Source: Robiginitomaculum sp. (GTDB lineage: Bacteria > Pseudomonadota > Alphaproteobacteria > Caulobacterales > Maricaulaceae). Taken from it: 64,000 nt of DNA. This document shows positions 1 to 64,000 of this stretch, piece after piece. The position numbers were made by a program, and so were the translations under genes. Under the pieces are notes generated by a model. The model had not been told where the DNA came from, made no database searches, and was given only the letters and a program-made list of their open reading frames with translations. Location of the stretch: positions 237,837 through 301,836 of the forward strand of contig NVWK01000001.1 of NCBI GenBank assembly GCA_002733605.1. The letters are read 5' to 3'. Positions within the stretch are counted from its first letter, which is position 1, and each line of letters begins with the position of its first letter.

Positions 1-31
1 CTTCAAGGGTAAGCTTGGTTAAATCAGACAT
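1..31 (-). CDS. gatA: Aspartyl/glutamyl-tRNA amidotransferase subunit A, first ten codons only
   Basis: Only the start codon and the first residues, MSDLTKLTLE, lie inside the window; the rest runs off the left edge. This is the usual opening of alphaproteobacterial GatA, and it follows gatC by 9 bp on the same strand, the standard gatC-gatA order. GatA is the amidase-signature subunit that releases ammonia from glutamine for transamidation of mischarged tRNA. The call rests on this short stretch plus the neighbour. Confidence 0.75.
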   Translation of the reverse strand, partial: MSDLTKLTLE

Positions 32-40
32 ATCAGCCCC

Positions 41-343
41 CTATTCCACAGAGCGCGGCACAACAAAATAGCCCGCCTCTGTCTTAGGCGCATTGGCCAA
101 TACCTTGTCACGCACATTACCGTCCGTAACTTTATCTTCGCGCATAGGCGCATCCATTTCCACCGCCGATGTCATCGGCTCAACACCCTCCACATCCACT
201 TCGCCCAGCATTTCAATCCACGACAGAATGCCGTTCAACTCATCGGCCAAAGGGGCAAGCCTGTCTTCGCTCACATGCAAGCGCGATAGCCGGGCAATTT
301 TTCTTACGGTTTCGGCGTCCACGCCAGTATTTGCTTCACTCAC
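41..343 (-). CDS. gatC: Aspartyl/glutamyl-tRNA(Asn/Gln) amidotransferase subunit C
   Basis: A 100-residue protein of normal GatC length. GatC is the small subunit that clamps GatA to GatB in the complex converting Glu-tRNA(Gln) and Asp-tRNA(Asn) to the amide forms. The N-terminal helix (VRKIARLSRLHV), the central EGVEPMTSAV segment and the C-terminal YFVVPRSVE tail are family hallmarks. The start is GTG at 343, preceded by a GAGAG ribosome-binding site. gatA follows after 9 bp, so the two are cotranscribed. Confidence 0.95.
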   Translation of the reverse strand: MSEANTGVDAETVRKIARLSRLHVSEDRLAPLADELNGILSWIEMLGEVDVEGVEPMTSAVEMDAPMREDKVTDGNVRDKVLANAPKTEAGYFVVPRSVE

Positions 344-474
344 AATAATTCTCTCAGGTGGGAGTTTTACATTCTACATGTCAACTAACAGGCCATGCAA
401 GGCGGGGCAAGTGGGGAGTGACTAGCCGCGTGTTATTATTCCTGTATAGTCGCTCAAAAATATAAAGGGACACC

Positions 475-1536
475 ATGATTTTTCTATACATATTACTGGC
501 ACTACTCGCGCTAATTATCGTCATAACATTTTGGCTTAAAGGCGAAAACCTGTCCAAATACGATGTGAACCCGCCCGTGACATTTGAATGCGACCCTGAC
601 TCCGAAGGCTTGCAAATTGTAAACCAGTCTTTGTATGATAATTTTATCAAACCGGCAAAAGGCCATAAGGGCGGTGAACCGATCAAAGCCAAACGTGACC
701 GCTTTGATGAAGTCGGCTTGGCAGGCACCTACCCCAGTACATTCACCCCTCTGATGATTGGGGATATTTCCGGAGAATGGGTCACCTCCAAAAAATCAGA
801 CCCCAACAAACGCATCCTCTACATTCACGGCGGCGCCTTCACAGTCGGCAGTGCCGTCAGCCACCGCGCCATCACCAGCAAACTGGCCGAACTAACCGGT
901 GCCAGCGTCTGCGTCATCAATTACCGCCTGATGCCCGAACACCCGCGCCAAGCCGGTATTGAGGATAGTATCACCGCCTACAAATGGATTTTAGAAAACG
1001 GCCCGGACGGCCCCGCCCGCGTACACAAGCTTTGTGTGTCCGGCGATTCTGCCGGTGGCAATCTAACATTACGGGTGCTCCAATGGGCCCGCGACAATAA
1101 TGTGCGCGCCGCAGATGCCGCCGTGCCTTTGTCTCCGTTAGCCGATGCATCCTGCTCGGGCAAAACCATCAAAACCAATATGGCAACGGACAATATGTTG
1201 CGGCCCCTCATCGGGCATCTTGTCAATATTTGGTGGCCGCTCCTGCTTTGGGGCACATGGCACAACACCAAACACTCCCCGTCCTCGCCGGTCATCTCGC
1301 CAATCTTCGGCAAGCTCTCCAACCTACCCCCAACCCTCATCCACGCCAGCAGTTCGGAAATCCTCTATGATGATGCCTGCCGTTATGTCGAGAAAGCCAC
1401 ACGTGCCGGTTCCGACGCCAGCTTACAAAGTTGGTCAAACATGCCCCATGTTTGGCAAATTTTCACACCCGTATTGCCGGAAGCCCATGATTCAATGGTT
1501 GAAATCGCCCGTTTTCTGAAAAAGCACGGGTTTTAA
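475..1536 (+). CDS. Membrane-anchored alpha/beta hydrolase, hormone-sensitive-lipase (family IV) type
   Basis: A 353-residue esterase or lipase. Residues 1-22 form one hydrophobic helix, probably a membrane anchor. The oxyanion-hole motif HGGAF sits near residue 117 and the nucleophile motif GDSAGGN near 188, the two signatures of the HSL/family IV carboxylesterases. The acid is probably the Asp in the SSEILYDDA region near 300, and the His the one in MPHVWQIF near 325. The substrate cannot be told from sequence; short- to medium-chain esters are typical for the family. It is divergent from gatC and followed by an acyltransferase and ruvX on the same strand. Confidence 0.85.
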   Translation: MIFLYILLALLALIIVITFWLKGENLSKYDVNPPVTFECDPDSEGLQIVNQSLYDNFIKPAKGHKGGEPIKAKRDRFDEVGLAGTYPSTFTPLMIGDISGEWVTSKKSDPNKRILYIHGGAFTVGSAVSHRAITSKLAELTGASVCVINYRLMPEHPRQAGIEDSITAYKWILENGPDGPARVHKLCVSGDSAGGNLTLRVLQWARDNNVRAADAAVPLSPLADASCSGKTIKTNMATDNMLRPLIGHLVNIWWPLLLWGTWHNTKHSPSSPVISPIFGKLSNLPPTLIHASSSEILYDDACRYVEKATRAGSDASLQSWSNMPHVWQIFTPVLPEAHDSMVEIARFLKKHGF

Positions 1537-1594
1537 ACGGGCCCGAAAGCGCGAAACTCTTGTACCTAGAGCTTTGCACCGCTAGAGAGACCAC

Positions 1595-2188
1595 ATGATC
1601 AAACCCGAAAACCATGTTCCCGAATCTGCGCCCCGGATTGGCAATCGTTTCACCCGCTTTATCGGGCGGTGCATCTTGCGTGCATTTGGCTATACATTCG
1701 AAGGCAAATTTGCCAATGAACCCAAACTGGTATTAATCGTATCCCCGCACACATCCAACTGGGATTTGTTTTTGGCCATTGGTACGATATTGGCTCTGGG
1801 TGTGCGCATAAATTTCATGATGAAAAAGGAAGCTTTTTTCTTTCCCCTAAAATCACTATTCATTGCGCTCGGAGGTGTCCCCATTGACCGCTCCAACCCA
1901 AAACGGGTTGTGGCAAGCACTTTGAGAGGGTTTCGAGACCGCGAAAAATTCTGGCTTGCCATCCTGCCCGAAGGCACACGCAAACCGGTCAACACATGGA
2001 AGTCCGGCTTTGTTCGCATTGCTCATAAAGCAGATGTCCCTATTTTCATTATGGGCGTGGATAGCCGTACAAAAACGCTTCATCTGGACAAAATGGTCAG
2101 TGCTGGCCCAAAAGCTTTGGAACAGGCCGAGGAACTTCGGCTTTACAGTAAAGAGAGATACTGCGGGATAAACCCTGAAAACAACTGA
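1595..2188 (+). CDS. PlsC-like lysophospholipid acyltransferase family protein
   Basis: A 197-residue protein with the two core motifs of glycerolipid acyltransferases. PHTSNWD near residue 52 stands for the HX4D catalytic motif, and LPEGTRK near 124 for the acceptor-binding EGTR motif. It is shorter than a typical PlsC (about 240 residues). It more resembles the small 1-acyl-glycerol-3-phosphate acyltransferase-like proteins common in Alphaproteobacteria and Bacteroidetes, whose acceptor is often not known. An AGAGAG ribosome-binding site precedes the ATG. ruvX begins 3 bp after its stop, so the two are probably cotranscribed. Confidence 0.8.
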   Translation: MIKPENHVPESAPRIGNRFTRFIGRCILRAFGYTFEGKFANEPKLVLIVSPHTSNWDLFLAIGTILALGVRINFMMKKEAFFFPLKSLFIALGGVPIDRSNPKRVVASTLRGFRDREKFWLAILPEGTRKPVNTWKSGFVRIAHKADVPIFIMGVDSRTKTLHLDKMVSAGPKALEQAEELRLYSKERYCGINPENN

Positions 2189-2191
2189 TTT

Positions 2192-2644
2192 ATGACCATC
2201 CTGACCCTTGAACAACTCAAAGAGACACGCGGCCCCCTGCTCGGCATTGATCCAGGCAGCAAAACATTTGGTCTCGCCGTTAGCGACGCAACCCGTTTGA
2301 TCGCGACCCCTGTAGAAACCATAAGACGCAAGAAATTCACCCCTGACGCCCAAAAAATATTTGCCCTTTATGACGACCGCAACTGCACAGCTATGATCAT
2401 AGGCTATCCTATCAACATGGATGGCAGTGAAGGCCCACGTACACAATCGGTAAAAGACTTCGCCCATAATCTCCAGACCCTGCGCGACATTCCGATCCTG
2501 TTCTGGGATGAACGCCTTTCCACCGCTGCCGTCACCCGCACCCTGCTGGAATTTGACACCAGCCGGGCCAAGCGCGCCGAAAACGTGGACAAACTGGCCG
2601 CAAGCTATATTTTGCAAGGATTGCTAGACCGATTACGGTCTTAA
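2192..2644 (+). CDS. ruvX: Putative pre-16S rRNA nuclease / Holliday junction resolvase-like protein (YqgF family)
   Basis: A 150-residue RNase H-fold protein. GIDPGSKTFGLAVSD at residues 18-32 carries the first catalytic aspartate. GYPINMDGSEGP in the middle and WDERLSTAA near residue 106 are the other conserved blocks. In E. coli, YqgF trims the 5' end of 16S rRNA; a role on Holliday junctions has also been proposed. The length is normal, and the gene follows the acyltransferase after 3 bp. Confidence 0.93.
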   Translation: MTILTLEQLKETRGPLLGIDPGSKTFGLAVSDATRLIATPVETIRRKKFTPDAQKIFALYDDRNCTAMIIGYPINMDGSEGPRTQSVKDFAHNLQTLRDIPILFWDERLSTAAVTRTLLEFDTSRAKRAENVDKLAASYILQGLLDRLRS

Positions 2645-2719
2645 CATATTCGCTATTCATAGACTCGCCCGTTATTTTCGTGGTAAACATATGAAAACAA
2701 AGGATAGACGGGCATCAAT

Positions 2720-3718
2720 ATGAAAAGCATCATCACAATCATAGGCATTCTTTTAGCACTGGCTGTGTGGGCTTATATCACCCAACACAATATGGTTTTA
2801 TTCGCAGGTGTCCCCGCAATCCTGTTTGCACTCTGGACGCTTCTGAATACGCAAAAAACCGGATTATGGGCTATTTCCAAATTAATGCATCTGGAAAGTT
2901 CGAAAGCCGGGCTAGAACGAAAACTGGCCAAGCTTGATGGACTAGACATGGTCTATTACGAAAGTAAAAATACAAGCGATAAACCCACACTTGTCCTTAT
3001 CCACGGCTACACATCCAATAAAAGCATCTGGACCCGTTGTGCACATCATCTAGAAGCCGATTATCACCTGATCGTTCCCGACATGGCAGGCCACGGCGAA
3101 ACCCCCTACGATCCAAACATGAACTACAGCGTCCCGACGCAGGCGGAATGGCTATTCAAGCTCCTCCAACATTTAAACATCGACAAAGCCCATATTGCCG
3201 GCAATTCAATGGGCGGATTTATTGCCGCCTATTACGCCACGGCCTATCCCGAACACACCCTAAGCACGATTTTGATAGATCCTGCGGGCATGCAATCTCC
3301 TGAGCCAAGCGATATCCAACTCGCATTTGAGGGTGGGCAAAATTTATTCCTCCCCGAAACACGGAAAGATTTCCATAAATTCATCGATATGACGATGGCA
3401 AAACGCCCCTACACACCGGGCTTCATTCTCAAAACTTTGGGCAAAGTGCACATCTCGCGCAAGGCTGATTACAGCCATATTTTTGATGATTTTTTCGATA
3501 CCGCCAGAATGGAAAACAAAGTCAAAGATATAAAAGCCCCCACCTTGCTCATCTGGGGTGAAAAAGACCAAATCCTCCATGTCAGTACCGTGCCAATGTG
3601 GCAAAAGGGCGTCCCCGATTGCAAAACAATTATCTGGGACGATCTCGGCCATGTCGCCATGTTCGAGGCGCCTGAACGCACCGCAGATGCTATGAAAGCA
3701 TTTTTGTCGGGTACGTAA
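2720..3718 (+). CDS. Membrane-anchored alpha/beta hydrolase
   Basis: A 332-residue alpha/beta hydrolase-fold protein with two N-terminal hydrophobic segments (residues 4-20 and 26-42) that probably anchor it in the inner membrane. IHGYTSNKSIW near residue 93 forms the oxyanion hole and GNSMGG near 160 holds the nucleophile serine. WGEKDQIL near 279 supplies the acid and LGHVAMFE near 310 the histidine. It looks like the monoacylglycerol-lipase or meta-cleavage-hydrolase branch. The real substrate is unknown. It is a separate transcription unit from ruvX, with a 75-bp gap. Confidence 0.85.
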   Translation: MKSIITIIGILLALAVWAYITQHNMVLFAGVPAILFALWTLLNTQKTGLWAISKLMHLESSKAGLERKLAKLDGLDMVYYESKNTSDKPTLVLIHGYTSNKSIWTRCAHHLEADYHLIVPDMAGHGETPYDPNMNYSVPTQAEWLFKLLQHLNIDKAHIAGNSMGGFIAAYYATAYPEHTLSTILIDPAGMQSPEPSDIQLAFEGGQNLFLPETRKDFHKFIDMTMAKRPYTPGFILKTLGKVHISRKADYSHIFDDFFDTARMENKVKDIKAPTLLIWGEKDQILHVSTVPMWQKGVPDCKTIIWDDLGHVAMFEAPERTADAMKAFLSGT

Positions 3719-3834
3719 TCAAACGGATAAACGGTTTCGCATCAGGTACAATGGGCAACTAGGCTCGCACTTGACACCATATTGATAATCGGTAAGTATT
3801 CTTCACAGTATCTAAGCCAGATCGTGGGGAAATC

Positions 3835-4434
3835 ATGCATATATTTAAAACCATCCTATCATCGGGAAGCCTTGTTTTAAGTCTTGTGGCGACAAACGCA
3901 TTTGCAAGTGACCAGACCTCCAACACGCCACAGAGCGATACAAAAACAACACCCTGTAGCGGTCTCGTCTCTTCTGACCCCGAACGCATGTACGATTTTA
4001 AAATGGGGGAATGGGATATCTTGTGGAAAAACATGCGGGCCGATCGTAGTATTGATGTGTTTCCCGCTGTTTCAAAAGCCTATGCCATTGTAGATAATTC
4101 CATCTCTATTGACGAACAAATTGCAGACACATTCCAAGGCATCACATTTCGCACATATAACAGTGCAAAGAAAGAATGGGTGATCCGGTGGATGCCGTCC
4201 TATTCCGGTGATCCAACGCCAATCACCGCAAAACTCGAAAACTGTGTCCCCGTAGAGCGGCACATCCAAAAAGTCGACGCAACAACAAATGTAAAAGCGG
4301 TAACGCGCTTCACAGACATCACACCAACCAGCTTTAAATTCAGACAAGACTGGTCATGGGACGATGGAAAAACGTGGGTAAAAGATGTGTTATATTACGA
4401 AGCAACCCGCAAGGCATCAACCTCTATGCCTTAA
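3835..4434 (+). CDS. Exported protein of unknown function resembling DUF1579-type lipocalin-like proteins
   Basis: A 199-residue protein with a clear Sec signal peptide, probably cleaved after NAFA near residue 24. The mature part begins with a low-complexity linker and then carries YDFKMGEWDILWK. This motif resembles the FxxGxWxxxW opening of small beta-barrel proteins annotated as DUF1579 or similar. Two cysteines in the mature part (near residues 40 and 138) could form a disulfide. No catalytic motif is visible. It converges on the M20 peptidase gene with a 3-bp gap. The function is unknown. Confidence 0.6.
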   Translation: MHIFKTILSSGSLVLSLVATNAFASDQTSNTPQSDTKTTPCSGLVSSDPERMYDFKMGEWDILWKNMRADRSIDVFPAVSKAYAIVDNSISIDEQIADTFQGITFRTYNSAKKEWVIRWMPSYSGDPTPITAKLENCVPVERHIQKVDATTNVKAVTRFTDITPTSFKFRQDWSWDDGKTWVKDVLYYEATRKASTSMP

Positions 4435-4437
4435 GGC

Positions 4438-5910
4438 TTATTCTCCCGCCTTCTCCAACATCAGATAATAAACCTGTACAGCCTTGGCAAAGGTTTCAAC
4501 ACTCATGCGTTCATTCAGCCCGTGAAAACGGGCCAAATCGGCAGGCGTAAGTGCATAAGGCGCAAAGCGGTAAATATCATCAGTAATAATCGCAAAATAG
4601 CGGGAATCAGTGCCACCAACAACCGTGTTGGGTGTGACAATTGTTTCCGGAAATGTCTGGCGAACGACATCTTCTAGCCACAGATACGGGCCACTGCCGA
4701 TTTGCGAGATCGGGGAAGGTTCCGAACCAATATTGCCCGACAGGCCAATCTCGACATTAGGATCATTAATCACCTTACGTACATGCTCTGTAACACTTTC
4801 CACACTATCGCGACTGTGCAAACGAAAATTCACATGTGCCACGGCCTCACGCGGCAGAGCGTTTTCTTTAAACCCAGCCTCAATAATCGTCGGCGCAATG
4901 GTTGTGCCAAGAACGGCATTCATACTATCCGTACCCCGCATTTTCTTTTCAACAAGTGGTTTAAACAGCCATAAATTAGCAATGGCCATCCGACTCATGA
5001 AATCCTGATCTGCCGAAGTCGCTTTCAACATTGCGGTACTGACCGCGTCCAGACCACTTTCAAACGGGTGGCTTTCAATCGCGACAATCGCTTTGCTCAA
5101 CGCCCCAATCGCCGTGTAGGGCGGCGGTGTTGACGAATGGCCACCCCGCGCTTTGGCGGTCAGAACAAGGGTCAAATAGCCCTTTTCTGCAACCCCGATC
5201 AACGCAAGCGGGCTGTTCACCCCCGGCATGCCTGACAAAATCGCACCACCTTCATCAATGACTGCATAAGGGGCAACACCGCGCGTTTTCAGCAACTCCG
5301 CAATGGCTTTCGCGCCACTTCCCGCAACCTCTTCATCATGACCAAACCCAAACATCAGTGTACGCTTGGGTTTAAACCCGCTGGCGGCAAGACGATCTGC
5401 CGCCTCCAAGAGGCCAATCAGAGAACCTTTATCATCAATAGTGCCCCGCCCGTAAATAAACCCGTCCGCAATCACCCCGTCAAACGGAGGATAGTCCCAG
5501 CCAATGCCCTTCTCTTCACTCGCAGGCACCACGTCTTGATGCGCCAGAAATACAATCGGGGCCAGTGAAGGGTCGCTCCCCTGCCAAACATTCAACTGTG
5601 CATAATCAACCACTTGTTCGCTTGCCACGGCCGCGTAAAAATTCGGGTAGGTTTCCAACAACCAAGCTTGAAAACCGAGGAAAATTTGCCAGTCCGTATC
5701 CTCCCGTTTTTGGGTGGTAACGGTTTTGAACTGAACCGCTCTGGCCAAATTTGCGGCGACCACATTTGCATCCAAGTCAATAAGTTCTGCAGGCGTCACA
5801 TCGCTTGTTTGCACCGGTTTGTGCGCCGAAATCGTCCGAAAAACAACGATGCCTGCCAAAACAGCCAGCAACAGAATTCCAGCCAATAAAAATTTGAGAA
5901 ACTTGCCCAT
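4438..5910 (-). CDS. M20 family metallopeptidase with N-terminal membrane anchor (PM20D1-like)
   Basis: A 490-residue peptidase. Residues 5-24 form a hydrophobic anchor or uncleaved signal. AHQDVVPAS carries the metal ligand His near residue 124 and the Asp near 126. GRGTIDDKG near 155 has the bridging Asp, and GHDEEVAGSGA near 192 has the general-base Glu pair. The layout and the long N-terminus fit the carboxypeptidase S / PM20D1 subgroup, zinc enzymes acting on N-acyl amino acids or dipeptides. A GGGATG ribosome-binding site lies before the ATG at 5910. It is divergent from pyrB. Confidence 0.9.
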   Translation of the reverse strand: MGKFLKFLLAGILLLAVLAGIVVFRTISAHKPVQTSDVTPAELIDLDANVVAANLARAVQFKTVTTQKREDTDWQIFLGFQAWLLETYPNFYAAVASEQVVDYAQLNVWQGSDPSLAPIVFLAHQDVVPASEEKGIGWDYPPFDGVIADGFIYGRGTIDDKGSLIGLLEAADRLAASGFKPKRTLMFGFGHDEEVAGSGAKAIAELLKTRGVAPYAVIDEGGAILSGMPGVNSPLALIGVAEKGYLTLVLTAKARGGHSSTPPPYTAIGALSKAIVAIESHPFESGLDAVSTAMLKATSADQDFMSRMAIANLWLFKPLVEKKMRGTDSMNAVLGTTIAPTIIEAGFKENALPREAVAHVNFRLHSRDSVESVTEHVRKVINDPNVEIGLSGNIGSEPSPISQIGSGPYLWLEDVVRQTFPETIVTPNTVVGGTDSRYFAIITDDIYRFAPYALTPADLARFHGLNERMSVETFAKAVQVYYLMLEKAGE

Positions 5911-6032
5911 ATTACATCCCTTTTTGCATCCCTTGCATTCGCCAATAGTCTAACCCGAAGCCCTCTTGTTCTACAAGCCACTTTACAATCACGCGAACAC
6001 CCCGTAAAACCACCAAAATTACAGAGGCCTAT

Positions 6033-6998
6033 ATGCCAAATGCGCGCGGTTTAGCGGGATTTAACCCCCGACATCTTCTCTCTATAGCGGATCTCAACCG
6101 CCTTGATATTGAGATGCTCCTTGAATTAGGAGAAACATATCTTGATCTTTCCGTACAAAAAGACAGTAAAAATTCGGTTCTGGCCGGAAAAACACTGATC
6201 AATCTGTTTTTCGAAAATTCGACCCGTACAGAAAAATCATTTGAACTTGCCGGACGCAGGCTTGGCGCAGATGTCATCAACATGGCCATCGCCCAAAGCA
6301 GTGTCGCCAAAGGAGAAACCCTTCTCGATACGGCCGCCACTCTGAATGCTATGAACCCGGATTTACTGGTGATCCGTCACGGCGCGTCAGGCGCCCCCGC
6401 CCTATTGGCCCAAAAAGTATCCTGCGCCGTCATCAATGCCGGAGACGGCATGCATGAACACCCCACCCAAGCCCTGTTGGACGCACTTTGCCTGCGCCAA
6501 GCCGTGCAAGAGGACGGCGGACAGTTGGACGGGTTACGCATTGCGATTTGCGGCGACATTCTCCACTCCAGAGTGGCACGCTCAAATGTGCAACTTCTCA
6601 ACATACTGGGCTGCGAAGTCCGCCTCATCGGGCCACCAACCCTCTTGCCTGCAGACGCAGACCGTTGGGGCGTCGATGTTTTTCACGATATGAAGACTGG
6701 ACTGGAAGGTTGCGACGCCATCATGATGCTGCGTTTGCAACTCGAACGCATGGGCGGCACCTTCATCCCTTCAAAACGCGAATACTTCCATTTTTATGGA
6801 TTGGATCGTGCCAAACTCGCCTATGCCAAGCCCGACGCGCTGGTCATGCATCCCGGCCCGATGAACCGGGGTGTCGAGATCAGTTCCGACATTGCCGACG
6901 ATCCCGATATCAGCCTAATCACCAAACAAGTCGAAGCCGGTGTCGCCATGCGTATGGCCATTCTACACGCCTTATCCCTAAGAGGAGACCGCGCATGA
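6033..6998 (+). CDS. pyrB: Aspartate carbamoyltransferase catalytic chain
   Basis: A 321-residue enzyme joining carbamoyl phosphate and aspartate in the second step of pyrimidine synthesis. [12 protein letters not shown] (residues 59-70) contains the carbamoyl-phosphate-binding STRT loop. [10 protein letters not shown] near 142 and [10 protein letters not shown] near 274 are the other signature blocks. No pyrI regulatory chain is nearby. Instead the ATGA overlap couples it to a dihydroorotase homologue, the arrangement in which PyrB assembles with an inactive PyrC'. The supplier of carbamoyl phosphate, carAB, lies at 54.5-61 kb. Confidence 0.97.
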
Positions 6999-8290
6999 AC
7001 ACTCTGGCCCTAAGAGGCGCACGCCTCATTGATCCCGAAAGCGGTCTTGACGAACGCGGTGATCTTCTCATTCAGGACGGCAAAATCGCAGCTCTTGGCA
7101 AACACATTTTTGACACGGGCCTCAGCGATGACATCCAAACCATCGACGCAGACGGGCTTATCCTCGCACCGGGCCTCATCGATATGCGGGTCGTGACCGG
7201 AGAACCGGGCGCAGAACACAAAGAAACACTGGCAAGCGCAGGCCTGGCCGCCGCAGCCGGCGGCGTCACCTCCATGGTGGTCATGCCCCAAACCAATCCG
7301 GTGATTGATGATATTTCATTGGTCAATTATATCCGCCAACGGGGCCATGAAACCTCGCCCGTACGGGTTTACAGCGCCGGCGCATTGACCAAAGGTCTCA
7401 AAAGCCAACGCATGACAGAGCTTGGCCTCATGGCCCAAGCCGGAGCCGTCATGTTCTCCAACGGGGAAAACCCGATTACAGACACCCGCCTTATGCGCAG
7501 GATTATGGCTTATAGCTCAACCTTCAACGCCCTGATCGCCCACCGCGCCATTGACCCCTATTTAACCGAAGGGGCCTGCGCCCATGAAAGCGACTTTTCA
7601 TCACGGCTAGGCCTCAGCGCCGCCCCCGCCCTCTCGGAGCGCATCATGGCAGAGCGCGACCTCGCCCTCGTCGAACTCACTGGCGCCCGCTATTTGCTTG
7701 ATCTGGTGTCATCAGAAGACACCCTTCCCGCCATTCAGCGCGCAAAAGCACGTGATCTGGATGTCAGCGCCTCGGTCAGCATCAACCATCTAGCCCTCAA
7801 CGAGCTTGATATCGGCGATTACCGTAGTTTTGCCAAGCTTGATCCGCCCCTACGGGCTGAAAGTGACCGCACCGCCCTCCTCCGTGCCGTCAATGATGGC
7901 ACCATAGACGTGATTGTCTCTGCCCATGACCCCCGCCCGGCCGGTGAGAAACGCAGACCCTTCTCGGAAGCCTCTTCCGGCGCCGTTGGTTTGGAATTAC
8001 TCCTCTCCGCAGGCTTGACGCTCATCGCCGATGGACAACTGGATTTAACCGCCTTTTTAAGGGCCGTAACCTGTAATCCCGCAGATTTGCTCGGGCTGGA
8101 GCAGGGGCGGCTGCGTATTGGCGCTCCCGCAGACATCGTCCTCATAGACCAACACAAACCATGGATGTGCGACGTCGGCAAACTACGCTCTATCTCGCGC
8201 AACACCCCGTTTGATGAACGCCATATGCAAGGCAAAACCGCTATGACCATCTGTAATGGTAAAATCGTTTTTGACTCCGCTGTAAACTAA
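6995..8290 (+). CDS. pyrC: Dihydroorotase-like protein lacking the zinc site (PyrC'/PyrX type)
   Basis: A 431-residue amidohydrolase-fold protein. The start at 6995 overlaps the pyrB stop by 4 bp and has an AGAGGAG ribosome-binding site. Where active dihydroorotases have the zinc-binding HVH(L)REPG, this protein reads [13 protein letters not shown] (residues 62-74), so both histidines are gone. The late DHAPH motif with the catalytic Asp is replaced by SAHDPR. Alphaproteobacteria and pseudomonads often carry such a non-catalytic partner that supports PyrB assembly. A functional dihydroorotase would then be encoded elsewhere. The family is certain; lack of activity is inferred from the missing ligands. 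Confidence 0.9.
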
Positions 8291-8305
8291 GGGCACACTG
8301 GCCCA

Positions 8306-8932
8306 ATGTTCTCAAACATTGACACACTCTACGCCCAAATCTTTGCCCTAGTTGGCGGATATTTTCTCGGCTCAATCCCATTTGGTCTTCTGTTGGCAAA
8401 ATTGGCAGGACAAGGCGATATCCGCAATATTGGCTCCGGCAATATCGGAGCCACTAATGTACTCCGCACCGGGCGTAAGGATTTAGCGCTCATCACCCTC
8501 GTCCTAGACGCAGGAAAAGCAGGCATAGCCGCATTTATTTTCCTCAAACTGTTTGGCTTTATCCCGTCCCTATTGGCTGGCGGCGCGGCTCTGCTCGGGC
8601 ATTGTTATCCCGTCTGGTTAAAGTTTAAAGGCGGCAAAGGCGTCGCCACCTATTTCGGGGTTCTCTTTGCCACCGCGTGGCCAATTGCCCTCATCGCCTG
8701 CGCCACATGGCTCCTAAGCGCCGCCGTAACCCGTATGTCTTCCCTCTCGGCCCTGCTCGCCACACTTGCGGCCCCAATTGCAGCCTATTTTATGGGGAAA
8801 TCCGAGATCGCAATTCTCACCGCCATACTCAGTCTGGTTATTTTTATCCGCCATAAAGAAAATATCGGACGCATTCTCGCAGGTACAGAATCCCGCATTG
8901 GTAACAAGACCCGCGCTGGTAACAAAAAATGA
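8306..8932 (+). CDS. plsY: Acyl-phosphate:glycerol-3-phosphate acyltransferase
   Basis: A 208-residue polytopic membrane enzyme that makes lysophosphatidic acid from acyl-phosphate and glycerol-3-phosphate. GSIPFGLLLAK near residue 22, GSGNIGATNVLR at 43-54 and KFKGGKGVAT near 109 are the conserved loop motifs of PlsY. About five to six hydrophobic helices are visible. It lies 15 bp after pyrC, and its last codons overlap dprA through ATGA, so the whole pyrB-pyrC-plsY-dprA run is probably one operon. Confidence 0.95.
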   Translation: MFSNIDTLYAQIFALVGGYFLGSIPFGLLLAKLAGQGDIRNIGSGNIGATNVLRTGRKDLALITLVLDAGKAGIAAFIFLKLFGFIPSLLAGGAALLGHCYPVWLKFKGGKGVATYFGVLFATAWPIALIACATWLLSAAVTRMSSLSALLATLAAPIAAYFMGKSEIAILTAILSLVIFIRHKENIGRILAGTESRIGNKTRAGNKK

Positions 8933-10047
8933 GCGGAACCGAACTTACGTATTCCGAAAAATGTGATTGGCTCCGCCTTACCCGCACCACAACCGTTGGC
9001 CCTGTAGCCTTTCGGGATTTACTCCGTCGTTATGGAAACGCAGGCGCAGCGCTTGAGGCTTTACCCGAATTGGTTGCCCGTACCGGGCGTCGCGGCAAAA
9101 TGGTCATCCCTCCTATGGTAGAGATCGAGCATGAGCTTCAAGCCTTTGAAGACATGGGTGTCCGCCTGTTAGCCGCCTGTGAACCGGATTTCCCGAAATA
9201 TTTAAAAGCCGTAGACCCCACCCCACCAACCATAAGCGTCCTTGGGAATCTGGAGCTTTTGCATAAGCCTTGCATAGCTATTATCGGCTCCCGCAATGCT
9301 TCCGCGATCGGGTTACGGTTTGCACGGCAAATTGCAACAGAGCTCGGCAAAGAAGGCGTCACCATTGTCTCAGGCCTCGCACGCGGTATGGACGCAAGCG
9401 CCCATTGGGGGGCGATAGAAACCGGTACGATTGCCGTACTGGGCGGCGGCGTAGATCATATTTATCCACGTCAAAACACCGAACTATATCACGAAATAGC
9501 CCAACACGGAGCCTTGGTCTCGGAAAGCCCACTTGGCTACCAAGCCACGGCGCGCGATTTCCCTCGCCGTAACCGCATTATTTCCGGGCTGAGCCAAGGG
9601 GTTGTTATCATCGAAGCGGCCGAACGCTCGGGCACTCTGATCACAGCCCGCTATGCGCTTGAACAAAACCGCGAAGTTATGGCCGCACCCGGTTCCCCGC
9701 TTGATCCACGCACCAAAGGCTGTAACCGGCTTATCCGCCAAGGGGCGGCTCTAATTGAAAATACAGATGATATATTGAACATACTCGCCAATATCCAACT
9801 GCCTCTCTTTGAAGAAGGCGCAGACGAATACCACCAAAAAGAACTGAATTGGGACGAGTTACAGGGCGACATTGATAAGGCCAGAGACATCCTTCTCTCT
9901 CTGTGCTCCCCGACACCAACGCACCGCGATGAAATCATTCGCCAAAGCGAGCTTCCCTACCCCATCGCGGCCGCAGCTTTGTTAGAACTGGAGCTTGCAG
10001 GGGCATTATATGCTGAAAGTGACGGAAAATTGGCCCTAATCCTCTAG
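8929..10047 (+). CDS. dprA: DNA-processing protein DprA
   Basis: A 372-residue protein that loads RecA on incoming single-stranded DNA during natural transformation. The Rossmann-like DNA-binding domain is marked by IIGSRNASAIGLRFAR, VSGLARGMDASAH and FPRRNRIISGLS. The C-terminus (from about residue 300) looks like the winged-helix DprA domain, with CSPTPTHRDEIIRQSELP. The start is taken at the ATGA overlap with plsY. dprA is widespread, so its presence alone does not prove competence. Confidence 0.95.
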   Translation: MSGTELTYSEKCDWLRLTRTTTVGPVAFRDLLRRYGNAGAALEALPELVARTGRRGKMVIPPMVEIEHELQAFEDMGVRLLAACEPDFPKYLKAVDPTPPTISVLGNLELLHKPCIAIIGSRNASAIGLRFARQIATELGKEGVTIVSGLARGMDASAHWGAIETGTIAVLGGGVDHIYPRQNTELYHEIAQHGALVSESPLGYQATARDFPRRNRIISGLSQGVVIIEAAERSGTLITARYALEQNREVMAAPGSPLDPRTKGCNRLIRQGAALIENTDDILNILANIQLPLFEEGADEYHQKELNWDELQGDIDKARDILLSLCSPTPTHRDEIIRQSELPYPIAAAALLELELAGALYAESDGKLALIL

Positions 10048-10064
10048 ACCATTTTCCAATGGTC
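10047..10064. terminator. Short hairpin between convergent dprA and a small minus-strand gene
   Basis: GACCATT pairs perfectly with AATGGTC around a TTCC loop. The hairpin starts at the last base of dprA and reaches the last codon of the convergent 70-residue gene. The flanking T-tract is poor, so it is a weak or factor-assisted terminator candidate. Confidence 0.45.
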
Positions 10065-10275
10065 AGAACCTAGGTCTCGGAAACCCCTTCACCGCTTTAT
10101 GCACAAGGCATAAAACAGCCAAAGCTTCTTTTTGCCGCGTCTTACGGGCAAAATCGCATAACTCTTTCAACATATCTTCAATGTATTCATGCGCATCGTC
10201 AGCACTTACCTCCGGCACTGCCGGATGAATAACTACATTTGACATGCCGCTGGGTGTGGGTCCCTCGCCTGTCAT
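10063..10275 (-). CDS. Small conserved-looking hypothetical protein, 70 residues
   Basis: The start at 10275 (MTGEGPTPSG) is preferred over an upstream ATG at 10311 because AGAGGG stands the right distance before it. The protein has a disordered N-terminus and then one or two amphipathic helices (DAHEYIEDMLKELCDFARK and KEALAVLCLVHKAVKG). The helical part resembles small proteins of unknown function common in Alphaproteobacteria. No domain or signal peptide is evident. It is divergent from topA and convergent with dprA. Confidence 0.6.
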   Translation of the reverse strand: MTGEGPTPSGMSNVVIHPAVPEVSADDAHEYIEDMLKELCDFARKTRQKEALAVLCLVHKAVKGFPRPRF

Positions 10276-10397
10276 TTTTCCCTCTATAAATTTTATCGTC
10301 GGATGCAACATAGGTTATTATACTTATAATTGCAATATTATATATTACTCTTTTACAGCAATATCATGACAATTTTATTCGTTTTACATACGTTGTG

Positions 10398-10427
10398 TTG
10401 ACAAGTGGGAAGACTTACCCCCATATC
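10398..10427 (+). promoter_or_regulatory. Candidate topA promoter
   Basis: A perfect TTGACA at 10398-10403 is followed after 18 bp by CATATC at 10422-10427, leaving a leader of about 45 nt before the topA ATG at 10479. The region upstream is very AT-rich. This is a pattern match only. Confidence 0.45.
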
Positions 10428-10478
10428 GCCAAAAATTTCCCGTCAGGTTTACGCTCCGGGTCTCAATTTGGTGTCTTT

Positions 10479-13091
10479 ATGAATTTAGTGATTGTAGAAT
10501 CGCCGGCGAAAGCCAAAACAATTGAAAAATATCTTGGCAAAGATTATACAGTACTGGCCAGTTTCGGCCATGTTCGTGATCTGCCCTCCAAGACAGGATC
10601 TGTACGTCCTGACGAAGATTTTGCTATGGATTGGTCCATAGACGCAAGATCCAAAACCCGTATTAATGACATCGTCAACGCTCTTAAAGATGCAGACAAA
10701 CTTATTCTCGCAACTGACCCGGATCGTGAGGGGGAAGCCATCTCTTGGCATTTGCTTGAAGTTCTAAACAAGAAAAAAGCCCTAAAAGACAAACAGATTG
10801 AGCGGGTCGTTTTTAACGCTATTACTAAAAAATCTGTCACAGATGCAATTAAGGCACCCCGTGAACTAGATATGGAACTGGTCGAAGCCTATCTGGCCCG
10901 CCGTGCTCTTGACTATTTGGTTGGCTTTACCCTGTCGCCCGTTTTGTGGCGCAAACTCCCCGGCGCACGTTCTGCTGGACGGGTGCAATCTGTAACCCTG
11001 CGATTGATTTGTGAACGCGAAACGGAAATCGAACAGTTCAACTCCGAAGAATACTGGACAGTTGCTGCCGACATTGCCAGTTCTAAAGGCAAGAACTTTC
11101 CCGCCAACCTAGTCTCGCTCAACGGTGAAAAACTTAAAAAGTTTAGCCTAAACACCGAAGCGCTCGCACACGCAGCCCGTGACGCGGTCAAAGCCGTTTC
11201 CCTCTCTATTACGTCCGTCGAAGCCAAACCGGTAAAACGGCATCCACAACCACCATTCACGACTTCAACTTTGCAACAAGAAGCCAGCCGCAAACTTGGT
11301 TTTTCCGCCACACGCACAATGCAAACGGCCCAAAAACTTTATGAAGGTGTCGATATTGGCGGAGAGACCGTGGGTTTAATCACCTATATGCGGACAGATG
11401 GCGTTTCCATGGTCGGAGAAGCCATTACGGAAGTCCGCTCGGCAATTGGTAATAAATTTGGCGCACAATACGTGCCCGACAGTCCGCGCGTTTACAAAAC
11501 CAAGGCCAAAAACGCACAAGAAGCCCATGAAGCAATCCGGCCAACCAGTTTCACCCGCACGCCTGACGCGGTGCGTCTTTCTGGCGATCAAGCCAAATTG
11601 TATCAATTGATCTGGAACCGGGCCACCGCCAGCCAAATGGCCTCGGCCCAACTGGAACGCACAACCATCCTTATCGAAGATAGAGAAAAAACTGTTGGCC
11701 TGCGCACCACCGGATCGGTCGTTCGTTTTGACGGGTTTTTGACCCTTTACGTGGAAAGCGGCCATGAAAAAGATGGCGATTCTGTTCGCCTACCTGCCGT
11801 CACATCTGGCGATATGGTCATTGGTGAAAAAGTGGACGCGGAACAACATTTCACCCAACCTCCACCGCGCTTCAGTGAAGCTTCTTTGGTCAAACGCATG
11901 GAAGAACTGGGCATTGGCCGCCCATCGACCTACGCCTCCATTTTGAAGGTTTTGCAAGACCGCACCTATGTGACCCTCGACAAACGCCGGTTTATCCCCG
12001 ATGCAAAAGGCCGCCTTGTTGTTGCATTTCTCGAAGAATTTTTTACAAAATATGTCCAATATGATTATACGGCTGAGCTTGAAGAACGGCTGGATTTGGT
12101 CTCTGATGGCAAGTTGGAGTGGAAGAAGCTCCTCGCCAATTTTTGGGAAGGATTTTCCGCCCATGTAGACGGGACAAAAGATCTACGGGTGTCACAGGTT
12201 CTTGACGCTCTCAACATCGCGCTCGCCCCAATGGTTTTCCCGCAAAAAGATGATGGCAGCGATCCGCGTAAATGCCCGTCTTGTGACAAAGGCGAATTAA
12301 GCCTGAAAGTCAGCCGTTTTGGGGCTTTCGTCGGCTGCTCCGATTACCCTGAATGCAAATTCACCCGCCCCTTCGGCCAAAACGGCGAAGAGGCAGCCCC
12401 CACTGAGGATAAAGTTTTGGGTGTTGATCCTGACAGCGGTCTGGATGTGTGGTTGAAAAACGGTCGCTACGGCCCGTATGTACAACTCGGCGAAGACAAA
12501 AAACCGAAACGGACCAGCCTGCCTAAAACATGGCCATATGAGGACATGGATTTGTTCAAGGGCCTAAAACTACTGTCCCTCCCGCGCGAGATCGGGGACC
12601 ATCCAGAAGACGGCAAAAAAATCGTCGGCTCTCTTGGTCGTTACGGCCCCTATATTCTGCATGCGGGCACCTATGCCAATCTACAAGACATTGACGAAAT
12701 GTTCGAAGTTGGTCTCAACCGGGCTGTTATTCTACTCGCAGAAAAACGTGCTAAAGGTGGGTCACGCGGAGCCAGCGCTCTGAAAGAATTAGGTAATCAT
12801 CCCCAAACAAATAAACCGATCCGCGTCATGTCGGGACGGTATGGCCCTTATGTCAAATACGAAAAAGTCAACGCAACCATCCCTAAAGACGTTGACCCAA
12901 ATGATGTGACATTGGAAATGGCCGTTGAGTATATTGCGGCCAAACAGGCAAAAGGCGGCAAGAAGAAACCGGCAGCCAAGAAAAAGAAGGCCCCAGCGAA
13001 AAAGAAAGCGGCGGCTAAGAAAAAAACACCTGCAAAGAAGAAAACAGCGGCTAAAAAACCGGCAACGGCAAAGAAAACCACCGCCGAATAA
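10479..13091 (+). CDS. topA: DNA topoisomerase I
   Basis: An 870-residue type IA topoisomerase that relaxes negative supercoils. The start at 10479 (MNLVIVESPAKAKTIEKYLG) is the family's standard N-terminus; the open frame upstream covers a promoter. The TOPRIM domain has DPDREGEAISWHL near residue 80, and the cleavage tyrosine lies in ITYMRTDG near 303. One zinc-finger-like repeat (CPSC...CSDYPEC, near 595-625) remains, followed by further GRYGPY-type C-terminal repeats. It ends in a roughly 45-residue lysine/alanine/proline tail, a DNA-binding extension common in Alphaproteobacteria. rnr follows after 23 bp. Confidence 0.97.
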   Translation: MNLVIVESPAKAKTIEKYLGKDYTVLASFGHVRDLPSKTGSVRPDEDFAMDWSIDARSKTRINDIVNALKDADKLILATDPDREGEAISWHLLEVLNKKKALKDKQIERVVFNAITKKSVTDAIKAPRELDMELVEAYLARRALDYLVGFTLSPVLWRKLPGARSAGRVQSVTLRLICERETEIEQFNSEEYWTVAADIASSKGKNFPANLVSLNGEKLKKFSLNTEALAHAARDAVKAVSLSITSVEAKPVKRHPQPPFTTSTLQQEASRKLGFSATRTMQTAQKLYEGVDIGGETVGLITYMRTDGVSMVGEAITEVRSAIGNKFGAQYVPDSPRVYKTKAKNAQEAHEAIRPTSFTRTPDAVRLSGDQAKLYQLIWNRATASQMASAQLERTTILIEDREKTVGLRTTGSVVRFDGFLTLYVESGHEKDGDSVRLPAVTSGDMVIGEKVDAEQHFTQPPPRFSEASLVKRMEELGIGRPSTYASILKVLQDRTYVTLDKRRFIPDAKGRLVVAFLEEFFTKYVQYDYTAELEERLDLVSDGKLEWKKLLANFWEGFSAHVDGTKDLRVSQVLDALNIALAPMVFPQKDDGSDPRKCPSCDKGELSLKVSRFGAFVGCSDYPECKFTRPFGQNGEEAAPTEDKVLGVDPDSGLDVWLKNGRYGPYVQLGEDKKPKRTSLPKTWPYEDMDLFKGLKLLSLPREIGDHPEDGKKIVGSLGRYGPYILHAGTYANLQDIDEMFEVGLNRAVILLAEKRAKGGSRGASALKELGNHPQTNKPIRVMSGRYGPYVKYEKVNATIPKDVDPNDVTLEMAVEYIAAKQAKGGKKKPAAKKKKAPAKKKAAAKKKTPAKKKTAAKKPATAKKTTAE

Positions 13092-13114
13092 ATCAGACGA
13101 GATACGGGCAGATC

Positions 13115-15370
13115 ATGAATATTACACGCGAGACCCTACTTCAAACGGTTCGCGATACAGATACGGAACTGACCAAGCGCGGCCTTGTACGCGCCCTTGG
13201 CCTGTCGGGCGATGACCGGCGTGAACTTCGTACATTGTTAAGCGAACTGGTTGAAGACGGCACACTTATCCGCACAGACCGTCGCACCTATCGGTGTGCG
13301 GACACTTTGCCGAATGTCATGGTCGTTTGCATAGATCATATAGACGACCATGGTGATCTTGTAGGTGTCCCCGCGCGCTGGGAAGGCAAGCCCCCCCCTC
13401 CGACCATCCTCGTCCTTGAGAAAAAACACCACAAAAAATCCGGCCCGCCTCGTGCCACAAAAACACTTGGGGTTGGCGATCGCGCCCTCTGCCGCATCTC
13501 GAAAAAGGATGAGGGGTACCGCGGAGAAATCATTAAAACCCTTGGCCAAGGCCCCCGCACCGAATTGGGTGTCGTGGTTAAAGGCGGGCGCGGCTGGCGC
13601 ATTCGTCCGGTCGCCAAAGGCTCTCGCTATGACCATTTGCCCCAACGCGGACAAATGGAAGCTCTGCAACTTAAAGACCAAGACCTCGTCTTGTATGAAC
13701 TCACCTCTGCCCGTAACAAAGGCGACCGCATTGCCCGTGTCACAGAAGTTTTAGGCAGCGCCGACCATCCACGTTCCGCCTCGATCATCTCGCTTTATGC
13801 CCATAATATTCCCCTCGGGTTTAGTGGTGACGAACTGGCCGAAGCCCAATCCCTCACCCTACCCAAACTGGACAAATACCGCAAAGATATCCGCGACATC
13901 CCTCTCCTGACCATCGACCCCGATGACGCCAAAGATTTCGATGACGCCATATTCGCCCGTCCCGATGACAATGCGAGAAACGAAGGCGGACATATTGTCT
14001 GGGTTGCGATTGCCGATGTCAGCGCCTATGTCCGCCCCGGTAGCGCTCTTGACAAGGGTGCGTTCAAGCGCGGAAACTCCGTCTACTTGCCGGATCGTGT
14101 CGAACCAATGCTCCCCGAAGAGCTGTCCGCAGATTTATGCTCTCTACGCCCCAATGAAGACCGCGCCTGTCTGGCTGTACGGATGCGGTTTAATGCACAA
14201 GGGGATAAAATAGACCATAAATTTGTGCGTGGCCTGATGCGTTCCCACGCACGCCTTACCTATTCACAAGCCCAAACCGTTTTCAAACGCGATGGCGAAA
14301 TTGCCAAAGAAGCTGTGCCTGTCACCGATATCCTCTCCGATATTTTTGCTGCCTATACATCCGTAAAGATTGCGCGTGAACGACGCGGGCCCCTCAACAT
14401 TGAAATGCCCGAACGCCGTGTCCGCGTAGACGAAAAGGGCAATGTAACCAGTATTGAAGTTCGGGAACGCTTCGACGCCCATAAACTCGTCGAAGAATTT
14501 ATGATCCAGGCCAATGTCGCCGCCGCGCAAGCCTTGGATAGTAAAAATGCAGAGCTTATCTACCGGGTACATGAACCTCCAGGATACGATAAATTACAAG
14601 GCCTATCAGATTTCTTGCCAGCTCTTGACTTAAAATGGTCAATGGGAGAGCGCGTCACACCAAAAAGGTTTAATCGCCTTATCGAAAAAGCACGCGAGAA
14701 TGATCTGGCTGAAACTGTCAGCATGTCAGTTCTACGCACCCAGATGCAAGCCTATTACGGCCCCAAAAATGGTGGGCATTTCGGGCTAAACCTGACCCAT
14801 TATGCCCATTTTACCTCCCCAATCCGCCGCTATGCAGACTTGATTGTCCACCGCGCCCTGATCAAAGCTTTTAATCTTGGTGACGATGGATCAAGCGCCG
14901 AAGAACTGACACGGCTCAAAGAAATCTCGGAGCACATAAGCGATACGGAACGCCGCGCTATGGCGGCCGAACGCGATGCCAAAGACCGCTATGTTGCCGC
15001 CTATCTACAAGACCGTGTCGGGGCAGAATTTGAAGGCCGCATTGCTGGCGTCACCGGCGCAGGCCTGTTCGTACAACTTGACGAAACCGGCGCAGACGGG
15101 TTTGCACCTGTCAGTCAGCTCGGACTTGAGCGCTATATTTTTGACGAAAAATCAAAGTCCCTGATCGGAGCAGAGACGGGCGGTACCTATAAATTCGGAC
15201 GTCGGGTCACAGTGCGCCTGCTCGAAGCCACCCCTCTGACCGGCGGTCTTCTCTTCGAAATTTTGACAAAACCCGAAAAAGGCAAACGCCCCAAACATTT
15301 GCCGACAAGCCACTACCGCAAGCGCGGCCCAAACAAGGGTGGCTATAAGGGAAAACGGCGACGGAAATAG
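13115..15370 (+). CDS. rnr: Ribonuclease R
   Basis: A 751-residue processive 3'-5' exoribonuclease for structured RNA. An N-terminal winged-helix-like part (residues 1-65) precedes cold-shock-like domains. The RNB catalytic domain has IDPDDAKDFDDA near residue 266, with the metal-binding aspartates, and HFTSPIRRYADL near 567. An S1 domain (EFEGRIAGVTGAGLFVQL) lies at about 635-715, then a basic C-terminal tail. It follows topA after 23 bp, an order conserved in related genomes. Confidence 0.96.
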   Translation: MNITRETLLQTVRDTDTELTKRGLVRALGLSGDDRRELRTLLSELVEDGTLIRTDRRTYRCADTLPNVMVVCIDHIDDHGDLVGVPARWEGKPPPPTILVLEKKHHKKSGPPRATKTLGVGDRALCRISKKDEGYRGEIIKTLGQGPRTELGVVVKGGRGWRIRPVAKGSRYDHLPQRGQMEALQLKDQDLVLYELTSARNKGDRIARVTEVLGSADHPRSASIISLYAHNIPLGFSGDELAEAQSLTLPKLDKYRKDIRDIPLLTIDPDDAKDFDDAIFARPDDNARNEGGHIVWVAIADVSAYVRPGSALDKGAFKRGNSVYLPDRVEPMLPEELSADLCSLRPNEDRACLAVRMRFNAQGDKIDHKFVRGLMRSHARLTYSQAQTVFKRDGEIAKEAVPVTDILSDIFAAYTSVKIARERRGPLNIEMPERRVRVDEKGNVTSIEVRERFDAHKLVEEFMIQANVAAAQALDSKNAELIYRVHEPPGYDKLQGLSDFLPALDLKWSMGERVTPKRFNRLIEKARENDLAETVSMSVLRTQMQAYYGPKNGGHFGLNLTHYAHFTSPIRRYADLIVHRALIKAFNLGDDGSSAEELTRLKEISEHISDTERRAMAAERDAKDRYVAAYLQDRVGAEFEGRIAGVTGAGLFVQLDETGADGFAPVSQLGLERYIFDEKSKSLIGAETGGTYKFGRRVTVRLLEATPLTGGLLFEILTKPEKGKRPKHLPTSHYRKRGPNKGGYKGKRRRK

Positions 15371-15379
15371 AGTATAAAG

Positions 15380-16147
15380 CTAGGTTAGAACTTGATACGG
15401 ATCCTGGCCAACGGATCTGCACATTTCGTGTACTCGGTTATATTCAACAGGCACAGAAAACCCCATACGCTTGCGCGCCGCCTCAAGCGGTTCAGCCAAC
15501 AAAGACGGGATGTCCTGATAGGAAATACCCAGAGAGTTCTTGCCCGTACGTTTGCCTTCAAACACCGCTTTCATAACCGGCGCACCTTTCGGCGCCAGTT
15601 TCTTAATCTCACGCCCACCCATAACCGATATAAAAATCACGCCCGGACTACGGTTATGACCATAAGAAACAGCAAGTACACAGGCCTCGCCCAAAGCATC
15701 GCGTCCATATCCGGTGAGCACATGCATCAAATCATGGGTGTCACGCAAGCGGTTGCTATACCATTCGACCAGATCGTCATAATGTTCAACCTTATCGCCA
15801 AACTTGTCGTATTCTGCCACAAGCCCGGCCGCACTTAGCCCTTCGCTCTCCATAAAATCCACATAGGCGCGACCAACCGTGCCTTCCGGCAATTTACGAA
15901 TCGCGTCATGATCATCCAGAATCGGAGGCAGAAAACGTTTGTTTTTTATGTGCTGCTTGCCTTCAGAGCTACGCGCAAACCGTTTCAGGTCACGCAAAAA
16001 AGATTTGCCACTAAGCGCCTGAATAATGTGGAACACCTGTTCAGTATCTTCTTTATCAGCAACCAGATTACGAAAATGCCGGAGAGCTTTTAGCGGACGC
16101 ATGCGCATCGTCTTACGATCTGGATGAACCATCTGGGTATTGCTCAT
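15380..16147 (-). CDS. Coq4 family protein (ubiquinone biosynthesis)
   Basis: A 255-residue protein with the Coq4 metal-binding motif HDXXH-X11-E, seen as HDLMH followed after 11 residues by E in the segment DTHDLMHVLTGYGRDALGE. In mitochondria Coq4 supports the ubiquinone biosynthetic complex and has been linked to C1 decarboxylation and hydroxylation of the ring. Bacterial homologues are less studied. It converges on rnr with a 9-bp gap and is transcribed away from a 212-bp spacer shared with the Nudix gene. Confidence 0.85.
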   Translation of the reverse strand: MSNTQMVHPDRKTMRMRPLKALRHFRNLVADKEDTEQVFHIIQALSGKSFLRDLKRFARSSEGKQHIKNKRFLPPILDDHDAIRKLPEGTVGRAYVDFMESEGLSAAGLVAEYDKFGDKVEHYDDLVEWYSNRLRDTHDLMHVLTGYGRDALGEACVLAVSYGHNRSPGVIFISVMGGREIKKLAPKGAPVMKAVFEGKRTGKNSLGISYQDIPSLLAEPLEAARKRMGFSVPVEYNRVHEMCRSVGQDPYQVLT

Positions 16148-16162
16148 GATCTATCACTCCTC

Positions 16163-16303
16163 ATTTCCCTAAAAAAGTCTAACCAATCCACACAGTAACG
16201 GCAAGACGCGCAAACGAATGCCCAACATGCACGGATGAAGACATGGGCACGCATGCGTGCAAAAGCAGACGACCATGGATAGCATGACAATCAATAGGGA
16301 AAT
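16163..16303. repeat. Nested inverted repeats between coq4-like and Nudix genes
   Basis: ATTTCCCTA (16163-16171) and TAGGGAAAT (16295-16303) are a perfect 9-bp inverted pair flanking the divergent spacer. Inside it, GCACGCATGCGTGC at 16247-16260 is a perfect 14-bp palindrome. The palindrome could be a dimeric regulator's site for the two divergent genes. No known operator was recognised. Confidence 0.35.
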
Positions 16304-16359
16304 ATGAAGGCCCACAAAATTTCCTATACAAGCATTTCGACACGCCTTAGGTAGCAAGA

Positions 16360-17061
16360 ATGATTCAAATTCCGAAACCTGTCCTCGGACGCACGGCACC
16401 ACGCCCTAAGCTGGCCTCGACCATCGTGCTTTTGCGCACCAAAAAGGGCGTGCAACAAATCCTGATGGGCAAACGTTCGGTAAAACACGACTTTATGCCA
16501 AGCGTTTATGTGTTTCCGGGTGGACGGGTTGACCCGGCAGACAGTTACGCGCCCGCACTCGACAGCCCCAACGCCCGCACACGCGAAATACTGGAAGCCG
16601 CCATGACACCGGCCCGCGCCCGCGCCTGTATATTGGCAGCCGTGCGCGAAACCTTCGAAGAAACATCCCTGGTCCTGGGCGAGAAAGCAAAACCCCAAAG
16701 CGCCATAAACGATCCCTCATGGAAGGCTTTTCACGCTCAGGGATATCTGCCCAACATCTCCAACATCGAAGTCTTTGGTCGTGCGATTACCCCCCCGCAC
16801 CGGGACAAAAGATTTGATACATGGTTCTTCTTGGCCCGACTCAACTCGGAAACAGCTAATCGACATTTTCAAAACAGTGCAGAACTTGTTGATACAAATT
16901 GGTTTTCACTTGATGAAGTGAAACGCCTAAAAATGCACAGGGCCACAGAAATGATGCTGGGCCAACTCGCTCAATATCTGGAATATGACAATCCACCTCC
17001 TAACGTATTTTTCTCGCGCGCCATAAGAGGGAAATTCCAGTTTTCACGGTATCCGGAATGA
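16360..17061 (+). CDS. Nudix hydrolase
   Basis: A 233-residue Nudix protein. The Nudix box is split by an insertion: VFPGGRVDPAD near residue 48 gives the first glycines, and AAVRETFEETSLVLG near 92 gives the REXXEE helix that binds the metal. This split box and the length resemble the NUDT19/CoA-diphosphatase-like branch, so a CoA or acyl-CoA substrate is possible but not shown. Its last codons overlap the MFS gene (ATGA at 17058), which points to translational coupling. Confidence 0.88.
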   Translation: MIQIPKPVLGRTAPRPKLASTIVLLRTKKGVQQILMGKRSVKHDFMPSVYVFPGGRVDPADSYAPALDSPNARTREILEAAMTPARARACILAAVRETFEETSLVLGEKAKPQSAINDPSWKAFHAQGYLPNISNIEVFGRAITPPHRDKRFDTWFFLARLNSETANRHFQNSAELVDTNWFSLDEVKRLKMHRATEMMLGQLAQYLEYDNPPPNVFFSRAIRGKFQFSRYPE

Positions 17062-18257
17062 GTACGACTACAAACAGCTCTGAACCAACCTTAAGCCGCG
17101 CCCAAAAGAACGGCATCATCACGGCGATCACCTGCACAGGATCCGCCGCGCTTGGGTTTGGCTATTCAGCCCCCCTCATCTCGCAAAATCTCGAACGTAT
17201 GACAAGTTCCGGGGCTTTGCTTGGCTGGCTGATCTCGATCGGCGCAGTCACAACCATATTGCTCACCCCTTTTGTTCCGAAACTGCTCAACCGCTTCAAT
17301 GCAAAATGGATCATGGTCCTGGCATTGATATTCGGGGCCCTGTCGATTCCACTGTTTAAAATATTCATGTATCCCGAGGCCTGGTTTGTGATCCGGTTTA
17401 TTGAAGGATGTGCCTTCACAATCTTGTTTGTCGTCGCAGAGACATGGATCAACCAACTCGCGCCCGAACATCTAAGGGGACGGATACTCGGCATGTACGG
17501 CACAGCTCTGGCCGGAGGTTTCGGCCTAGGCAGCGGTATTGCCGTATTTACCGGCATTGATGGCTGGTTTCCGTTTTTATTCGGAGCCAATTTATTCCTG
17601 TTAGGACTCATCCCGTTCATCCTGCTGCGCACCGCCACAAATGTTGTCCCGCCCCCGAAAGAACATTCCCGGTTCAGCTCGACATTAAAGATCATATTAG
17701 CCGCCCCCTCACTCATTGCCTGCGGTATTGTATTTGGCGCGATTGAACAGGTGATCTTTCATTTCCTCCCTGTCTACGCTACCCGTTTGGGCAATACGGA
17801 ACATATGGCCCGTATTCTCCTGCTCATCGCCACCCTTGGAAATGCATTATTTCAATACCCGATGGGCATGTTAACGGATCGGATCAACCGTGAAAAACTC
17901 ATGGTCTTTCTTATGGGGGTAGCGTTTATAGGGCCGGTTTTTATGGCCTTGGCAGGTACAAATTTTTACCTACTCGCAGGCTTCGTGTTTTTCTATATAG
18001 GGCTAACAACAGCCATATATACGGTTGGCCTGGTCTTGCTGGCAGAACGCTTCAAGGGTCATACGATGTCCGCTGCAAACGCAGCTTTTATCTTTGCCTA
18101 TGGCATTGGGTCGTTCATTGTGCCCCCGATTTGCGGCATCATGATGGACGTTTTCAGACCATACGGCTTTATGTGGACGCTTGCCGCTCTCGGCGCATGC
18201 GGGTTTATATTGGTATGGGTAAGAAACCACCTGAGAAAACCGCGTCAAAATGGTTGA
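17058..18257 (+). CDS. Major facilitator superfamily transporter
   Basis: A 399-residue inner-membrane transporter with about twelve hydrophobic helices. AETWINQLAPEHLRGRILGMY around residue 125 is the loop typical of the YcaD-like MFS group, and the MGMLTDRINREKLM loop near 276 is the second-half equivalent of the DRxGRR motif. The substrate is unknown. It is coupled to the Nudix gene by a 4-bp overlap, so the two may share a metabolite. Confidence 0.88.
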   Translation: MSTTTNSSEPTLSRAQKNGIITAITCTGSAALGFGYSAPLISQNLERMTSSGALLGWLISIGAVTTILLTPFVPKLLNRFNAKWIMVLALIFGALSIPLFKIFMYPEAWFVIRFIEGCAFTILFVVAETWINQLAPEHLRGRILGMYGTALAGGFGLGSGIAVFTGIDGWFPFLFGANLFLLGLIPFILLRTATNVVPPPKEHSRFSSTLKIILAAPSLIACGIVFGAIEQVIFHFLPVYATRLGNTEHMARILLLIATLGNALFQYPMGMLTDRINREKLMVFLMGVAFIGPVFMALAGTNFYLLAGFVFFYIGLTTAIYTVGLVLLAERFKGHTMSAANAAFIFAYGIGSFIVPPICGIMMDVFRPYGFMWTLAALGACGFILVWVRNHLRKPRQNG

Positions 18258-18342
18258 CATGGAGATAATCATAAGTATGTTCCCGCTTCAGATTAAGGGC
18301 TCATCTTACATGAATTTGGGCTAAATATTTAAGGACACCGTC

Positions 18343-18510
18343 ATGGCGAAGCCAACCACAGTTAAAATCCGTTTGAACTCCACCGCCGGAACCGGATATT
18401 TCTACGTCACCAAGAAAAATGCCCGCACAATGACGGACAAAATGGTTAAAAAGAAATATGATCCCGTTGTTCGCAAACACGTTGATTTCAAAGAAGGCAA
18501 AATCAAATAG
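18343..18510 (+). CDS. rpmG: 50S ribosomal protein L33
   Basis: A 55-residue protein beginning [20 protein letters not shown] and ending in VDFKEGKIK, the standard L33 sequence of Alphaproteobacteria. It has no cysteines, so it is the zinc-independent form. AAGGA precedes the start by a few bases. It stands alone on the plus strand and ends before a strong hairpin shared with pleD. Confidence 0.97.
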
Positions 18511-18534
18511 GCATAAGCCTGTTATTTTGTGATG

Positions 18535-18561
18535 AAAAAGCCGCGGATTACGCGGCTTTTT
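18535..18561. terminator. Bidirectional terminator of rpmG and pleD
   Basis: AAAAAGCCGCG and CGCGGCTTTTT form a perfect 11-bp stem around GATTA, with T-runs at both ends. It lies 25 bp after the rpmG stop. On the other strand it includes the last two alanine codons and the stop of pleD, so one hairpin serves both convergent genes and part of it is coding. Confidence 0.9.
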
Positions 18562-19909
18562 GTATTTCTGCACCCTCGACACGATTACGGCCCTTTTGCT
18601 TGGCCCTATAAAGAGCATCATCGGCACGTTTGAACACATCGCGGAATTTATCGCCCGCGTACACTTCGGCCACCCCAGCACTGACACAAACACTAAAAGC
18701 CTGACCATCCACATGAATGGGTGTGCCTCCGATAAGCGCCCGCACCCGGTCTGCGGCCAACAAAGCAGCATCCTGTGTTGCATCCGGCATCGCCACAACA
18801 AATTCTTCACCGCCATAGCGGCTAACAATATCTATACACCGCATATTGGAAGCCAAACGCGCGGCAATCTCTTTTAAAACAGTGTCGCCCGTATCGTGAC
18901 CCAGAATATCATTCACCCGTTTAAAATGATCTACGTCAAACACGACAACACTAAACGGTGTGCCCGTTTCAGCCAATTCGTCAAACAGAGGCGCAACTGA
19001 GCGATCAAAATAACGACGATTACCAAGACCGGTAAGCGGGTCTGTAACCACCATTTCAAGACTTTCGTTAAAGTCTTCTTTCAAACTATCCGCATAGAAC
19101 TTCCGCTTAAGCTGCGTATTGGCGCGGGCTAACAGCTCTTGACGCTCAACCGGGCGCATCAATGTATCATTGATGCCAATATCATAGGCGCGTACCAATT
19201 TCGCCTGATCTTCAGGATTACCAATGGCTAAAATAGGGATGTCGCGGGTTTTAGCATCAGAGCGCATACGCGCACAAAGCCGCAACCCGTCAAATTTTTC
19301 GGATGTAAGGCTGATAATCACCAAATCCATATTCATACCAGCCTGCTCAAGCGCCCCTTTCGGGTCGGACTGCAAAATCACTTCATGGGTTTCCTGCAAC
19401 GGTCCCGCCAATTTTTCCAATTTACGAATATGATCATCAACGATGAGGATGCGCCCATGACGTTTATCCAGCCGGTCCAAAATAGGACGCGAAGTCTCGA
19501 TAGAATGCCCGGTGTGGCTCAACAATTGATCTGTCACCATCTTCAACCGCAAGAGAGATTTCACCCGTGCCATCAAATTAAAATCATCAATTGGCTTGGT
19601 AATAAAATCGTCCGCACCCGCTTTCAATCCGCGAATACGGTCTTTACTTTCTTCCAGCGCTGTCACCATGATAACAGGGATATGCCAGGTTTCAGGATCA
19701 CTTTTCAAGCGCATACAGGTTTCAAACCCGTTCATGCCCGGCATCATAGCATCCAGTAAAATAAGATCTAATTTTTCATTTTTAGCAATATCAAGCGCTT
19801 TTGTTCCGCTCATTGCAGTGACAACATCATAATATTGAGCCGCCAGCTTAACCTCCAGCAAGTGAAGGTTTGGCGCCAAATCATCAACAACCAGTATGCG
19901 CGCACTCAT
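18548..19909 (-). CDS. pleD: Diguanylate cyclase response regulator PleD
   Basis: A 453-residue REC-REC-GGDEF protein that makes cyclic di-GMP and in Caulobacter drives the swarmer-to-stalked transition. The first receiver has the phospho-accepting Asp in LILLDAMMPG near residue 53. The second receiver lacks a matching Asp (DLVIISLTSE), as expected for the adaptor domain. The output domain has RYGGEEF near 365, preceded by an RxxD product-inhibition site (RCID). divK lies 7 bp upstream on the same strand, the classic divK-pleD operon. Confidence 0.96.
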   Translation of the reverse strand: MSARILVVDDLAPNLHLLEVKLAAQYYDVVTAMSGTKALDIAKNEKLDLILLDAMMPGMNGFETCMRLKSDPETWHIPVIMVTALEESKDRIRGLKAGADDFITKPIDDFNLMARVKSLLRLKMVTDQLLSHTGHSIETSRPILDRLDKRHGRILIVDDHIRKLEKLAGPLQETHEVILQSDPKGALEQAGMNMDLVIISLTSEKFDGLRLCARMRSDAKTRDIPILAIGNPEDQAKLVRAYDIGINDTLMRPVERQELLARANTQLKRKFYADSLKEDFNESLEMVVTDPLTGLGNRRYFDRSVAPLFDELAETGTPFSVVVFDVDHFKRVNDILGHDTGDTVLKEIAARLASNMRCIDIVSRYGGEEFVVAMPDATQDAALLAADRVRALIGGTPIHVDGQAFSVCVSAGVAEVYAGDKFRDVFKRADDALYRAKQKGRNRVEGAEIQKAA

Positions 19910-19916
19910 GGCCGCG

Positions 19917-20294
19917 CTAACCTAAAAATTTGCGAATAGTCGCCAAAAATGACGATACAGCAATCGGCTTGGAAATATAGGCCTGACAGCCCCCATCCCG
20001 AATGCGCTTCTCGTCACCCTTCATGGCAAAGGCCGTCACGGCAACAATAGGAATATCTGCCAATGCCTTGTCATCCTTGATCCATTTGGTCACTTCCAAC
20101 CCCGAAACTTCGGGAAGTTGAATGTCCATGAGAATCAAATCCGGCTTATAACTCTTGGCAATAGCAATCGCCTTCAGCCCCTCACGGGTTTCGCGGGTTT
20201 CATAGCCATGCGCCCCCAGTAAATCCGAGAACAGCTTCATATTCAGCTCATTGTCTTCGACAATCAATATTTTCTTAGGTATCGCTTGCAACAT
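19917..20294 (-). CDS. divK: Single-domain response regulator DivK
   Basis: A 125-residue stand-alone receiver domain. [12 protein letters not shown] carries the acidic pocket and [13 protein letters not shown] near residue 54 the phosphorylated Asp. [10 protein letters not shown] and YISKPI hold the conserved Thr and Lys. In Caulobacter, DivK links the PleC/DivJ kinases to CtrA through DivL and CckA. It heads the operon with pleD and is divergent from dinB. Confidence 0.95.
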
Positions 20295-20313
20295 ATCACC
20301 ATTTCACCATTTC

Positions 20314-20325
20314 GCGCTTAAGCGC
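20314..20325. promoter_or_regulatory. 12-bp palindrome just upstream of divK
   Basis: GCGCTTAAGCGC is a perfect palindrome 20 bp upstream of the divK start. It could be a regulator site or part of the 5' leader. Four TTAA half-sites occur in this spacer, but none are 7 bp apart, so a full CtrA box was not found. Confidence 0.3.
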
Positions 20326-20460
20326 CTGTTTTGACACTGGCCATTAAACACGAATATTCTTAAATAACGGTGTTCATGCCAGTAACCATTTGTTAAAAGA
20401 ACATAGGGCGAACACAATAAAAAACCGTAAACGTCTGGAAAGGTTCTTTTCGCTAGAAAT

Positions 20461-21780
20461 ATGAGCAAACACGACAACATATGCACGGGTCTATGCCGTG
20501 ATTGTGGCGCGGATGTGGCGCCAGATGTGCCAACATGTCCGAAATGCCGTTCATATCGTCTCCTGTATCACCCTGAATTACATACACTCTCGATCGCCCA
20601 TGTGGATTGTGATGCCTTTTTTGCCTCCGTGGAGAAACGTGACAATCCAGAACTGGCCGACAAACCTGTCATCATAGGCGGCGGCACACGCGGCGTTGTC
20701 GCAGCCGCCTGTTACAATGCGCGTGTCTATGGTGTGCGCTCGGCCATGCCCATGTTCAAAGCCCTCAAAGCCTGTCCACACGCCGTTGTCATCCGGCCAA
20801 CCCACAATAAATACAGCTATGAAGGCGGGCGGGTCAAAAAAATCATGCTGGATTACACTCCACTGGTGCAACCCATCTCCATAGACGAAGCCTTTCTGGA
20901 TTTAACCGGTACGGAGCGCCTACACGGTGGCTCGCCTGCCAGCACATTGATCAAATTACAAAACCGCATACATGAAGAAATAGGCGTCACGGTCAGTGTC
21001 GGCTTATCCTACAATAAATTTTTGGCCAAAACCGCTTCGGATTTGGACAAGCCGAACGGGTTTGCTCTTATTGGCCAAAGCGAGGCTCTTGATTTTTTGA
21101 AAGACAAACCGGTCGAATTTATATTTGGCATTGGCCCTGCATTCGCCCGCACGCTCAACAAAGCCGGCATTAAAAGCATTGCCGACGTACGCAAACGGTC
21201 CGATTCGCAAATGATGAAGCAATTCGGGGAATCAGGTCTCAGATTGGCAAAATTATCCCGTGCCGAAGACCACCGCCCGGTCAAAGTGGAAAGCATCCGC
21301 AAAAGCATTTCCACCGAAATTACATTCAATACGGATATCGGAGACGAAACGGAACTCACCGACAGGCTCTGGCAAGTCTGCGAAAAGACCGCCGATCGCG
21401 CCAAAGCGAAAAACATGGCAGGGTATGTGGTTACCCTAAAATTGAAAACCCATAATTTCCAAACCATAACCCGCAGACGCACCCTCACCGAACCCGTCCA
21501 ACTTGCCGACATTATTTTCCATACCTGCCTCCCCTTGTTACAAGCCGAGATCAGCGGTGCCAAACAGGGCCGCAAATTCCGTCTGATTGGCGCAGGGCTT
21601 TCAAGCCTGTGTCCCCCCGCAGGAGACGCAGGAGATCTCCTCGACCCGAAAGCTCAAAAACGCAGGATAGCCGAACGCGCCAGCGACAAAGCCCGTCAAA
21701 AATTTGGTACAGACGCAGTTATGACAGGCCGGGCTTTACGACGAAAAGGAACGCCGAAGCCGAAAAATAAAACGTCTTAA
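20461..21780 (+). CDS. dinB: DNA polymerase IV with N-terminal zinc ribbon
   Basis: A 439-residue Y-family translesion polymerase. The catalytic palm shows HVDCDAFFASVEKRDNP near residue 43 and PISIDEAFLDLTG near 138, with the metal-binding acids. The first 35 residues carry CRDC and CPKC pairs (Cys 12, 15, 26 and 29), a zinc-ribbon-like addition absent from E. coli DinB but seen in alphaproteobacterial versions. The end is basic (RRKGTPKPKNKTS) and shows no clear sliding-clamp motif. Confidence 0.93.
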   Translation: MSKHDNICTGLCRDCGADVAPDVPTCPKCRSYRLLYHPELHTLSIAHVDCDAFFASVEKRDNPELADKPVIIGGGTRGVVAAACYNARVYGVRSAMPMFKALKACPHAVVIRPTHNKYSYEGGRVKKIMLDYTPLVQPISIDEAFLDLTGTERLHGGSPASTLIKLQNRIHEEIGVTVSVGLSYNKFLAKTASDLDKPNGFALIGQSEALDFLKDKPVEFIFGIGPAFARTLNKAGIKSIADVRKRSDSQMMKQFGESGLRLAKLSRAEDHRPVKVESIRKSISTEITFNTDIGDETELTDRLWQVCEKTADRAKAKNMAGYVVTLKLKTHNFQTITRRRTLTEPVQLADIIFHTCLPLLQAEISGAKQGRKFRLIGAGLSSLCPPAGDAGDLLDPKAQKRRIAERASDKARQKFGTDAVMTGRALRRKGTPKPKNKTS

Positions 21781-21794
21781 AAGCCGGTAAGGAC

Positions 21795-22307
21795 TCATTT
21801 TTTGGCGTAATGATCAAAATATGCATATGTCATATCGTTCGGAACCCCATCAGCACGACGCCAGTATCCGGCACTTTCGGCATTCAGAACACTCCCATCA
21901 GGGGTGGCGATAAAAACAGTCGGTGTCCCCTCGATTTTTTCGACACCGAAACGTTTTGAAACCGCCCGGTTTTGATCATTCTGCCCGGGCTTGCTACCCG
22001 CACTTACATAGACAAGCTCGAAATTTTCAGAAATCAAAGTTTTGAACGCGGGCGTATCCAGCCGTGTCGCCAATGCACGGCTATCATGACACCAATTCGC
22101 GCCCATCACGATAACAGTACGTACCCCCCGGCTTCGCGCGCGCTCAAGTGCAGCGTCCACATCAGCCATAGCATCACTGTTATCATCAAAAGGACGTAGC
22201 TCCACATGCTCTCGTGCAACGGCATTTGCTTTTTTCGGAGCGGCCTCGGCATAGGCATGCCCGAACACCAACATTCCTGCCAAAAACATCAACACGATTC
22301 TGTACAT
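21795..22307 (-). CDS. Exported thioredoxin-fold protein with a single active-site cysteine
   Basis: A 170-residue protein. The start at 22307 has AAAGGAG in front of it and gives a clean Sec signal peptide (MYRIVLMFLAGMLVFGHAYA). The mature part has a thioredoxin fold, with VIVMGANWCHDSRALA where thioredoxins have WCxxC; the second cysteine is replaced. The cis-proline region is seen as EGTPTVFIATPDG. A one-Cys site suits disulfide isomerase-like, peroxidatic or glutathione-type chemistry, or a scaffold role. The true reaction is unknown. It is divergent from the monooxygenase gene. Confidence 0.75.
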   Translation of the reverse strand: MYRIVLMFLAGMLVFGHAYAEAAPKKANAVAREHVELRPFDDNSDAMADVDAALERARSRGVRTVIVMGANWCHDSRALATRLDTPAFKTLISENFELVYVSAGSKPGQNDQNRAVSKRFGVEKIEGTPTVFIATPDGSVLNAESAGYWRRADGVPNDMTYAYFDHYAKK

Positions 22308-22399
22308 AAAATTCTCCTTTTGTCGCAAGCTAGCATAGCCTAGAGTGCAACTCCAATACCAATAACGGGGATGTAAACACCCTTTCGGGAGCACATATA

Positions 22400-23860
22400 A
22401 TGTCTAAACAACCTCTTACGGCCCTAATCATTGGTGCCGGATTTGCAGGCATATGTTCTGCCATCAAACTCCGTGAAGCCGGAATAGATAATTTCATCAT
22501 CGTCGAAAAAACTGGCGGCATTAGCGGCACATGGTATGACAACGCCTATCCCGGAGCCGCCTGTGACGTACCCTCACATCTGTATTCTTTCTCCTTCGCC
22601 CCCAACCCCAACTGGAGCCGCCGCTTTTCTCCAGCTTCTGAAATCCGGGCCTACGTAGAAAAAACCGTGCAAGATTACGATCTTCAAAAGCATATTCGCC
22701 CGCATACGGAAATCGTCTCGGCAAAATTTGATAAGACCAAAGCCCTATGGCACGTCACCGCCAAAGACGGCACCGTATTCACCACACGATTTGTCATGGC
22801 CAGCGTCGCTATACTCGGCACGCCTCAATTACCAGACATAAAAGGCATTAAATCGTTCAAAGGCCCGGCGTTTCATTCAGCCCGCTGGGATCAAGATGTC
22901 GATGTGACAGGCAAACACATAGCCATTATCGGGAGTGCGGCCAGTGCCTTGCAGATCATCCCTGAAATCGCAAAAACCGCCTCAAAAGTATCCGTATTTC
23001 AACGCACAGCCAATTATGTCATTCCTAGAGGCGACCGGAACTACTCCAAATTTGAAAAATTCCTGTTCAGAACCTTCCCATGGACAATGAAATTTCCGCG
23101 CCTTGGCACCTATGCCTATGTAGATTTTCTGTTTTATCACAATTTCCGCCAAGGCAGTTTCATCAACAAACACCTCACAAAATCCTCCGCGAAACTACGT
23201 AAAAAATTAATCAAAGATCCTGAGTTACTCGCAGACCTTACCCCTGATTACGCAATGGGATGTAAACGGGTTTTGTTGTCAGATAATTTCTACGAAGCCC
23301 TTCAACGTGAAAATGTAGATGTCATCACGGACGGCATCGATAAAATCACCGCCAAAGGCGTCATGACCGAAACTGGAAAAAATATTGACGCGGATATAAT
23401 TGTGTTTGCGACCGGTTTCAAGACAACCAATTTTCTATCTGGCCTCAAAATGAGCGGTATTCACGGCGGCACGCTGGCCAAATGGCGCAAAAACCCGAAA
23501 GCCTTACGCGGGCTGATTATAGAAAACATGCCCAATGCCTTTTTTCTGCTCGGGCCAAATACAAATCTCGGACATTCCTCGATGATTCTGATGATCGAGG
23601 CACAGGTAAAATATATGATCCAGTGCATACAAGCCGTACCGGAAGACAAATATCTCAGTGTCAAACCAGATGCCGTACGCACCTATAATGAAGAGCTACA
23701 AAAACATCTCGACACATCCATGTGGGCAACAGGCTGTGTCAGCTGGTATAAAACTGCTGACGGCAGCCTCCCGACCATGTGGCCACATCAAACTTCGACC
23801 TTCTCCAAAATGATGCGGGTCGCGGATATGAATGAATATGATATGGTAGATATAGGCTAG
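22400..23860 (+). CDS. Flavin-containing Baeyer-Villiger-type monooxygenase
   Basis: A 486-residue FAD/NADPH enzyme. IIGAGFAGICSAIKL near residue 11 is the FAD-binding Rossmann motif, and IAIIGSAASALQIIPE near 174 the NADPH-binding one. Between them, FKGPAFHSARW near 153 matches the FxGxxxHxxxW fingerprint of Baeyer-Villiger monooxygenases. Such enzymes insert oxygen next to a ketone; the substrate here is unknown. It converges on the next minus-strand gene with a 1-bp gap. Confidence 0.9.
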   Translation: MSKQPLTALIIGAGFAGICSAIKLREAGIDNFIIVEKTGGISGTWYDNAYPGAACDVPSHLYSFSFAPNPNWSRRFSPASEIRAYVEKTVQDYDLQKHIRPHTEIVSAKFDKTKALWHVTAKDGTVFTTRFVMASVAILGTPQLPDIKGIKSFKGPAFHSARWDQDVDVTGKHIAIIGSAASALQIIPEIAKTASKVSVFQRTANYVIPRGDRNYSKFEKFLFRTFPWTMKFPRLGTYAYVDFLFYHNFRQGSFINKHLTKSSAKLRKKLIKDPELLADLTPDYAMGCKRVLLSDNFYEALQRENVDVITDGIDKITAKGVMTETGKNIDADIIVFATGFKTTNFLSGLKMSGIHGGTLAKWRKNPKALRGLIIENMPNAFFLLGPNTNLGHSSMILMIEAQVKYMIQCIQAVPEDKYLSVKPDAVRTYNEELQKHLDTSMWATGCVSWYKTADGSLPTMWPHQTSTFSKMMRVADMNEYDMVDIG

Positions 23861-23861
23861 A

Positions 23862-24374
23862 TCATTTAATTTTTCCGGCCATCATCGGCAACATGGCCAA
23901 AGGTGTGAACACGACCCCAAAAACGCCGCCATAAAAACCTTTAACCCAGATGAACAGCGCTAGTGACAATTGAGTGATTTTCAACACCCAAAACACCATC
24001 AAGATGAGCGGCCCAATAACCACAATTCCGATCACGCCCATCATAAGGGCGCGTAAAATTACGTTTTGCGGTAAAATTCGCAAGGGAAACGGCAGGGTTT
24101 CTTTGGGATAGTCAGGCACAACACCTTTCCCAATACGCCCTCTTAGCAAAGGGGTGGCGATTAATGTCAACAGCACACCAATAACGAACCCTGTCACCAA
24201 AACATCAATGATAATGCCGCCCGGCCCCGTAAAAGGTACATTCTCCATGTTCCGTGCCACTAACCAGCCAAACAACATACCGAAGCCTCCATTAATGATG
24301 GCTGATGCGATCATTTCTATGATCATGAATTTTTTGAGCGGCAAAATTTTTGGTGCGGTGGCTGTGTCGGTCAT
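23862..24374 (-). CDS. Integral membrane protein of unknown function
   Basis: A 170-residue protein with four hydrophobic helices, arranged as two pairs around a central loop (GRIGKGVVPDYPKE). The start at 24374 (MTDTATAPKI) is chosen over one 36 bp upstream because GGGGAA precedes it. No catalytic or transport motif was recognised. It is divergent from the molybdenum hydroxylase operon. Confidence 0.65.
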   Translation of the reverse strand: MTDTATAPKILPLKKFMIIEMIASAIINGGFGMLFGWLVARNMENVPFTGPGGIIIDVLVTGFVIGVLLTLIATPLLRGRIGKGVVPDYPKETLPFPLRILPQNVILRALMMGVIGIVVIGPLILMVFWVLKITQLSLALFIWVKGFYGGVFGVVFTPLAMLPMMAGKIK

Positions 24375-24527
24375 AAATGTATTCCCCTTTTTTGCAAGCT
24401 TAGTCGGCACACCTTATGCGGTCAATCCAGACTATGGTCACACATCATTGTAAGCTATCTTGCCTATTCCCCATAAGCCTCCTATGATTGTTGTGCATGA
24501 CCAACACGATGCACAAGAGGGGAAAAT

Positions 24528-26882
24528 ATGTTTTTAAATGCCGATGGATCATTCCGCCACGAAATACTGCCAACCCAGGCGAGGGCTTTAGCAAACCCGA
24601 TTGTCAATCTAAGCCGGCGCAAGTTTTTGGGCGGAGCAGGTACAATGGTCATTGGCATGTCACTTTTAAGTGCCTGCGCCCCTGCGGACACGTTTCCCGA
24701 GATCGAAGCCGATGCAACTCCCTCGCCTCTGACAGAGGTAAAGGGCGGCGACGCAACCCCATCACTGTTCATAACGATTGAGCCAAACGGAGACGTGAAG
24801 CTAATTTGTCACCGCTCTGAAATGGGGCAACAAACATGGACATCCATGACCCAGATACTCGCCGATGAAATGGAAGCGGACTGGGACAAAATTGAAATTG
24901 TCCAAGCCGTTGGCGATGCCAAATACGGAGATCAAAACACGGATGGCTCCACATCTGTGCGCAATAACTTCCACCGCCTGCGCGTCACAGGGGCCGCCAT
25001 GCGCCACATGCTGGAAAACGCAGCCGCACAATTGTGGAAAGTTGATGTATCCGAATGCAAGGCCGAGCTTGGCGTTGTCTATCATACCGAGAGTCGTAAA
25101 AAGGCCCATTTCGGGAAATTGGCAGAATTTGCCGGCAAACTCCCTATCCCTTCTGAGGACATGCTGACCCTTAAAAAACGAGAAGACTGGCGCTATATTG
25201 GCAAGGCCTCTCCCTCTCTGACGGTTCCGAAAATCATACATGGCCAAGGCACATTCGGCATGGATGTCCGCCTACCGGATATGCTGTACGCCGTTGTCGC
25301 CCATCCCCCACAGACACAAGGCAAAGTAAAATCCTTTAATGCGGCACAGACCATGGCTGTACCCGGGGTCAAAAGCACATACCAATTACCCGACGCAACA
25401 ACCCCTGTTGGCTTTAATCCACTGGGTGGAGTTGCCATCATTGCAACGGATACATGGGCAGCTATTCAAGGGCGTAAAGCCTTGGAAATTGAATGGGAAG
25501 CTGGCCCCAACGCAGGGTATTCATCACAAATATTTGCGCAAGCCATGCAAGAAACGGCCCGTCAACCCGGCGAAATTAAACGCAAACGCGGAGATGTAGA
25601 CGCCGCTCTGGCAAATGCAGAGAAAACGATTGTGGCCGAATACTACGCCGCCCACCTTTCACAGTCCCCTATGGAACCACCGACAGCCACCGCACGCTGG
25701 ACGGACGGCAAGGTTGAATGCTGGACATGTACACAAAACCCGCAAGCCGCGCGCACTACAGTTGCGCAAGTCTGTGGCGTTGACCCTTCAGATGTCACGA
25801 TTAATGTCACATGGCTTGGTGGCGGGTTTGGCCGCAAATCCAAACCCGATTACGTCGCTGAAGCCGCCCTCATCGCGCGCGAAGCTGGCAAACCTGTTAA
25901 ACTGGTCTGGACCCGTGAGGACGATCTTCAACACGGGTATTTCCATGCGGTCAGCGCCCAACGCCTAGAAGCCAGCCTTGATGCAGACGGCAAACCCAGC
26001 GCATGGTTACACCGCACGGTTTTCCCTACAATCAGCTCAACCTTTGCCCCCGGCGCAGATATGCCGTCTGCGGGCGAGCTTGGCTTGGGTGCCAGCGACA
26101 TGCCATTTGCCATCCCCAATATCCAGCTTGAGGCAGGACGTGCCAAAGGCCATATCAGAATTGGCTGGCTCCGCTCTGTTTGCAATGTCTACCAAGCTTT
26201 TGCCGTACAAAGTTTTGCAGCCGAACTGGCCCATGCAGCCGGACGTGACCAAAAAGATTACCTTCTCGAACTGCTCGGCCCAGCCCGGCATTTCGACCCC
26301 AACACAGAGGGCGCAGAATACTCAAACTACGGCAGCCCCCTGGAAGAATATCCAATCGACACGGCCCGACTTGCCAAGGTGACAAAGACTGCGGCCAAAA
26401 TGGCAAATTGGGGACGGACATTACCCGAAAGCCACGGTATCGGGATTGCCACCCACCGCTCATTCCTCTCCTATGTCTCGACCGTGATTGAAGTGAAAGT
26501 GGACGCCGATGGAGCCCTGACCATCATCGGCATCTGGAGTGCGATTGACGCAGGGACAGTCGTCAACACAGGCCATACAATTTCACAAGTAGAAGGCGGC
26601 ACACTATATGGTCTATCCAATGCCCTTTACGGCGAAATCACAGCTGAAAACGGCATTGTCCAACAGGCCAACTTCCCGGACTGGCGCGTCATGCGCATGT
26701 CGGAAGCGCCCCGGCATTTCGAAGTTCAAATTATTGAATCCGATGCCCCTCCTGGCGGTGTCGGCGAACCTCCAACCCCGCCCGCCGCGCCAGCCTTGGC
26801 CAATGCCATCTTTGACGCCACAGGCGTGCGCTTGCGTTCACTGCCGTTCATCAGCGCCAACAGCAATACTTTACCGGTATAA
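24528..26882 (+). CDS. Molybdopterin-binding subunit of an exported xanthine dehydrogenase-family oxidoreductase (IorB type)
   Basis: A 784-residue large subunit of the isoquinoline 1-oxidoreductase / aldehyde dehydrogenase type. A twin-arginine motif (SRRKFLGG near residue 29) and a hydrophobic stretch ending in LLSAC suggest Tat export and perhaps lipidation. The cofactor-binding loop WLGGGFGRK lies near 429 and the catalytic-Glu loop GGVGEPPTPP near 744. The iron-sulfur subunit follows after 13 bp, then maturation genes. These enzymes hydroxylate aldehydes or N-heterocycles; the substrate cannot be told. Confidence 0.9.
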   Translation: MFLNADGSFRHEILPTQARALANPIVNLSRRKFLGGAGTMVIGMSLLSACAPADTFPEIEADATPSPLTEVKGGDATPSLFITIEPNGDVKLICHRSEMGQQTWTSMTQILADEMEADWDKIEIVQAVGDAKYGDQNTDGSTSVRNNFHRLRVTGAAMRHMLENAAAQLWKVDVSECKAELGVVYHTESRKKAHFGKLAEFAGKLPIPSEDMLTLKKREDWRYIGKASPSLTVPKIIHGQGTFGMDVRLPDMLYAVVAHPPQTQGKVKSFNAAQTMAVPGVKSTYQLPDATTPVGFNPLGGVAIIATDTWAAIQGRKALEIEWEAGPNAGYSSQIFAQAMQETARQPGEIKRKRGDVDAALANAEKTIVAEYYAAHLSQSPMEPPTATARWTDGKVECWTCTQNPQAARTTVAQVCGVDPSDVTINVTWLGGGFGRKSKPDYVAEAALIAREAGKPVKLVWTREDDLQHGYFHAVSAQRLEASLDADGKPSAWLHRTVFPTISSTFAPGADMPSAGELGLGASDMPFAIPNIQLEAGRAKGHIRIGWLRSVCNVYQAFAVQSFAAELAHAAGRDQKDYLLELLGPARHFDPNTEGAEYSNYGSPLEEYPIDTARLAKVTKTAAKMANWGRTLPESHGIGIATHRSFLSYVSTVIEVKVDADGALTIIGIWSAIDAGTVVNTGHTISQVEGGTLYGLSNALYGEITAENGIVQQANFPDWRVMRMSEAPRHFEVQIIESDAPPGGVGEPPTPPAAPALANAIFDATGVRLRSLPFISANSNTLPV

Positions 26883-26895
26883 GAAGGGATTTATC

Positions 26896-27351
26896 ATGAC
26901 AGTCACACTGAAAATTAACGGCAAATCCCAAACGGTAAATGCCGCCGAAGGCACACCTCTTCTCTGGGTGTTACGCGATCATCTGGGCATGACAGGCACG
27001 AAATTCGGGTGCGGTGTTGCCCAATGCGGTGCCTGCACAGTCCATGTAGACGGCGTCCCTATACGCGCCTGCATCACGCCCCACGACAGCTTGGACGGTG
27101 CAAATATTACCACCATTGAAGGGAAATCGGGCAAGGCCGCAGACGCTATCCGTAAAGCTTGGCAAGCCATTGATGTACCCCAATGTGGCTATTGCCAATC
27201 CGGTCAAATCATGTCGGCGATTGCCCTTCTGGAAGAAACCCCTAATCCATCCGACGAAGATATTGACGACGCGATGAACGGCAATATTTGCAGATGTGCC
27301 ACCTATATGAAAATTCGGAGCGCCATCAAAGACGCGGCAGGTTCATTATAG
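26896..27351 (+). CDS. [2Fe-2S] subunit of the molybdenum hydroxylase (IorA type)
   Basis: A 151-residue protein. FGCGVAQCGACTVHVDG near residue 38 binds the plant-type [2Fe-2S] cluster, and CGYCQSGQIM plus NICRCATYMK at 96-140 bind the second cluster. It passes electrons from the molybdenum centre and has no signal peptide, so it would be exported by hitch-hiking on the Tat signal of the large subunit. The start at 26896 has an AAGAAGGG ribosome-binding site. Confidence 0.93.
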   Translation: MTVTLKINGKSQTVNAAEGTPLLWVLRDHLGMTGTKFGCGVAQCGACTVHVDGVPIRACITPHDSLDGANITTIEGKSGKAADAIRKAWQAIDVPQCGYCQSGQIMSAIALLEETPNPSDEDIDDAMNGNICRCATYMKIRSAIKDAAGSL

Positions 27352-28304
27352 TTTCAACACTCGAGCCGCTTCAGGATCATCATCACCCTGCCGATGTTCT
27401 GGCGTTTATAAAACGCGAACAGGACAGCAATACCCCGTGTGCCCTTCTCGTTATCACCGATATTCGCGGCGGCACATTACGGGCAAAAGGTACGCTTATG
27501 GCAGTAGCAGCCAACGGCAAAACCGCAGGCTATATTTCAAACGGGTGTGTAGACGCGGATATTATTTCACAAGCACAGACTGCCCTTCACGAAAACAAAA
27601 CAGTCTCCCTTCTCTACGGGGAAGGCTCTCCATTTAAAGACATTAAATTGCCGTGTGGTGGTTCGATAGAGATATCCATTATCCCCAACCCCGACCCGAC
27701 TATCATCAATACAGCTACACTCTCATTAAGTGCACGAAAAAGCGTTACTCTACAGATTTCAAAAGGCGGCCTATACATACAAAACAACCCTCTCAACAAG
27801 AAGGTCGCAACCTTCGAAATCACCTACCAACCCAAGCTCAAACTTCGCATTGTTGGGCGAGGCGCGCCTGTACGTAGCCTCGCTTCACAAGCTGCGCAAT
27901 CCGGATTTGAGGTGCATATCCAATCCCCGGAGCCTGATCTGGAAGCCCTCGCCGATACAAACAATCTCATCACCTTTGAATTGCTTAACACCCCCGAAAC
28001 CCCACCCCCTTGTCAGGACGATAAATGGACAGCGCTTGTACTTATGTTTCATGACCACGAGTGGGAAACAGAAATTTTGAAACAAGCATTGTCTCGGCCT
28101 GCATTTTACATTGGCGCTCTGGGAAGCCCCCAAACCCATTCCGCACGTTGTGAAACTCTACGCGCATCAGGAGTATCCCCAGAAAACATTGCCAAAATTC
28201 ACGGCCCCATCGGCCTCATCCCCAGCATGCGCGATGCAAATCTGCTTGCCGTATCAGCCTTGGGTGAAATTATAAAAACCGCCCAAATTAAACACAGATT
28301 ATGA
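27288..28304 (+). CDS. XdhC/CoxI family molybdenum hydroxylase maturation protein
   Basis: About 320-338 residues. XdhC-type proteins bind molybdenum cofactor and insert the sulfurated form into the large subunit. The N-terminal domain has TPCALLVITDIRGGTLRAKG and the NGCVD motif. The C-terminal Rossmann-like part reads LRIVGRGAPVRSLASQA, and GALGSPQTH near the end is typical. The start is unclear. The ATG at 27288 lies inside the iron-sulfur gene and has no good ribosome-binding site; homology begins only near 27345, where only ATT or ATA codons are available. It overlaps the next gene by ATGA. Confidence 0.82.
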   Translation: MQMCHLYENSERHQRRGRFIIVSTLEPLQDHHHPADVLAFIKREQDSNTPCALLVITDIRGGTLRAKGTLMAVAANGKTAGYISNGCVDADIISQAQTALHENKTVSLLYGEGSPFKDIKLPCGGSIEISIIPNPDPTIINTATLSLSARKSVTLQISKGGLYIQNNPLNKKVATFEITYQPKLKLRIVGRGAPVRSLASQAAQSGFEVHIQSPEPDLEALADTNNLITFELLNTPETPPPCQDDKWTALVLMFHDHEWETEILKQALSRPAFYIGALGSPQTHSARCETLRASGVSPENIAKIHGPIGLIPSMRDANLLAVSALGEIIKTAQIKHRL

Positions 28305-28885
28305 GAGCCGAAGATTGCGCAATTCTCGTACTCGCAAGTGGAAGTTCGAAACGCTTTGGGCCAGAAGATAAATTATTGACCCCTTTTCTAGGCCGCCCTT
28401 TGTGCACCCATATTATAGACACCACCGTCCAAATCAATTTCATGCACCGCTATGTCATCGTGCCTGAAAACTGTCCTGATCGTGTTGCCCCGTTCATACA
28501 GGCTAATTTCCAAATCATCATCAATCCCAAACCCGAAGCCGGACGTGGATACGCCTTGAGGCTTGGCGCGCAAGCTCTACTGGCGCACAGTATTAAAAAC
28601 ATGTGTGTCGTTCTGGCAGACATGCCCCTCATAAACACATCTCACCTACATACGCTGTTAGAGCGGGCAACAGGCCCCGTCACGATGAGTGCCTATAACG
28701 GCATCAAAATGCCACCTGCCATATTTGCAAATGAAGCCCTGATACAATTATCAAAGCCCCAGACTGCACGGAAAAACCTGGTGGAAAACCAGCAAACTGT
28801 CTGCGTCCCTCTTTCGGGTTTGGCAGCACAGGATATTGATACCAAAACAGAGTTACGCACCCTTGAAGACCAGTTTAAACTATAA
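28301..28885 (+). CDS. MobA/MocA-like molybdenum cofactor nucleotidyltransferase
   Basis: A 194-residue NTP transferase. LASGSSKRFGPEDKLL near residue 11 is the nucleotide-binding loop and VLADMPLI near 105 the metal-binding site. With a xanthine dehydrogenase-family enzyme next to it, the CTP-using MocA activity (molybdopterin cytosine dinucleotide) is more likely than MobA. The start overlaps the XdhC stop by 4 bp. It is the last gene of the hydroxylase operon. Confidence 0.85.
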   Translation: MRAEDCAILVLASGSSKRFGPEDKLLTPFLGRPLCTHIIDTTVQINFMHRYVIVPENCPDRVAPFIQANFQIIINPKPEAGRGYALRLGAQALLAHSIKNMCVVLADMPLINTSHLHTLLERATGPVTMSAYNGIKMPPAIFANEALIQLSKPQTARKNLVENQQTVCVPLSGLAAQDIDTKTELRTLEDQFKL

Positions 28886-28918
28886 ACGACTTGCGATTTT
28901 TGGAAAATTCCATTATTT

Positions 28919-28934
28919 ATGTTAGCGCACAACA
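28919..28934. promoter_or_regulatory. LacI-like operator half-palindrome upstream of the GH5 mannanase
   Basis: ATGTTAGCGCACAACA shares GTTAGCGC plus a following CA with a site at 40115-40127, in front of the GH26 operon. The GC-GC core is typical of LacI-family operators. It stands about 60 bp upstream of the GH5 start. Recognition is by motif sharing only. Confidence 0.4.
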
Positions 28935-28994
28935 AAATATGTAACATGCTGATAGTTATAAATATTTTTAATAGTGACATTTGGAGAGATCAAA

Positions 28995-30350
28995 ATGCTA
29001 CACAATTTTAAGCCTATAAAATTTGCTCTCTTGACCCTATCCGGGTTCCTTATGTCCGCGTGTTTATCCACACATTCACAAGACCATGGGTTTACGCAGG
29101 ACACAGCATCCCAATTTGTAACTGTCAAAGATACAGCCCTGATGATTGGAGAAACACCCTACCGGTTTGTCGGCGTAAATTTCTGGTACGGGGCTTATTT
29201 AGGTTCAGAAGGCGCAACCGGTAACATAGAAAGGCTCCGCGCCGAACTAGATTTACTCAAAAGCAAAGGCATTGATAATCTGCGAGTGCTTGGCGGTTCA
29301 GAAGACGGGCCAATGGAAAAATCTGTCCGGCCAGCCTTTCGCAACGCAAGCAGCGATTACAATGAAACCCTGTTACGCGGCCTTGATAGTTTGCTCGTCG
29401 AAATGGGCAAACGGGACATGAAAGCCGTGATTTATCTCAACAATTTCTGGGAATGGTCGGGCGGCATGGGCACCTATCTTTCATGGGTCAATAACGGGGA
29501 ATTTACCGATTTAGGCGACCCGAACAAGCCTTGGCCCGCCTACCCTTTAGCAACAATGAAATTTTACTCCAACACAGCCGCCAAGGCCCTGTATCAGGAT
29601 TATGTAAAAGCGGTGGTCGGACGCACAAACACCCTTACCGGCAAGGCTTACACCCACGACACAGCCATCATGGCCTGGCAATTGGCCAATGAACCCCGTC
29701 CCGGATATTCAGCCGCCCCCGGCATGGCCGATCTGCCCGAGTTTTATCAATGGATTGACGAAACGGCAGGGTTTATAAAATCAATTGATGGCAATCACCT
29801 TGTCTCCAGTGGCAATGAAGGCTTTATGGGTTGCGCCGATTATGATCCTTGTTTCAATGAAGCCCATAAAACTGATAACATAGATTATCTGACATTTCAC
29901 ATGTGGCCAAAAAACTGGAGTTGGGTTGATCCTGATAATATGCAAGGCACAATCGAAAGCACCAAATTAAAGGCGACAGCCTATATTGAACAACATATTG
30001 CCTATGCAAACACACTAAATAAACCAATTGTTTTGGAAGAATTCGGGCTGCCCCGTGACAAAGGCGCCATTACCATTAACTCATCGACCGAGTACCGGGA
30101 CCGGTTTTACGCCTTTGTATATGACCATGTTGAAAACAGCATTGCCCAAAACGGGCCGCTTGTGGGCACCAATGTCTGGACATGGGGTGGCTTCGGGCGC
30201 GCAGCACACCAAAACGGCATATGGCAGCAAGGCGATACAGATTTCACCGGCGATCCTCCTCAAGAAGATCAGGGCTTGAACTCCATTTTTGATACCGATG
30301 TTTCAACAATAAAAGTACTTTCCAATCACGCCGAGAAAATCACGAAATAA
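28995..30350 (+). CDS. GH5-family endo-beta-1,4-mannanase, lipoprotein
   Basis: A 451-residue secreted glycoside hydrolase. The start at 28995 has GGAGAG before it and gives a lipoprotein signal ending in the lipobox LMSAC near residue 24. WQLANEPRP near 227 holds the acid/base Glu, and VLEEFGLPRD near 344 the nucleophile Glu. The pattern resembles the mannanase subfamily (GH5_7). It would cut mannan or glucomannan in the periplasm or at the cell surface, feeding the GH26/GH130 route nearby. Confidence 0.88.
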   Translation: MLHNFKPIKFALLTLSGFLMSACLSTHSQDHGFTQDTASQFVTVKDTALMIGETPYRFVGVNFWYGAYLGSEGATGNIERLRAELDLLKSKGIDNLRVLGGSEDGPMEKSVRPAFRNASSDYNETLLRGLDSLLVEMGKRDMKAVIYLNNFWEWSGGMGTYLSWVNNGEFTDLGDPNKPWPAYPLATMKFYSNTAAKALYQDYVKAVVGRTNTLTGKAYTHDTAIMAWQLANEPRPGYSAAPGMADLPEFYQWIDETAGFIKSIDGNHLVSSGNEGFMGCADYDPCFNEAHKTDNIDYLTFHMWPKNWSWVDPDNMQGTIESTKLKATAYIEQHIAYANTLNKPIVLEEFGLPRDKGAITINSSTEYRDRFYAFVYDHVENSIAQNGPLVGTNVWTWGGFGRAAHQNGIWQQGDTDFTGDPPQEDQGLNSIFDTDVSTIKVLSNHAEKITK

Positions 30351-30462
30351 ATAAGGGCATTCGCTCCGTTGTAGTTAGAACACCCCCGCCCCATCAACGC
30401 ATTGGTGCAATTCTTGACCCTCAAATATTGTTGATTTGAAATTTATCGCGTCCCTAAAACGC

Positions 30463-30502
30463 ATCACGGCACCCCCAAGTATTAACCTGAGGATGCCGTG
30501 AT
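30463..30502. repeat. Inverted repeat in the GH5-lacI spacer
   Basis: ATCACGGCA (30463-30471) and TGCCGTGAT (30494-30502) are perfect inverted copies around a 22-bp loop. On the plus strand no T-run follows. On the minus strand GCGTTTTA follows, a weak terminator tail. It could end a short minus-strand RNA starting near the operator at 30604. Confidence 0.4.
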
Positions 30503-30603
30503 AATAAATTTAAGAGATGATACGCCGCCTGTGGAGAGACACCGAAACCACCAGTCTTCTACACGGTTTTAAATATTGCCCGTATTAGGTTCCTACTCAT
30601 CAA

Positions 30604-30617
30604 TGAAACCGGTTTCA
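30604..30617. promoter_or_regulatory. Perfect LacI-family operator TGAAACCGGTTTCA
   Basis: TGAAACCGGTTTCA is a perfect 14-bp palindrome of LacI-family type. Related sites lie at 31914-31927 and 31958-31971, upstream of the symporter gene. The nearby LacI protein is the obvious ligand. The position between two convergent genes is unusual. Confidence 0.6.
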
Positions 30618-30809
30618 ATATATTTTGCATATTATTTTCATAAATTTGCATTTTGTGTCATATTTACAACATGGAAAATTAAATTATCCTTATCTTTCAG
30701 ATAGTTAAAAATATCAACAAAATACGAATACACCACCAACATTATGGCGGGTCAATATTTGGCAAAAAAATGATTTTGTTTCATAAATTCAAAACCCCCA
30801 CCATAAAAC

Positions 30810-31817
30810 CTATGTCGTACGATGGCGTCTTGTACTGCTACGAATAACCAATTCCGTTGGTAAGCATTGATGATTTGGAGCCGCAGTTTCTCCGCGAAGA
30901 AGACTGACCATCATTGTCATCGCAATTTCGCCCATACGTTCCGCGGGTTGTACGACTGTCGTCAGGGTCGGCTGACAAACTTTACTAAAGGCCGTGTCAT
31001 CAAACCCTGTAACCGACAAATCGTCCGGCAAGGAAAGCCCACGATCCAGAGCCGTCCGCATGGCGCCAATCGCAATCTCGTCACTTAAACAAAACAAAGC
31101 CGTTAAATCAGGGTGCCGGGAGAGAAGCCGCAGAGCCGCGCGCTGACCTCCGGCAAAAGAATAGGCTGAGTGTTCGGTTGCACTGTCCTCATATTTAAGC
31201 CCATACCCCTCAATAGCCCGACGATATCCCTTAATACGTTCCTGAGAGACGCTTCTGTTACGAATACCGCCAAGCACGCCAATCCTGGTGTGCCCCAAAG
31301 CGAGAAGGTAAGAGGTCATAGATTCTGCCGCAGCAGCATTATCTATCATAACCGTGGGGTATTTTGCTGGTGCCACCACATCCAATGCATGCACAAAAGG
31401 CACAAGAGTACGATCCCCGTCAGGCATAATCTCCTTTAAAGTACGCCCTCCCACCTGAATGACACCATCGGCACGATTGGTTTGCACCATTTCCAGCCCC
31501 GCGCGCTCAATCTCGATATCATCACGTGTATCCATCACGAGCAGGAAGTAATCATTTTCAGCCACAATCCGCTCAACCCCGGCAAGAACCTTGGCAAAAA
31601 TCACATTCCTGAGATCCGGAACCATGACCAGCACACTGCGTGTACTTTTCCCGCGAAACGCTTTCGCCAATGAATTTGGTTTATAGTTAAGCTGCGTAGC
31701 GGCCCGCAGAACTTTCTCAAGCGTGCCCGCTGAAAGCTTGCTCGGGTCAGAAAAAGCACGTGAAACCGTCGCAGGGGAAACCCCGGCCAGTTTCGAAACT
31801 CTTTTAATGGGTGACAT
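30810..31817 (-). CDS. LacI-family transcriptional regulator
   Basis: A 335-residue repressor. The N-terminal helix-turn-helix reads VSKLAGVSPATVSRAFSDP, followed by a hinge helix and a periplasmic-binding-protein-like sugar domain. DLTALFCLSDEIAIGAM and DLSVTGFDD are family blocks. It is divergent from the symporter-GH3 operon, and two TGAAA-N4-TTTCA sites lie in the shared 252-bp spacer, so it probably represses that operon and itself. The effector is likely a glucoside or mannoside from the polysaccharide pathway. Confidence 0.92.
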   Translation of the reverse strand: MSPIKRVSKLAGVSPATVSRAFSDPSKLSAGTLEKVLRAATQLNYKPNSLAKAFRGKSTRSVLVMVPDLRNVIFAKVLAGVERIVAENDYFLLVMDTRDDIEIERAGLEMVQTNRADGVIQVGGRTLKEIMPDGDRTLVPFVHALDVVAPAKYPTVMIDNAAAAESMTSYLLALGHTRIGVLGGIRNRSVSQERIKGYRRAIEGYGLKYEDSATEHSAYSFAGGQRAALRLLSRHPDLTALFCLSDEIAIGAMRTALDRGLSLPDDLSVTGFDDTAFSKVCQPTLTTVVQPAERMGEIAMTMMVSLLRGETAAPNHQCLPTELVIRSSTRRHRTT

Positions 31818-31913
31818 CCAACATTCCGTTCTTGTTATGACTTAAGTCATTTGGTTTAGCCAAAAAAATGCATAAATACAATGCACCAGCACAGAGCCCC
31901 ACACAGGGCATAA

Positions 31914-31927
31914 TGAAACCGATTTCA
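31914..31927. promoter_or_regulatory. LacI-family operator in the lacI-symporter spacer, site 1
   Basis: TGAAACCGATTTCA differs from the perfect palindrome at 30604 by one base. It lies about 100 bp upstream of the LacI start and about 145 bp upstream of the symporter start, so it could serve either promoter. Confidence 0.6.
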
Positions 31928-31957
31928 TAAAATTATCAAATATTTTCTAAAAAAGAT

Positions 31958-31971
31958 TGAAAATTGTTTCA
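31958..31971. promoter_or_regulatory. LacI-family operator-like sequence, site 2
   Basis: TGAAAATTGTTTCA keeps the outer TGAAA and TTTCA arms but not the central CCGG. Its centre lies 44 bp from that of site 1, about four helical turns, which would suit cooperative binding or a short loop. Confidence 0.35.
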
Positions 31972-32069
31972 TTTTCGCTCAAAAAGCAACATAGACAGAG
32001 TTTGACACGTGCAATTCTTTAAAAATAATGCGCGGCAAAATAAAAATACTCTGGGTGGGAGACAGCGAC

Positions 32070-34013
32070 ATGGCATTACACGGCATTGATTTATTTATTA
32101 TTTTTGGCTATCTCGCCGCAACTCTTACGATCGGGTTTTGGATATCCAACAAGGCTGCCAAAGATATGCGCGGCTATTATCTCGGTGGCAACAAACTACC
32201 ATGGTATGCGCTCGGCCTCTCGAATGCATCAGGCATGTTCGATGTCGCCGGTACAATGTGGCTCGTCAGCATCCTGTTTATTTATGGCCTGAAAAGCATC
32301 TGGATTCCTTGGCTCTGGCCCGTCTTCAACCAGATATTCCTGATGGTCTTCCTGTCGATCTGGTTGCGCAGATCCGGCGCACTGACCGGTGCAGAATGGA
32401 TTACCTTACGTTTTGGTGACGGAAAATCCGCCCGTATGAGCCATATGATCGTCGTCGTCTTCGCCCTCATCATGGTGTTGGCCTATATGGCTTATGGCTT
32501 TTTAGGCATCGGAAAACTTGCCGCCCAATTCATGCCTTTTGATCTCGCGGCCTTACTACGTCTCAATGTTTTCTTGCCAGAAGCCCTGCAAGGAAGCGCC
32601 TTGGTTGGCGACGAACTTGCCAGACAAACAAATGCCATGATGGGCATGAACGAAAAAGTATATGGAGTGCTCATCATCTTCATAACCTCGCTGTATGTGA
32701 TTAAAGGCGGAATGTATTCGGTGGTGTTCACCGAGGTCTTGCAATTTTTCATCATGGCCCTCGCCAGCGTCGGGGTCGCTTACATCGCCATGACCCATGT
32801 CAGCACAGAAGCCCTTGCCGCCGCCATTCCCGAAGATTGGGCAAACCCGTTCTTTGACTGGAAACTTGATCTGGACTGGTCGAAGATTTTGCCCTCAGCC
32901 AACACCAAAATTGAGCAAGACGGTTATTCCCTCTTCACAATTTTCTTCATGCTGGTTTTGTTTAAAGGCATTCTCGGCTCTATGGCTGGCCCGGCACCGA
33001 ACTATGATATGCAACGTGTCCTTTCCGCCAGAAGCCCTGTTGAGGCCGCTAAAATGAGCTGGTTTGTCAACGTTGTGATGATCGTTCCGCGCTATCTATT
33101 GATTGCGGGCCTCACCATTCTTGCCCTCGTTTACTTTACCGGTGATTTACGCACCATGGGCGAAAACGCCGATTTTGAAGGCCTGCTGGCATTCGTGCTC
33201 AGCCAAGGCCTTATTCCGGCTGGCTTGTTAGGCCTTGTCCTCGCGGGCCTGTTCGCCGCCTTCATGTCAAGCTTCGCGGCCCCGCTTAATGCGGCTCCAG
33301 CTTATGTGGTCAATGATATCTACCGCAAATACATCAACCCGCACGCCAGCGAAAAGAAATATTTGCGCATCAGCTATCTTGTCTCTGCCATCTTTGTTCT
33401 GACCGGAACAATATTTGGCCTGTTCCTGACAAGCATTGACGGCATTATCAACTGGATCACCGCCGGACTGGGTGGCGGCTATGTCGCGGCCAATATGATA
33501 AAATGGTATTGGTGGCGTATGAATGGCTGGGGCTATTTCTGGGGCATGTTCGTTGGGATTGCTTTCGCATTACTACTGGGTCTGCCATTCGTCAGCGATA
33601 AAATTAGCGCCATTCAGGCCTTCCCGTTCTTCTTTTTCGCCTGTTTGGTCGCCGTGATTGTTGGTTCCCTCGCAACGAAACCAACCGAGATGTCCGTCTT
33701 GCAAGAGTTTTATATCCGCACTCGCCCTTGGGGGTTCTGGAAGCCAGTTCAAAATGCACTGGAAGCAGACGGTAAAGGCGTTGAAGAAAACAAAGACATG
33801 AAACGCGACCTTACCAATGTCGCCGTTGGTATTGTCTGGCAATCCGCACTTGTGGCTGCCCCGGTTTTCTTCGTTATTCGCGATTGGGACAAGCTAGCTA
33901 TTGCCGTCGTCATTATTGCCATAACAAGCGTGTTCCTGAAGTATCGCTGGTGGGACAATCTTCGTGATTACGCCCCCGGATACACACCGCCAACACCTTC
34001 CTCATCAAAATAA
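32070..34013 (+). CDS. Sodium:solute symporter family transporter
   Basis: A 647-residue inner-membrane carrier with about 13-14 hydrophobic helices. The start at 32070 is preferred because GGGAG precedes it. YYLGGNKLPWYALGLSNASG near residue 34 and the AAFMSSFAAPLNAAPAYVVNDIY block near 400 are typical of the SGLT/SSS family, which takes up sugars with sodium. It sits between the LacI gene and a cytosolic GH3 glycosidase, so imported oligosaccharides are its likely cargo. GH3 begins 23 bp downstream. Confidence 0.9.
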   Translation: MALHGIDLFIIFGYLAATLTIGFWISNKAAKDMRGYYLGGNKLPWYALGLSNASGMFDVAGTMWLVSILFIYGLKSIWIPWLWPVFNQIFLMVFLSIWLRRSGALTGAEWITLRFGDGKSARMSHMIVVVFALIMVLAYMAYGFLGIGKLAAQFMPFDLAALLRLNVFLPEALQGSALVGDELARQTNAMMGMNEKVYGVLIIFITSLYVIKGGMYSVVFTEVLQFFIMALASVGVAYIAMTHVSTEALAAAIPEDWANPFFDWKLDLDWSKILPSANTKIEQDGYSLFTIFFMLVLFKGILGSMAGPAPNYDMQRVLSARSPVEAAKMSWFVNVVMIVPRYLLIAGLTILALVYFTGDLRTMGENADFEGLLAFVLSQGLIPAGLLGLVLAGLFAAFMSSFAAPLNAAPAYVVNDIYRKYINPHASEKKYLRISYLVSAIFVLTGTIFGLFLTSIDGIINWITAGLGGGYVAANMIKWYWWRMNGWGYFWGMFVGIAFALLLGLPFVSDKISAIQAFPFFFFACLVAVIVGSLATKPTEMSVLQEFYIRTRPWGFWKPVQNALEADGKGVEENKDMKRDLTNVAVGIVWQSALVAAPVFFVIRDWDKLAIAVVIIAITSVFLKYRWWDNLRDYAPGYTPPTPSSSK

Positions 34014-34036
34014 CGATATAGAAGGTCATATAAGGC

Positions 34037-36493
34037 ATGGGGGAAACAGAGAAGATACGCACGGCACAAAGCGTTGCCAATGACGGCACACGCCCGATCG
34101 ACATCAACCTCTGGCCCAAACTAGAGGCACCAATTAAACCTGACCCTGCGCTAGAAGCGCGCATAGATGAAATCTTGGAAAGCCTAAGCCTTGAACAAAA
34201 AGTCGGCCAAACCATTCAGGCTGATATTGGCTCTGTCACCCCCGAAGATATTCGCACCTATCCACTCGGCTCAATCCTAAACGGAGGCAACTCGGCCCCA
34301 CACGGTAATATGCGAGCCTCGCGCGAAGTATGGCTGGCTCTGGCAGATGCGTTTTGGGAAGCTTCAATGCACGAAAACGGCGCGGGCATCCCTATTATGT
34401 GGGGCACAGACGCCGTACACGGGAATAACAATGTGGCCGGAGCCACCATTTTCCCTCATAATATAGGCCTTGGCGCAAGCGCAGATGCCGAACTGATCGA
34501 ACGCATCGGCGCGGCAACAGCCCGCGAGGTCATCACCGCAGGTTTTGATTGGACTTTCGCCCCCACCTTAGCCGTTGTTCAAGATATTCGGTGGGGTCGC
34601 ACCTACGAATCCTATTCAGAAGACCCCAACATTGTTGCCAAATGCGGCGCGGCACTTATCAATGGGCTACAAGGCAGACTAGGCAGTGATGCCTTCCTTG
34701 GCTCCGATAAAATCATCGCAACCGTAAAACACTTTATTGGTGACGGTGGCACTCTGAATGGTCGCGACCAAGGGGATACTGACGCTACCGAAGACGAATT
34801 ACGAGACATTCATAGCCTTGGCATTGAACACGCCCTCAGCGCAGGCGTACAGACCGTAATGGCTTCATTTTCAAGCTGGGGCGACATTAAAATCCACGGT
34901 CGCCACGATTTACTAACCGAACTCCTAAAAGACCAATGGGCCTTTGACGGGATTTTGGTTGGCGACTGGAATGGGCACGCCCAACTTTCCGGCGCTTCAC
35001 CCGAACATGCCCCGGAATCCATGACCGCTGGCCTTGATATATTTATGGCCCCCGATAGCTGGAAATCCCTGTTTCATAATACAGTGACAGATGTGCGAGA
35101 AGGGCGTCTCTCGCCCGAAAGGCTCGACGATGCTGTACGCAGGGTATTACGAGTTAAACTCCGCTCTGGCCTGTTTGACAAACCAAAACCGAGCGCACGT
35201 ATTCCCATACAAACCGCCCCCGCGCCGAACAACACAGCCCACAAAACCCTTGCACAAGAAGCCGTACGAAAATCAGCCGTATTGTTGAAAAATAAAGACA
35301 GCATCCTCCCGATCAACTCCGCGCACCACATATTGGTAGCAGGTGCAGGCGCAGATAATTTAAGCATGCATTGCGGCGGCTGGTCTCTGTCCTGGCAAGG
35401 CGATAATATTGAAAAATCAGACTATCCCGAAAGCGAAACCATTTTGGAAGGTATTGCGCGCATCACACGCAGAAACAATTCCAGTTATATTTATTCTGAA
35501 ACAGCTGACTGGCAAAAAAGCGGGACATCCCAAAAACCGGATATAGCAATTTATGTTTTTGGCGAGCGAGCCTATGCAGAATTTAGAGGCGATCTCAACA
35601 CACTGGATTTCATGCCCGGAGATGACCACGATATTACGGCCCTGCGCAAACTCCGCGCCGAAGGCATTCCCGTGGTCGGTGTCTTCCTCTCTGGTCGCCC
35701 TTTATGGGTAAATCCTGAGCTAAATGCATGTAATGCCTTCATTGCTGCCTTTCTACCGGGCACACAAGGCGGCGCGTTAGCCGATATACTGCTCGCGCAA
35801 AACGGCGAATACGATTTCACCGCAAAACTCTCTTTCCTATGGCCAATGAATGCGGATCAATACGCAGATACGTCGGTGTCCCCCCTCTTCTCAAGAGGCT
35901 TTGGCTTGTCCTTACAAGACACATGTGCGCTCCCACACCTTCACGAGAGCGGCGTTGAAACAAACCCCGACACGTGCACAATATTTGACAAAGGCAACAC
36001 GGTCAGCGGCTGGTCTGCAAATCTGGAAGACACATCAGGGCAAACCATTTGGTCTCCGGGCACACACACCTCACCCAATGAAGGCCTTACAGCCTCATCT
36101 GCTGATTTCGGGCAACAGGAAAACGCCATTCGGATAAGCTGGTCACAAGCAAAAGGGCAGATCAATTTCACACATGATCCCGTTGATTTTTCCCGCGAGG
36201 CCAATGCGGACTTCTTACTTACCATGGATTATTTTCTTAAATCAAAACCTTCAAAGCCGATTTTTGCAGAAATCGTGGATACGCAAGGCAAAGGCGTACG
36301 GCTAGACATTACCGACAAACTTGAAACGGCTCGGCATGGCGACCTTAAACAGTTCACCATCGCTTTGAAAGCGATCACTGTGTCTGGTGGAGATTTGGAA
36401 AATATCACACGGGTAACACTTGCCAGCGAAGGCCCGTTTGAAATTATTATTACCCGCATGAACTTTGTCCCCGGGGTCAATTGCAATGCCTAA
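34037..36493 (+). CDS. GH3 family beta-glucosidase / exo-glucanase, apparently cytosolic
   Basis: An 818-residue GH3 enzyme. KHFIGDGGTLNGRDQGDT near residue 231 and the nucleophile-Asp motif LVGDWNGH near 312 belong to the (beta/alpha)8 domain. The second alpha/beta domain follows, and a C-terminal beta-rich domain resembles the ExoP-type extension. Unlike many exo-glucanases of this size it has no signal peptide, so it would act on di- or oligosaccharides brought in by the adjacent symporter. Beta-1,4- or beta-1,3-glucosides are likely, for example from glucomannan. Confidence 0.9.
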   Translation: MGETEKIRTAQSVANDGTRPIDINLWPKLEAPIKPDPALEARIDEILESLSLEQKVGQTIQADIGSVTPEDIRTYPLGSILNGGNSAPHGNMRASREVWLALADAFWEASMHENGAGIPIMWGTDAVHGNNNVAGATIFPHNIGLGASADAELIERIGAATAREVITAGFDWTFAPTLAVVQDIRWGRTYESYSEDPNIVAKCGAALINGLQGRLGSDAFLGSDKIIATVKHFIGDGGTLNGRDQGDTDATEDELRDIHSLGIEHALSAGVQTVMASFSSWGDIKIHGRHDLLTELLKDQWAFDGILVGDWNGHAQLSGASPEHAPESMTAGLDIFMAPDSWKSLFHNTVTDVREGRLSPERLDDAVRRVLRVKLRSGLFDKPKPSARIPIQTAPAPNNTAHKTLAQEAVRKSAVLLKNKDSILPINSAHHILVAGAGADNLSMHCGGWSLSWQGDNIEKSDYPESETILEGIARITRRNNSSYIYSETADWQKSGTSQKPDIAIYVFGERAYAEFRGDLNTLDFMPGDDHDITALRKLRAEGIPVVGVFLSGRPLWVNPELNACNAFIAAFLPGTQGGALADILLAQNGEYDFTAKLSFLWPMNADQYADTSVSPLFSRGFGLSLQDTCALPHLHESGVETNPDTCTIFDKGNTVSGWSANLEDTSGQTIWSPGTHTSPNEGLTASSADFGQQENAIRISWSQAKGQINFTHDPVDFSREANADFLLTMDYFLKSKPSKPIFAEIVDTQGKGVRLDITDKLETARHGDLKQFTIALKAITVSGGDLENITRVTLASEGPFEIIITRMNFVPGVNCNA

Positions 36494-36496
36494 ACC

Positions 36497-37687
36497 CTAG
36501 AGTTTTTCCAACCGATCAAGACATTCCATCATAGCCCTCCCATTGTGATAACAAGCCTTCCAGTGCCCGGCTTGATAGGGCGAAATCTGATCCGCATCCA
36601 AACTGGAAAACCAACTCCATTCACAGCCATCCCTAAGGACATGTTGTTTAATAAAGGCCCACATGCCCACGGCTCTATCGAAAAACTCAGGATTACCACT
36701 CAGTTGATATGCATTTAAAAATCCGACCAATGCTTCCGCCTGTACCCACCATATGCGTGTAGTATCTATATGATCTGCCGAGAAACTGCGCTCATTATAC
36801 ATCTCCCCGTCTGGCCCCATAGCTTCCGCCAATGCAGTTTCTGCCAACTGAAGTGTCACCTGACGCGTTTGCGCTAGAACATTATCATCTCCTAAAACTT
36901 CAGCTGCCTCCCACAACAACCAACTGGCTTCTATGTCATGACCAAAGGATGCGTCTCGTGAAACATCGCGCCAATCCGCCTGCCAGAATAAACGCAAATG
37001 CCCGATATCGGCCCTAAAAATTTTCCTGTTATGAAGCTTAATCAAGCTCTCTAAAGCCTTACGCACACGTGGTAAGGGCTTGGCGCGGTATAGCTCCGTA
37101 TAAGCTTCAAGAATATGTAAATGCGTATTCATGGTTTTGGGCGCGTCATCATCTTTCTCGCTGAGCCTAACATCCTCGATCTCGACCCAATCCCGCGCAA
37201 AAGCCTCCCAATAGCCCCCATGATCGAGATCATAAAAACGCGCTTCAAGCGTATCAAACAGGGCAAGTGCATGTTCAAGGCTCTCCTCGTCTCCGCTAGA
37301 GTGTGCATGGGCCGCAAGACCATAAATCGCAAACGCCTGTGCATAGCCCTGTTTACGCGTATTGGTCGGAGCCCCTCGCGCATCTACCTCCCAAAATACC
37401 CCCCCATGCTTCGTATCTATAAAATGAGAGACAAGAAAATCCCGCGCCCGCAAAGCCATATCCGCATCGCTCTGCGTACCGGAGCGTAAAGCCGCCATAC
37501 TAAAAAACCACAGAATACGGGCTATATAAATCAACCCCTTGGGAGCATCCACAACAGGCCGGCCATCCAGATTTATCTGTCCGTAAAACCCACCGTTTTG
37601 TCGATCAACCGCATTGGTTTTCCACCATGTAGACAGCCGTTCCAACTCGGATTGAAATTCAGCAGATAAGGTTTTCAAATCTGACAC
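36497..37687 (-). CDS. Cellobiose/mannobiose 2-epimerase (AGE superfamily)
   Basis: A 396-residue (alpha/alpha)6-barrel enzyme. The open frame runs further upstream, but that part is antisense-like coding of the GH130 gene. The real start is GTG at 37687, one base after the GH130 stop, giving VSDLKTLSAEFQSEL. NGGFYGQINLDG, KTMNTHLHILEAYTELYR and GHDIEASWLLWEA carry the histidines of cellobiose 2-epimerases. Next to GH130 its likely job is mannobiose to mannosyl-glucose. Confidence 0.85.
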   Translation of the reverse strand: MSDLKTLSAEFQSELERLSTWWKTNAVDRQNGGFYGQINLDGRPVVDAPKGLIYIARILWFFSMAALRSGTQSDADMALRARDFLVSHFIDTKHGGVFWEVDARGAPTNTRKQGYAQAFAIYGLAAHAHSSGDEESLEHALALFDTLEARFYDLDHGGYWEAFARDWVEIEDVRLSEKDDDAPKTMNTHLHILEAYTELYRAKPLPRVRKALESLIKLHNRKIFRADIGHLRLFWQADWRDVSRDASFGHDIEASWLLWEAAEVLGDDNVLAQTRQVTLQLAETALAEAMGPDGEMYNERSFSADHIDTTRIWWVQAEALVGFLNAYQLSGNPEFFDRAVGMWAFIKQHVLRDGCEWSWFSSLDADQISPYQAGHWKACYHNGRAMMECLDRLEKL

Positions 37688-37688
37688 A

Positions 37689-38873
37689 CTAGGTCTTTGC
37701 AGCAAGGTTTCGCGCAATAAGATCACAACGCGTATCCACGCATTCGGCGCTGGTGAGTTTATCCTCCGGCGTATTGACGCAGTAATCCACCAATTGTGCC
37801 AACGTGCTCGTAGCCACATGCAAACGCGTGTCTGATGACGCATAATAGATAAACACATTGCCGTCTTCGTCCAACGTCCAGCCATTGCTGAACACAACAT
37901 TGGAAACATCTCCGACCCGCTCTGCCCCGCGCGGCGCAAGAAAATGCCCGCCCGGACGATGGTTGACAACCCACGGGCGCTCAAGCTCGGTCATAAACAT
38001 ATACAGCACATAACGAAGCCCCGCCACCGTATTGCGAACCCCGTGCGCAAGATGCAACCAACCCTGCTCTGTTTTTAAAGGCGCTGGCCCCTGCCCGTTT
38101 TTCACTTCATTGATGGTGTGATAAATCTTGGGGTCAATAACAATTTCGTCGCTGACAACAGCCTTCGTCATATCCTCACACAAGGCCCAACCAATCCCGC
38201 CGCCAGACCCAACAGAAATAAATCCGTCTTGGGGCCGCGTATAAAGTGCATATTTTCCGTCAACGAATTCAGGGTGCAAAACCACATTGCGTTGTTGGCT
38301 ACCCCCCGATTGCAAATCCGCCAAACGTTCCCAGCTCACCAGATCACGTGTACGTGCAATGCCGCACTGGGCATCTGCCGCTGACATGTCATCAGGCTGC
38401 GATAAATCTTTGCGCTCGGTACAAAACAAACCGTAAACCCAGCCATCCTCGTGCGCAGTGAGCCGCATATCATACACATTGGTATCCGGTCTATCTGTCT
38501 GTGGAAGGCGCACAGGAACATCCCAAAATGTAAACCCGTCAACACCGGTCTTGCTCTGGGCAATTGCAAAAAAAGATTTGCGGTCATCCCCCTCCACACG
38601 CACAACAAGTGTGTGCAGCCCGTCCTTATAAATCGCCCCCGCATTAAAGGTCGCATTCACACCCAACCTCTCCATCAAGAACGGATTGGTTTTGGGATCA
38701 AGATCATAGCGCCAAAACAAAGGCGTATGCGCCGGTGTGACAACAGGGCTCCCCCACCTCTCATAAACCCCGTTTCCCAATTTGGCGGGACTGTTTTTTT
38801 GCGCCATCAACGCAGCATGATCTGCCTTTAAACTTTGCAAACGGTGCTGAAAATTGTTGGACATTTTTGTCAT
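37689..38873 (-). CDS. GH130 4-O-beta-D-mannosyl-D-glucose phosphorylase
   Basis: A 394-residue five-bladed beta-propeller phosphorylase. NATFNAGAIYKDGLHTLVVR, the YDMRLT block, GGSQQRNVVLHPE and GSGGGIGWALCED match the GH130_1 group, which splits mannosyl-glucose with phosphate into mannose-1-phosphate and glucose (EC 2.4.1.281). The start at 38873 (MTKMSNNFQHRL) is chosen from homology; the ribosome-binding site is weak and 38864 is possible. It is flanked by the 2-epimerase and a GH26 mannanase on the same strand, the textbook pathway set. Confidence 0.9.
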   Translation of the reverse strand: MTKMSNNFQHRLQSLKADHAALMAQKNSPAKLGNGVYERWGSPVVTPAHTPLFWRYDLDPKTNPFLMERLGVNATFNAGAIYKDGLHTLVVRVEGDDRKSFFAIAQSKTGVDGFTFWDVPVRLPQTDRPDTNVYDMRLTAHEDGWVYGLFCTERKDLSQPDDMSAADAQCGIARTRDLVSWERLADLQSGGSQQRNVVLHPEFVDGKYALYTRPQDGFISVGSGGGIGWALCEDMTKAVVSDEIVIDPKIYHTINEVKNGQGPAPLKTEQGWLHLAHGVRNTVAGLRYVLYMFMTELERPWVVNHRPGGHFLAPRGAERVGDVSNVVFSNGWTLDEDGNVFIYYASSDTRLHVATSTLAQLVDYCVNTPEDKLTSAECVDTRCDLIARNLAAKT

Positions 38874-38895
38874 TATAGGGAGCCTAAAACTAGAA

Positions 38896-40029
38896 TTAGT
38901 TGGGAACAGGGCAGGCATTAATTTCACGCTTTGACAAAGGAGCTTGCGTCCATGTCAAACGTGTATCTGCGGGTATGCCTTCAAGGGACAACACAGTTTT
39001 CTTGTGCATAAATGCAATTGTTTCCGCTTCGGTATTACATTTATCGCACTTACCGGTCATGGCCCAACTTGCCTTCAAAAATTCTCCGCCCCACAAAAAA
39101 ACAAACGCCGGTTTCGTCTCCGCCAACACACGATCAGACGGCACCCGCCCAATTTCTGTAAAAGCAAATGGAGCGCTCGAGCTAACCTTGCGCGCATCTT
39201 TCCAGCGATCAATGAAAAGTTCCGAATCATTATCCGTCTCGTAAATATCCGCACCAACAATATCGAAAGTACCATTAGGCGGCGCATAATGCGGAGAGTT
39301 CGGGCGATCTGCCGACCCCCAGACCCAGATTATATTTTTAAGCCCATGCACAGTTTCCATTTCATGGTGCAAAATACTCCATAGATCCGCAAACCGGTCT
39401 GTCGCGCCCCACCAAAACCAGTTGCCATTCATTTCGTGAAACGGACGAAACAACACGGGGATGCCTGCGTCTTGCATACGTTTAAACACGGGTGCAACCG
39501 CCGCAATATCTTTTTTAAACAATACATTTTCATGCGTCCCATCCGTCAGCATCAAAGCCATCATGTCATCGGACATCATCATTTTCGAACATTCATAGAA
39601 CTCGCCGCGCGGACACGTTTTAAGCGGATTACGCGCATGCCATGCCAGCGTAACAAGTCCCCCTGCCTGCGCATGTTCACGCGCAAGTCGCACCAGATGA
39701 TCCGCATAGCCCTCATACTCGATAGCAAACATCAACTCCAACCCGAGCACCGCCGCTTTTTTACCTGTCATGGCATGCAAGCGATCATAGGAAGTACATT
39801 TGATAAAGACCTCATACTCATTGACCTGCGTGCCGGACAATGTCTGACCCCCTTCACTTACACTGGTCAAATATTCAAGAATTGCAGTTTTTCTCGCACG
39901 CCAATCCGGGGCAGTGCCGGGGGTTGCAGCCTGTGTCAATTGACAGGCAGACAAAACAATCCCGAGAACAACAATGAGACCTCCCATGAAGCGGCGCAAA
40001 ATATTGGCACTTTCAAACGCATCTGGCAT
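38896..40029 (-). CDS. GH26 beta-mannanase, lipoprotein
   Basis: A 377-residue enzyme with a lipoprotein signal (lipobox VLSAC, Cys near residue 29). RPFHEMNGNWFWWG near 196 has the acid/base Glu and FAFTEIGR near 293 the nucleophile Glu, the clan A arrangement of GH26. GH26 mannanases at the cell surface often release mannobiose, which is just what the downstream epimerase and phosphorylase need. GGGGAG precedes the start. It is the first gene of a three-gene operon with GH130 and the epimerase. Confidence 0.92.
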   Translation of the reverse strand: MPDAFESANILRRFMGGLIVVLGIVLSACQLTQAATPGTAPDWRARKTAILEYLTSVSEGGQTLSGTQVNEYEVFIKCTSYDRLHAMTGKKAAVLGLELMFAIEYEGYADHLVRLAREHAQAGGLVTLAWHARNPLKTCPRGEFYECSKMMMSDDMMALMLTDGTHENVLFKKDIAAVAPVFKRMQDAGIPVLFRPFHEMNGNWFWWGATDRFADLWSILHHEMETVHGLKNIIWVWGSADRPNSPHYAPPNGTFDIVGADIYETDNDSELFIDRWKDARKVSSSAPFAFTEIGRVPSDRVLAETKPAFVFLWGGEFLKASWAMTGKCDKCNTEAETIAFMHKKTVLSLEGIPADTRLTWTQAPLSKREINACPVPN

Positions 40030-40114
40030 GTAAACACTCCCCTGCTAAATCACACTCGTATTCTTATAGAATTTCCCCGATTTTTCCAGCCCTTTATGGA
40101 TAAACCCAATTTTT

Positions 40115-40127
40115 TGTTAGCGCTCAC
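40115..40127. promoter_or_regulatory. LacI-like operator between the divergent GH26 and aldo/keto reductase operons
   Basis: TGTTAGCGCTCAC is close to a symmetric TGTTAGCGCTAACA and shares GTTAGCGC with the site before the GH5 gene. It lies 86 bp from the GH26 start and 93 bp from the reductase start, so it could control both operons. The motif differs from the TGAAACC site, which implies a second regulator. Confidence 0.45.
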
Positions 40128-40219
40128 TTTTATCTTGATCCACACCTTATAAATGTGCAAAATACCAAGGGAGATCATTGATTTTTCCAGACACATCAGG
40201 ATACAAACGGAGCCACCCC

Positions 40220-41209
40220 ATGACATATCTTCCTGCCCCGACACGCTATGACACCATGCCCTATAATCGTTGTGGGCGCTCCGGTTTAAAACTACCTGCA
40301 ATTTCACTGGGGCTTTGGCATAATTTTGGCGAAGACTGCCCCCGTGACATGGCCCGTAAAATTTGCCGCACATCCTTTGATCTGGGTATTACCCATTTTG
40401 ATTTAGCCAATAATTACGGCGTCCCGGCCGGATCCGCAGAAACCACATTTGGCGACATTCTACGCACAGATTTCGCGGGGCTTCGCGACGAGCTGATCAT
40501 TTCCAGCAAAGCCGGATACGAAATGTGGCCTGGTCCTTATGGTGAATGGGGTAGCCGTAAATATGTGCTCGCCAGTCTGGATCAAAGCCTGACCCGGATG
40601 GGCCTTGACTATGTCGATATTTTCTACTCGCACCGTTTTGATCCCGACACACCTCTGGAGGAAACCATGGGCGCCCTCGACACAGCCGTGCGCCAAGGCA
40701 AAGCCCTCTATGTCGGTATCTCGTCCTATAGCGCAGAGCAGACACGCGAAGCCGCCCGCATCCTAAAAGAGCTCGGTACACCCTGCATCATCCATCAACC
40801 CCGGTATTCGATTTTTGACCGCTGGACAGAAGACGATGCCCTGTTTGATGCAACAGAAGAAACCGGCATGGGCAGTATTGTGTTCTCTCCGCTTGCCCAA
40901 GGCACATTGACCAACAAATACCTGGGCGGTATTCCGTCCGGAAGTCGCGCCAGCGGAAATGGATTCTTGAAAGAAAGCGACCTCACCCAAGACAAGCTAA
41001 ACCAAATTCAGGCACTGGACGACATCGCCAAAGCCCGCGGACAAACCCTGGCTCAAATGGCTCTGGCATGGGTTTTACGCGATTCCCGTGTGACCAGCGC
41101 CCTCATCGGCGCCAGCCGCCCTGAACAGGTGATCGACTGCGTTGCTGCCACCCAAACACCTGATTTTAACGCTGAGGAACTTGCCAAGATTGACGCAATC
41201 AGTAAATAA
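40220..41209 (+). CDS. Aldo/keto reductase, YghZ-like (L-glyceraldehyde 3-phosphate reductase type)
   Basis: A 329-residue NADPH-dependent reductase. The start at 40220 (MTYLPAPTRYDTMPYNRCG) matches the family. The catalytic tetrad is visible: Asp and Tyr in ITHFDLANNYG, Lys in IISSKAGYEMWPGPYG, and His in YSHRFDP. E. coli YghZ reduces L-glyceraldehyde 3-phosphate and methylglyoxal. In this region an aldose or keto sugar is an alternative substrate. It heads a plus-strand operon with an AGE isomerase 17 bp on. Confidence 0.88.
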   Translation: MTYLPAPTRYDTMPYNRCGRSGLKLPAISLGLWHNFGEDCPRDMARKICRTSFDLGITHFDLANNYGVPAGSAETTFGDILRTDFAGLRDELIISSKAGYEMWPGPYGEWGSRKYVLASLDQSLTRMGLDYVDIFYSHRFDPDTPLEETMGALDTAVRQGKALYVGISSYSAEQTREAARILKELGTPCIIHQPRYSIFDRWTEDDALFDATEETGMGSIVFSPLAQGTLTNKYLGGIPSGSRASGNGFLKESDLTQDKLNQIQALDDIAKARGQTLAQMALAWVLRDSRVTSALIGASRPEQVIDCVAATQTPDFNAEELAKIDAISK

Positions 41210-41226
41210 AGGTAAACCACGGGGAT

Positions 41227-42393
41227 ATGGAAAACCTGCCACCTGAATTTGAAAAATTTGTAAACTGGTGCAAAACCGAGGCTTTGCCCTATTGGGCAAA
41301 GGCCGCGCTTGCACCAACTGGCGGTGTTTACGAGTGTTTGAGAATGGACGGCACCCCCGTAACGGATAGCCTCAAGCGGGTACGGGTACAGGCACGGTTT
41401 TCCTATGTCTACGCCCATGCAAGTGCGCTCGGATGGTTCGACAACGCCAAAACCGTTTCTGATTATGTATGGCAACATGTTATGGGCCCCGGTTCTCAAG
41501 GGGGCGAAGATATTCCCGGAACAGGCTATAAGGGCTGCGCCCATCTCCTTGCGGCCGATGACAGTCTACACGACGGACTGCGTGACACCTACGCACAAGC
41601 TTTTATTATTTTGGCCGGATCATGGCGCTATATTGCCTTCAAAGACAATGCCGCCCTAAATATTGCCAAAGAAACTTTGGCGTTTCTTGACTCAAATGTA
41701 CAGGCTGGAAATGGGGGCTGGCAGGAAGGCCTGCCTGCAAGCTTACCGCGCCGCCAAAACCCGCACATGCATTTGTTTGAAGCCCTGATTGCATTATATG
41801 ACGCCACACAAAACCCGCAATATTTAAACCGCGCGGGTGAGATTTACACCCTGTTTCAAAATACATTTTTCGATGCAGGCACCGGTACAATTATCGAATT
41901 TTTCAATCAAGACTGGACGCGTGCAGACAATAATGGCGGCCCGGTTGAACCCGGCCATATGATGGAATGGTGCTGGCTATTACGCGCATATGAAGACCGA
42001 AGTGATGTTGAGATCAACGCACAGGCCAACGCATTGTACACATCTGCCCTTACCCTTGGTTTGAACACAAAACTAGGGCTATTATATGACTGCGTGCCCC
42101 CCCCGACAACCGGAGGAACCTTGCGTACATGGCCACAAACAGAACTGCTAAAAGCCAGCCTCGCCCAAGCCAAATCCGGCGACACAGCCTGCATGGCAAC
42201 GGCTGCAAATACAATCCAGAACATGTTTTCCACCTATCTGAACGTGCCTGTAAAAGGCGGGTGGCTAGATCAATTGGATGCAGAAGGTGCCATGATCTCA
42301 ATCACCATGCCCACAAGCACATTTTACCATTTCTTCTGTGCTGCCGCTGAGGTAGATGCCTTTATAAAATGGCATAAAAAACGAGTCGGATAA
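41227..42393 (+). CDS. AGE-family epimerase/isomerase, probably mannose isomerase type
   Basis: A 388-residue (alpha/alpha)6-barrel protein. VRVQARFSYVYAHA near residue 57, RRQNPHMHLFEALIALYDAT near 177 and the late MPTSTFYHFFCAAAEV carry conserved Arg and His residues. The pattern is nearer to mannose isomerase/YihS-type enzymes than to the cellobiose epimerase at 36.5 kb. In a mannan region, mannose to fructose is the natural guess, but N-acyl-glucosamine epimerase cannot be excluded. It lies between the aldo/keto reductase and the Gfo/Idh gene. Confidence 0.78.
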   Translation: MENLPPEFEKFVNWCKTEALPYWAKAALAPTGGVYECLRMDGTPVTDSLKRVRVQARFSYVYAHASALGWFDNAKTVSDYVWQHVMGPGSQGGEDIPGTGYKGCAHLLAADDSLHDGLRDTYAQAFIILAGSWRYIAFKDNAALNIAKETLAFLDSNVQAGNGGWQEGLPASLPRRQNPHMHLFEALIALYDATQNPQYLNRAGEIYTLFQNTFFDAGTGTIIEFFNQDWTRADNNGGPVEPGHMMEWCWLLRAYEDRSDVEINAQANALYTSALTLGLNTKLGLLYDCVPPPTTGGTLRTWPQTELLKASLAQAKSGDTACMATAANTIQNMFSTYLNVPVKGGWLDQLDAEGAMISITMPTSTFYHFFCAAAEVDAFIKWHKKRVG

Positions 42394-42404
42394 GGGAAAT
42401 CAGC

Positions 42405-43370
42405 ATGGCGCAGATAAAATGGGGCATGATCGGATGCGGAGACGTAACTGAGCTAAAAAGCGGGCCAGCTTTTTCCCTTGTACCCAACTCCCACTTAAGT
42501 GCGGTGGCTTCAAGGCGGCCTGAAACCGCCCATGCCTACGCCAAACGGCATAATATTGAACACGTATATGAAACCTCCGAAACCCTCATTAACTCCAAAC
42601 ACGTAGACGCCGTTTATATCGCAACCCCGCCCTCATCCCATTTGGACTTGGCCCTTCTGGTTGCCAAAGCCGGGAAACCATGCTGCGTAGAAAAGCCGAT
42701 CAGCCCAACCCTCAAAGACGCACAGACAATGGTCGAAGCGTTCAAAGACGCAGATCAACCCCTTTTCGTCGCCTATTATCGCCGCTCTCTGCCCCGTTTT
42801 TTACAAATAAAAACCTGGCTTGAAGAAAATCAAATCGGAGATATTCGCCATATCCACTGGAGCTATACCCGCCCACCATCCGAAACGGACCTTGCCGGTC
42901 ACCAAGGCTGGCGCACACATCCCAAAGATGCCCCTGGCGGATATTTCGAAGATATTGCTTGTCATGGACTGGACGTATTCGACTTTCTACTAGGCCCCAT
43001 CACCATAGCTTCAGGCTTTAGCGCCATGCAACACACGGCCTTTGTGGTTCCTGACGCTGTCACGGCAAACTGGCTGCACGGCACAGACATTACCGGATCA
43101 GGTCATTGGAATTTTTCCTGTCAGGACGATGCAGATATGGTGACAATTTCCGGCTCCAAAGGCCATATCAATTTTTCAATTTTGGGGGCAGAACCTGTCC
43201 GGCTCACTACATCTTCGCAAACAATTGAGAAAGACATCCTCCAGCCAAAACATATTCAATACCCTCATGTCGAAAACATGGTCAAACACCTCACCAATGG
43301 CCCAGAGCATCCTTCCCTAGGGGCAAGCGCTCTACGTACAGCTTGGGTCGTCGATCAAATTCTCAATTAG
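42405..43370 (+). CDS. Gfo/Idh/MocA family oxidoreductase
   Basis: A 321-residue NAD(P)-dependent sugar dehydrogenase-like protein. IGCGDVTELK near residue 8 is the dinucleotide-binding start, CCVEKPISPT near 96 has the EKP motif with the catalytic lysine, and GGYFEDIACHGLDVFDFL near 180 the conserved HxxD. The substrate is probably a sugar or sugar acid; none can be named. It follows the AGE isomerase after 11 bp and is followed 40 bp later by a VOC gene. Confidence 0.87.
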   Translation: MAQIKWGMIGCGDVTELKSGPAFSLVPNSHLSAVASRRPETAHAYAKRHNIEHVYETSETLINSKHVDAVYIATPPSSHLDLALLVAKAGKPCCVEKPISPTLKDAQTMVEAFKDADQPLFVAYYRRSLPRFLQIKTWLEENQIGDIRHIHWSYTRPPSETDLAGHQGWRTHPKDAPGGYFEDIACHGLDVFDFLLGPITIASGFSAMQHTAFVVPDAVTANWLHGTDITGSGHWNFSCQDDADMVTISGSKGHINFSILGAEPVRLTTSSQTIEKDILQPKHIQYPHVENMVKHLTNGPEHPSLGASALRTAWVVDQILN

Positions 43371-43410
43371 CCACACATTCTCAATTAACCGCATACGGGA
43401 TATTAGCACG

Positions 43411-43827
43411 ATGTCAATTATCACAAAAATGGACCACTTTACTATTCTCTCAACCGATTTAGCCGCAACACAGGCCTTCTATGAAATGTTTGGCCTAAGC
43501 GTTGGCCCGAGGCCAGCCTTCTCTTTCGGAGGACTTTGGTTTTATTGTGGCAAAACACCAATTCTACATGTCGTCGAAAAGCAAGAGATACCACAAGAGC
43601 CGGGAGTTTTAGATCATATGGCATTTTCAGGCACAGACATAAACGCCCTATTGCAACGTCTCACGCTAGAAAACGTCGGATATACAATAAGTCAGCTCCC
43701 GAACCCGTTTAAAGGATGGCAAGTCTTCTTCTTAGACCCAAACAACGCAAAGGTCGAAATAGCCTTTGATATTAAGGATATCCCTGACGAACACCATCTA
43801 AACGCATCCCTCGAACAATTGCGCTAA
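43411..43827 (+). CDS. VOC superfamily (glyoxalase-like) protein
   Basis: A 138-residue protein with paired beta-alpha-beta-beta-beta modules. MDHFTILSTDLAATQAFYEM opens the first and DHMAFSGTDINALLQRL the second, and NAKVEIAF near the end supplies the usual metal-binding Glu. Metal ligands (two His and a Glu) are therefore in place. Family members include glyoxalases, dioxygenases and resistance proteins, so the reaction is open. It is the last gene before the foreign-looking patch. Confidence 0.82.
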   Translation: MSIITKMDHFTILSTDLAATQAFYEMFGLSVGPRPAFSFGGLWFYCGKTPILHVVEKQEIPQEPGVLDHMAFSGTDINALLQRLTLENVGYTISQLPNPFKGWQVFFLDPNNAKVEIAFDIKDIPDEHHLNASLEQLR

Positions 43828-43961
43828 CATAAAGCGGTCAACACCCGGCAAGGCGGATTATTTCAGGAGATGTTTTATGGTGTTTGAATAAATTGCTCAT
43901 GACTCATCAATAAGGAACTGCTATTTACCAATCATGCATTTTCCTCTGACACTGCCGCCCC

Positions 43962-44471
43962 ATGCCCAATCGAAATGAACTTCTCGACATGGATGATGAT
44001 AACTTGCTGCGACACTGCCGCCAGGAGTGCTACCGAGCATCCGGACCCGGAGGCCAACATCGCAACACCACGGATTCCGCGGTCCGGCTGACGGTGCTGG
44101 ATGGGATCGTCGTCGCCCTCTGCGCGGATCATCGTTCGCAACACCGTAATCGGGCCGATGCACTAAAACGCCTGCGATCGGCCATCGCGATCCAGCTACG
44201 CTTGCCAGTAGCGCCAGACAGTGCATCTGGGAGTAAGTCCGAATGGCAGGGGTCCTGGAAGCTAGGTAAAAAAGACCGGCGCTATGCCAGGTTCATCGCT
44301 CACTTACTCGATATCCTGGCTCACCACGAATGGGCCGTTGGTCTAGCGGCGAAAGCGCTAGGTATCTCAACGGGAAAGCTTATTCGCATCCTCGCTAAAG
44401 ATCCCCACGCATGGAACATCGTCAACCAAGCTCGGGCGAAGCTCGATCTGGTGAATTTGAGGCGCCCCTAA
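43962..44471 (+). CDS. Peptide chain release factor-like protein with GGQ motif
   Basis: A 169-residue protein. SGPGGQHRNTTDSAVRLT near residue 27 is the peptidyl-tRNA-hydrolysing GGQ loop of class I release factors. No stop-codon-recognition domains are present. The C-terminal 50 residues (HHEWAVGLAAKALGISTGKLIRILAKDP) look like a helix-turn-helix-type module. This build resembles release-factor-like proteins I know mainly from Verrucomicrobia and relatives. Its codon use is more GC-rich than that of its neighbours. A ribosome-rescue role is possible. The domain is clear; the origin is inference. Confidence 0.82.
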   Translation: MPNRNELLDMDDDNLLRHCRQECYRASGPGGQHRNTTDSAVRLTVLDGIVVALCADHRSQHRNRADALKRLRSAIAIQLRLPVAPDSASGSKSEWQGSWKLGKKDRRYARFIAHLLDILAHHEWAVGLAAKALGISTGKLIRILAKDPHAWNIVNQARAKLDLVNLRRP

Positions 44472-44537
44472 GCTCGCCGCTAGCTCTCGCATGTATAGTT
44501 TGGTGAAGTATTTTTTAACCTATTTAAATGAGTTTTT

Positions 44538-45083
44538 ATGCCAGATGCCAATACAATTATAAATCAGACTAAAAAATGGCTATCAAACGTCATAATTGAC
44601 CACACCCTCTGCCCTTTTGCGAAACGGGAGTATGACAATAATCGCATTCATTATGCGGTTATTGAAACGACAGACTTACAGGGCCAATTAGAGCAAATAA
44701 TTATGCAGTGCGCCGCGTTGGATAATGATGCAGAAAGAGAAACGAGCTTATTAATATTTCCCCTCGCTCTGTCTGATTTTGAAGATTATTTAGATGTGCT
44801 AGAAACCGCCACCGCCTTATTAGAAAAACAAGGGTATGAGGGTGTTTATCAGTTAGCGAGTTTTCACCCTAAGTATTGCTTTGCTAACGCGCCCCCTGAT
44901 GACGCAAGTAATTATACCAATAGGTCTCCTTATCCTATGCTGCATATTTTACGGGAAACTAGTGTTGAGACCGCCTTAGAAAATTTTCCAAACCCAGAAA
45001 ACATCCCTAACCGTAATATCCAATTGACTAAGGGTTTAGGCTTGAATGTCATGAAGGCATTACTTGCTGATTGTTACAAATAA
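44538..45083 (+). CDS. DUF1415 family protein
   Basis: A 181-residue protein of unknown function. WLSNVIIDHTLCPFAKREYD near the start, ASFHPKYCFANAPPDDASNY in the middle and SPYPMLHILRETSVE are the conserved blocks of DUF1415, mostly seen in Gammaproteobacteria. The gene is visibly AT-richer than the core genes and uses many TTA and GAA codons, which suggests transfer. It stands alone between the release-factor-like gene and an inverted-repeat element next to a tRNA. Confidence 0.85.
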   Translation: MPDANTIINQTKKWLSNVIIDHTLCPFAKREYDNNRIHYAVIETTDLQGQLEQIIMQCAALDNDAERETSLLIFPLALSDFEDYLDVLETATALLEKQGYEGVYQLASFHPKYCFANAPPDDASNYTNRSPYPMLHILRETSVETALENFPNPENIPNRNIQLTKGLGLNVMKALLADCYK

Positions 45084-45183
45084 CGGCGGACTACACCTTT
45101 GCCGCGGCCTTCTGAGGCGTATCTCAGGATTAGACATCACCGCCAAATTGTCTGACGTCAGCACTTATGAGAGTCCTGTCGGC

Positions 45184-45297
45184 TTTGTCACGTTAAATAT
45201 ACCCACAACCAACGCGCGAACCAAAAATGTTAAATATCAATAGATTAGAATCCGTCGAGTTTAATAATATTAACGTAAGATTACTTAACGTGACAAA
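45184..45297. repeat. 114-bp element bounded by perfect 13-bp inverted repeats
   Basis: TTTGTCACGTTAA at 45184-45196 and TTAACGTGACAAA at 45285-45297 are exact inverted copies, 88 bp apart. The interior is AT-rich with further partial repeats (TTAACGT again at 45270). It ends 10 bp before the 3' end of the tRNA. Possibilities are a MITE-like sequence, arm-type integrase sites of a decayed element, or a large hairpin in RNA. No flanking duplication was identified. Confidence 0.55.
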
Positions 45298-45307
45298 CTC
45301 GTCTAGA

Positions 45308-45384
45308 TGGTGGGTGAGGAGGGACTTGAACCCCCGACCAGCCGGTTATGAGCCGGCGGCTCTAACCAGCTGAGCTACTCACCC
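45308..45384 (-). tRNA. tRNA with CAU anticodon (elongator Met or Ile2)
   Basis: A 77-nt cloverleaf with encoded CCA. The acceptor stem is GGGTGAG/CTCACCC, the D-stem GCTC/GAGC, and the anticodon stem GCCGG/CCGGC with loop CTCATAA. The T-arm is GGGGG-TTCAAGT-CCCTC. CAU is shared by methionine elongator tRNA and by isoleucine tRNA modified to lysidine. The T-loop TTCAAGT resembles that of E. coli tRNA-Ile2, but I cannot decide between the two. It is not an initiator tRNA, because the anticodon stem lacks three consecutive G:C pairs. Confidence 0.95.
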
Positions 45385-45403
45385 CCAATTGGTTTCAGCG
45401 CGG

Positions 45404-45432
45404 TGTATAGCGCGCACATGGGCGTATGAAAA
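45404..45432 (-). promoter_or_regulatory. Candidate tRNA promoter
   Basis: On the minus strand, TTTTCA and TATACA are spaced by 17 bp. The -10 box ends 19 bp before the first tRNA base, which leaves a leader of about 12 nt. This is a pattern match, helped by the position. Confidence 0.5.
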
Positions 45433-45562
45433 GCCCTAACTGTACTTCAAATTCGGGTAAATCGTACATTCATGTTAAGTATGTCATAGAATATATCAAC
45501 GTCGCGCACACATGTAACCCACATCTCCCCCGAAAGCGCGTTGCAACATAAGGAACGATCCA

Positions 45563-46294
45563 ATGAAAAAAATTATTCTCTTAACAGCTAGTGTTTTTGT
45601 TCTCTCATTCAGTCCTGCGAGTACCCATGACGCATCCGCAGCCTCCCAACACGAAATGGCCCACCAAGAACAGGGTAAACTATATGTGTCCGCAACCGGC
45701 ACAGTCGCACAAATCCCCGATCAAGCCAGCGTTTCGGCCGGTGTTGTTACACAAGCCGTCACTGCCGGAGACGCTATGCGCCAAAATGCCAGACAAATGA
45801 GCGCCGCCTTTGCAGCCCTTAAAGCTGCTGGTATCAAGGCCCGCGACATTCAAACCTCGCAAATGTCTCTCCAGCCCAGATACGACTATAAAGACCGGAA
45901 AGCCCCGATTATTGTTGGCTATGAGGTACGCAATACTGTCAGCGCACGCACCGAAGATCTGGAAAATGTCGGCCCTATGCTTGACGCTCTGGTGACAGCA
46001 GGGGTTAACACCATTAACGGCGTAACCTTCTCGATCAAAAACAGTAAATCTGCAAAAAACAAGGCCCGCCTTGATGCCATCGCAGAAGCCCGTGCCAAAG
46101 CTGTCGGCATGGCCAATGCTGCAGGTGTACGCCTCGGTAAAGTGTTGGAAATCCGTGAAAACACCAATAATTTCAACCCGCGCCCGCAAATGATGATGGC
46201 GCGCGTGGCTATGGATGAAGCTTCAACGCCAATTTCTGCTGGTGAACAAACACTAAGCGTGACAGTGAATATTACCTACGCTTTGGATCAATAG
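45563..46294 (+). CDS. Exported SIMPL (DUF541) domain protein
   Basis: A 243-residue protein with a signal peptide (residues 1-22). The mature part has VSATGTVAQIPDQASVSAGV near residue 46 and a SIMPL core in which KARLDAIAEARAKAVGMANA is the conserved helix near 170. Proteins of this type are periplasmic or outer-membrane associated; E. coli YggE is linked to oxidative-stress tolerance. The exact function is unknown. It converges on panD with a hairpin between them. Confidence 0.9.
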   Translation: MKKIILLTASVFVLSFSPASTHDASAASQHEMAHQEQGKLYVSATGTVAQIPDQASVSAGVVTQAVTAGDAMRQNARQMSAAFAALKAAGIKARDIQTSQMSLQPRYDYKDRKAPIIVGYEVRNTVSARTEDLENVGPMLDALVTAGVNTINGVTFSIKNSKSAKNKARLDAIAEARAKAVGMANAAGVRLGKVLEIRENTNNFNPRPQMMMARVAMDEASTPISAGEQTLSVTVNITYALDQ

Positions 46295-46312
46295 AAACGA
46301 TCATTAAATATT

Positions 46313-46345
46313 TGGGAATGTTGGACAATACCTCCCGCATTCCCA
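46313..46345. terminator. Hairpin between convergent SIMPL and panD genes
   Basis: TGGGAATG and CATTCCCA form a perfect 8-bp stem with a 17-nt loop. It lies 18 bp after the SIMPL stop and 6 bp after the panD stop on the other strand. T-tracts are weak on both sides. Confidence 0.5.
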
Positions 46346-46351
46346 TAATCC

Positions 46352-46714
46352 CTAATTCAGTTTTTGCATCACCACATCATTGTTTTCGTCAAGAAGAACG
46401 ACGTTCGGAGCATAATTTCGCGCCTTTTCAATGTCCATTTGGCAATAGGTGATAATGATGATCTGATCACCAATTTGAACCCGCCGCGCCGCCGCGCCGT
46501 TTAGGCCAAAGGTTTTGGAGCCACGCGGGGCTTCGATCGCATAAGTGGTAAACCGCTCGCCATTGGTGATATTGAGGATGTCCACCTGCTCATTAGGCAA
46601 AATCCCACTACGATCCAGCAAATCCATATCAATCGAGATGGACCCTACATAGTGCAAATCAGCCTGCGTCACAGTGGCGCGGTGAATTTTGCCTTTCATC
46701 ATGGTCACTTTCAT
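46352..46714 (-). CDS. panD: Aspartate 1-decarboxylase precursor
   Basis: A 120-residue pyruvoyl enzyme making beta-alanine for pantothenate and coenzyme A. The start at 46714 ([20 protein letters not shown]) has a GGAGG ribosome-binding site; the longer open frame upstream is not used. YVGSISID contains the Gly-Ser bond where the proenzyme cleaves itself to form the pyruvoyl group. [19 protein letters not shown] is the conserved later block. The length is slightly below the common 126 residues. Confidence 0.95.
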
Positions 46715-46899
46715 GACGTTCCTCCAATAACACCCCGAGTTGGGCGGGGTTACACACAGCATATAGGGCGTATAGCATAGATTACAAATCATAGAACACA
46801 TATCACTGCATAACTGTTATGCTATGTGCAGTAATTGCCTTAATTTGGACATAAGATACCCGAATATTGCTAAATAATATTGGCAAAAGAGGACAGCAT

Positions 46900-47838
46900 A
46901 TGAAAAACCTACTTCTCCCCATGATGATTATCTCCACCGCCGGATTTGCCGGTTGCCAAGACCGCGCCTCCGCACCAATGCACGCTCAATCCGAATATAT
47001 GGAAGCGGACGGCATGGATATGGCCGCCTCCGCACCCGCCCCCAGAGTTCTGAAACAAAGTGTAGGCGGCGCAAATGAAGCCCCGATCAACACATCAGGC
47101 CAGAATGTACCCGGCACAGAATTACTCCTCGCCTACCGGTACAATTTTCGCTTTGCGATCCCCGTTAAAAACCTAGAAAGCGTCTCCCAACAAGCCCTAC
47201 AATCGTGTCAGGATGCAGGGCCGGATAAATGCCGGATTGTCTCCTCATCTCTCAACAAATATTCCGATGATCAAATATCAGCCAATATCCAATTGCGGGT
47301 GCAACCGGACTGGTTCCAAAGCTACCGAGAAAGTTTGAACGCTGACAGCAAGACCGCCAATGGCAAGCTCACAAGTTCGAACGTAAACGCCGAAGATCTG
47401 ACAATGGCCATAACCGACAGCGACGCCCGCCTGAACGCCCTCAAAACTCTACGCATCCGCTTGCAAGGCCTGCTCGAAACCAAGGGCAGTCGCTTAAAGG
47501 ACTTAATCGAGGTCGAGCGCGAGCTTGCCCGTGTTCAGGGCCAAATCGAAAGCAGCACCGCCCGCTTACGTATTTTGCGCACCCGGGTCAGCATGTCACA
47601 GGTGTATCTGAACTATGAAACAAAAGCAGTCGCCGCAAGCCGCTCTTCCTTCTCGCCGATCAAACAAGCGCTCACAGAATTTATCGGCACATCTGCAGAA
47701 GGATTTGCCGGTGTCATTCGCTTTGTCGCCTTTGCCCTCCCATGGATGGTCATCGTCCTGCCCGTCTTCTGGCTGTTCAGGCGCTGGTGGCGCAAACATA
47801 AAGCCCGCAAAGCCCAACCAAAGACAAGCAAAGCTTAA
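46900..47838 (+). CDS. DUF4349 lipoprotein
   Basis: A 312-residue envelope protein. The start at 46900 follows an AGAGGA ribosome-binding site and gives a lipobox (GFAGC, Cys near residue 19). The middle has a long coiled-coil-like helix (LKDLIEVERELARVQGQIES near residue 200) typical of DUF4349. A hydrophobic helix near 270-293 is followed by a basic tail (WRKHKARKAQPKTSKA), so it may also span the inner membrane. The function is unknown. dnaG starts 42 bp later. Confidence 0.85.
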   Translation: MKNLLLPMMIISTAGFAGCQDRASAPMHAQSEYMEADGMDMAASAPAPRVLKQSVGGANEAPINTSGQNVPGTELLLAYRYNFRFAIPVKNLESVSQQALQSCQDAGPDKCRIVSSSLNKYSDDQISANIQLRVQPDWFQSYRESLNADSKTANGKLTSSNVNAEDLTMAITDSDARLNALKTLRIRLQGLLETKGSRLKDLIEVERELARVQGQIESSTARLRILRTRVSMSQVYLNYETKAVAASRSSFSPIKQALTEFIGTSAEGFAGVIRFVAFALPWMVIVLPVFWLFRRWWRKHKARKAQPKTSKA

Positions 47839-47880
47839 AACAGACTCGCAATCCCGCCCGAGACCCCTTACATTAGGCGC

Positions 47881-49707
47881 ATGCGTTTTGGAGAACATTT
47901 TTTAGACGAGTTAAAAGCCCGCGTCCGCCCCTCGGACGTGGTCGGTAAGCACGTCAAATTAAAGCGCCAAGGGCGGGAATTCGCTGGATTATCGCCCTTC
48001 ACCAACGAAAAAACCCCCAGCTTTTTCGTCAATGATGAAAAAGGCTTTTACCATTGTTTTTCTTCCGGAAAACACGGGGATATCATCTCGTTCCTGATGG
48101 AAGTTGAAGGCCTGTCCTTCCCCGAAGCCGTCGAACAAATCGCCAATATGGCTGGAATGCCACTCCCCGCCGTCGACCCCGAAGCGGAAAAACGCGCCGA
48201 AGCCAACAAAAAAACCATTAGTTGGATCGAGCAAGCCCAAAACTTTTACCAAAAATCCCTGCACCGCGATCTTGGCAAAACCGCCCGTACTTACTTAAAA
48301 ACCCGCGGCCTCACCGGCGAGGACTGCAAACGGTTCGGCATTGGCTACGCCCCCGATAGTTTCAATGCCCTGCGCGATGAATTAACCCAGCAAAATGCAA
48401 AACTAGACCGCCTGATCGAAGCGGGCTTGCTAGTTAAACCCGATGATCCGTCCAAACAGCCATGGGATCGTTTCCGCCACCGAATCATGTTCCCGATCAC
48501 CGACCCGCGTGGACGCTTGGTCGCCTTTGGTGGCCGCGCCCTAAAAAAAGACGAAAAAGCCAAATATTTGAACTCGCCAGAAACCAATTTGTTTCACAAA
48601 GGCAAGCTCCTCTACCGCTACCCCGAAGCCCGCAAAGCCTTGTTAGCACCGGGCAATGGCGCGCGCGGCATGATCGTCGCCGAAGGCTATATGGATGTCA
48701 TCGCCTTGGCAAAAGCCGGATTTGAACACGCGGTCGCCCCCCTAGGCACCGCCCTCACCGAAGAACAACTGGATTTGCTCTGGCGCGCGGGGCCGGAACC
48801 CACGCTCTGTTTTGACGGCGACAAAGCCGGCCTACGGGCCGCTTTCCGCTCTGTCGAACGCGCCCTGCCCTTACTCAAACCCGGCCAAACACTCAGGTTT
48901 GCACTCCTGCCTGACGGAAAAGACCCGGATGATTTGATCCGCGAAAAAGGCCCTGCCGCCATGGGCGAAATCCTCGACAATTCCGTCCCGCTTGTCGACA
49001 TGTTATGGCGGCGCGAGATCGAAGCCGAGCGCCTCGATACTCCCGAGGCCAAAGCCGGATTAAAAGACCGCATTTTCGCAGCCCTACGAGAAATCACCCA
49101 TGAAGGTGTACGCGATCAATACAAAACCACTCTATTAGCCAAATTCGACGCCGAATATGGCCGCCCGAAATGGACACCCAATACACGCACCACAACATGG
49201 AATAAACCAAAGCAAAAACTCACCCAGTCCCAGATAAAAGGTGGCCAACCAGCCGCCCTTCGCACTGTGCGGGAACGCCGCATATTAGGCGCCGTGCTGG
49301 AATGGCCAAACCTGCTGGAACATGTCGATCAAACCCTGTTCGGACTCGAGTTTCACACCGAGAACTGCGCCAAACTGCAAAATTGTCTTTTAAACTACTG
49401 GCAGGACACAATATCGGTTGATAAACGTGCACTTCATGCCCATATAGAACAATACGGCTTGGAAGCCCTGCTAAAATCCTTCCAACGGGACCGAAAGCTA
49501 ATTATTTCGGGTTTGGGAGGCGTTGATGCGGATTTTAAATACCGTATTAAGGTTTGGCAGGCAGAAGCAAGGGCCCTAGAGGGTCATACGGGCAATATTG
49601 GTGCCCGAAACGAGACACGCGGACGAATGGCCGACACTATTCGTTCCGAAAATACGGACGCTTTACAGCGTCTCATGCGATCTTCTCGCGAAGAGCGCAA
49701 CGGATAG
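47881..49707 (+). CDS. dnaG: DNA primase, with zinc-finger ligands replaced
   Basis: A 608-residue primase for replication. The N-terminal domain reads GLSPFTNEKTPSFF and YHCFSSGKHGD, where E. coli has CPFH and CFGC. Of the four CHC2 zinc ligands only Cys 59 remains; the others are Ser 38, Thr 41 and Ser 62. The TOPRIM core is intact: EGYMDVIALAKAG near 263 and CFDGDKAG near 311. Related Alphaproteobacteria share this change, so it is a lineage trait rather than decay. rpoD follows, as in the classical macromolecular-synthesis operon. Confidence 0.95.
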   Translation: MRFGEHFLDELKARVRPSDVVGKHVKLKRQGREFAGLSPFTNEKTPSFFVNDEKGFYHCFSSGKHGDIISFLMEVEGLSFPEAVEQIANMAGMPLPAVDPEAEKRAEANKKTISWIEQAQNFYQKSLHRDLGKTARTYLKTRGLTGEDCKRFGIGYAPDSFNALRDELTQQNAKLDRLIEAGLLVKPDDPSKQPWDRFRHRIMFPITDPRGRLVAFGGRALKKDEKAKYLNSPETNLFHKGKLLYRYPEARKALLAPGNGARGMIVAEGYMDVIALAKAGFEHAVAPLGTALTEEQLDLLWRAGPEPTLCFDGDKAGLRAAFRSVERALPLLKPGQTLRFALLPDGKDPDDLIREKGPAAMGEILDNSVPLVDMLWRREIEAERLDTPEAKAGLKDRIFAALREITHEGVRDQYKTTLLAKFDAEYGRPKWTPNTRTTTWNKPKQKLTQSQIKGGQPAALRTVRERRILGAVLEWPNLLEHVDQTLFGLEFHTENCAKLQNCLLNYWQDTISVDKRALHAHIEQYGLEALLKSFQRDRKLIISGLGGVDADFKYRIKVWQAEARALEGHTGNIGARNETRGRMADTIRSENTDALQRLMRSSREERNG

Positions 49708-49710
49708 AGG

Positions 49711-49726
49711 CGGGAATTCCCGTTTT
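49711..49726 (+). terminator. Weak hairpin after dnaG
   Basis: CGGGAATTCCCG followed by TTTT starts 4 bp after the dnaG stop. The stem has only 4 GC pairs with an AATT loop, so at most it attenuates transcription into rpoD. Confidence 0.35.
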
Positions 49727-49779
49727 GAAAAAACAGGTTCCAGCCTGTCTCTCTTGTAGGGGCGGGCACGGAATCTATT

Positions 49780-49818
49780 GGCGTTTAATTCAGGCGTCTA
49801 ATTATGGCGTTTAATAGA
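49780..49818. repeat. Three 13-bp tandem repeats in the rpoD leader
   Basis: GGCGTTTAAT (49780-49789), GGCGTCTAAT (49793-49802) and GGCGTTTAAT (49806-49815) recur with an exact 13-bp period. The third copy runs into the hairpin in front of rpoD. A regulator binding side by side, or an RNA-level function in the dnaG-rpoD spacer, would explain the regular spacing. Confidence 0.6.
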
Positions 49819-49843
49819 GCCGGTTTGTCCCCAAACCAGCTCT
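49816..49843 (+). promoter_or_regulatory. Hairpin immediately upstream of the rpoD ribosome-binding site
   Basis: AGAGC-C-GGTTTG pairs with CAAACC-A-GCTCT around a TCCC loop: 11 pairs and one mismatch. The stem ends 3 bp before TTGGAGAAT, the rpoD ribosome-binding site. No T-run follows, so it is more likely an mRNA processing or translation-control structure than a terminator. Confidence 0.5.
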
Positions 49844-49860
49844 AATTGGAGAATAAGTTT

Positions 49861-51918
<2,058 letters not shown>

Positions 51919-51929
51919 ATAGAGAAAAA

Positions 51930-51956
51930 GGCGCCAAGCCTTTCAAGCTCAGCGCC
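51930..51956. terminator. Hairpin after rpoD
   Basis: GGCGC and GCGCC pair, with a second AGC/GCT step inside, and the T-rich CTAATTGTTATTTTTT follows within a few bases. It starts 12 bp after the rpoD stop and ends 7 bp before the end of the convergent 39-residue gene. Confidence 0.5.
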
Positions 51957-51963
51957 CTAATTG

Positions 51964-52083
51964 TTATTTTTTAGTTTTCACACGAATTGGGAACGCTTTC
52001 TTACCAATACTTTTGGCATATAAACGTTTCCCATTTTTCAGTGTAATGTATGAAACGAAAATAACTTCGTGTTCTTCAGACAT
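51964..52083 (-). CDS. Small basic protein of 39 residues
   Basis: The frame MSEEHEVIFVSYITLKNGKR...RVKTKK is preceded by AAGGAG at ideal spacing from the ATG at 52083, which is the best support for its being real. The protein is basic towards the C-terminus, has an acidic start, and looks like a small beta-strand-rich domain (VIFVSYITLKNGKRLYAKS). No function can be given. It converges on rpoD and is divergent from the candidate small RNA. Confidence 0.65.
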   Translation of the reverse strand: MSEEHEVIFVSYITLKNGKRLYAKSIGKKAFPIRVKTKK

Positions 52084-52102
52084 ATTCTACTCCTTAAATG
52101 GA

Positions 52103-52133
52103 TTGACAAATATGCAAAAAGTCACAGTATGTA
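52103..52133 (+). promoter_or_regulatory. Candidate promoter of a small RNA
   Basis: TTGACA at 52103-52108 is a perfect -35 box. TATGTA at 52128-52133 is a -10 candidate at a rather long 19-bp spacing. Transcription would start near 52140 and meet the strong terminator at 52170-52201. Confidence 0.4.
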
Positions 52134-52139
52134 GTTGCT

Positions 52140-52201
52140 AAACTGAGTGTGGCTTTTTGCACTCATAAGGGCGTTGGTGAATTTCACTAACGCCTTTTTT
52201 T
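52140..52201 (+). ncRNA. Candidate small RNA of about 60 nt
   Basis: Between the promoter at 52103-52133 and the terminator at 52170-52201 lies no frame worth calling. The RNA would fold into a first hairpin (GAGTG/CACTC, 52145-52165) with a U-rich loop, and then the terminator stem. Small size, own promoter and Rho-independent end are the usual features of a bacterial sRNA. There is no proof of transcription. Confidence 0.4.
52170..52201 (+). terminator. Strong Rho-independent terminator with no coding gene upstream
   Basis: GGCGTTGGTGA and TCACTAACGCC form an 11-bp stem (one G-T pair) with an ATT loop, followed by seven T. Its direction is plus. The nearest plus-strand gene, rpoD, ends 250 bp earlier with its own hairpin, so this one must serve a short separate transcript. 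Confidence 0.8.
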
Positions 52202-52225
52202 AATTTTTCATCTATTTACATCACA

Positions 52226-52576
52226 TTATCTCTCCCTCCGTTTTAACTTCCAGCGGCCACCATCATATAGCAAACGACCCTCTCGCTTTAACCGAGAAAG
52301 TTGGGGTGAAAGTGAAGTCCTAAGCAAATTCACACGCTTTACTTTCAACATTTTCAACACCTCCAAAGCCGCTAAACCATCTGAATAATCTGCTAATAAT
52401 TCCAGTACATCCGCCTTTATTGACCCCTCAATAACTTCAGGCGGATTATCCCCTGACGCCCTATTTACCACACCAACAACCTTAAGCAGCGCGCCTTCAG
52501 CCACCCTCAGTGCCGAAATCTTCCCCTCCAGCTCCAAAATTTGCAACCGTATTTGTTTTAATAAATCATCACTCAT
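52226..52576 (-). CDS. Winged-helix DNA-binding-like protein with N-terminal coiled coil
   Basis: A 116-residue protein. Residues 1-35 form a heptad-like helix (LLKQIRLQILELEGKISALR). Residues 50-112 look like a winged helix: IKADVLELLADYSDGLAALE, a second helix, the recognition-type SLSPQLSRLKREGRL, and a wing ending in GGRWKLKR. This module occurs in small alphaproteobacterial proteins of unknown role. An 8-bp inverted repeat lies just upstream of its start, which suggests self-regulation. Confidence 0.65.
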   Translation of the reverse strand: MSDDLLKQIRLQILELEGKISALRVAEGALLKVVGVVNRASGDNPPEVIEGSIKADVLELLADYSDGLAALEVLKMLKVKRVNLLRTSLSPQLSRLKREGRLLYDGGRWKLKRRER

Positions 52577-52860
52577 GCGCCTCTCTTAGCGGAATCCATA
52601 CCATATGTCAAGAACGGATTCCGTTTATCTTAAAATCAAGATTCCTTATTTTAATTAATAAAAACAACTAGATATAAGATATAATATAAAAATTAACCAT
52701 AAATTATTCACGGACTCGCCTGAAAAAACTTACCCCCACCGCCATTATGAACAAAAAAAGGACTCACGGCACACCCCTCTCTATTCACCACTTGAAATAA
52801 AAAAATAAATACATACATAATCAACTAGCAATACATATTTAGTATAAGGTGGTATCGTTA
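52577..52860. other. AT-rich 284-bp divergent spacer
   Basis: It separates the winged-helix gene from the rolling-circle-like gene. Near the left end are the GGAATCC/GGATTCC repeats; the middle is almost pure A/T (GATATAAGATATAATATAAA), a possible promoter area or replication-origin-like sequence. At the right end AAGGTGG (52846-52852) is the ribosome-binding site that sets the GTG start at 52861. Confidence 0.6.
52590..52645. promoter_or_regulatory. Inverted-repeat operator upstream of the winged-helix gene
   Basis: CGGAATCC (52590-52597) and GGATTCCG (52616-52623) are a perfect 8-bp inverted pair with an 18-bp spacer. A further half-site, AGATTCC, lies at 52639-52645. The first arm is 14 bp from the start codon of the winged-helix gene, a suitable place for autoregulation. 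Confidence 0.45.
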
Positions 52861-53457
52861 GTGACAATATATAGTACCAGTTACATAAATAGAAGGAGCG
52901 CGGAGAACCTGTTTCACGCAAGACGGTATGCTGAAAGTATGGGGGTAAACCTAAATTACCTAGTATCGATAAACTGGGATATATTAGGAGTTTCCGATCT
53001 GGACTCCACAGCGCACTTCAAGGAACTCAAGAAAAGGGTTTCAAGAGCATGGAAGTACCATACAAGCCTCGATGGCAGCGTAGGGGGTTTTTACCATCTA
53101 GAAGTTCAGGAAAATCCGAATGGAAAAACAAATACACACTGGTTACTTCATGTCGAAAAAGGGGCAGTTAAATGGCTTAACGAAACAATTGAAAATAGGC
53201 TTGAAAAAGTACTACTTTGTACGTTGCCGGACAACGCGCTTCATATGATGCACGTTCCACGCTCTGGCACATTACTAAAATATCTAAACAAAGGTATGAA
53301 TCCACTGTATGCAGCGCACTTTCACGTAAACCATGAAGATCAAGGAAAGATTACAGGGCAACGAACGAACACAAGTAGAAATCTTGGGCGAAACGCGAGA
53401 AAGAAAAACAATTGGCGACGCAAGAACCGCTTAACCAAATTTCAACGTGACATATGA
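52861..53457 (+). CDS. Rolling-circle-replicase-like (HUH-type) protein, uncharacterised
   Basis: A 198-residue protein from an AT-rich gene unlike its neighbours. The start is GTG at 52861, with AAGGTGG before it. Three blocks recall HUH nucleases: LNYLVSINWD near residue 31, ENPNGKTNTHWLLHV at 84-98 in the place of the metal-binding HxH, and KYLNKG at 140-145 matching the YxxK catalytic-tyrosine motif. A GQRTNTSRNLGRNARKK tail follows. The first histidine of HxH is Asn here, so activity is doubtful. The family is inferred from motifs. Confidence 0.5.
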   Translation: MTIYSTSYINRRSAENLFHARRYAESMGVNLNYLVSINWDILGVSDLDSTAHFKELKKRVSRAWKYHTSLDGSVGGFYHLEVQENPNGKTNTHWLLHVEKGAVKWLNETIENRLEKVLLCTLPDNALHMMHVPRSGTLLKYLNKGMNPLYAAHFHVNHEDQGKITGQRTNTSRNLGRNARKKNNWRRKNRLTKFQRDI

Positions 53458-53873
53458 TTAAAACGTTCCACATCCAAACCTCCGGCCCCGGCCTGTTCGA
53501 GTTTACGCACGACGTCACCCGCTTCGTCTCTGAAAGCGACCTAGACACCGGCCTTCTCACCCTATTCGTACAACATACCTCCTGCTCTCTGCTGATACAG
53601 GAAAATGCAGACCCGGATGTGAAACTGGATATGAACGGGTTTTTCTCACGAATGGTGCCGGACGCGAATGATGCCAGCATGCAGTGGCTCCGCCATACCT
53701 GTGAAGGGCCGGACGATATGCCCGCGCATATCAAAGCGGCGCTGACACCCGTATCCCTATCGATTCCGGTCAGTAATGGACGGCTCGCGCTCGGCACATG
53801 GCAGGGGATTTATCTGTTTGAACACCGCAACTCCGCCCATAGGCGCAGAGTGATCGGGCATTTAAGCGCGTAA
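53454..53873 (+). CDS. YjbQ/UPF0047 family protein
   Basis: A 139-residue protein of the YjbQ fold. FVQHTSCSLLIQENADPDV near residue 43 and RLALGTWQGIYLFEHR near 111 contain the conserved His, Cys and Glu residues. Some members show weak thiamine-phosphate synthase activity, and the true role is debated. The start overlaps the stop of the preceding AT-rich gene (ATGA), although the two differ strongly in composition. Its stop touches that of yqeY on the other strand. Confidence 0.92.
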   Translation: MIKTFHIQTSGPGLFEFTHDVTRFVSESDLDTGLLTLFVQHTSCSLLIQENADPDVKLDMNGFFSRMVPDANDASMQWLRHTCEGPDDMPAHIKAALTPVSLSIPVSNGRLALGTWQGIYLFEHRNSAHRRRVIGHLSA

Positions 53874-54335
53874 TTAACCCGCCAAAATCGCCTTCACAGC
53901 CGCGCCCGCTTTGCCCATGTCCATACGACCGGCAAATTCAGCCTTCAGCTTGCCCATAACCTTGCCCATATCTTTCAGACAGGTCGCGTCCAGAACATCC
54001 ACCGCCGATTTGACAGCCGCAGACAACTCCGCGTCGCTAACAGGTTTAGGCATATAGCCTTGGATCACGTCAATTTCGCTGCGCTCGCGCTCGGCCAGTT
54101 CGGGACGGCCATTATCTTCGTAGATTTTGGCGCTCTCTTGGCGTTGTTTCACCATTTTTGCCAATAGTGATAATATCTCCACGCTGTCGATACCATCCGG
54201 GCGATCTTCGGCCCGTGCAGCAATATCGCGGTCTTTGATCGCGGCATTGACCAGACGCAAGGTCGAAAGTGTCAATTTGTTTTTTTCTCTCATCGCGGCT
54301 TTCATGCCGTCCATTATTTCAGTTCTCAGGGTCAT
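53874..54335 (-). CDS. GatB/YqeY domain protein
   Basis: A 153-residue protein related to the tRNA-binding tail of GatB. The start at 54335 (MTLRTEIMDGMKAAMREKNK) has AAGGA before it; an upstream frame is not needed. EDNGRPELAERERSEIDVIQ and the DMGKVMGKLKAEFAGRMDMG block are diagnostic. YqeY-type proteins occur widely; they may act on tRNA or amidation but lack a settled function. It is divergent from carA, as in many Alphaproteobacteria. Confidence 0.93.
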   Translation of the reverse strand: MTLRTEIMDGMKAAMREKNKLTLSTLRLVNAAIKDRDIAARAEDRPDGIDSVEILSLLAKMVKQRQESAKIYEDNGRPELAERERSEIDVIQGYMPKPVSDAELSAAVKSAVDVLDATCLKDMGKVMGKLKAEFAGRMDMGKAGAAVKAILAG

Positions 54336-54509
54336 TACTATCCTTAGGGGCCAATTTATCGGCCATATTGAAATCGCATTCGTCTTAACACACAAATTTC
54401 AGCGCAAAAAGCCTTTATCAAGGAAATCTTCTTGACGCTGGTCGGGGGCAACCCTAGTTTCTGCGCGTTTGAATGTGAATCAACTTAAATGCTCAGAAGG
54501 CGGGTATCT

Positions 54510-55691
54510 ATGAAGGATCAGGCAGAAAATCAAGTCCCGATTGCATACCGCACGGAATCCCCTACGGGCGTTCTCGTGTTGGCCAGTGGACAAGTATTCT
54601 ATGGTTCCGGCTGCGGGGTGGTCGGAGATGCGTTGGGCGAGGTCTGTTTTAATACGGCCATGACCGGATATCAGGAGATTCTCACCGATCCCTCCTACGC
54701 CGCCCAAATCATCTGTTTCACCTTCCCCCATATCGGCAATACCGGCACCAATTCCGAAGACGAAGAAGCCGCCTGTAGCAACGCCGAACGCGCCGCCTGC
54801 GGAACCATATTTCGCGAAAAAATTACACAAGCCGCCAGTTGGCGCGCGCAATCGCATCTGGACGTCTGGTTGAAAAAACGCGGTATTGTCGGCCTTTCCG
54901 GTATTGATACCCGCGCCCTCACCGCATACATCCGCGAGAACGGCATGCCAAACGGTGTTGTCGCCCACGCGCCAGACGGTAAATTCGATATTCCCGCCCT
55001 GTTGGCCAAGGCCAAAGCCTGGGCCGGACTTGTCGGTGCCGATCTTGCCAAAGATGTCAGCACCGCCCAAACATATGAATGGAGCAAAAGCCGCTGGAAC
55101 TGGTCACAAGGATATGGATCAGCCGAGAACGCACCCAAACATGTCGTCGTGATCGATTACGGTGTGAAGCGCAATATTTTACGCTCGCTCGCCTCCGCTG
55201 GCATGACATCCACCGTCGTCCCTGCCAATATGAGCGCCGAAGATATTTTGGCAAAAAAACCTGACGGCATTGTCCTCTCCAACGGCCCCGGTGACCCGGA
55301 AGCCACTGGTGCGTATTCTTTACCCATTATCAAAGATTTGGTGGCAAGCGGCGTGCCCATCCTCGGCATATGTCTAGGACATCAAATGCTGGCTCTCGCA
55401 CTCGGTGGTAAAACCATCAAAATGCCGCAAGGCCATCATGGTGCCAACCATCCGGTCAAGGACTTTGAAACTGGCAAGGTGGAAATCGTGTCTATGAACC
55501 ATGGTTTTGCTGTTGATGGGGATAGCCTGCCCGAAGGTGTCTCGCAAACGCATGCGTCCCTGTTTGATGGCTCGAATTGCGGCTTGCGGCTTGACGGAAA
55601 ACCCGTCTTCTCCGTCCAGCATCACCCCGAAGCCAGCCCTGGCCCGCGTGACAGTTTCTATTTGTTCGAAAGATTCGCCGCCGCGCTTTAA
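54510..55691 (+). CDS. carA: Carbamoyl-phosphate synthase small subunit
   Basis: A 393-residue glutamine amidotransferase subunit. The start at 54510 follows AAGGCGGG. The N-terminal domain has [20 protein letters not shown] near residue 50. The class I amidotransferase part has the nucleophile Cys in [14 protein letters not shown] near 288, and the His-Glu pair in [10 protein letters not shown] near the end. It supplies ammonia to CarB at 57.8 kb for arginine and pyrimidine synthesis. Two minus-strand genes separate carA from carB. Confidence 0.97.
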
Positions 55692-56710
55692 ATTTTGCCC
55701 AGTGCGTCCAGATAGGCACAACTGTCCAGAACGCTTTCTTTTGCGGGTCTGAAGTTCACACCTGTCATCTCGACAACATAGGCATTGTCCACAGTGTGAT
55801 ATGTACCCAGATCAGAGGTGACGGATTTCAACCGGTCATCGAACAAAGCCGCCAACCGCAAAACAAAATTAGGCAATGTGCCTTTGGGTAATTTACGTCC
55901 CTTTTTCGGGTAGGCGGCACGGGCAATATCGGCAATATCCTGAAGCCATAAAGTCTCCCCCGCCCCGATTAATCTACGTCCAGAGGCGCACTTGGTTGTC
56001 ATGGCTGCAATATGCAGTGCCGCCAAATCACGCACATCAACAATCGGATAGGATGCCTTTGGCGTACGCGGAAATTCACCGGCAAACATTTGCTCAATCA
56101 ACGTCAACGATGTGCCGTAACGCGGCCCGATCGCAGGCCCCAGAACAAAGCCCGGATTAATAACGCATAAGCGATCTTCAAACCCCTGTACACGCGCATA
56201 CTCCCACGCGGACAGCTCCGCCCGCGTTTTGGAAACCGCATACGCGGTCAAAGCCCGCCAATCAGGGTCTGTCCAATCGTCTTCTGTCACCTTCATATGG
56301 GCGCCCTTGCCGGGCTTGCCGACCATGGCCACCAAAGACGACGTCATCACAATACGCTTCACACCGGCCGCAAAACCAGCCGCCAAAACCCGTTGCGCTC
56401 CTGCACGCGCAGCCGGCACAAGCGCTTCACGATCCGCGGGTTGTTCCAACGGAAATGGGGACGCCAAATGCTGGATATATTCACATCCCTGCACGGCCTC
56501 ATCCCAACCCTCTTCATTCGCAAGGTCAACTTCGACAAATGACAAGCCTGAAACATCAACACCGAGGGCCACTAAATCCTGACGTACAAGCTCACCCTTG
56601 GCCAGAGTACGCACCGTACCACGAACCTTATATCCGTTTTCCAACAAGCAACAGGCGACATGCCCCGCAATATAACCGCTGATACCTGTGACGAGAACTG
56701 TAGCGCCCAT
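55688..56710 (-). CDS. Extended short-chain dehydrogenase, dihydroflavonol-reductase-like
   Basis: A 340-residue NAD(P)-dependent protein. [13 protein letters not shown] near residue 7 is the nucleotide-binding motif and YAVSKTRAE near 163 the catalytic Yxxx[11 protein letters not shown] near 124 supplies the Ser. The substrate is unknown; relatives reduce aldehydes or ketones. Its 3' end overlaps carA by 4 bp on the opposite strand. It starts 2 bp after the M48 protease stop, so the two form an operon. Confidence 0.88.
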
Positions 56711-56712
56711 AT

Positions 56713-57621
56713 CTATTCCCTATTCCTATCTGATGTTTCCAGACTGATGTTTCCTGAGCAGCTTTGATTATAAATAGCAATCGCTTCCGGCATGTTTTGG
56801 TTAAAATCGGCAATACGGGTTTCCGCACTCGGATGAGTCGACGCAAATTCCTGCGGCGCATTGCCGCCGCTTGCCTGTTTCATACGCGCCCATAATTTCG
56901 GCGCTTCGCGTGGATCATAACATGCGCGCGCCATCAAAATCAGACCAATATAATCCGCCTCCGATTCGTGTGAGCGGGAAAACGGCAAGGCAAATCCGTA
57001 TTTTGAAATACCACCGAACACACCCATAACGGCACGCTGTGCCCCTGTATCCATGCCGCCAGCCCCCATCGCCACCCCCATACCGACGATACGTTGCATG
57101 TTTTGCTGGGCCATACGTTCAGCCCCGTGATGAGCGAGCGCGTGACCGATTTCGTGCCCCATAACCGCCGCCAATCCATCTTCATTCAGCGCCACAGGCA
57201 CAATGCCCGTATAGACGGCCGTATATCCGCCCGGCAGAGCGAACGCGTTGACTTGATTGGAACTGATCACAGTGTAGGTCCAATCAAATCCGGGATCTTC
57301 CGGGGCCGCAGCTTGAGCAAGCCTTGCCCCTATTTCACGTACCGTGTCTACAATGGGACCACGTACAAGCACCTGACTATCGCTCAAGATTTGTTGGTAA
57401 GACTGCAAACCAAGCTGCATTTCTTGTGCAGGTTTCATGGTCCGAAGTTGGGTGCGGCCCGTGAAAGGCACCGTTTTCTGGTTGGCAAAATAATATACGC
57501 CAGCCCCGATGGCGAATAACACCATGATTTTCCAGCGAAACCCACCGCCTCGCCGCCCTAACGTTTGGCGCCTCAACGCGGACGGGCGGGCGCGTGTATT
57601 ATAAATTGAACCTCTGGCCAT
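56713..57621 (-). CDS. M48 family metalloprotease
   Basis: A 302-residue zinc protease. The start at 57621 (MARGSIYNTRARPSALRRQT) has AGAGG at good spacing, better than the in-frame ATG and TTG upstream. A basic N-terminus and one membrane helix near residues 35-50 place it in the envelope. MGHEIGHALAHHGAERM has the HEXXH zinc site near 155, and ESEADYIGLILMARACYDPR the third ligand. It resembles the periplasmic BepA/LoiP/YfgC group, which handle outer-membrane protein quality. Confidence 0.9.
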   Translation of the reverse strand: MARGSIYNTRARPSALRRQTLGRRGGGFRWKIMVLFAIGAGVYYFANQKTVPFTGRTQLRTMKPAQEMQLGLQSYQQILSDSQVLVRGPIVDTVREIGARLAQAAAPEDPGFDWTYTVISSNQVNAFALPGGYTAVYTGIVPVALNEDGLAAVMGHEIGHALAHHGAERMAQQNMQRIVGMGVAMGAGGMDTGAQRAVMGVFGGISKYGFALPFSRSHESEADYIGLILMARACYDPREAPKLWARMKQASGGNAPQEFASTHPSAETRIADFNQNMPEAIAIYNQSCSGNISLETSDRNRE

Positions 57622-57759
57622 CCCCATTCCTCTCGACTCCCCCAAAATCGCTTATTATCGGCAGTTTTACAAGGACGAATGCTTGTATAATGCGCACGAG
57701 GCGACTATGCATACGAAGTTTTGTGTTTTGAACAGATTCTATGTGAGTATAGGTGTGAC

Positions 57760-61023
<3,264 letters not shown>

Positions 61024-61024
61024 C

Positions 61025-61056
61025 ATTGTGCACCCCGCAAACAAGAGCTGCACAAT
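61025..61056 (+). terminator. Hairpin after carB
   Basis: ATTGTGCA and TGCACAAT form a perfect 8-bp stem with a 16-nt loop, 1 bp after the carB stop, followed by TGTTTA. The GC content is low and the T-tract short, so it is a moderate terminator candidate for carB. Confidence 0.5.
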
Positions 61057-61075
61057 TGTTTAGGCAGTACCCGGA

Positions 61076-61432
61076 TTAGGAAACCATTTTATGGTAGTAA
61101 GCCGTTATCCGTACGTCATCCAAATCTTTCACAAAACTTGCCAATAGATCTGTAGCACAGGCTTGACTGGCAAATCTGTCTTTTAAAGGGGCATATCCAA
61201 AGGTTCCACAGGCATGCTCGGCCTTGCTGGTCATGCGCTGGTAAACACGCTGCACACCATCAGGCGTCTCAAGCTCACGTAAGTCCACCTGCATATGCAC
61301 AGTGTCATTTTTCACAACACCAGCCTGTGCAGGAACTGCGCCCACCATAAGACCCGCAGCTAAGACAGTTATAATCTGTGCCTTGACGAATGTAGAGCGA
61401 AACTTCAGAATAAATCTCTGTTTATTGTGCAT
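61076..61432 (-). CDS. UrcA family exported protein
   Basis: A 118-residue protein with a signal peptide (cleaved probably after PAQA near residue 37). The mature part has VHMQVDLRELETPDGVQRVY and RMTSKAEHACG, the UrcA pattern of a strand, a helix and a Cys. A second Cys (FASQACATDLLASFV) may form a disulfide. UrcA proteins are small exported proteins of Sphingomonadales, Caulobacterales and relatives with no known activity. It converges on carB. Confidence 0.82.
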   Translation of the reverse strand: MHNKQRFILKFRSTFVKAQIITVLAAGLMVGAVPAQAGVVKNDTVHMQVDLRELETPDGVQRVYQRMTSKAEHACGTFGYAPLKDRFASQACATDLLASFVKDLDDVRITAYYHKMVS

Positions 61433-61807
61433 TATATCATCTCCTTGTTGGTTAATGCTTGATAGATACGGCGGTAAGGTTGCACCCTTACCGCCATTCT
61501 ATATAAGGAAACCAGTTTGAGGGGGTAGTGTACTGAAGGCTCCTTATTGTTTATCAATAACAGAATCTATCTGCGACTACAAGTAAAAAATTATCGATAA
61601 ACAATAATTATTGACAATGTTTCTATATCCGTATTTTTCCTTGGCAGATATACACCTCCATCAGGGCACGACTTCCCTGACTTCCCCCTTGCAATCCGCA
61701 CCCGTTGTTATTATGTTCCCGTCCCTTCTGGAGTGGGTCCATCATAAATTTGGGCTTTCACAATATGAAGTTATAATTTTTTAAGACTTAAGACGGATGT
61801 ATGAGAC
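61433..61807. other. 375-bp spacer between the UrcA gene and greA
   Basis: No coding sequence was recognised. It contains a 17-bp inverted repeat (61544-61607), a TTGACA at 61611, and a C-rich stretch (CTTCCCTGACTTCCCCC) at about 61669-61687. It must hold the greA promoter on the right and the UrcA promoter on the left. Confidence 0.6.
61544..61607. repeat. 17-bp inverted repeat upstream of greA
   Basis: TTATTGTTTATCAATAA (61544-61560) and TTATCGATAAACAATAA (61591-61607) are inverted copies with one mismatch and 30 bp between them. Each arm itself contains a TTATC(A/G)ATAA palindrome-like core. Two facing operator sites for one regulator, or a small insertion remnant, are possible. Confidence 0.5.
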
Positions 61808-62280
61808 ATGCAAAAATTTCCAATGACAACAGTCGGCCATGCCGCCTTAGAAGTAGAACTAAAACAACTCAAGACGGTTGAACGTCCGATCATTATCAAT
61901 GCAATTTCGGTTGCACGCGACCATGGTGATCTGAAAGAAAATGCTGAATATCATGCGGCCAAAGAAAAACAGGGGTTTATCGAGGGTCGTATTCAGGAGT
62001 TGGAAACCAAGCTTTCTCTCGCCCATGTGATCGACGTATCCCAAATGAACGGCGATACGGTGAAATTTGGCGCCACCATCACAATTGAAAATGTCGATAC
62101 GGATGAACAAAGTACCTACCAAATCGTTGGTGAAGACGAGGCGAATATTAAAGCTGGAAGAATCTCTATTACAGCCCCGATTGCACGGGCTATGATAGGG
62201 AAAGAAGTTGGGGACGAATTCGAAGTCCACGCGCCAGGCGGGGCAAAGGGCTATGAAATTATGGGAATTGTTTTCAAATA

Positions 62281-62281
<1 letters not shown>
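61808..62281 (+). CDS. greA: Transcription elongation factor GreA
   Basis: A 157-residue factor that rescues backtracked RNA polymerase. The N-terminal coiled coil carries the acidic tip [20 protein letters not shown] near residue 36, whose Asp and Glu stimulate RNA cleavage. The C-terminal FKBP-like domain has [20 protein letters not shown] near 118. The length is normal. Its stop shares a base with the start of the next gene. Confidence 0.97.

Positions 62282-64000
<1,719 letters not shown>

Follow-up and report, generated by a model that had tools for sequence, protein, structure and literature searches.

A 64,000-nucleotide stretch of a Robiginitomaculum sp. contig (hereafter the window) holds, downstream of rpoD, an AT-rich gene whose protein carries motifs of the Rep-like HUH nucleases, with asparagine at the first histidine of the HUH site. 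A first-pass annotation made from the letters had suggested that the gene may be a domesticated single-tyrosine nuclease or a relict. The locus raises the question of whether this is an enzyme kept by the host, a decayed remnant, or an intact gene of another origin.

Gene Structure and Genomic Context

The features of the gene are listed in Table 1. The 198-codon frame runs from a GTG start at 52861 to a stop at 53457. A chance open frame is unlikely, as none of 2000 base shuffles of the gene remained open, and the whole length of the protein is covered by homologue alignments; the gene is an intact frame and not a chance ORF. Re-reading of the sequence confirmed the coordinates, strand, frame and motif blocks of the first-pass annotation: LNYLVSINW at residues 31-39, ENPNGKTNTHWLLHV at residues 84-98, KYLNKG at residues 140-145 and TSRNLGRNARKK at residues 171-182. 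The C-terminal tail is basic. The HUH position reads N91-x-H93 (AAT at 53131-53133 and CAC at 53137-53139), so that the first histidine is replaced by asparagine, as had been noted.

Table 1. Features of the gene and its surroundings, in window coordinates
Feature	Coordinates	Strand	Basis or remarks
HUH-fold (Rep-like, single-Tyr) protein gene	52861..53457	+	198 aa, GTG start; homologues and AF2 model
Probable ribosome-binding site AAGGTGG	52846..52852	+	read from sequence; about 8-9 nt 5' of GTG
Motif I / strand beta1, YLVSINW, residues 33-39	52957..52977	+	alignment, AF2 model
Glu84, predicted third metal ligand	53110..53112	+	E in 32/33 members, D in one
HUH position Asn91-Thr92-His93, first His replaced	53131..53139	+	sequence, alignment
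His97, additional histidine on the strand of the HUH position, near-invariant	53149..53151	+	alignment
Motif III, Tyr141-x-x-Lys144, helix alpha3	53281..53292	+	alignment, AF2 model
C-terminal GxxxGxR-x-x-TSRxLG-x-x-ARK block, conserved; low confidence in window model	53344..53406	+	
Neighbouring 116-aa AT-rich ORF, possible winged-helix protein	52226..52576	-	ORF list, genome search

The GC content of the gene is 41.9% (GC3 0.41), compared with 51-55% for the housekeeping genes dnaG, rpoD, yjbQ, carA and carB, which bears out the earlier remark that it is more AT-rich than its neighbours; 1.9% of the other 597-bp stretches in the window are equally AT-rich. The gene is flanked by rpoD (49846-51918) and a yjbQ-like gene (53454-53873), which it overlaps by 4 bases. 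The AT-rich stretch begins after rpoD and contains the HUH gene together with the minus-strand 116-aa ORF. By eye, this ORF reads as a coiled coil plus a winged helix; it had no Pfam match above the cut-off and no family match, and it is patchy, being present in four of 299 genomes of the order. It was considered as an obligate partner of the HUH gene and rejected, because its relatives occur where no HUH relative was seen. Between rpoD and the small ORF, which are convergent, lies a 14-nt inverted repeat (52113-52161) whose arms are 93% complementary around a loop of 21 nt; it is probably a two-way terminator.

The HUH gene was absent from all 13 other same-genus genomes searched. The spot between rpoD and yjbQ was compared through the ORF lists of the sibling genomes, whose rpoD genes are only ~80-83% identical to that of the window. 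The content of the interval (51919-53453) varied among congeneric genomes (loci L061 and L062). One sibling (G324) has a toxin-antitoxin-like pair there alongside a hypothetical gene, and another (G078) has an M24-peptidase-like gene after rpoD, all named from sequence and not by profile. Because these genomes hold different genes at the same place, the interval is a variable spot, a small insertion hot spot. No integrase and no AlpA or winged-helix relatives of the island genes described below were found within the window, and the window copy has no surrounding mobile element.

Relatives and Their Distribution

The window protein alone had no match in Pfam, PHROG or NCBIfam, and a first scan of the genome contigs with this single protein found no relatives. 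Sequence searches of solved structures, with the single protein and with a profile, returned chance matches only. Relatives were identified by tblastn and genome search. Of 398 genomes of the order, six besides that of the window contain relatives, with 37-39% identity for the nearest, and more members were found in further genomes of the class. Clear matches were present on 11 plasmids, at 24-33% identity to the window protein, and a Phaeobacter relative used as query led to further plasmids (R. palustris pRPA and plasmids of A. pusense, S. fredii and Acetobacter). Nine named genomes with relatives belong to the Rhizobiaceae, Sphingomonadaceae, Roseobacteraceae/Paracoccaceae and Acetobacteraceae. 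The carriers are alphaproteobacterial plasmids and integrase-bearing islands, plus one Bordetella plasmid. The earlier observation that the gene is not linked to a transposase or plasmid gene holds within the window, but the family as a whole is borne by mobile elements. Phage records and four IMG/VR scans gave no relative by the patterns used, and there is therefore no evidence for a viral source.

A profile search, which the first-pass annotation had proposed as a check, gave a divided answer. The window protein had no match to Pfam PF23343 (REP_ORF2-G2P), and a search of its own genome was likewise empty, whereas three relatives with an intact HxH (L005, L007 and L008) matched this family weakly (6.5e-5 to 1.2e-3), with a best score of 23.6 bits against the Pfam cut-off of 27.8 bits. 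Their clade was joined to the window clade by profile comparison (hhalign 99.0-99.7%), and the link of the window clade to a curated family runs through these three proteins. The likeness to REP_ORF2-G2P consists in their profile alignment and a common fold class; the difference lies in scores below the cut-off and in the nature of the window family as an accessory gene of plasmids and islands. The family is unnamed and undescribed, and comprises small single-tyrosine Rep-like HUH proteins.

Plasmid and Island Contexts

A separate Rep or RepA is annotated on the Paracoccus, Bordetella, Labrenzia, Xanthobacter and Neorhizobium EC2-8 plasmids that carry the family gene, and also on pAtCFBP6624, pRPA, pSfHH103a2 and pC. 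Another carrier, pRm1132f, has been assigned to the rolling-circle systems (PMC10194956), and a different protein of this plasmid, of 358 aa, matches Rep_1 (PF01446). The Rep_1 initiators belong to the HUH superfamily and are co-resident with a family member on pRm1132f, but they are a separate protein there, and there is no sequence match between the family and Rep_1. With another Rep or RepA on most carrier plasmids, the family protein would not be their sole initiator.

A gene of the 'recombinase family' (serine-recombinase-type) lies next to or near the family gene on pRPA, pC, BPP5P1 and pAtCFBP6624, and within several genes of it on others. Eight chromosomal relatives (L075-L078, L080, L081, L083 and L084) have a tyrosine integrase nearby, several of them together with AlpA-like helix-turn-helix and small winged-helix genes; these genes were called by Pfam for L075, L076, L077 and L083, and by sequence similarity for the other loci. 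The nearest relatives of the window protein (L003 and L004) occupy one common chromosomal locus in one genus, beside a carboxylase gene, and no integrase was seen near it.

No hairpin or nick-site candidate common to the members was found beside the genes; the few hairpins present are unrelated, and none lies by the window gene. A REP-associated tyrosine transposase (Y1_Tnp, PF01797) was also considered and rejected, with no Pfam match and no flanking hairpins. On pAtCFBP6624 (L019, ~3799-4670), the family member lies between two palindromes whose arms are similar, TAACGCAT/ATGCGTTA, the first 175 nt upstream of the gene and the other just downstream; these may be sites of binding or nicking. 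The family gene of the Agrobacterium/Neorhizobium group adjoins, and is divergent from, an S24-peptidase (UmuD/LexA-like) gene (L012, 7369-8624; L016, 4475-5621), with a Y-family polymerase gene also present at L012, suggesting possible SOS control. The member on R. palustris pRPA (L091, 6692-7318), a plasmid in development as a vector, is labelled 'hypothetical protein'.

Predicted Fold

The AF2 model of the window protein was of middling confidence (pLDDT 68.7, pTM 0.67), with the element order beta1-alpha1-beta2-beta3-alpha2-beta4-alpha3 and Tyr141 within a helix (residues 135-144) after the fourth strand. The model of the Phaeobacter relative, which has an intact H-x-H, showed the same order at higher values (pLDDT 90.2, pTM 0.84). 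In Foldseek searches of the PDB, the window model matched the AAV2 Rep origin-binding domain first (E 2.1e-3, probability 1.00), followed by E1, AAV5 Rep and others, and AAV Rep again led the matches of the Phaeobacter relative. The E-values of the top PDB matches were between 1e-3 and 1e-2, none reaching 1e-3, with TM-scores of ~0.4. Against viral models, 17 matches had E<=1e-3, among them replication gene A and ORF2/G2P proteins. The models thus support the HUH fold class proposed in the first-pass annotation, without a close structural relative: both have the RRM-like HUH core and share their best solved-structure match, the nuclease domain of parvovirus/AAV Rep, which differs at ~11-13% identity and TM ~0.4, the window protein being bacterial and lacking a helicase domain.

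Of the hallmarks of the superfamily, the RRM-like core is present in both models and the catalytic tyrosine (YxxK) lies in the helix after beta4, whereas the two histidines on beta3 are represented in the window protein by N-T-H. This lowers the certainty of activity more than that of kinship with the HUH proteins, which is well supported. Glu84 is near-invariant and, by alignment and fold position, lies on the strand expected for the third metal ligand, a role in coordination that is predicted.

A comparable replacement is known from the HUQ Reps of CRESS-DNA viruses (circovirus, smacovirus), which resemble the window family in the order of strands and helices, in the exchange of one HUH histidine for an amide residue and in a glutamate as third ligand, a role that for the window family is predicted. 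Smacovirus Rep has the element order of the models, its beta3 bearing the His/Gln and its alpha3 the tyrosine (PMC10833120). In duck circovirus Rep, Mn is held by His52, Gln54 and Glu44, giving a working enzyme with a non-histidine HUH position (PMC9973303); from its place in the fold, we infer that Glu84 is the equivalent of Glu44. In the HUQ Reps it is the second histidine that is replaced, by glutamine, whereas the window family has Asn or Ala in place of the first histidine, or Asn in place of the second, and the extra conserved His97 is a further difference.

Active-Site Conservation and Selection

Conservation was counted in an alignment of 33 collected family members. Tyr141 and Lys144 were present in 33/33, which upholds the single-tyrosine YxxK motif first read from the sequence, and Glu84 and His97 in 32/33 each. 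The HUH pair was H-x-H in 20 members, N-x-H in six (the window protein included), A-x-H in three and H-x-N in four. The refuting condition proposed earlier, homologues that conserve neither the histidines nor Tyr141, is thus not borne out: the tyrosine and at least one HUH histidine are retained in 33/33, and double loss was never seen. Outside this set, Lys144 is missing in one plasmid member and His97 in two: the pRPA member is H-x-N with His97 replaced by Arg, and the pC member of A. pusense has Lys144 replaced by Gly and His97 by Tyr.

On a tree built without the HUH columns, the four states need six changes, and H-x-H versus the rest needs five, from which it follows that a single-histidine change recurred within the family. 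The window protein and its two nearest relatives, which form a clade (100/96), have N-x-H in common; the Agrobacterium/Neorhizobium group, in which a close relative (L033) is H-x-H, acquired it separately. The dN/dS ratios of nine related pairs were 0.04-0.30, values that are rough, since several dS were near saturation. Three of the pairs were N-x-H/N-x-H, with ratios of 0.05 (L012/L032 and L016/L032) and 0.26 (L003/L004). One pair with no usable dS (L014/L034) was left out, and all pairs were among relatives, the window copy being too distant from any of them for inclusion. N-x-H proteins are thus maintained by purifying selection in the relatives, and by this comparison Asn at the first HUH position is best read as a recurrent family variant and not as a mark of decay. 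The description of the gene as a relict is not supported by these data.

Discussion

We consider it probable, at roughly 0.6, that the window gene came from a mobile element by horizontal transfer and encodes an intact, probably still functional nickase-like protein of the HUH type, with an auxiliary role. Judging from the fold and the conserved residues, Glu84 and His93, in a site completed by Asn91 and/or His97, would hold a divalent metal at the scissile phosphate of DNA that is single-stranded or extruded as a hairpin. With the aid of Lys144, Tyr141 would attack and remain joined to the 5' end, and religation would follow. A role of His97 in the metal site is a suggestion from the models, because it shares a predicted strand with residues 91 and 93 at even spacing. 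Since another Rep is present on most carrier plasmids, the part of the protein in its element would be to assist in nicking and rejoining DNA, and not to act as the main replication initiator. The window copy would have been acquired horizontally, and stands alone in the variable spot. That mobile elements carry the family as an accessory gene, and that the window gene is missing from 13/13 same-genus genomes, argues for recent acquisition over a fixed host function and speaks against the gene being domesticated.

Catalysis by the window copy is plausible by analogy with the HUQ enzymes, in which metal is bound although one histidine is replaced (PMC9973303). Asn91 could nevertheless reduce cleavage or prevent it. 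It seems unlikely that the family has kept the HUH fold and lost catalysis, acting as a DNA-binding regulator (e.g., of plasmid copy number or a neighbouring promoter) that retains Tyr141 and Lys144 for DNA contacts. The replacement of one HUH histidine in 13/33 members through about five changes on the tree would fit such a regulator, as would the basic tail and the presence of another main initiator on most carrier plasmids. Against it stand the invariant Tyr141 and Lys144, the near-invariant Glu84, the HxH kept in 20/33 with never a loss of both histidines, and the HUQ enzymes, which hold metal and cut with one histidine replaced (PMC9973303).

Equally doubtful, as an extension of the preferred reading, is the idea that these nickases assist another replication initiator, are often found by a serine recombinase, can have either HUH histidine swapped repeatedly since His97 and Glu84 carry the metal, and fill a new role in plasmid maintenance.

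We regard it as improbable that the gene is the decaying rolling-circle initiator of an inserted small plasmid or island whose other genes have since been lost: the rolling-circle Rep fold and motifs, the integrase-bearing islands of chromosomal relatives and the solitary, patchy window copy agree with this, but another Rep occurs on most carrier plasmids, including pRm1132f with its Rep_1-matching protein, the window frame is uninterrupted and preceded by a probable ribosome-binding site, and no origin-like hairpin lies near it. A non-HUH protein, in which an unrelated RRM/ferredoxin-like domain resembles the motifs by chance, is very improbable, for although RRM-like folds are common, the window protein itself has no family-library match and some Foldseek matches (PII, GGDEF) are unrelated, the PF23343 matches of the relatives, the two models and the top fold matches agree independently, and the invariant Y/K and the E/H are at the expected places.

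The gene sits as a 'hypothetical protein' on the long-studied pRm1132f, on R. palustris pRPA and on other alphaproteobacterial small plasmids and integrating elements, and recognition of the HUH fold gives this unnamed plasmid gene a concrete, testable activity. As its members occur naturally in H-x-H, N-x-H, A-x-H and H-x-N forms, the family would make it possible to ask how much of the HUH motif single-tyrosine nickases need. If the histidines are indeed swappable over a His97/Glu84 site, the metal site of the family would be an alternative to that of other HUH proteins.
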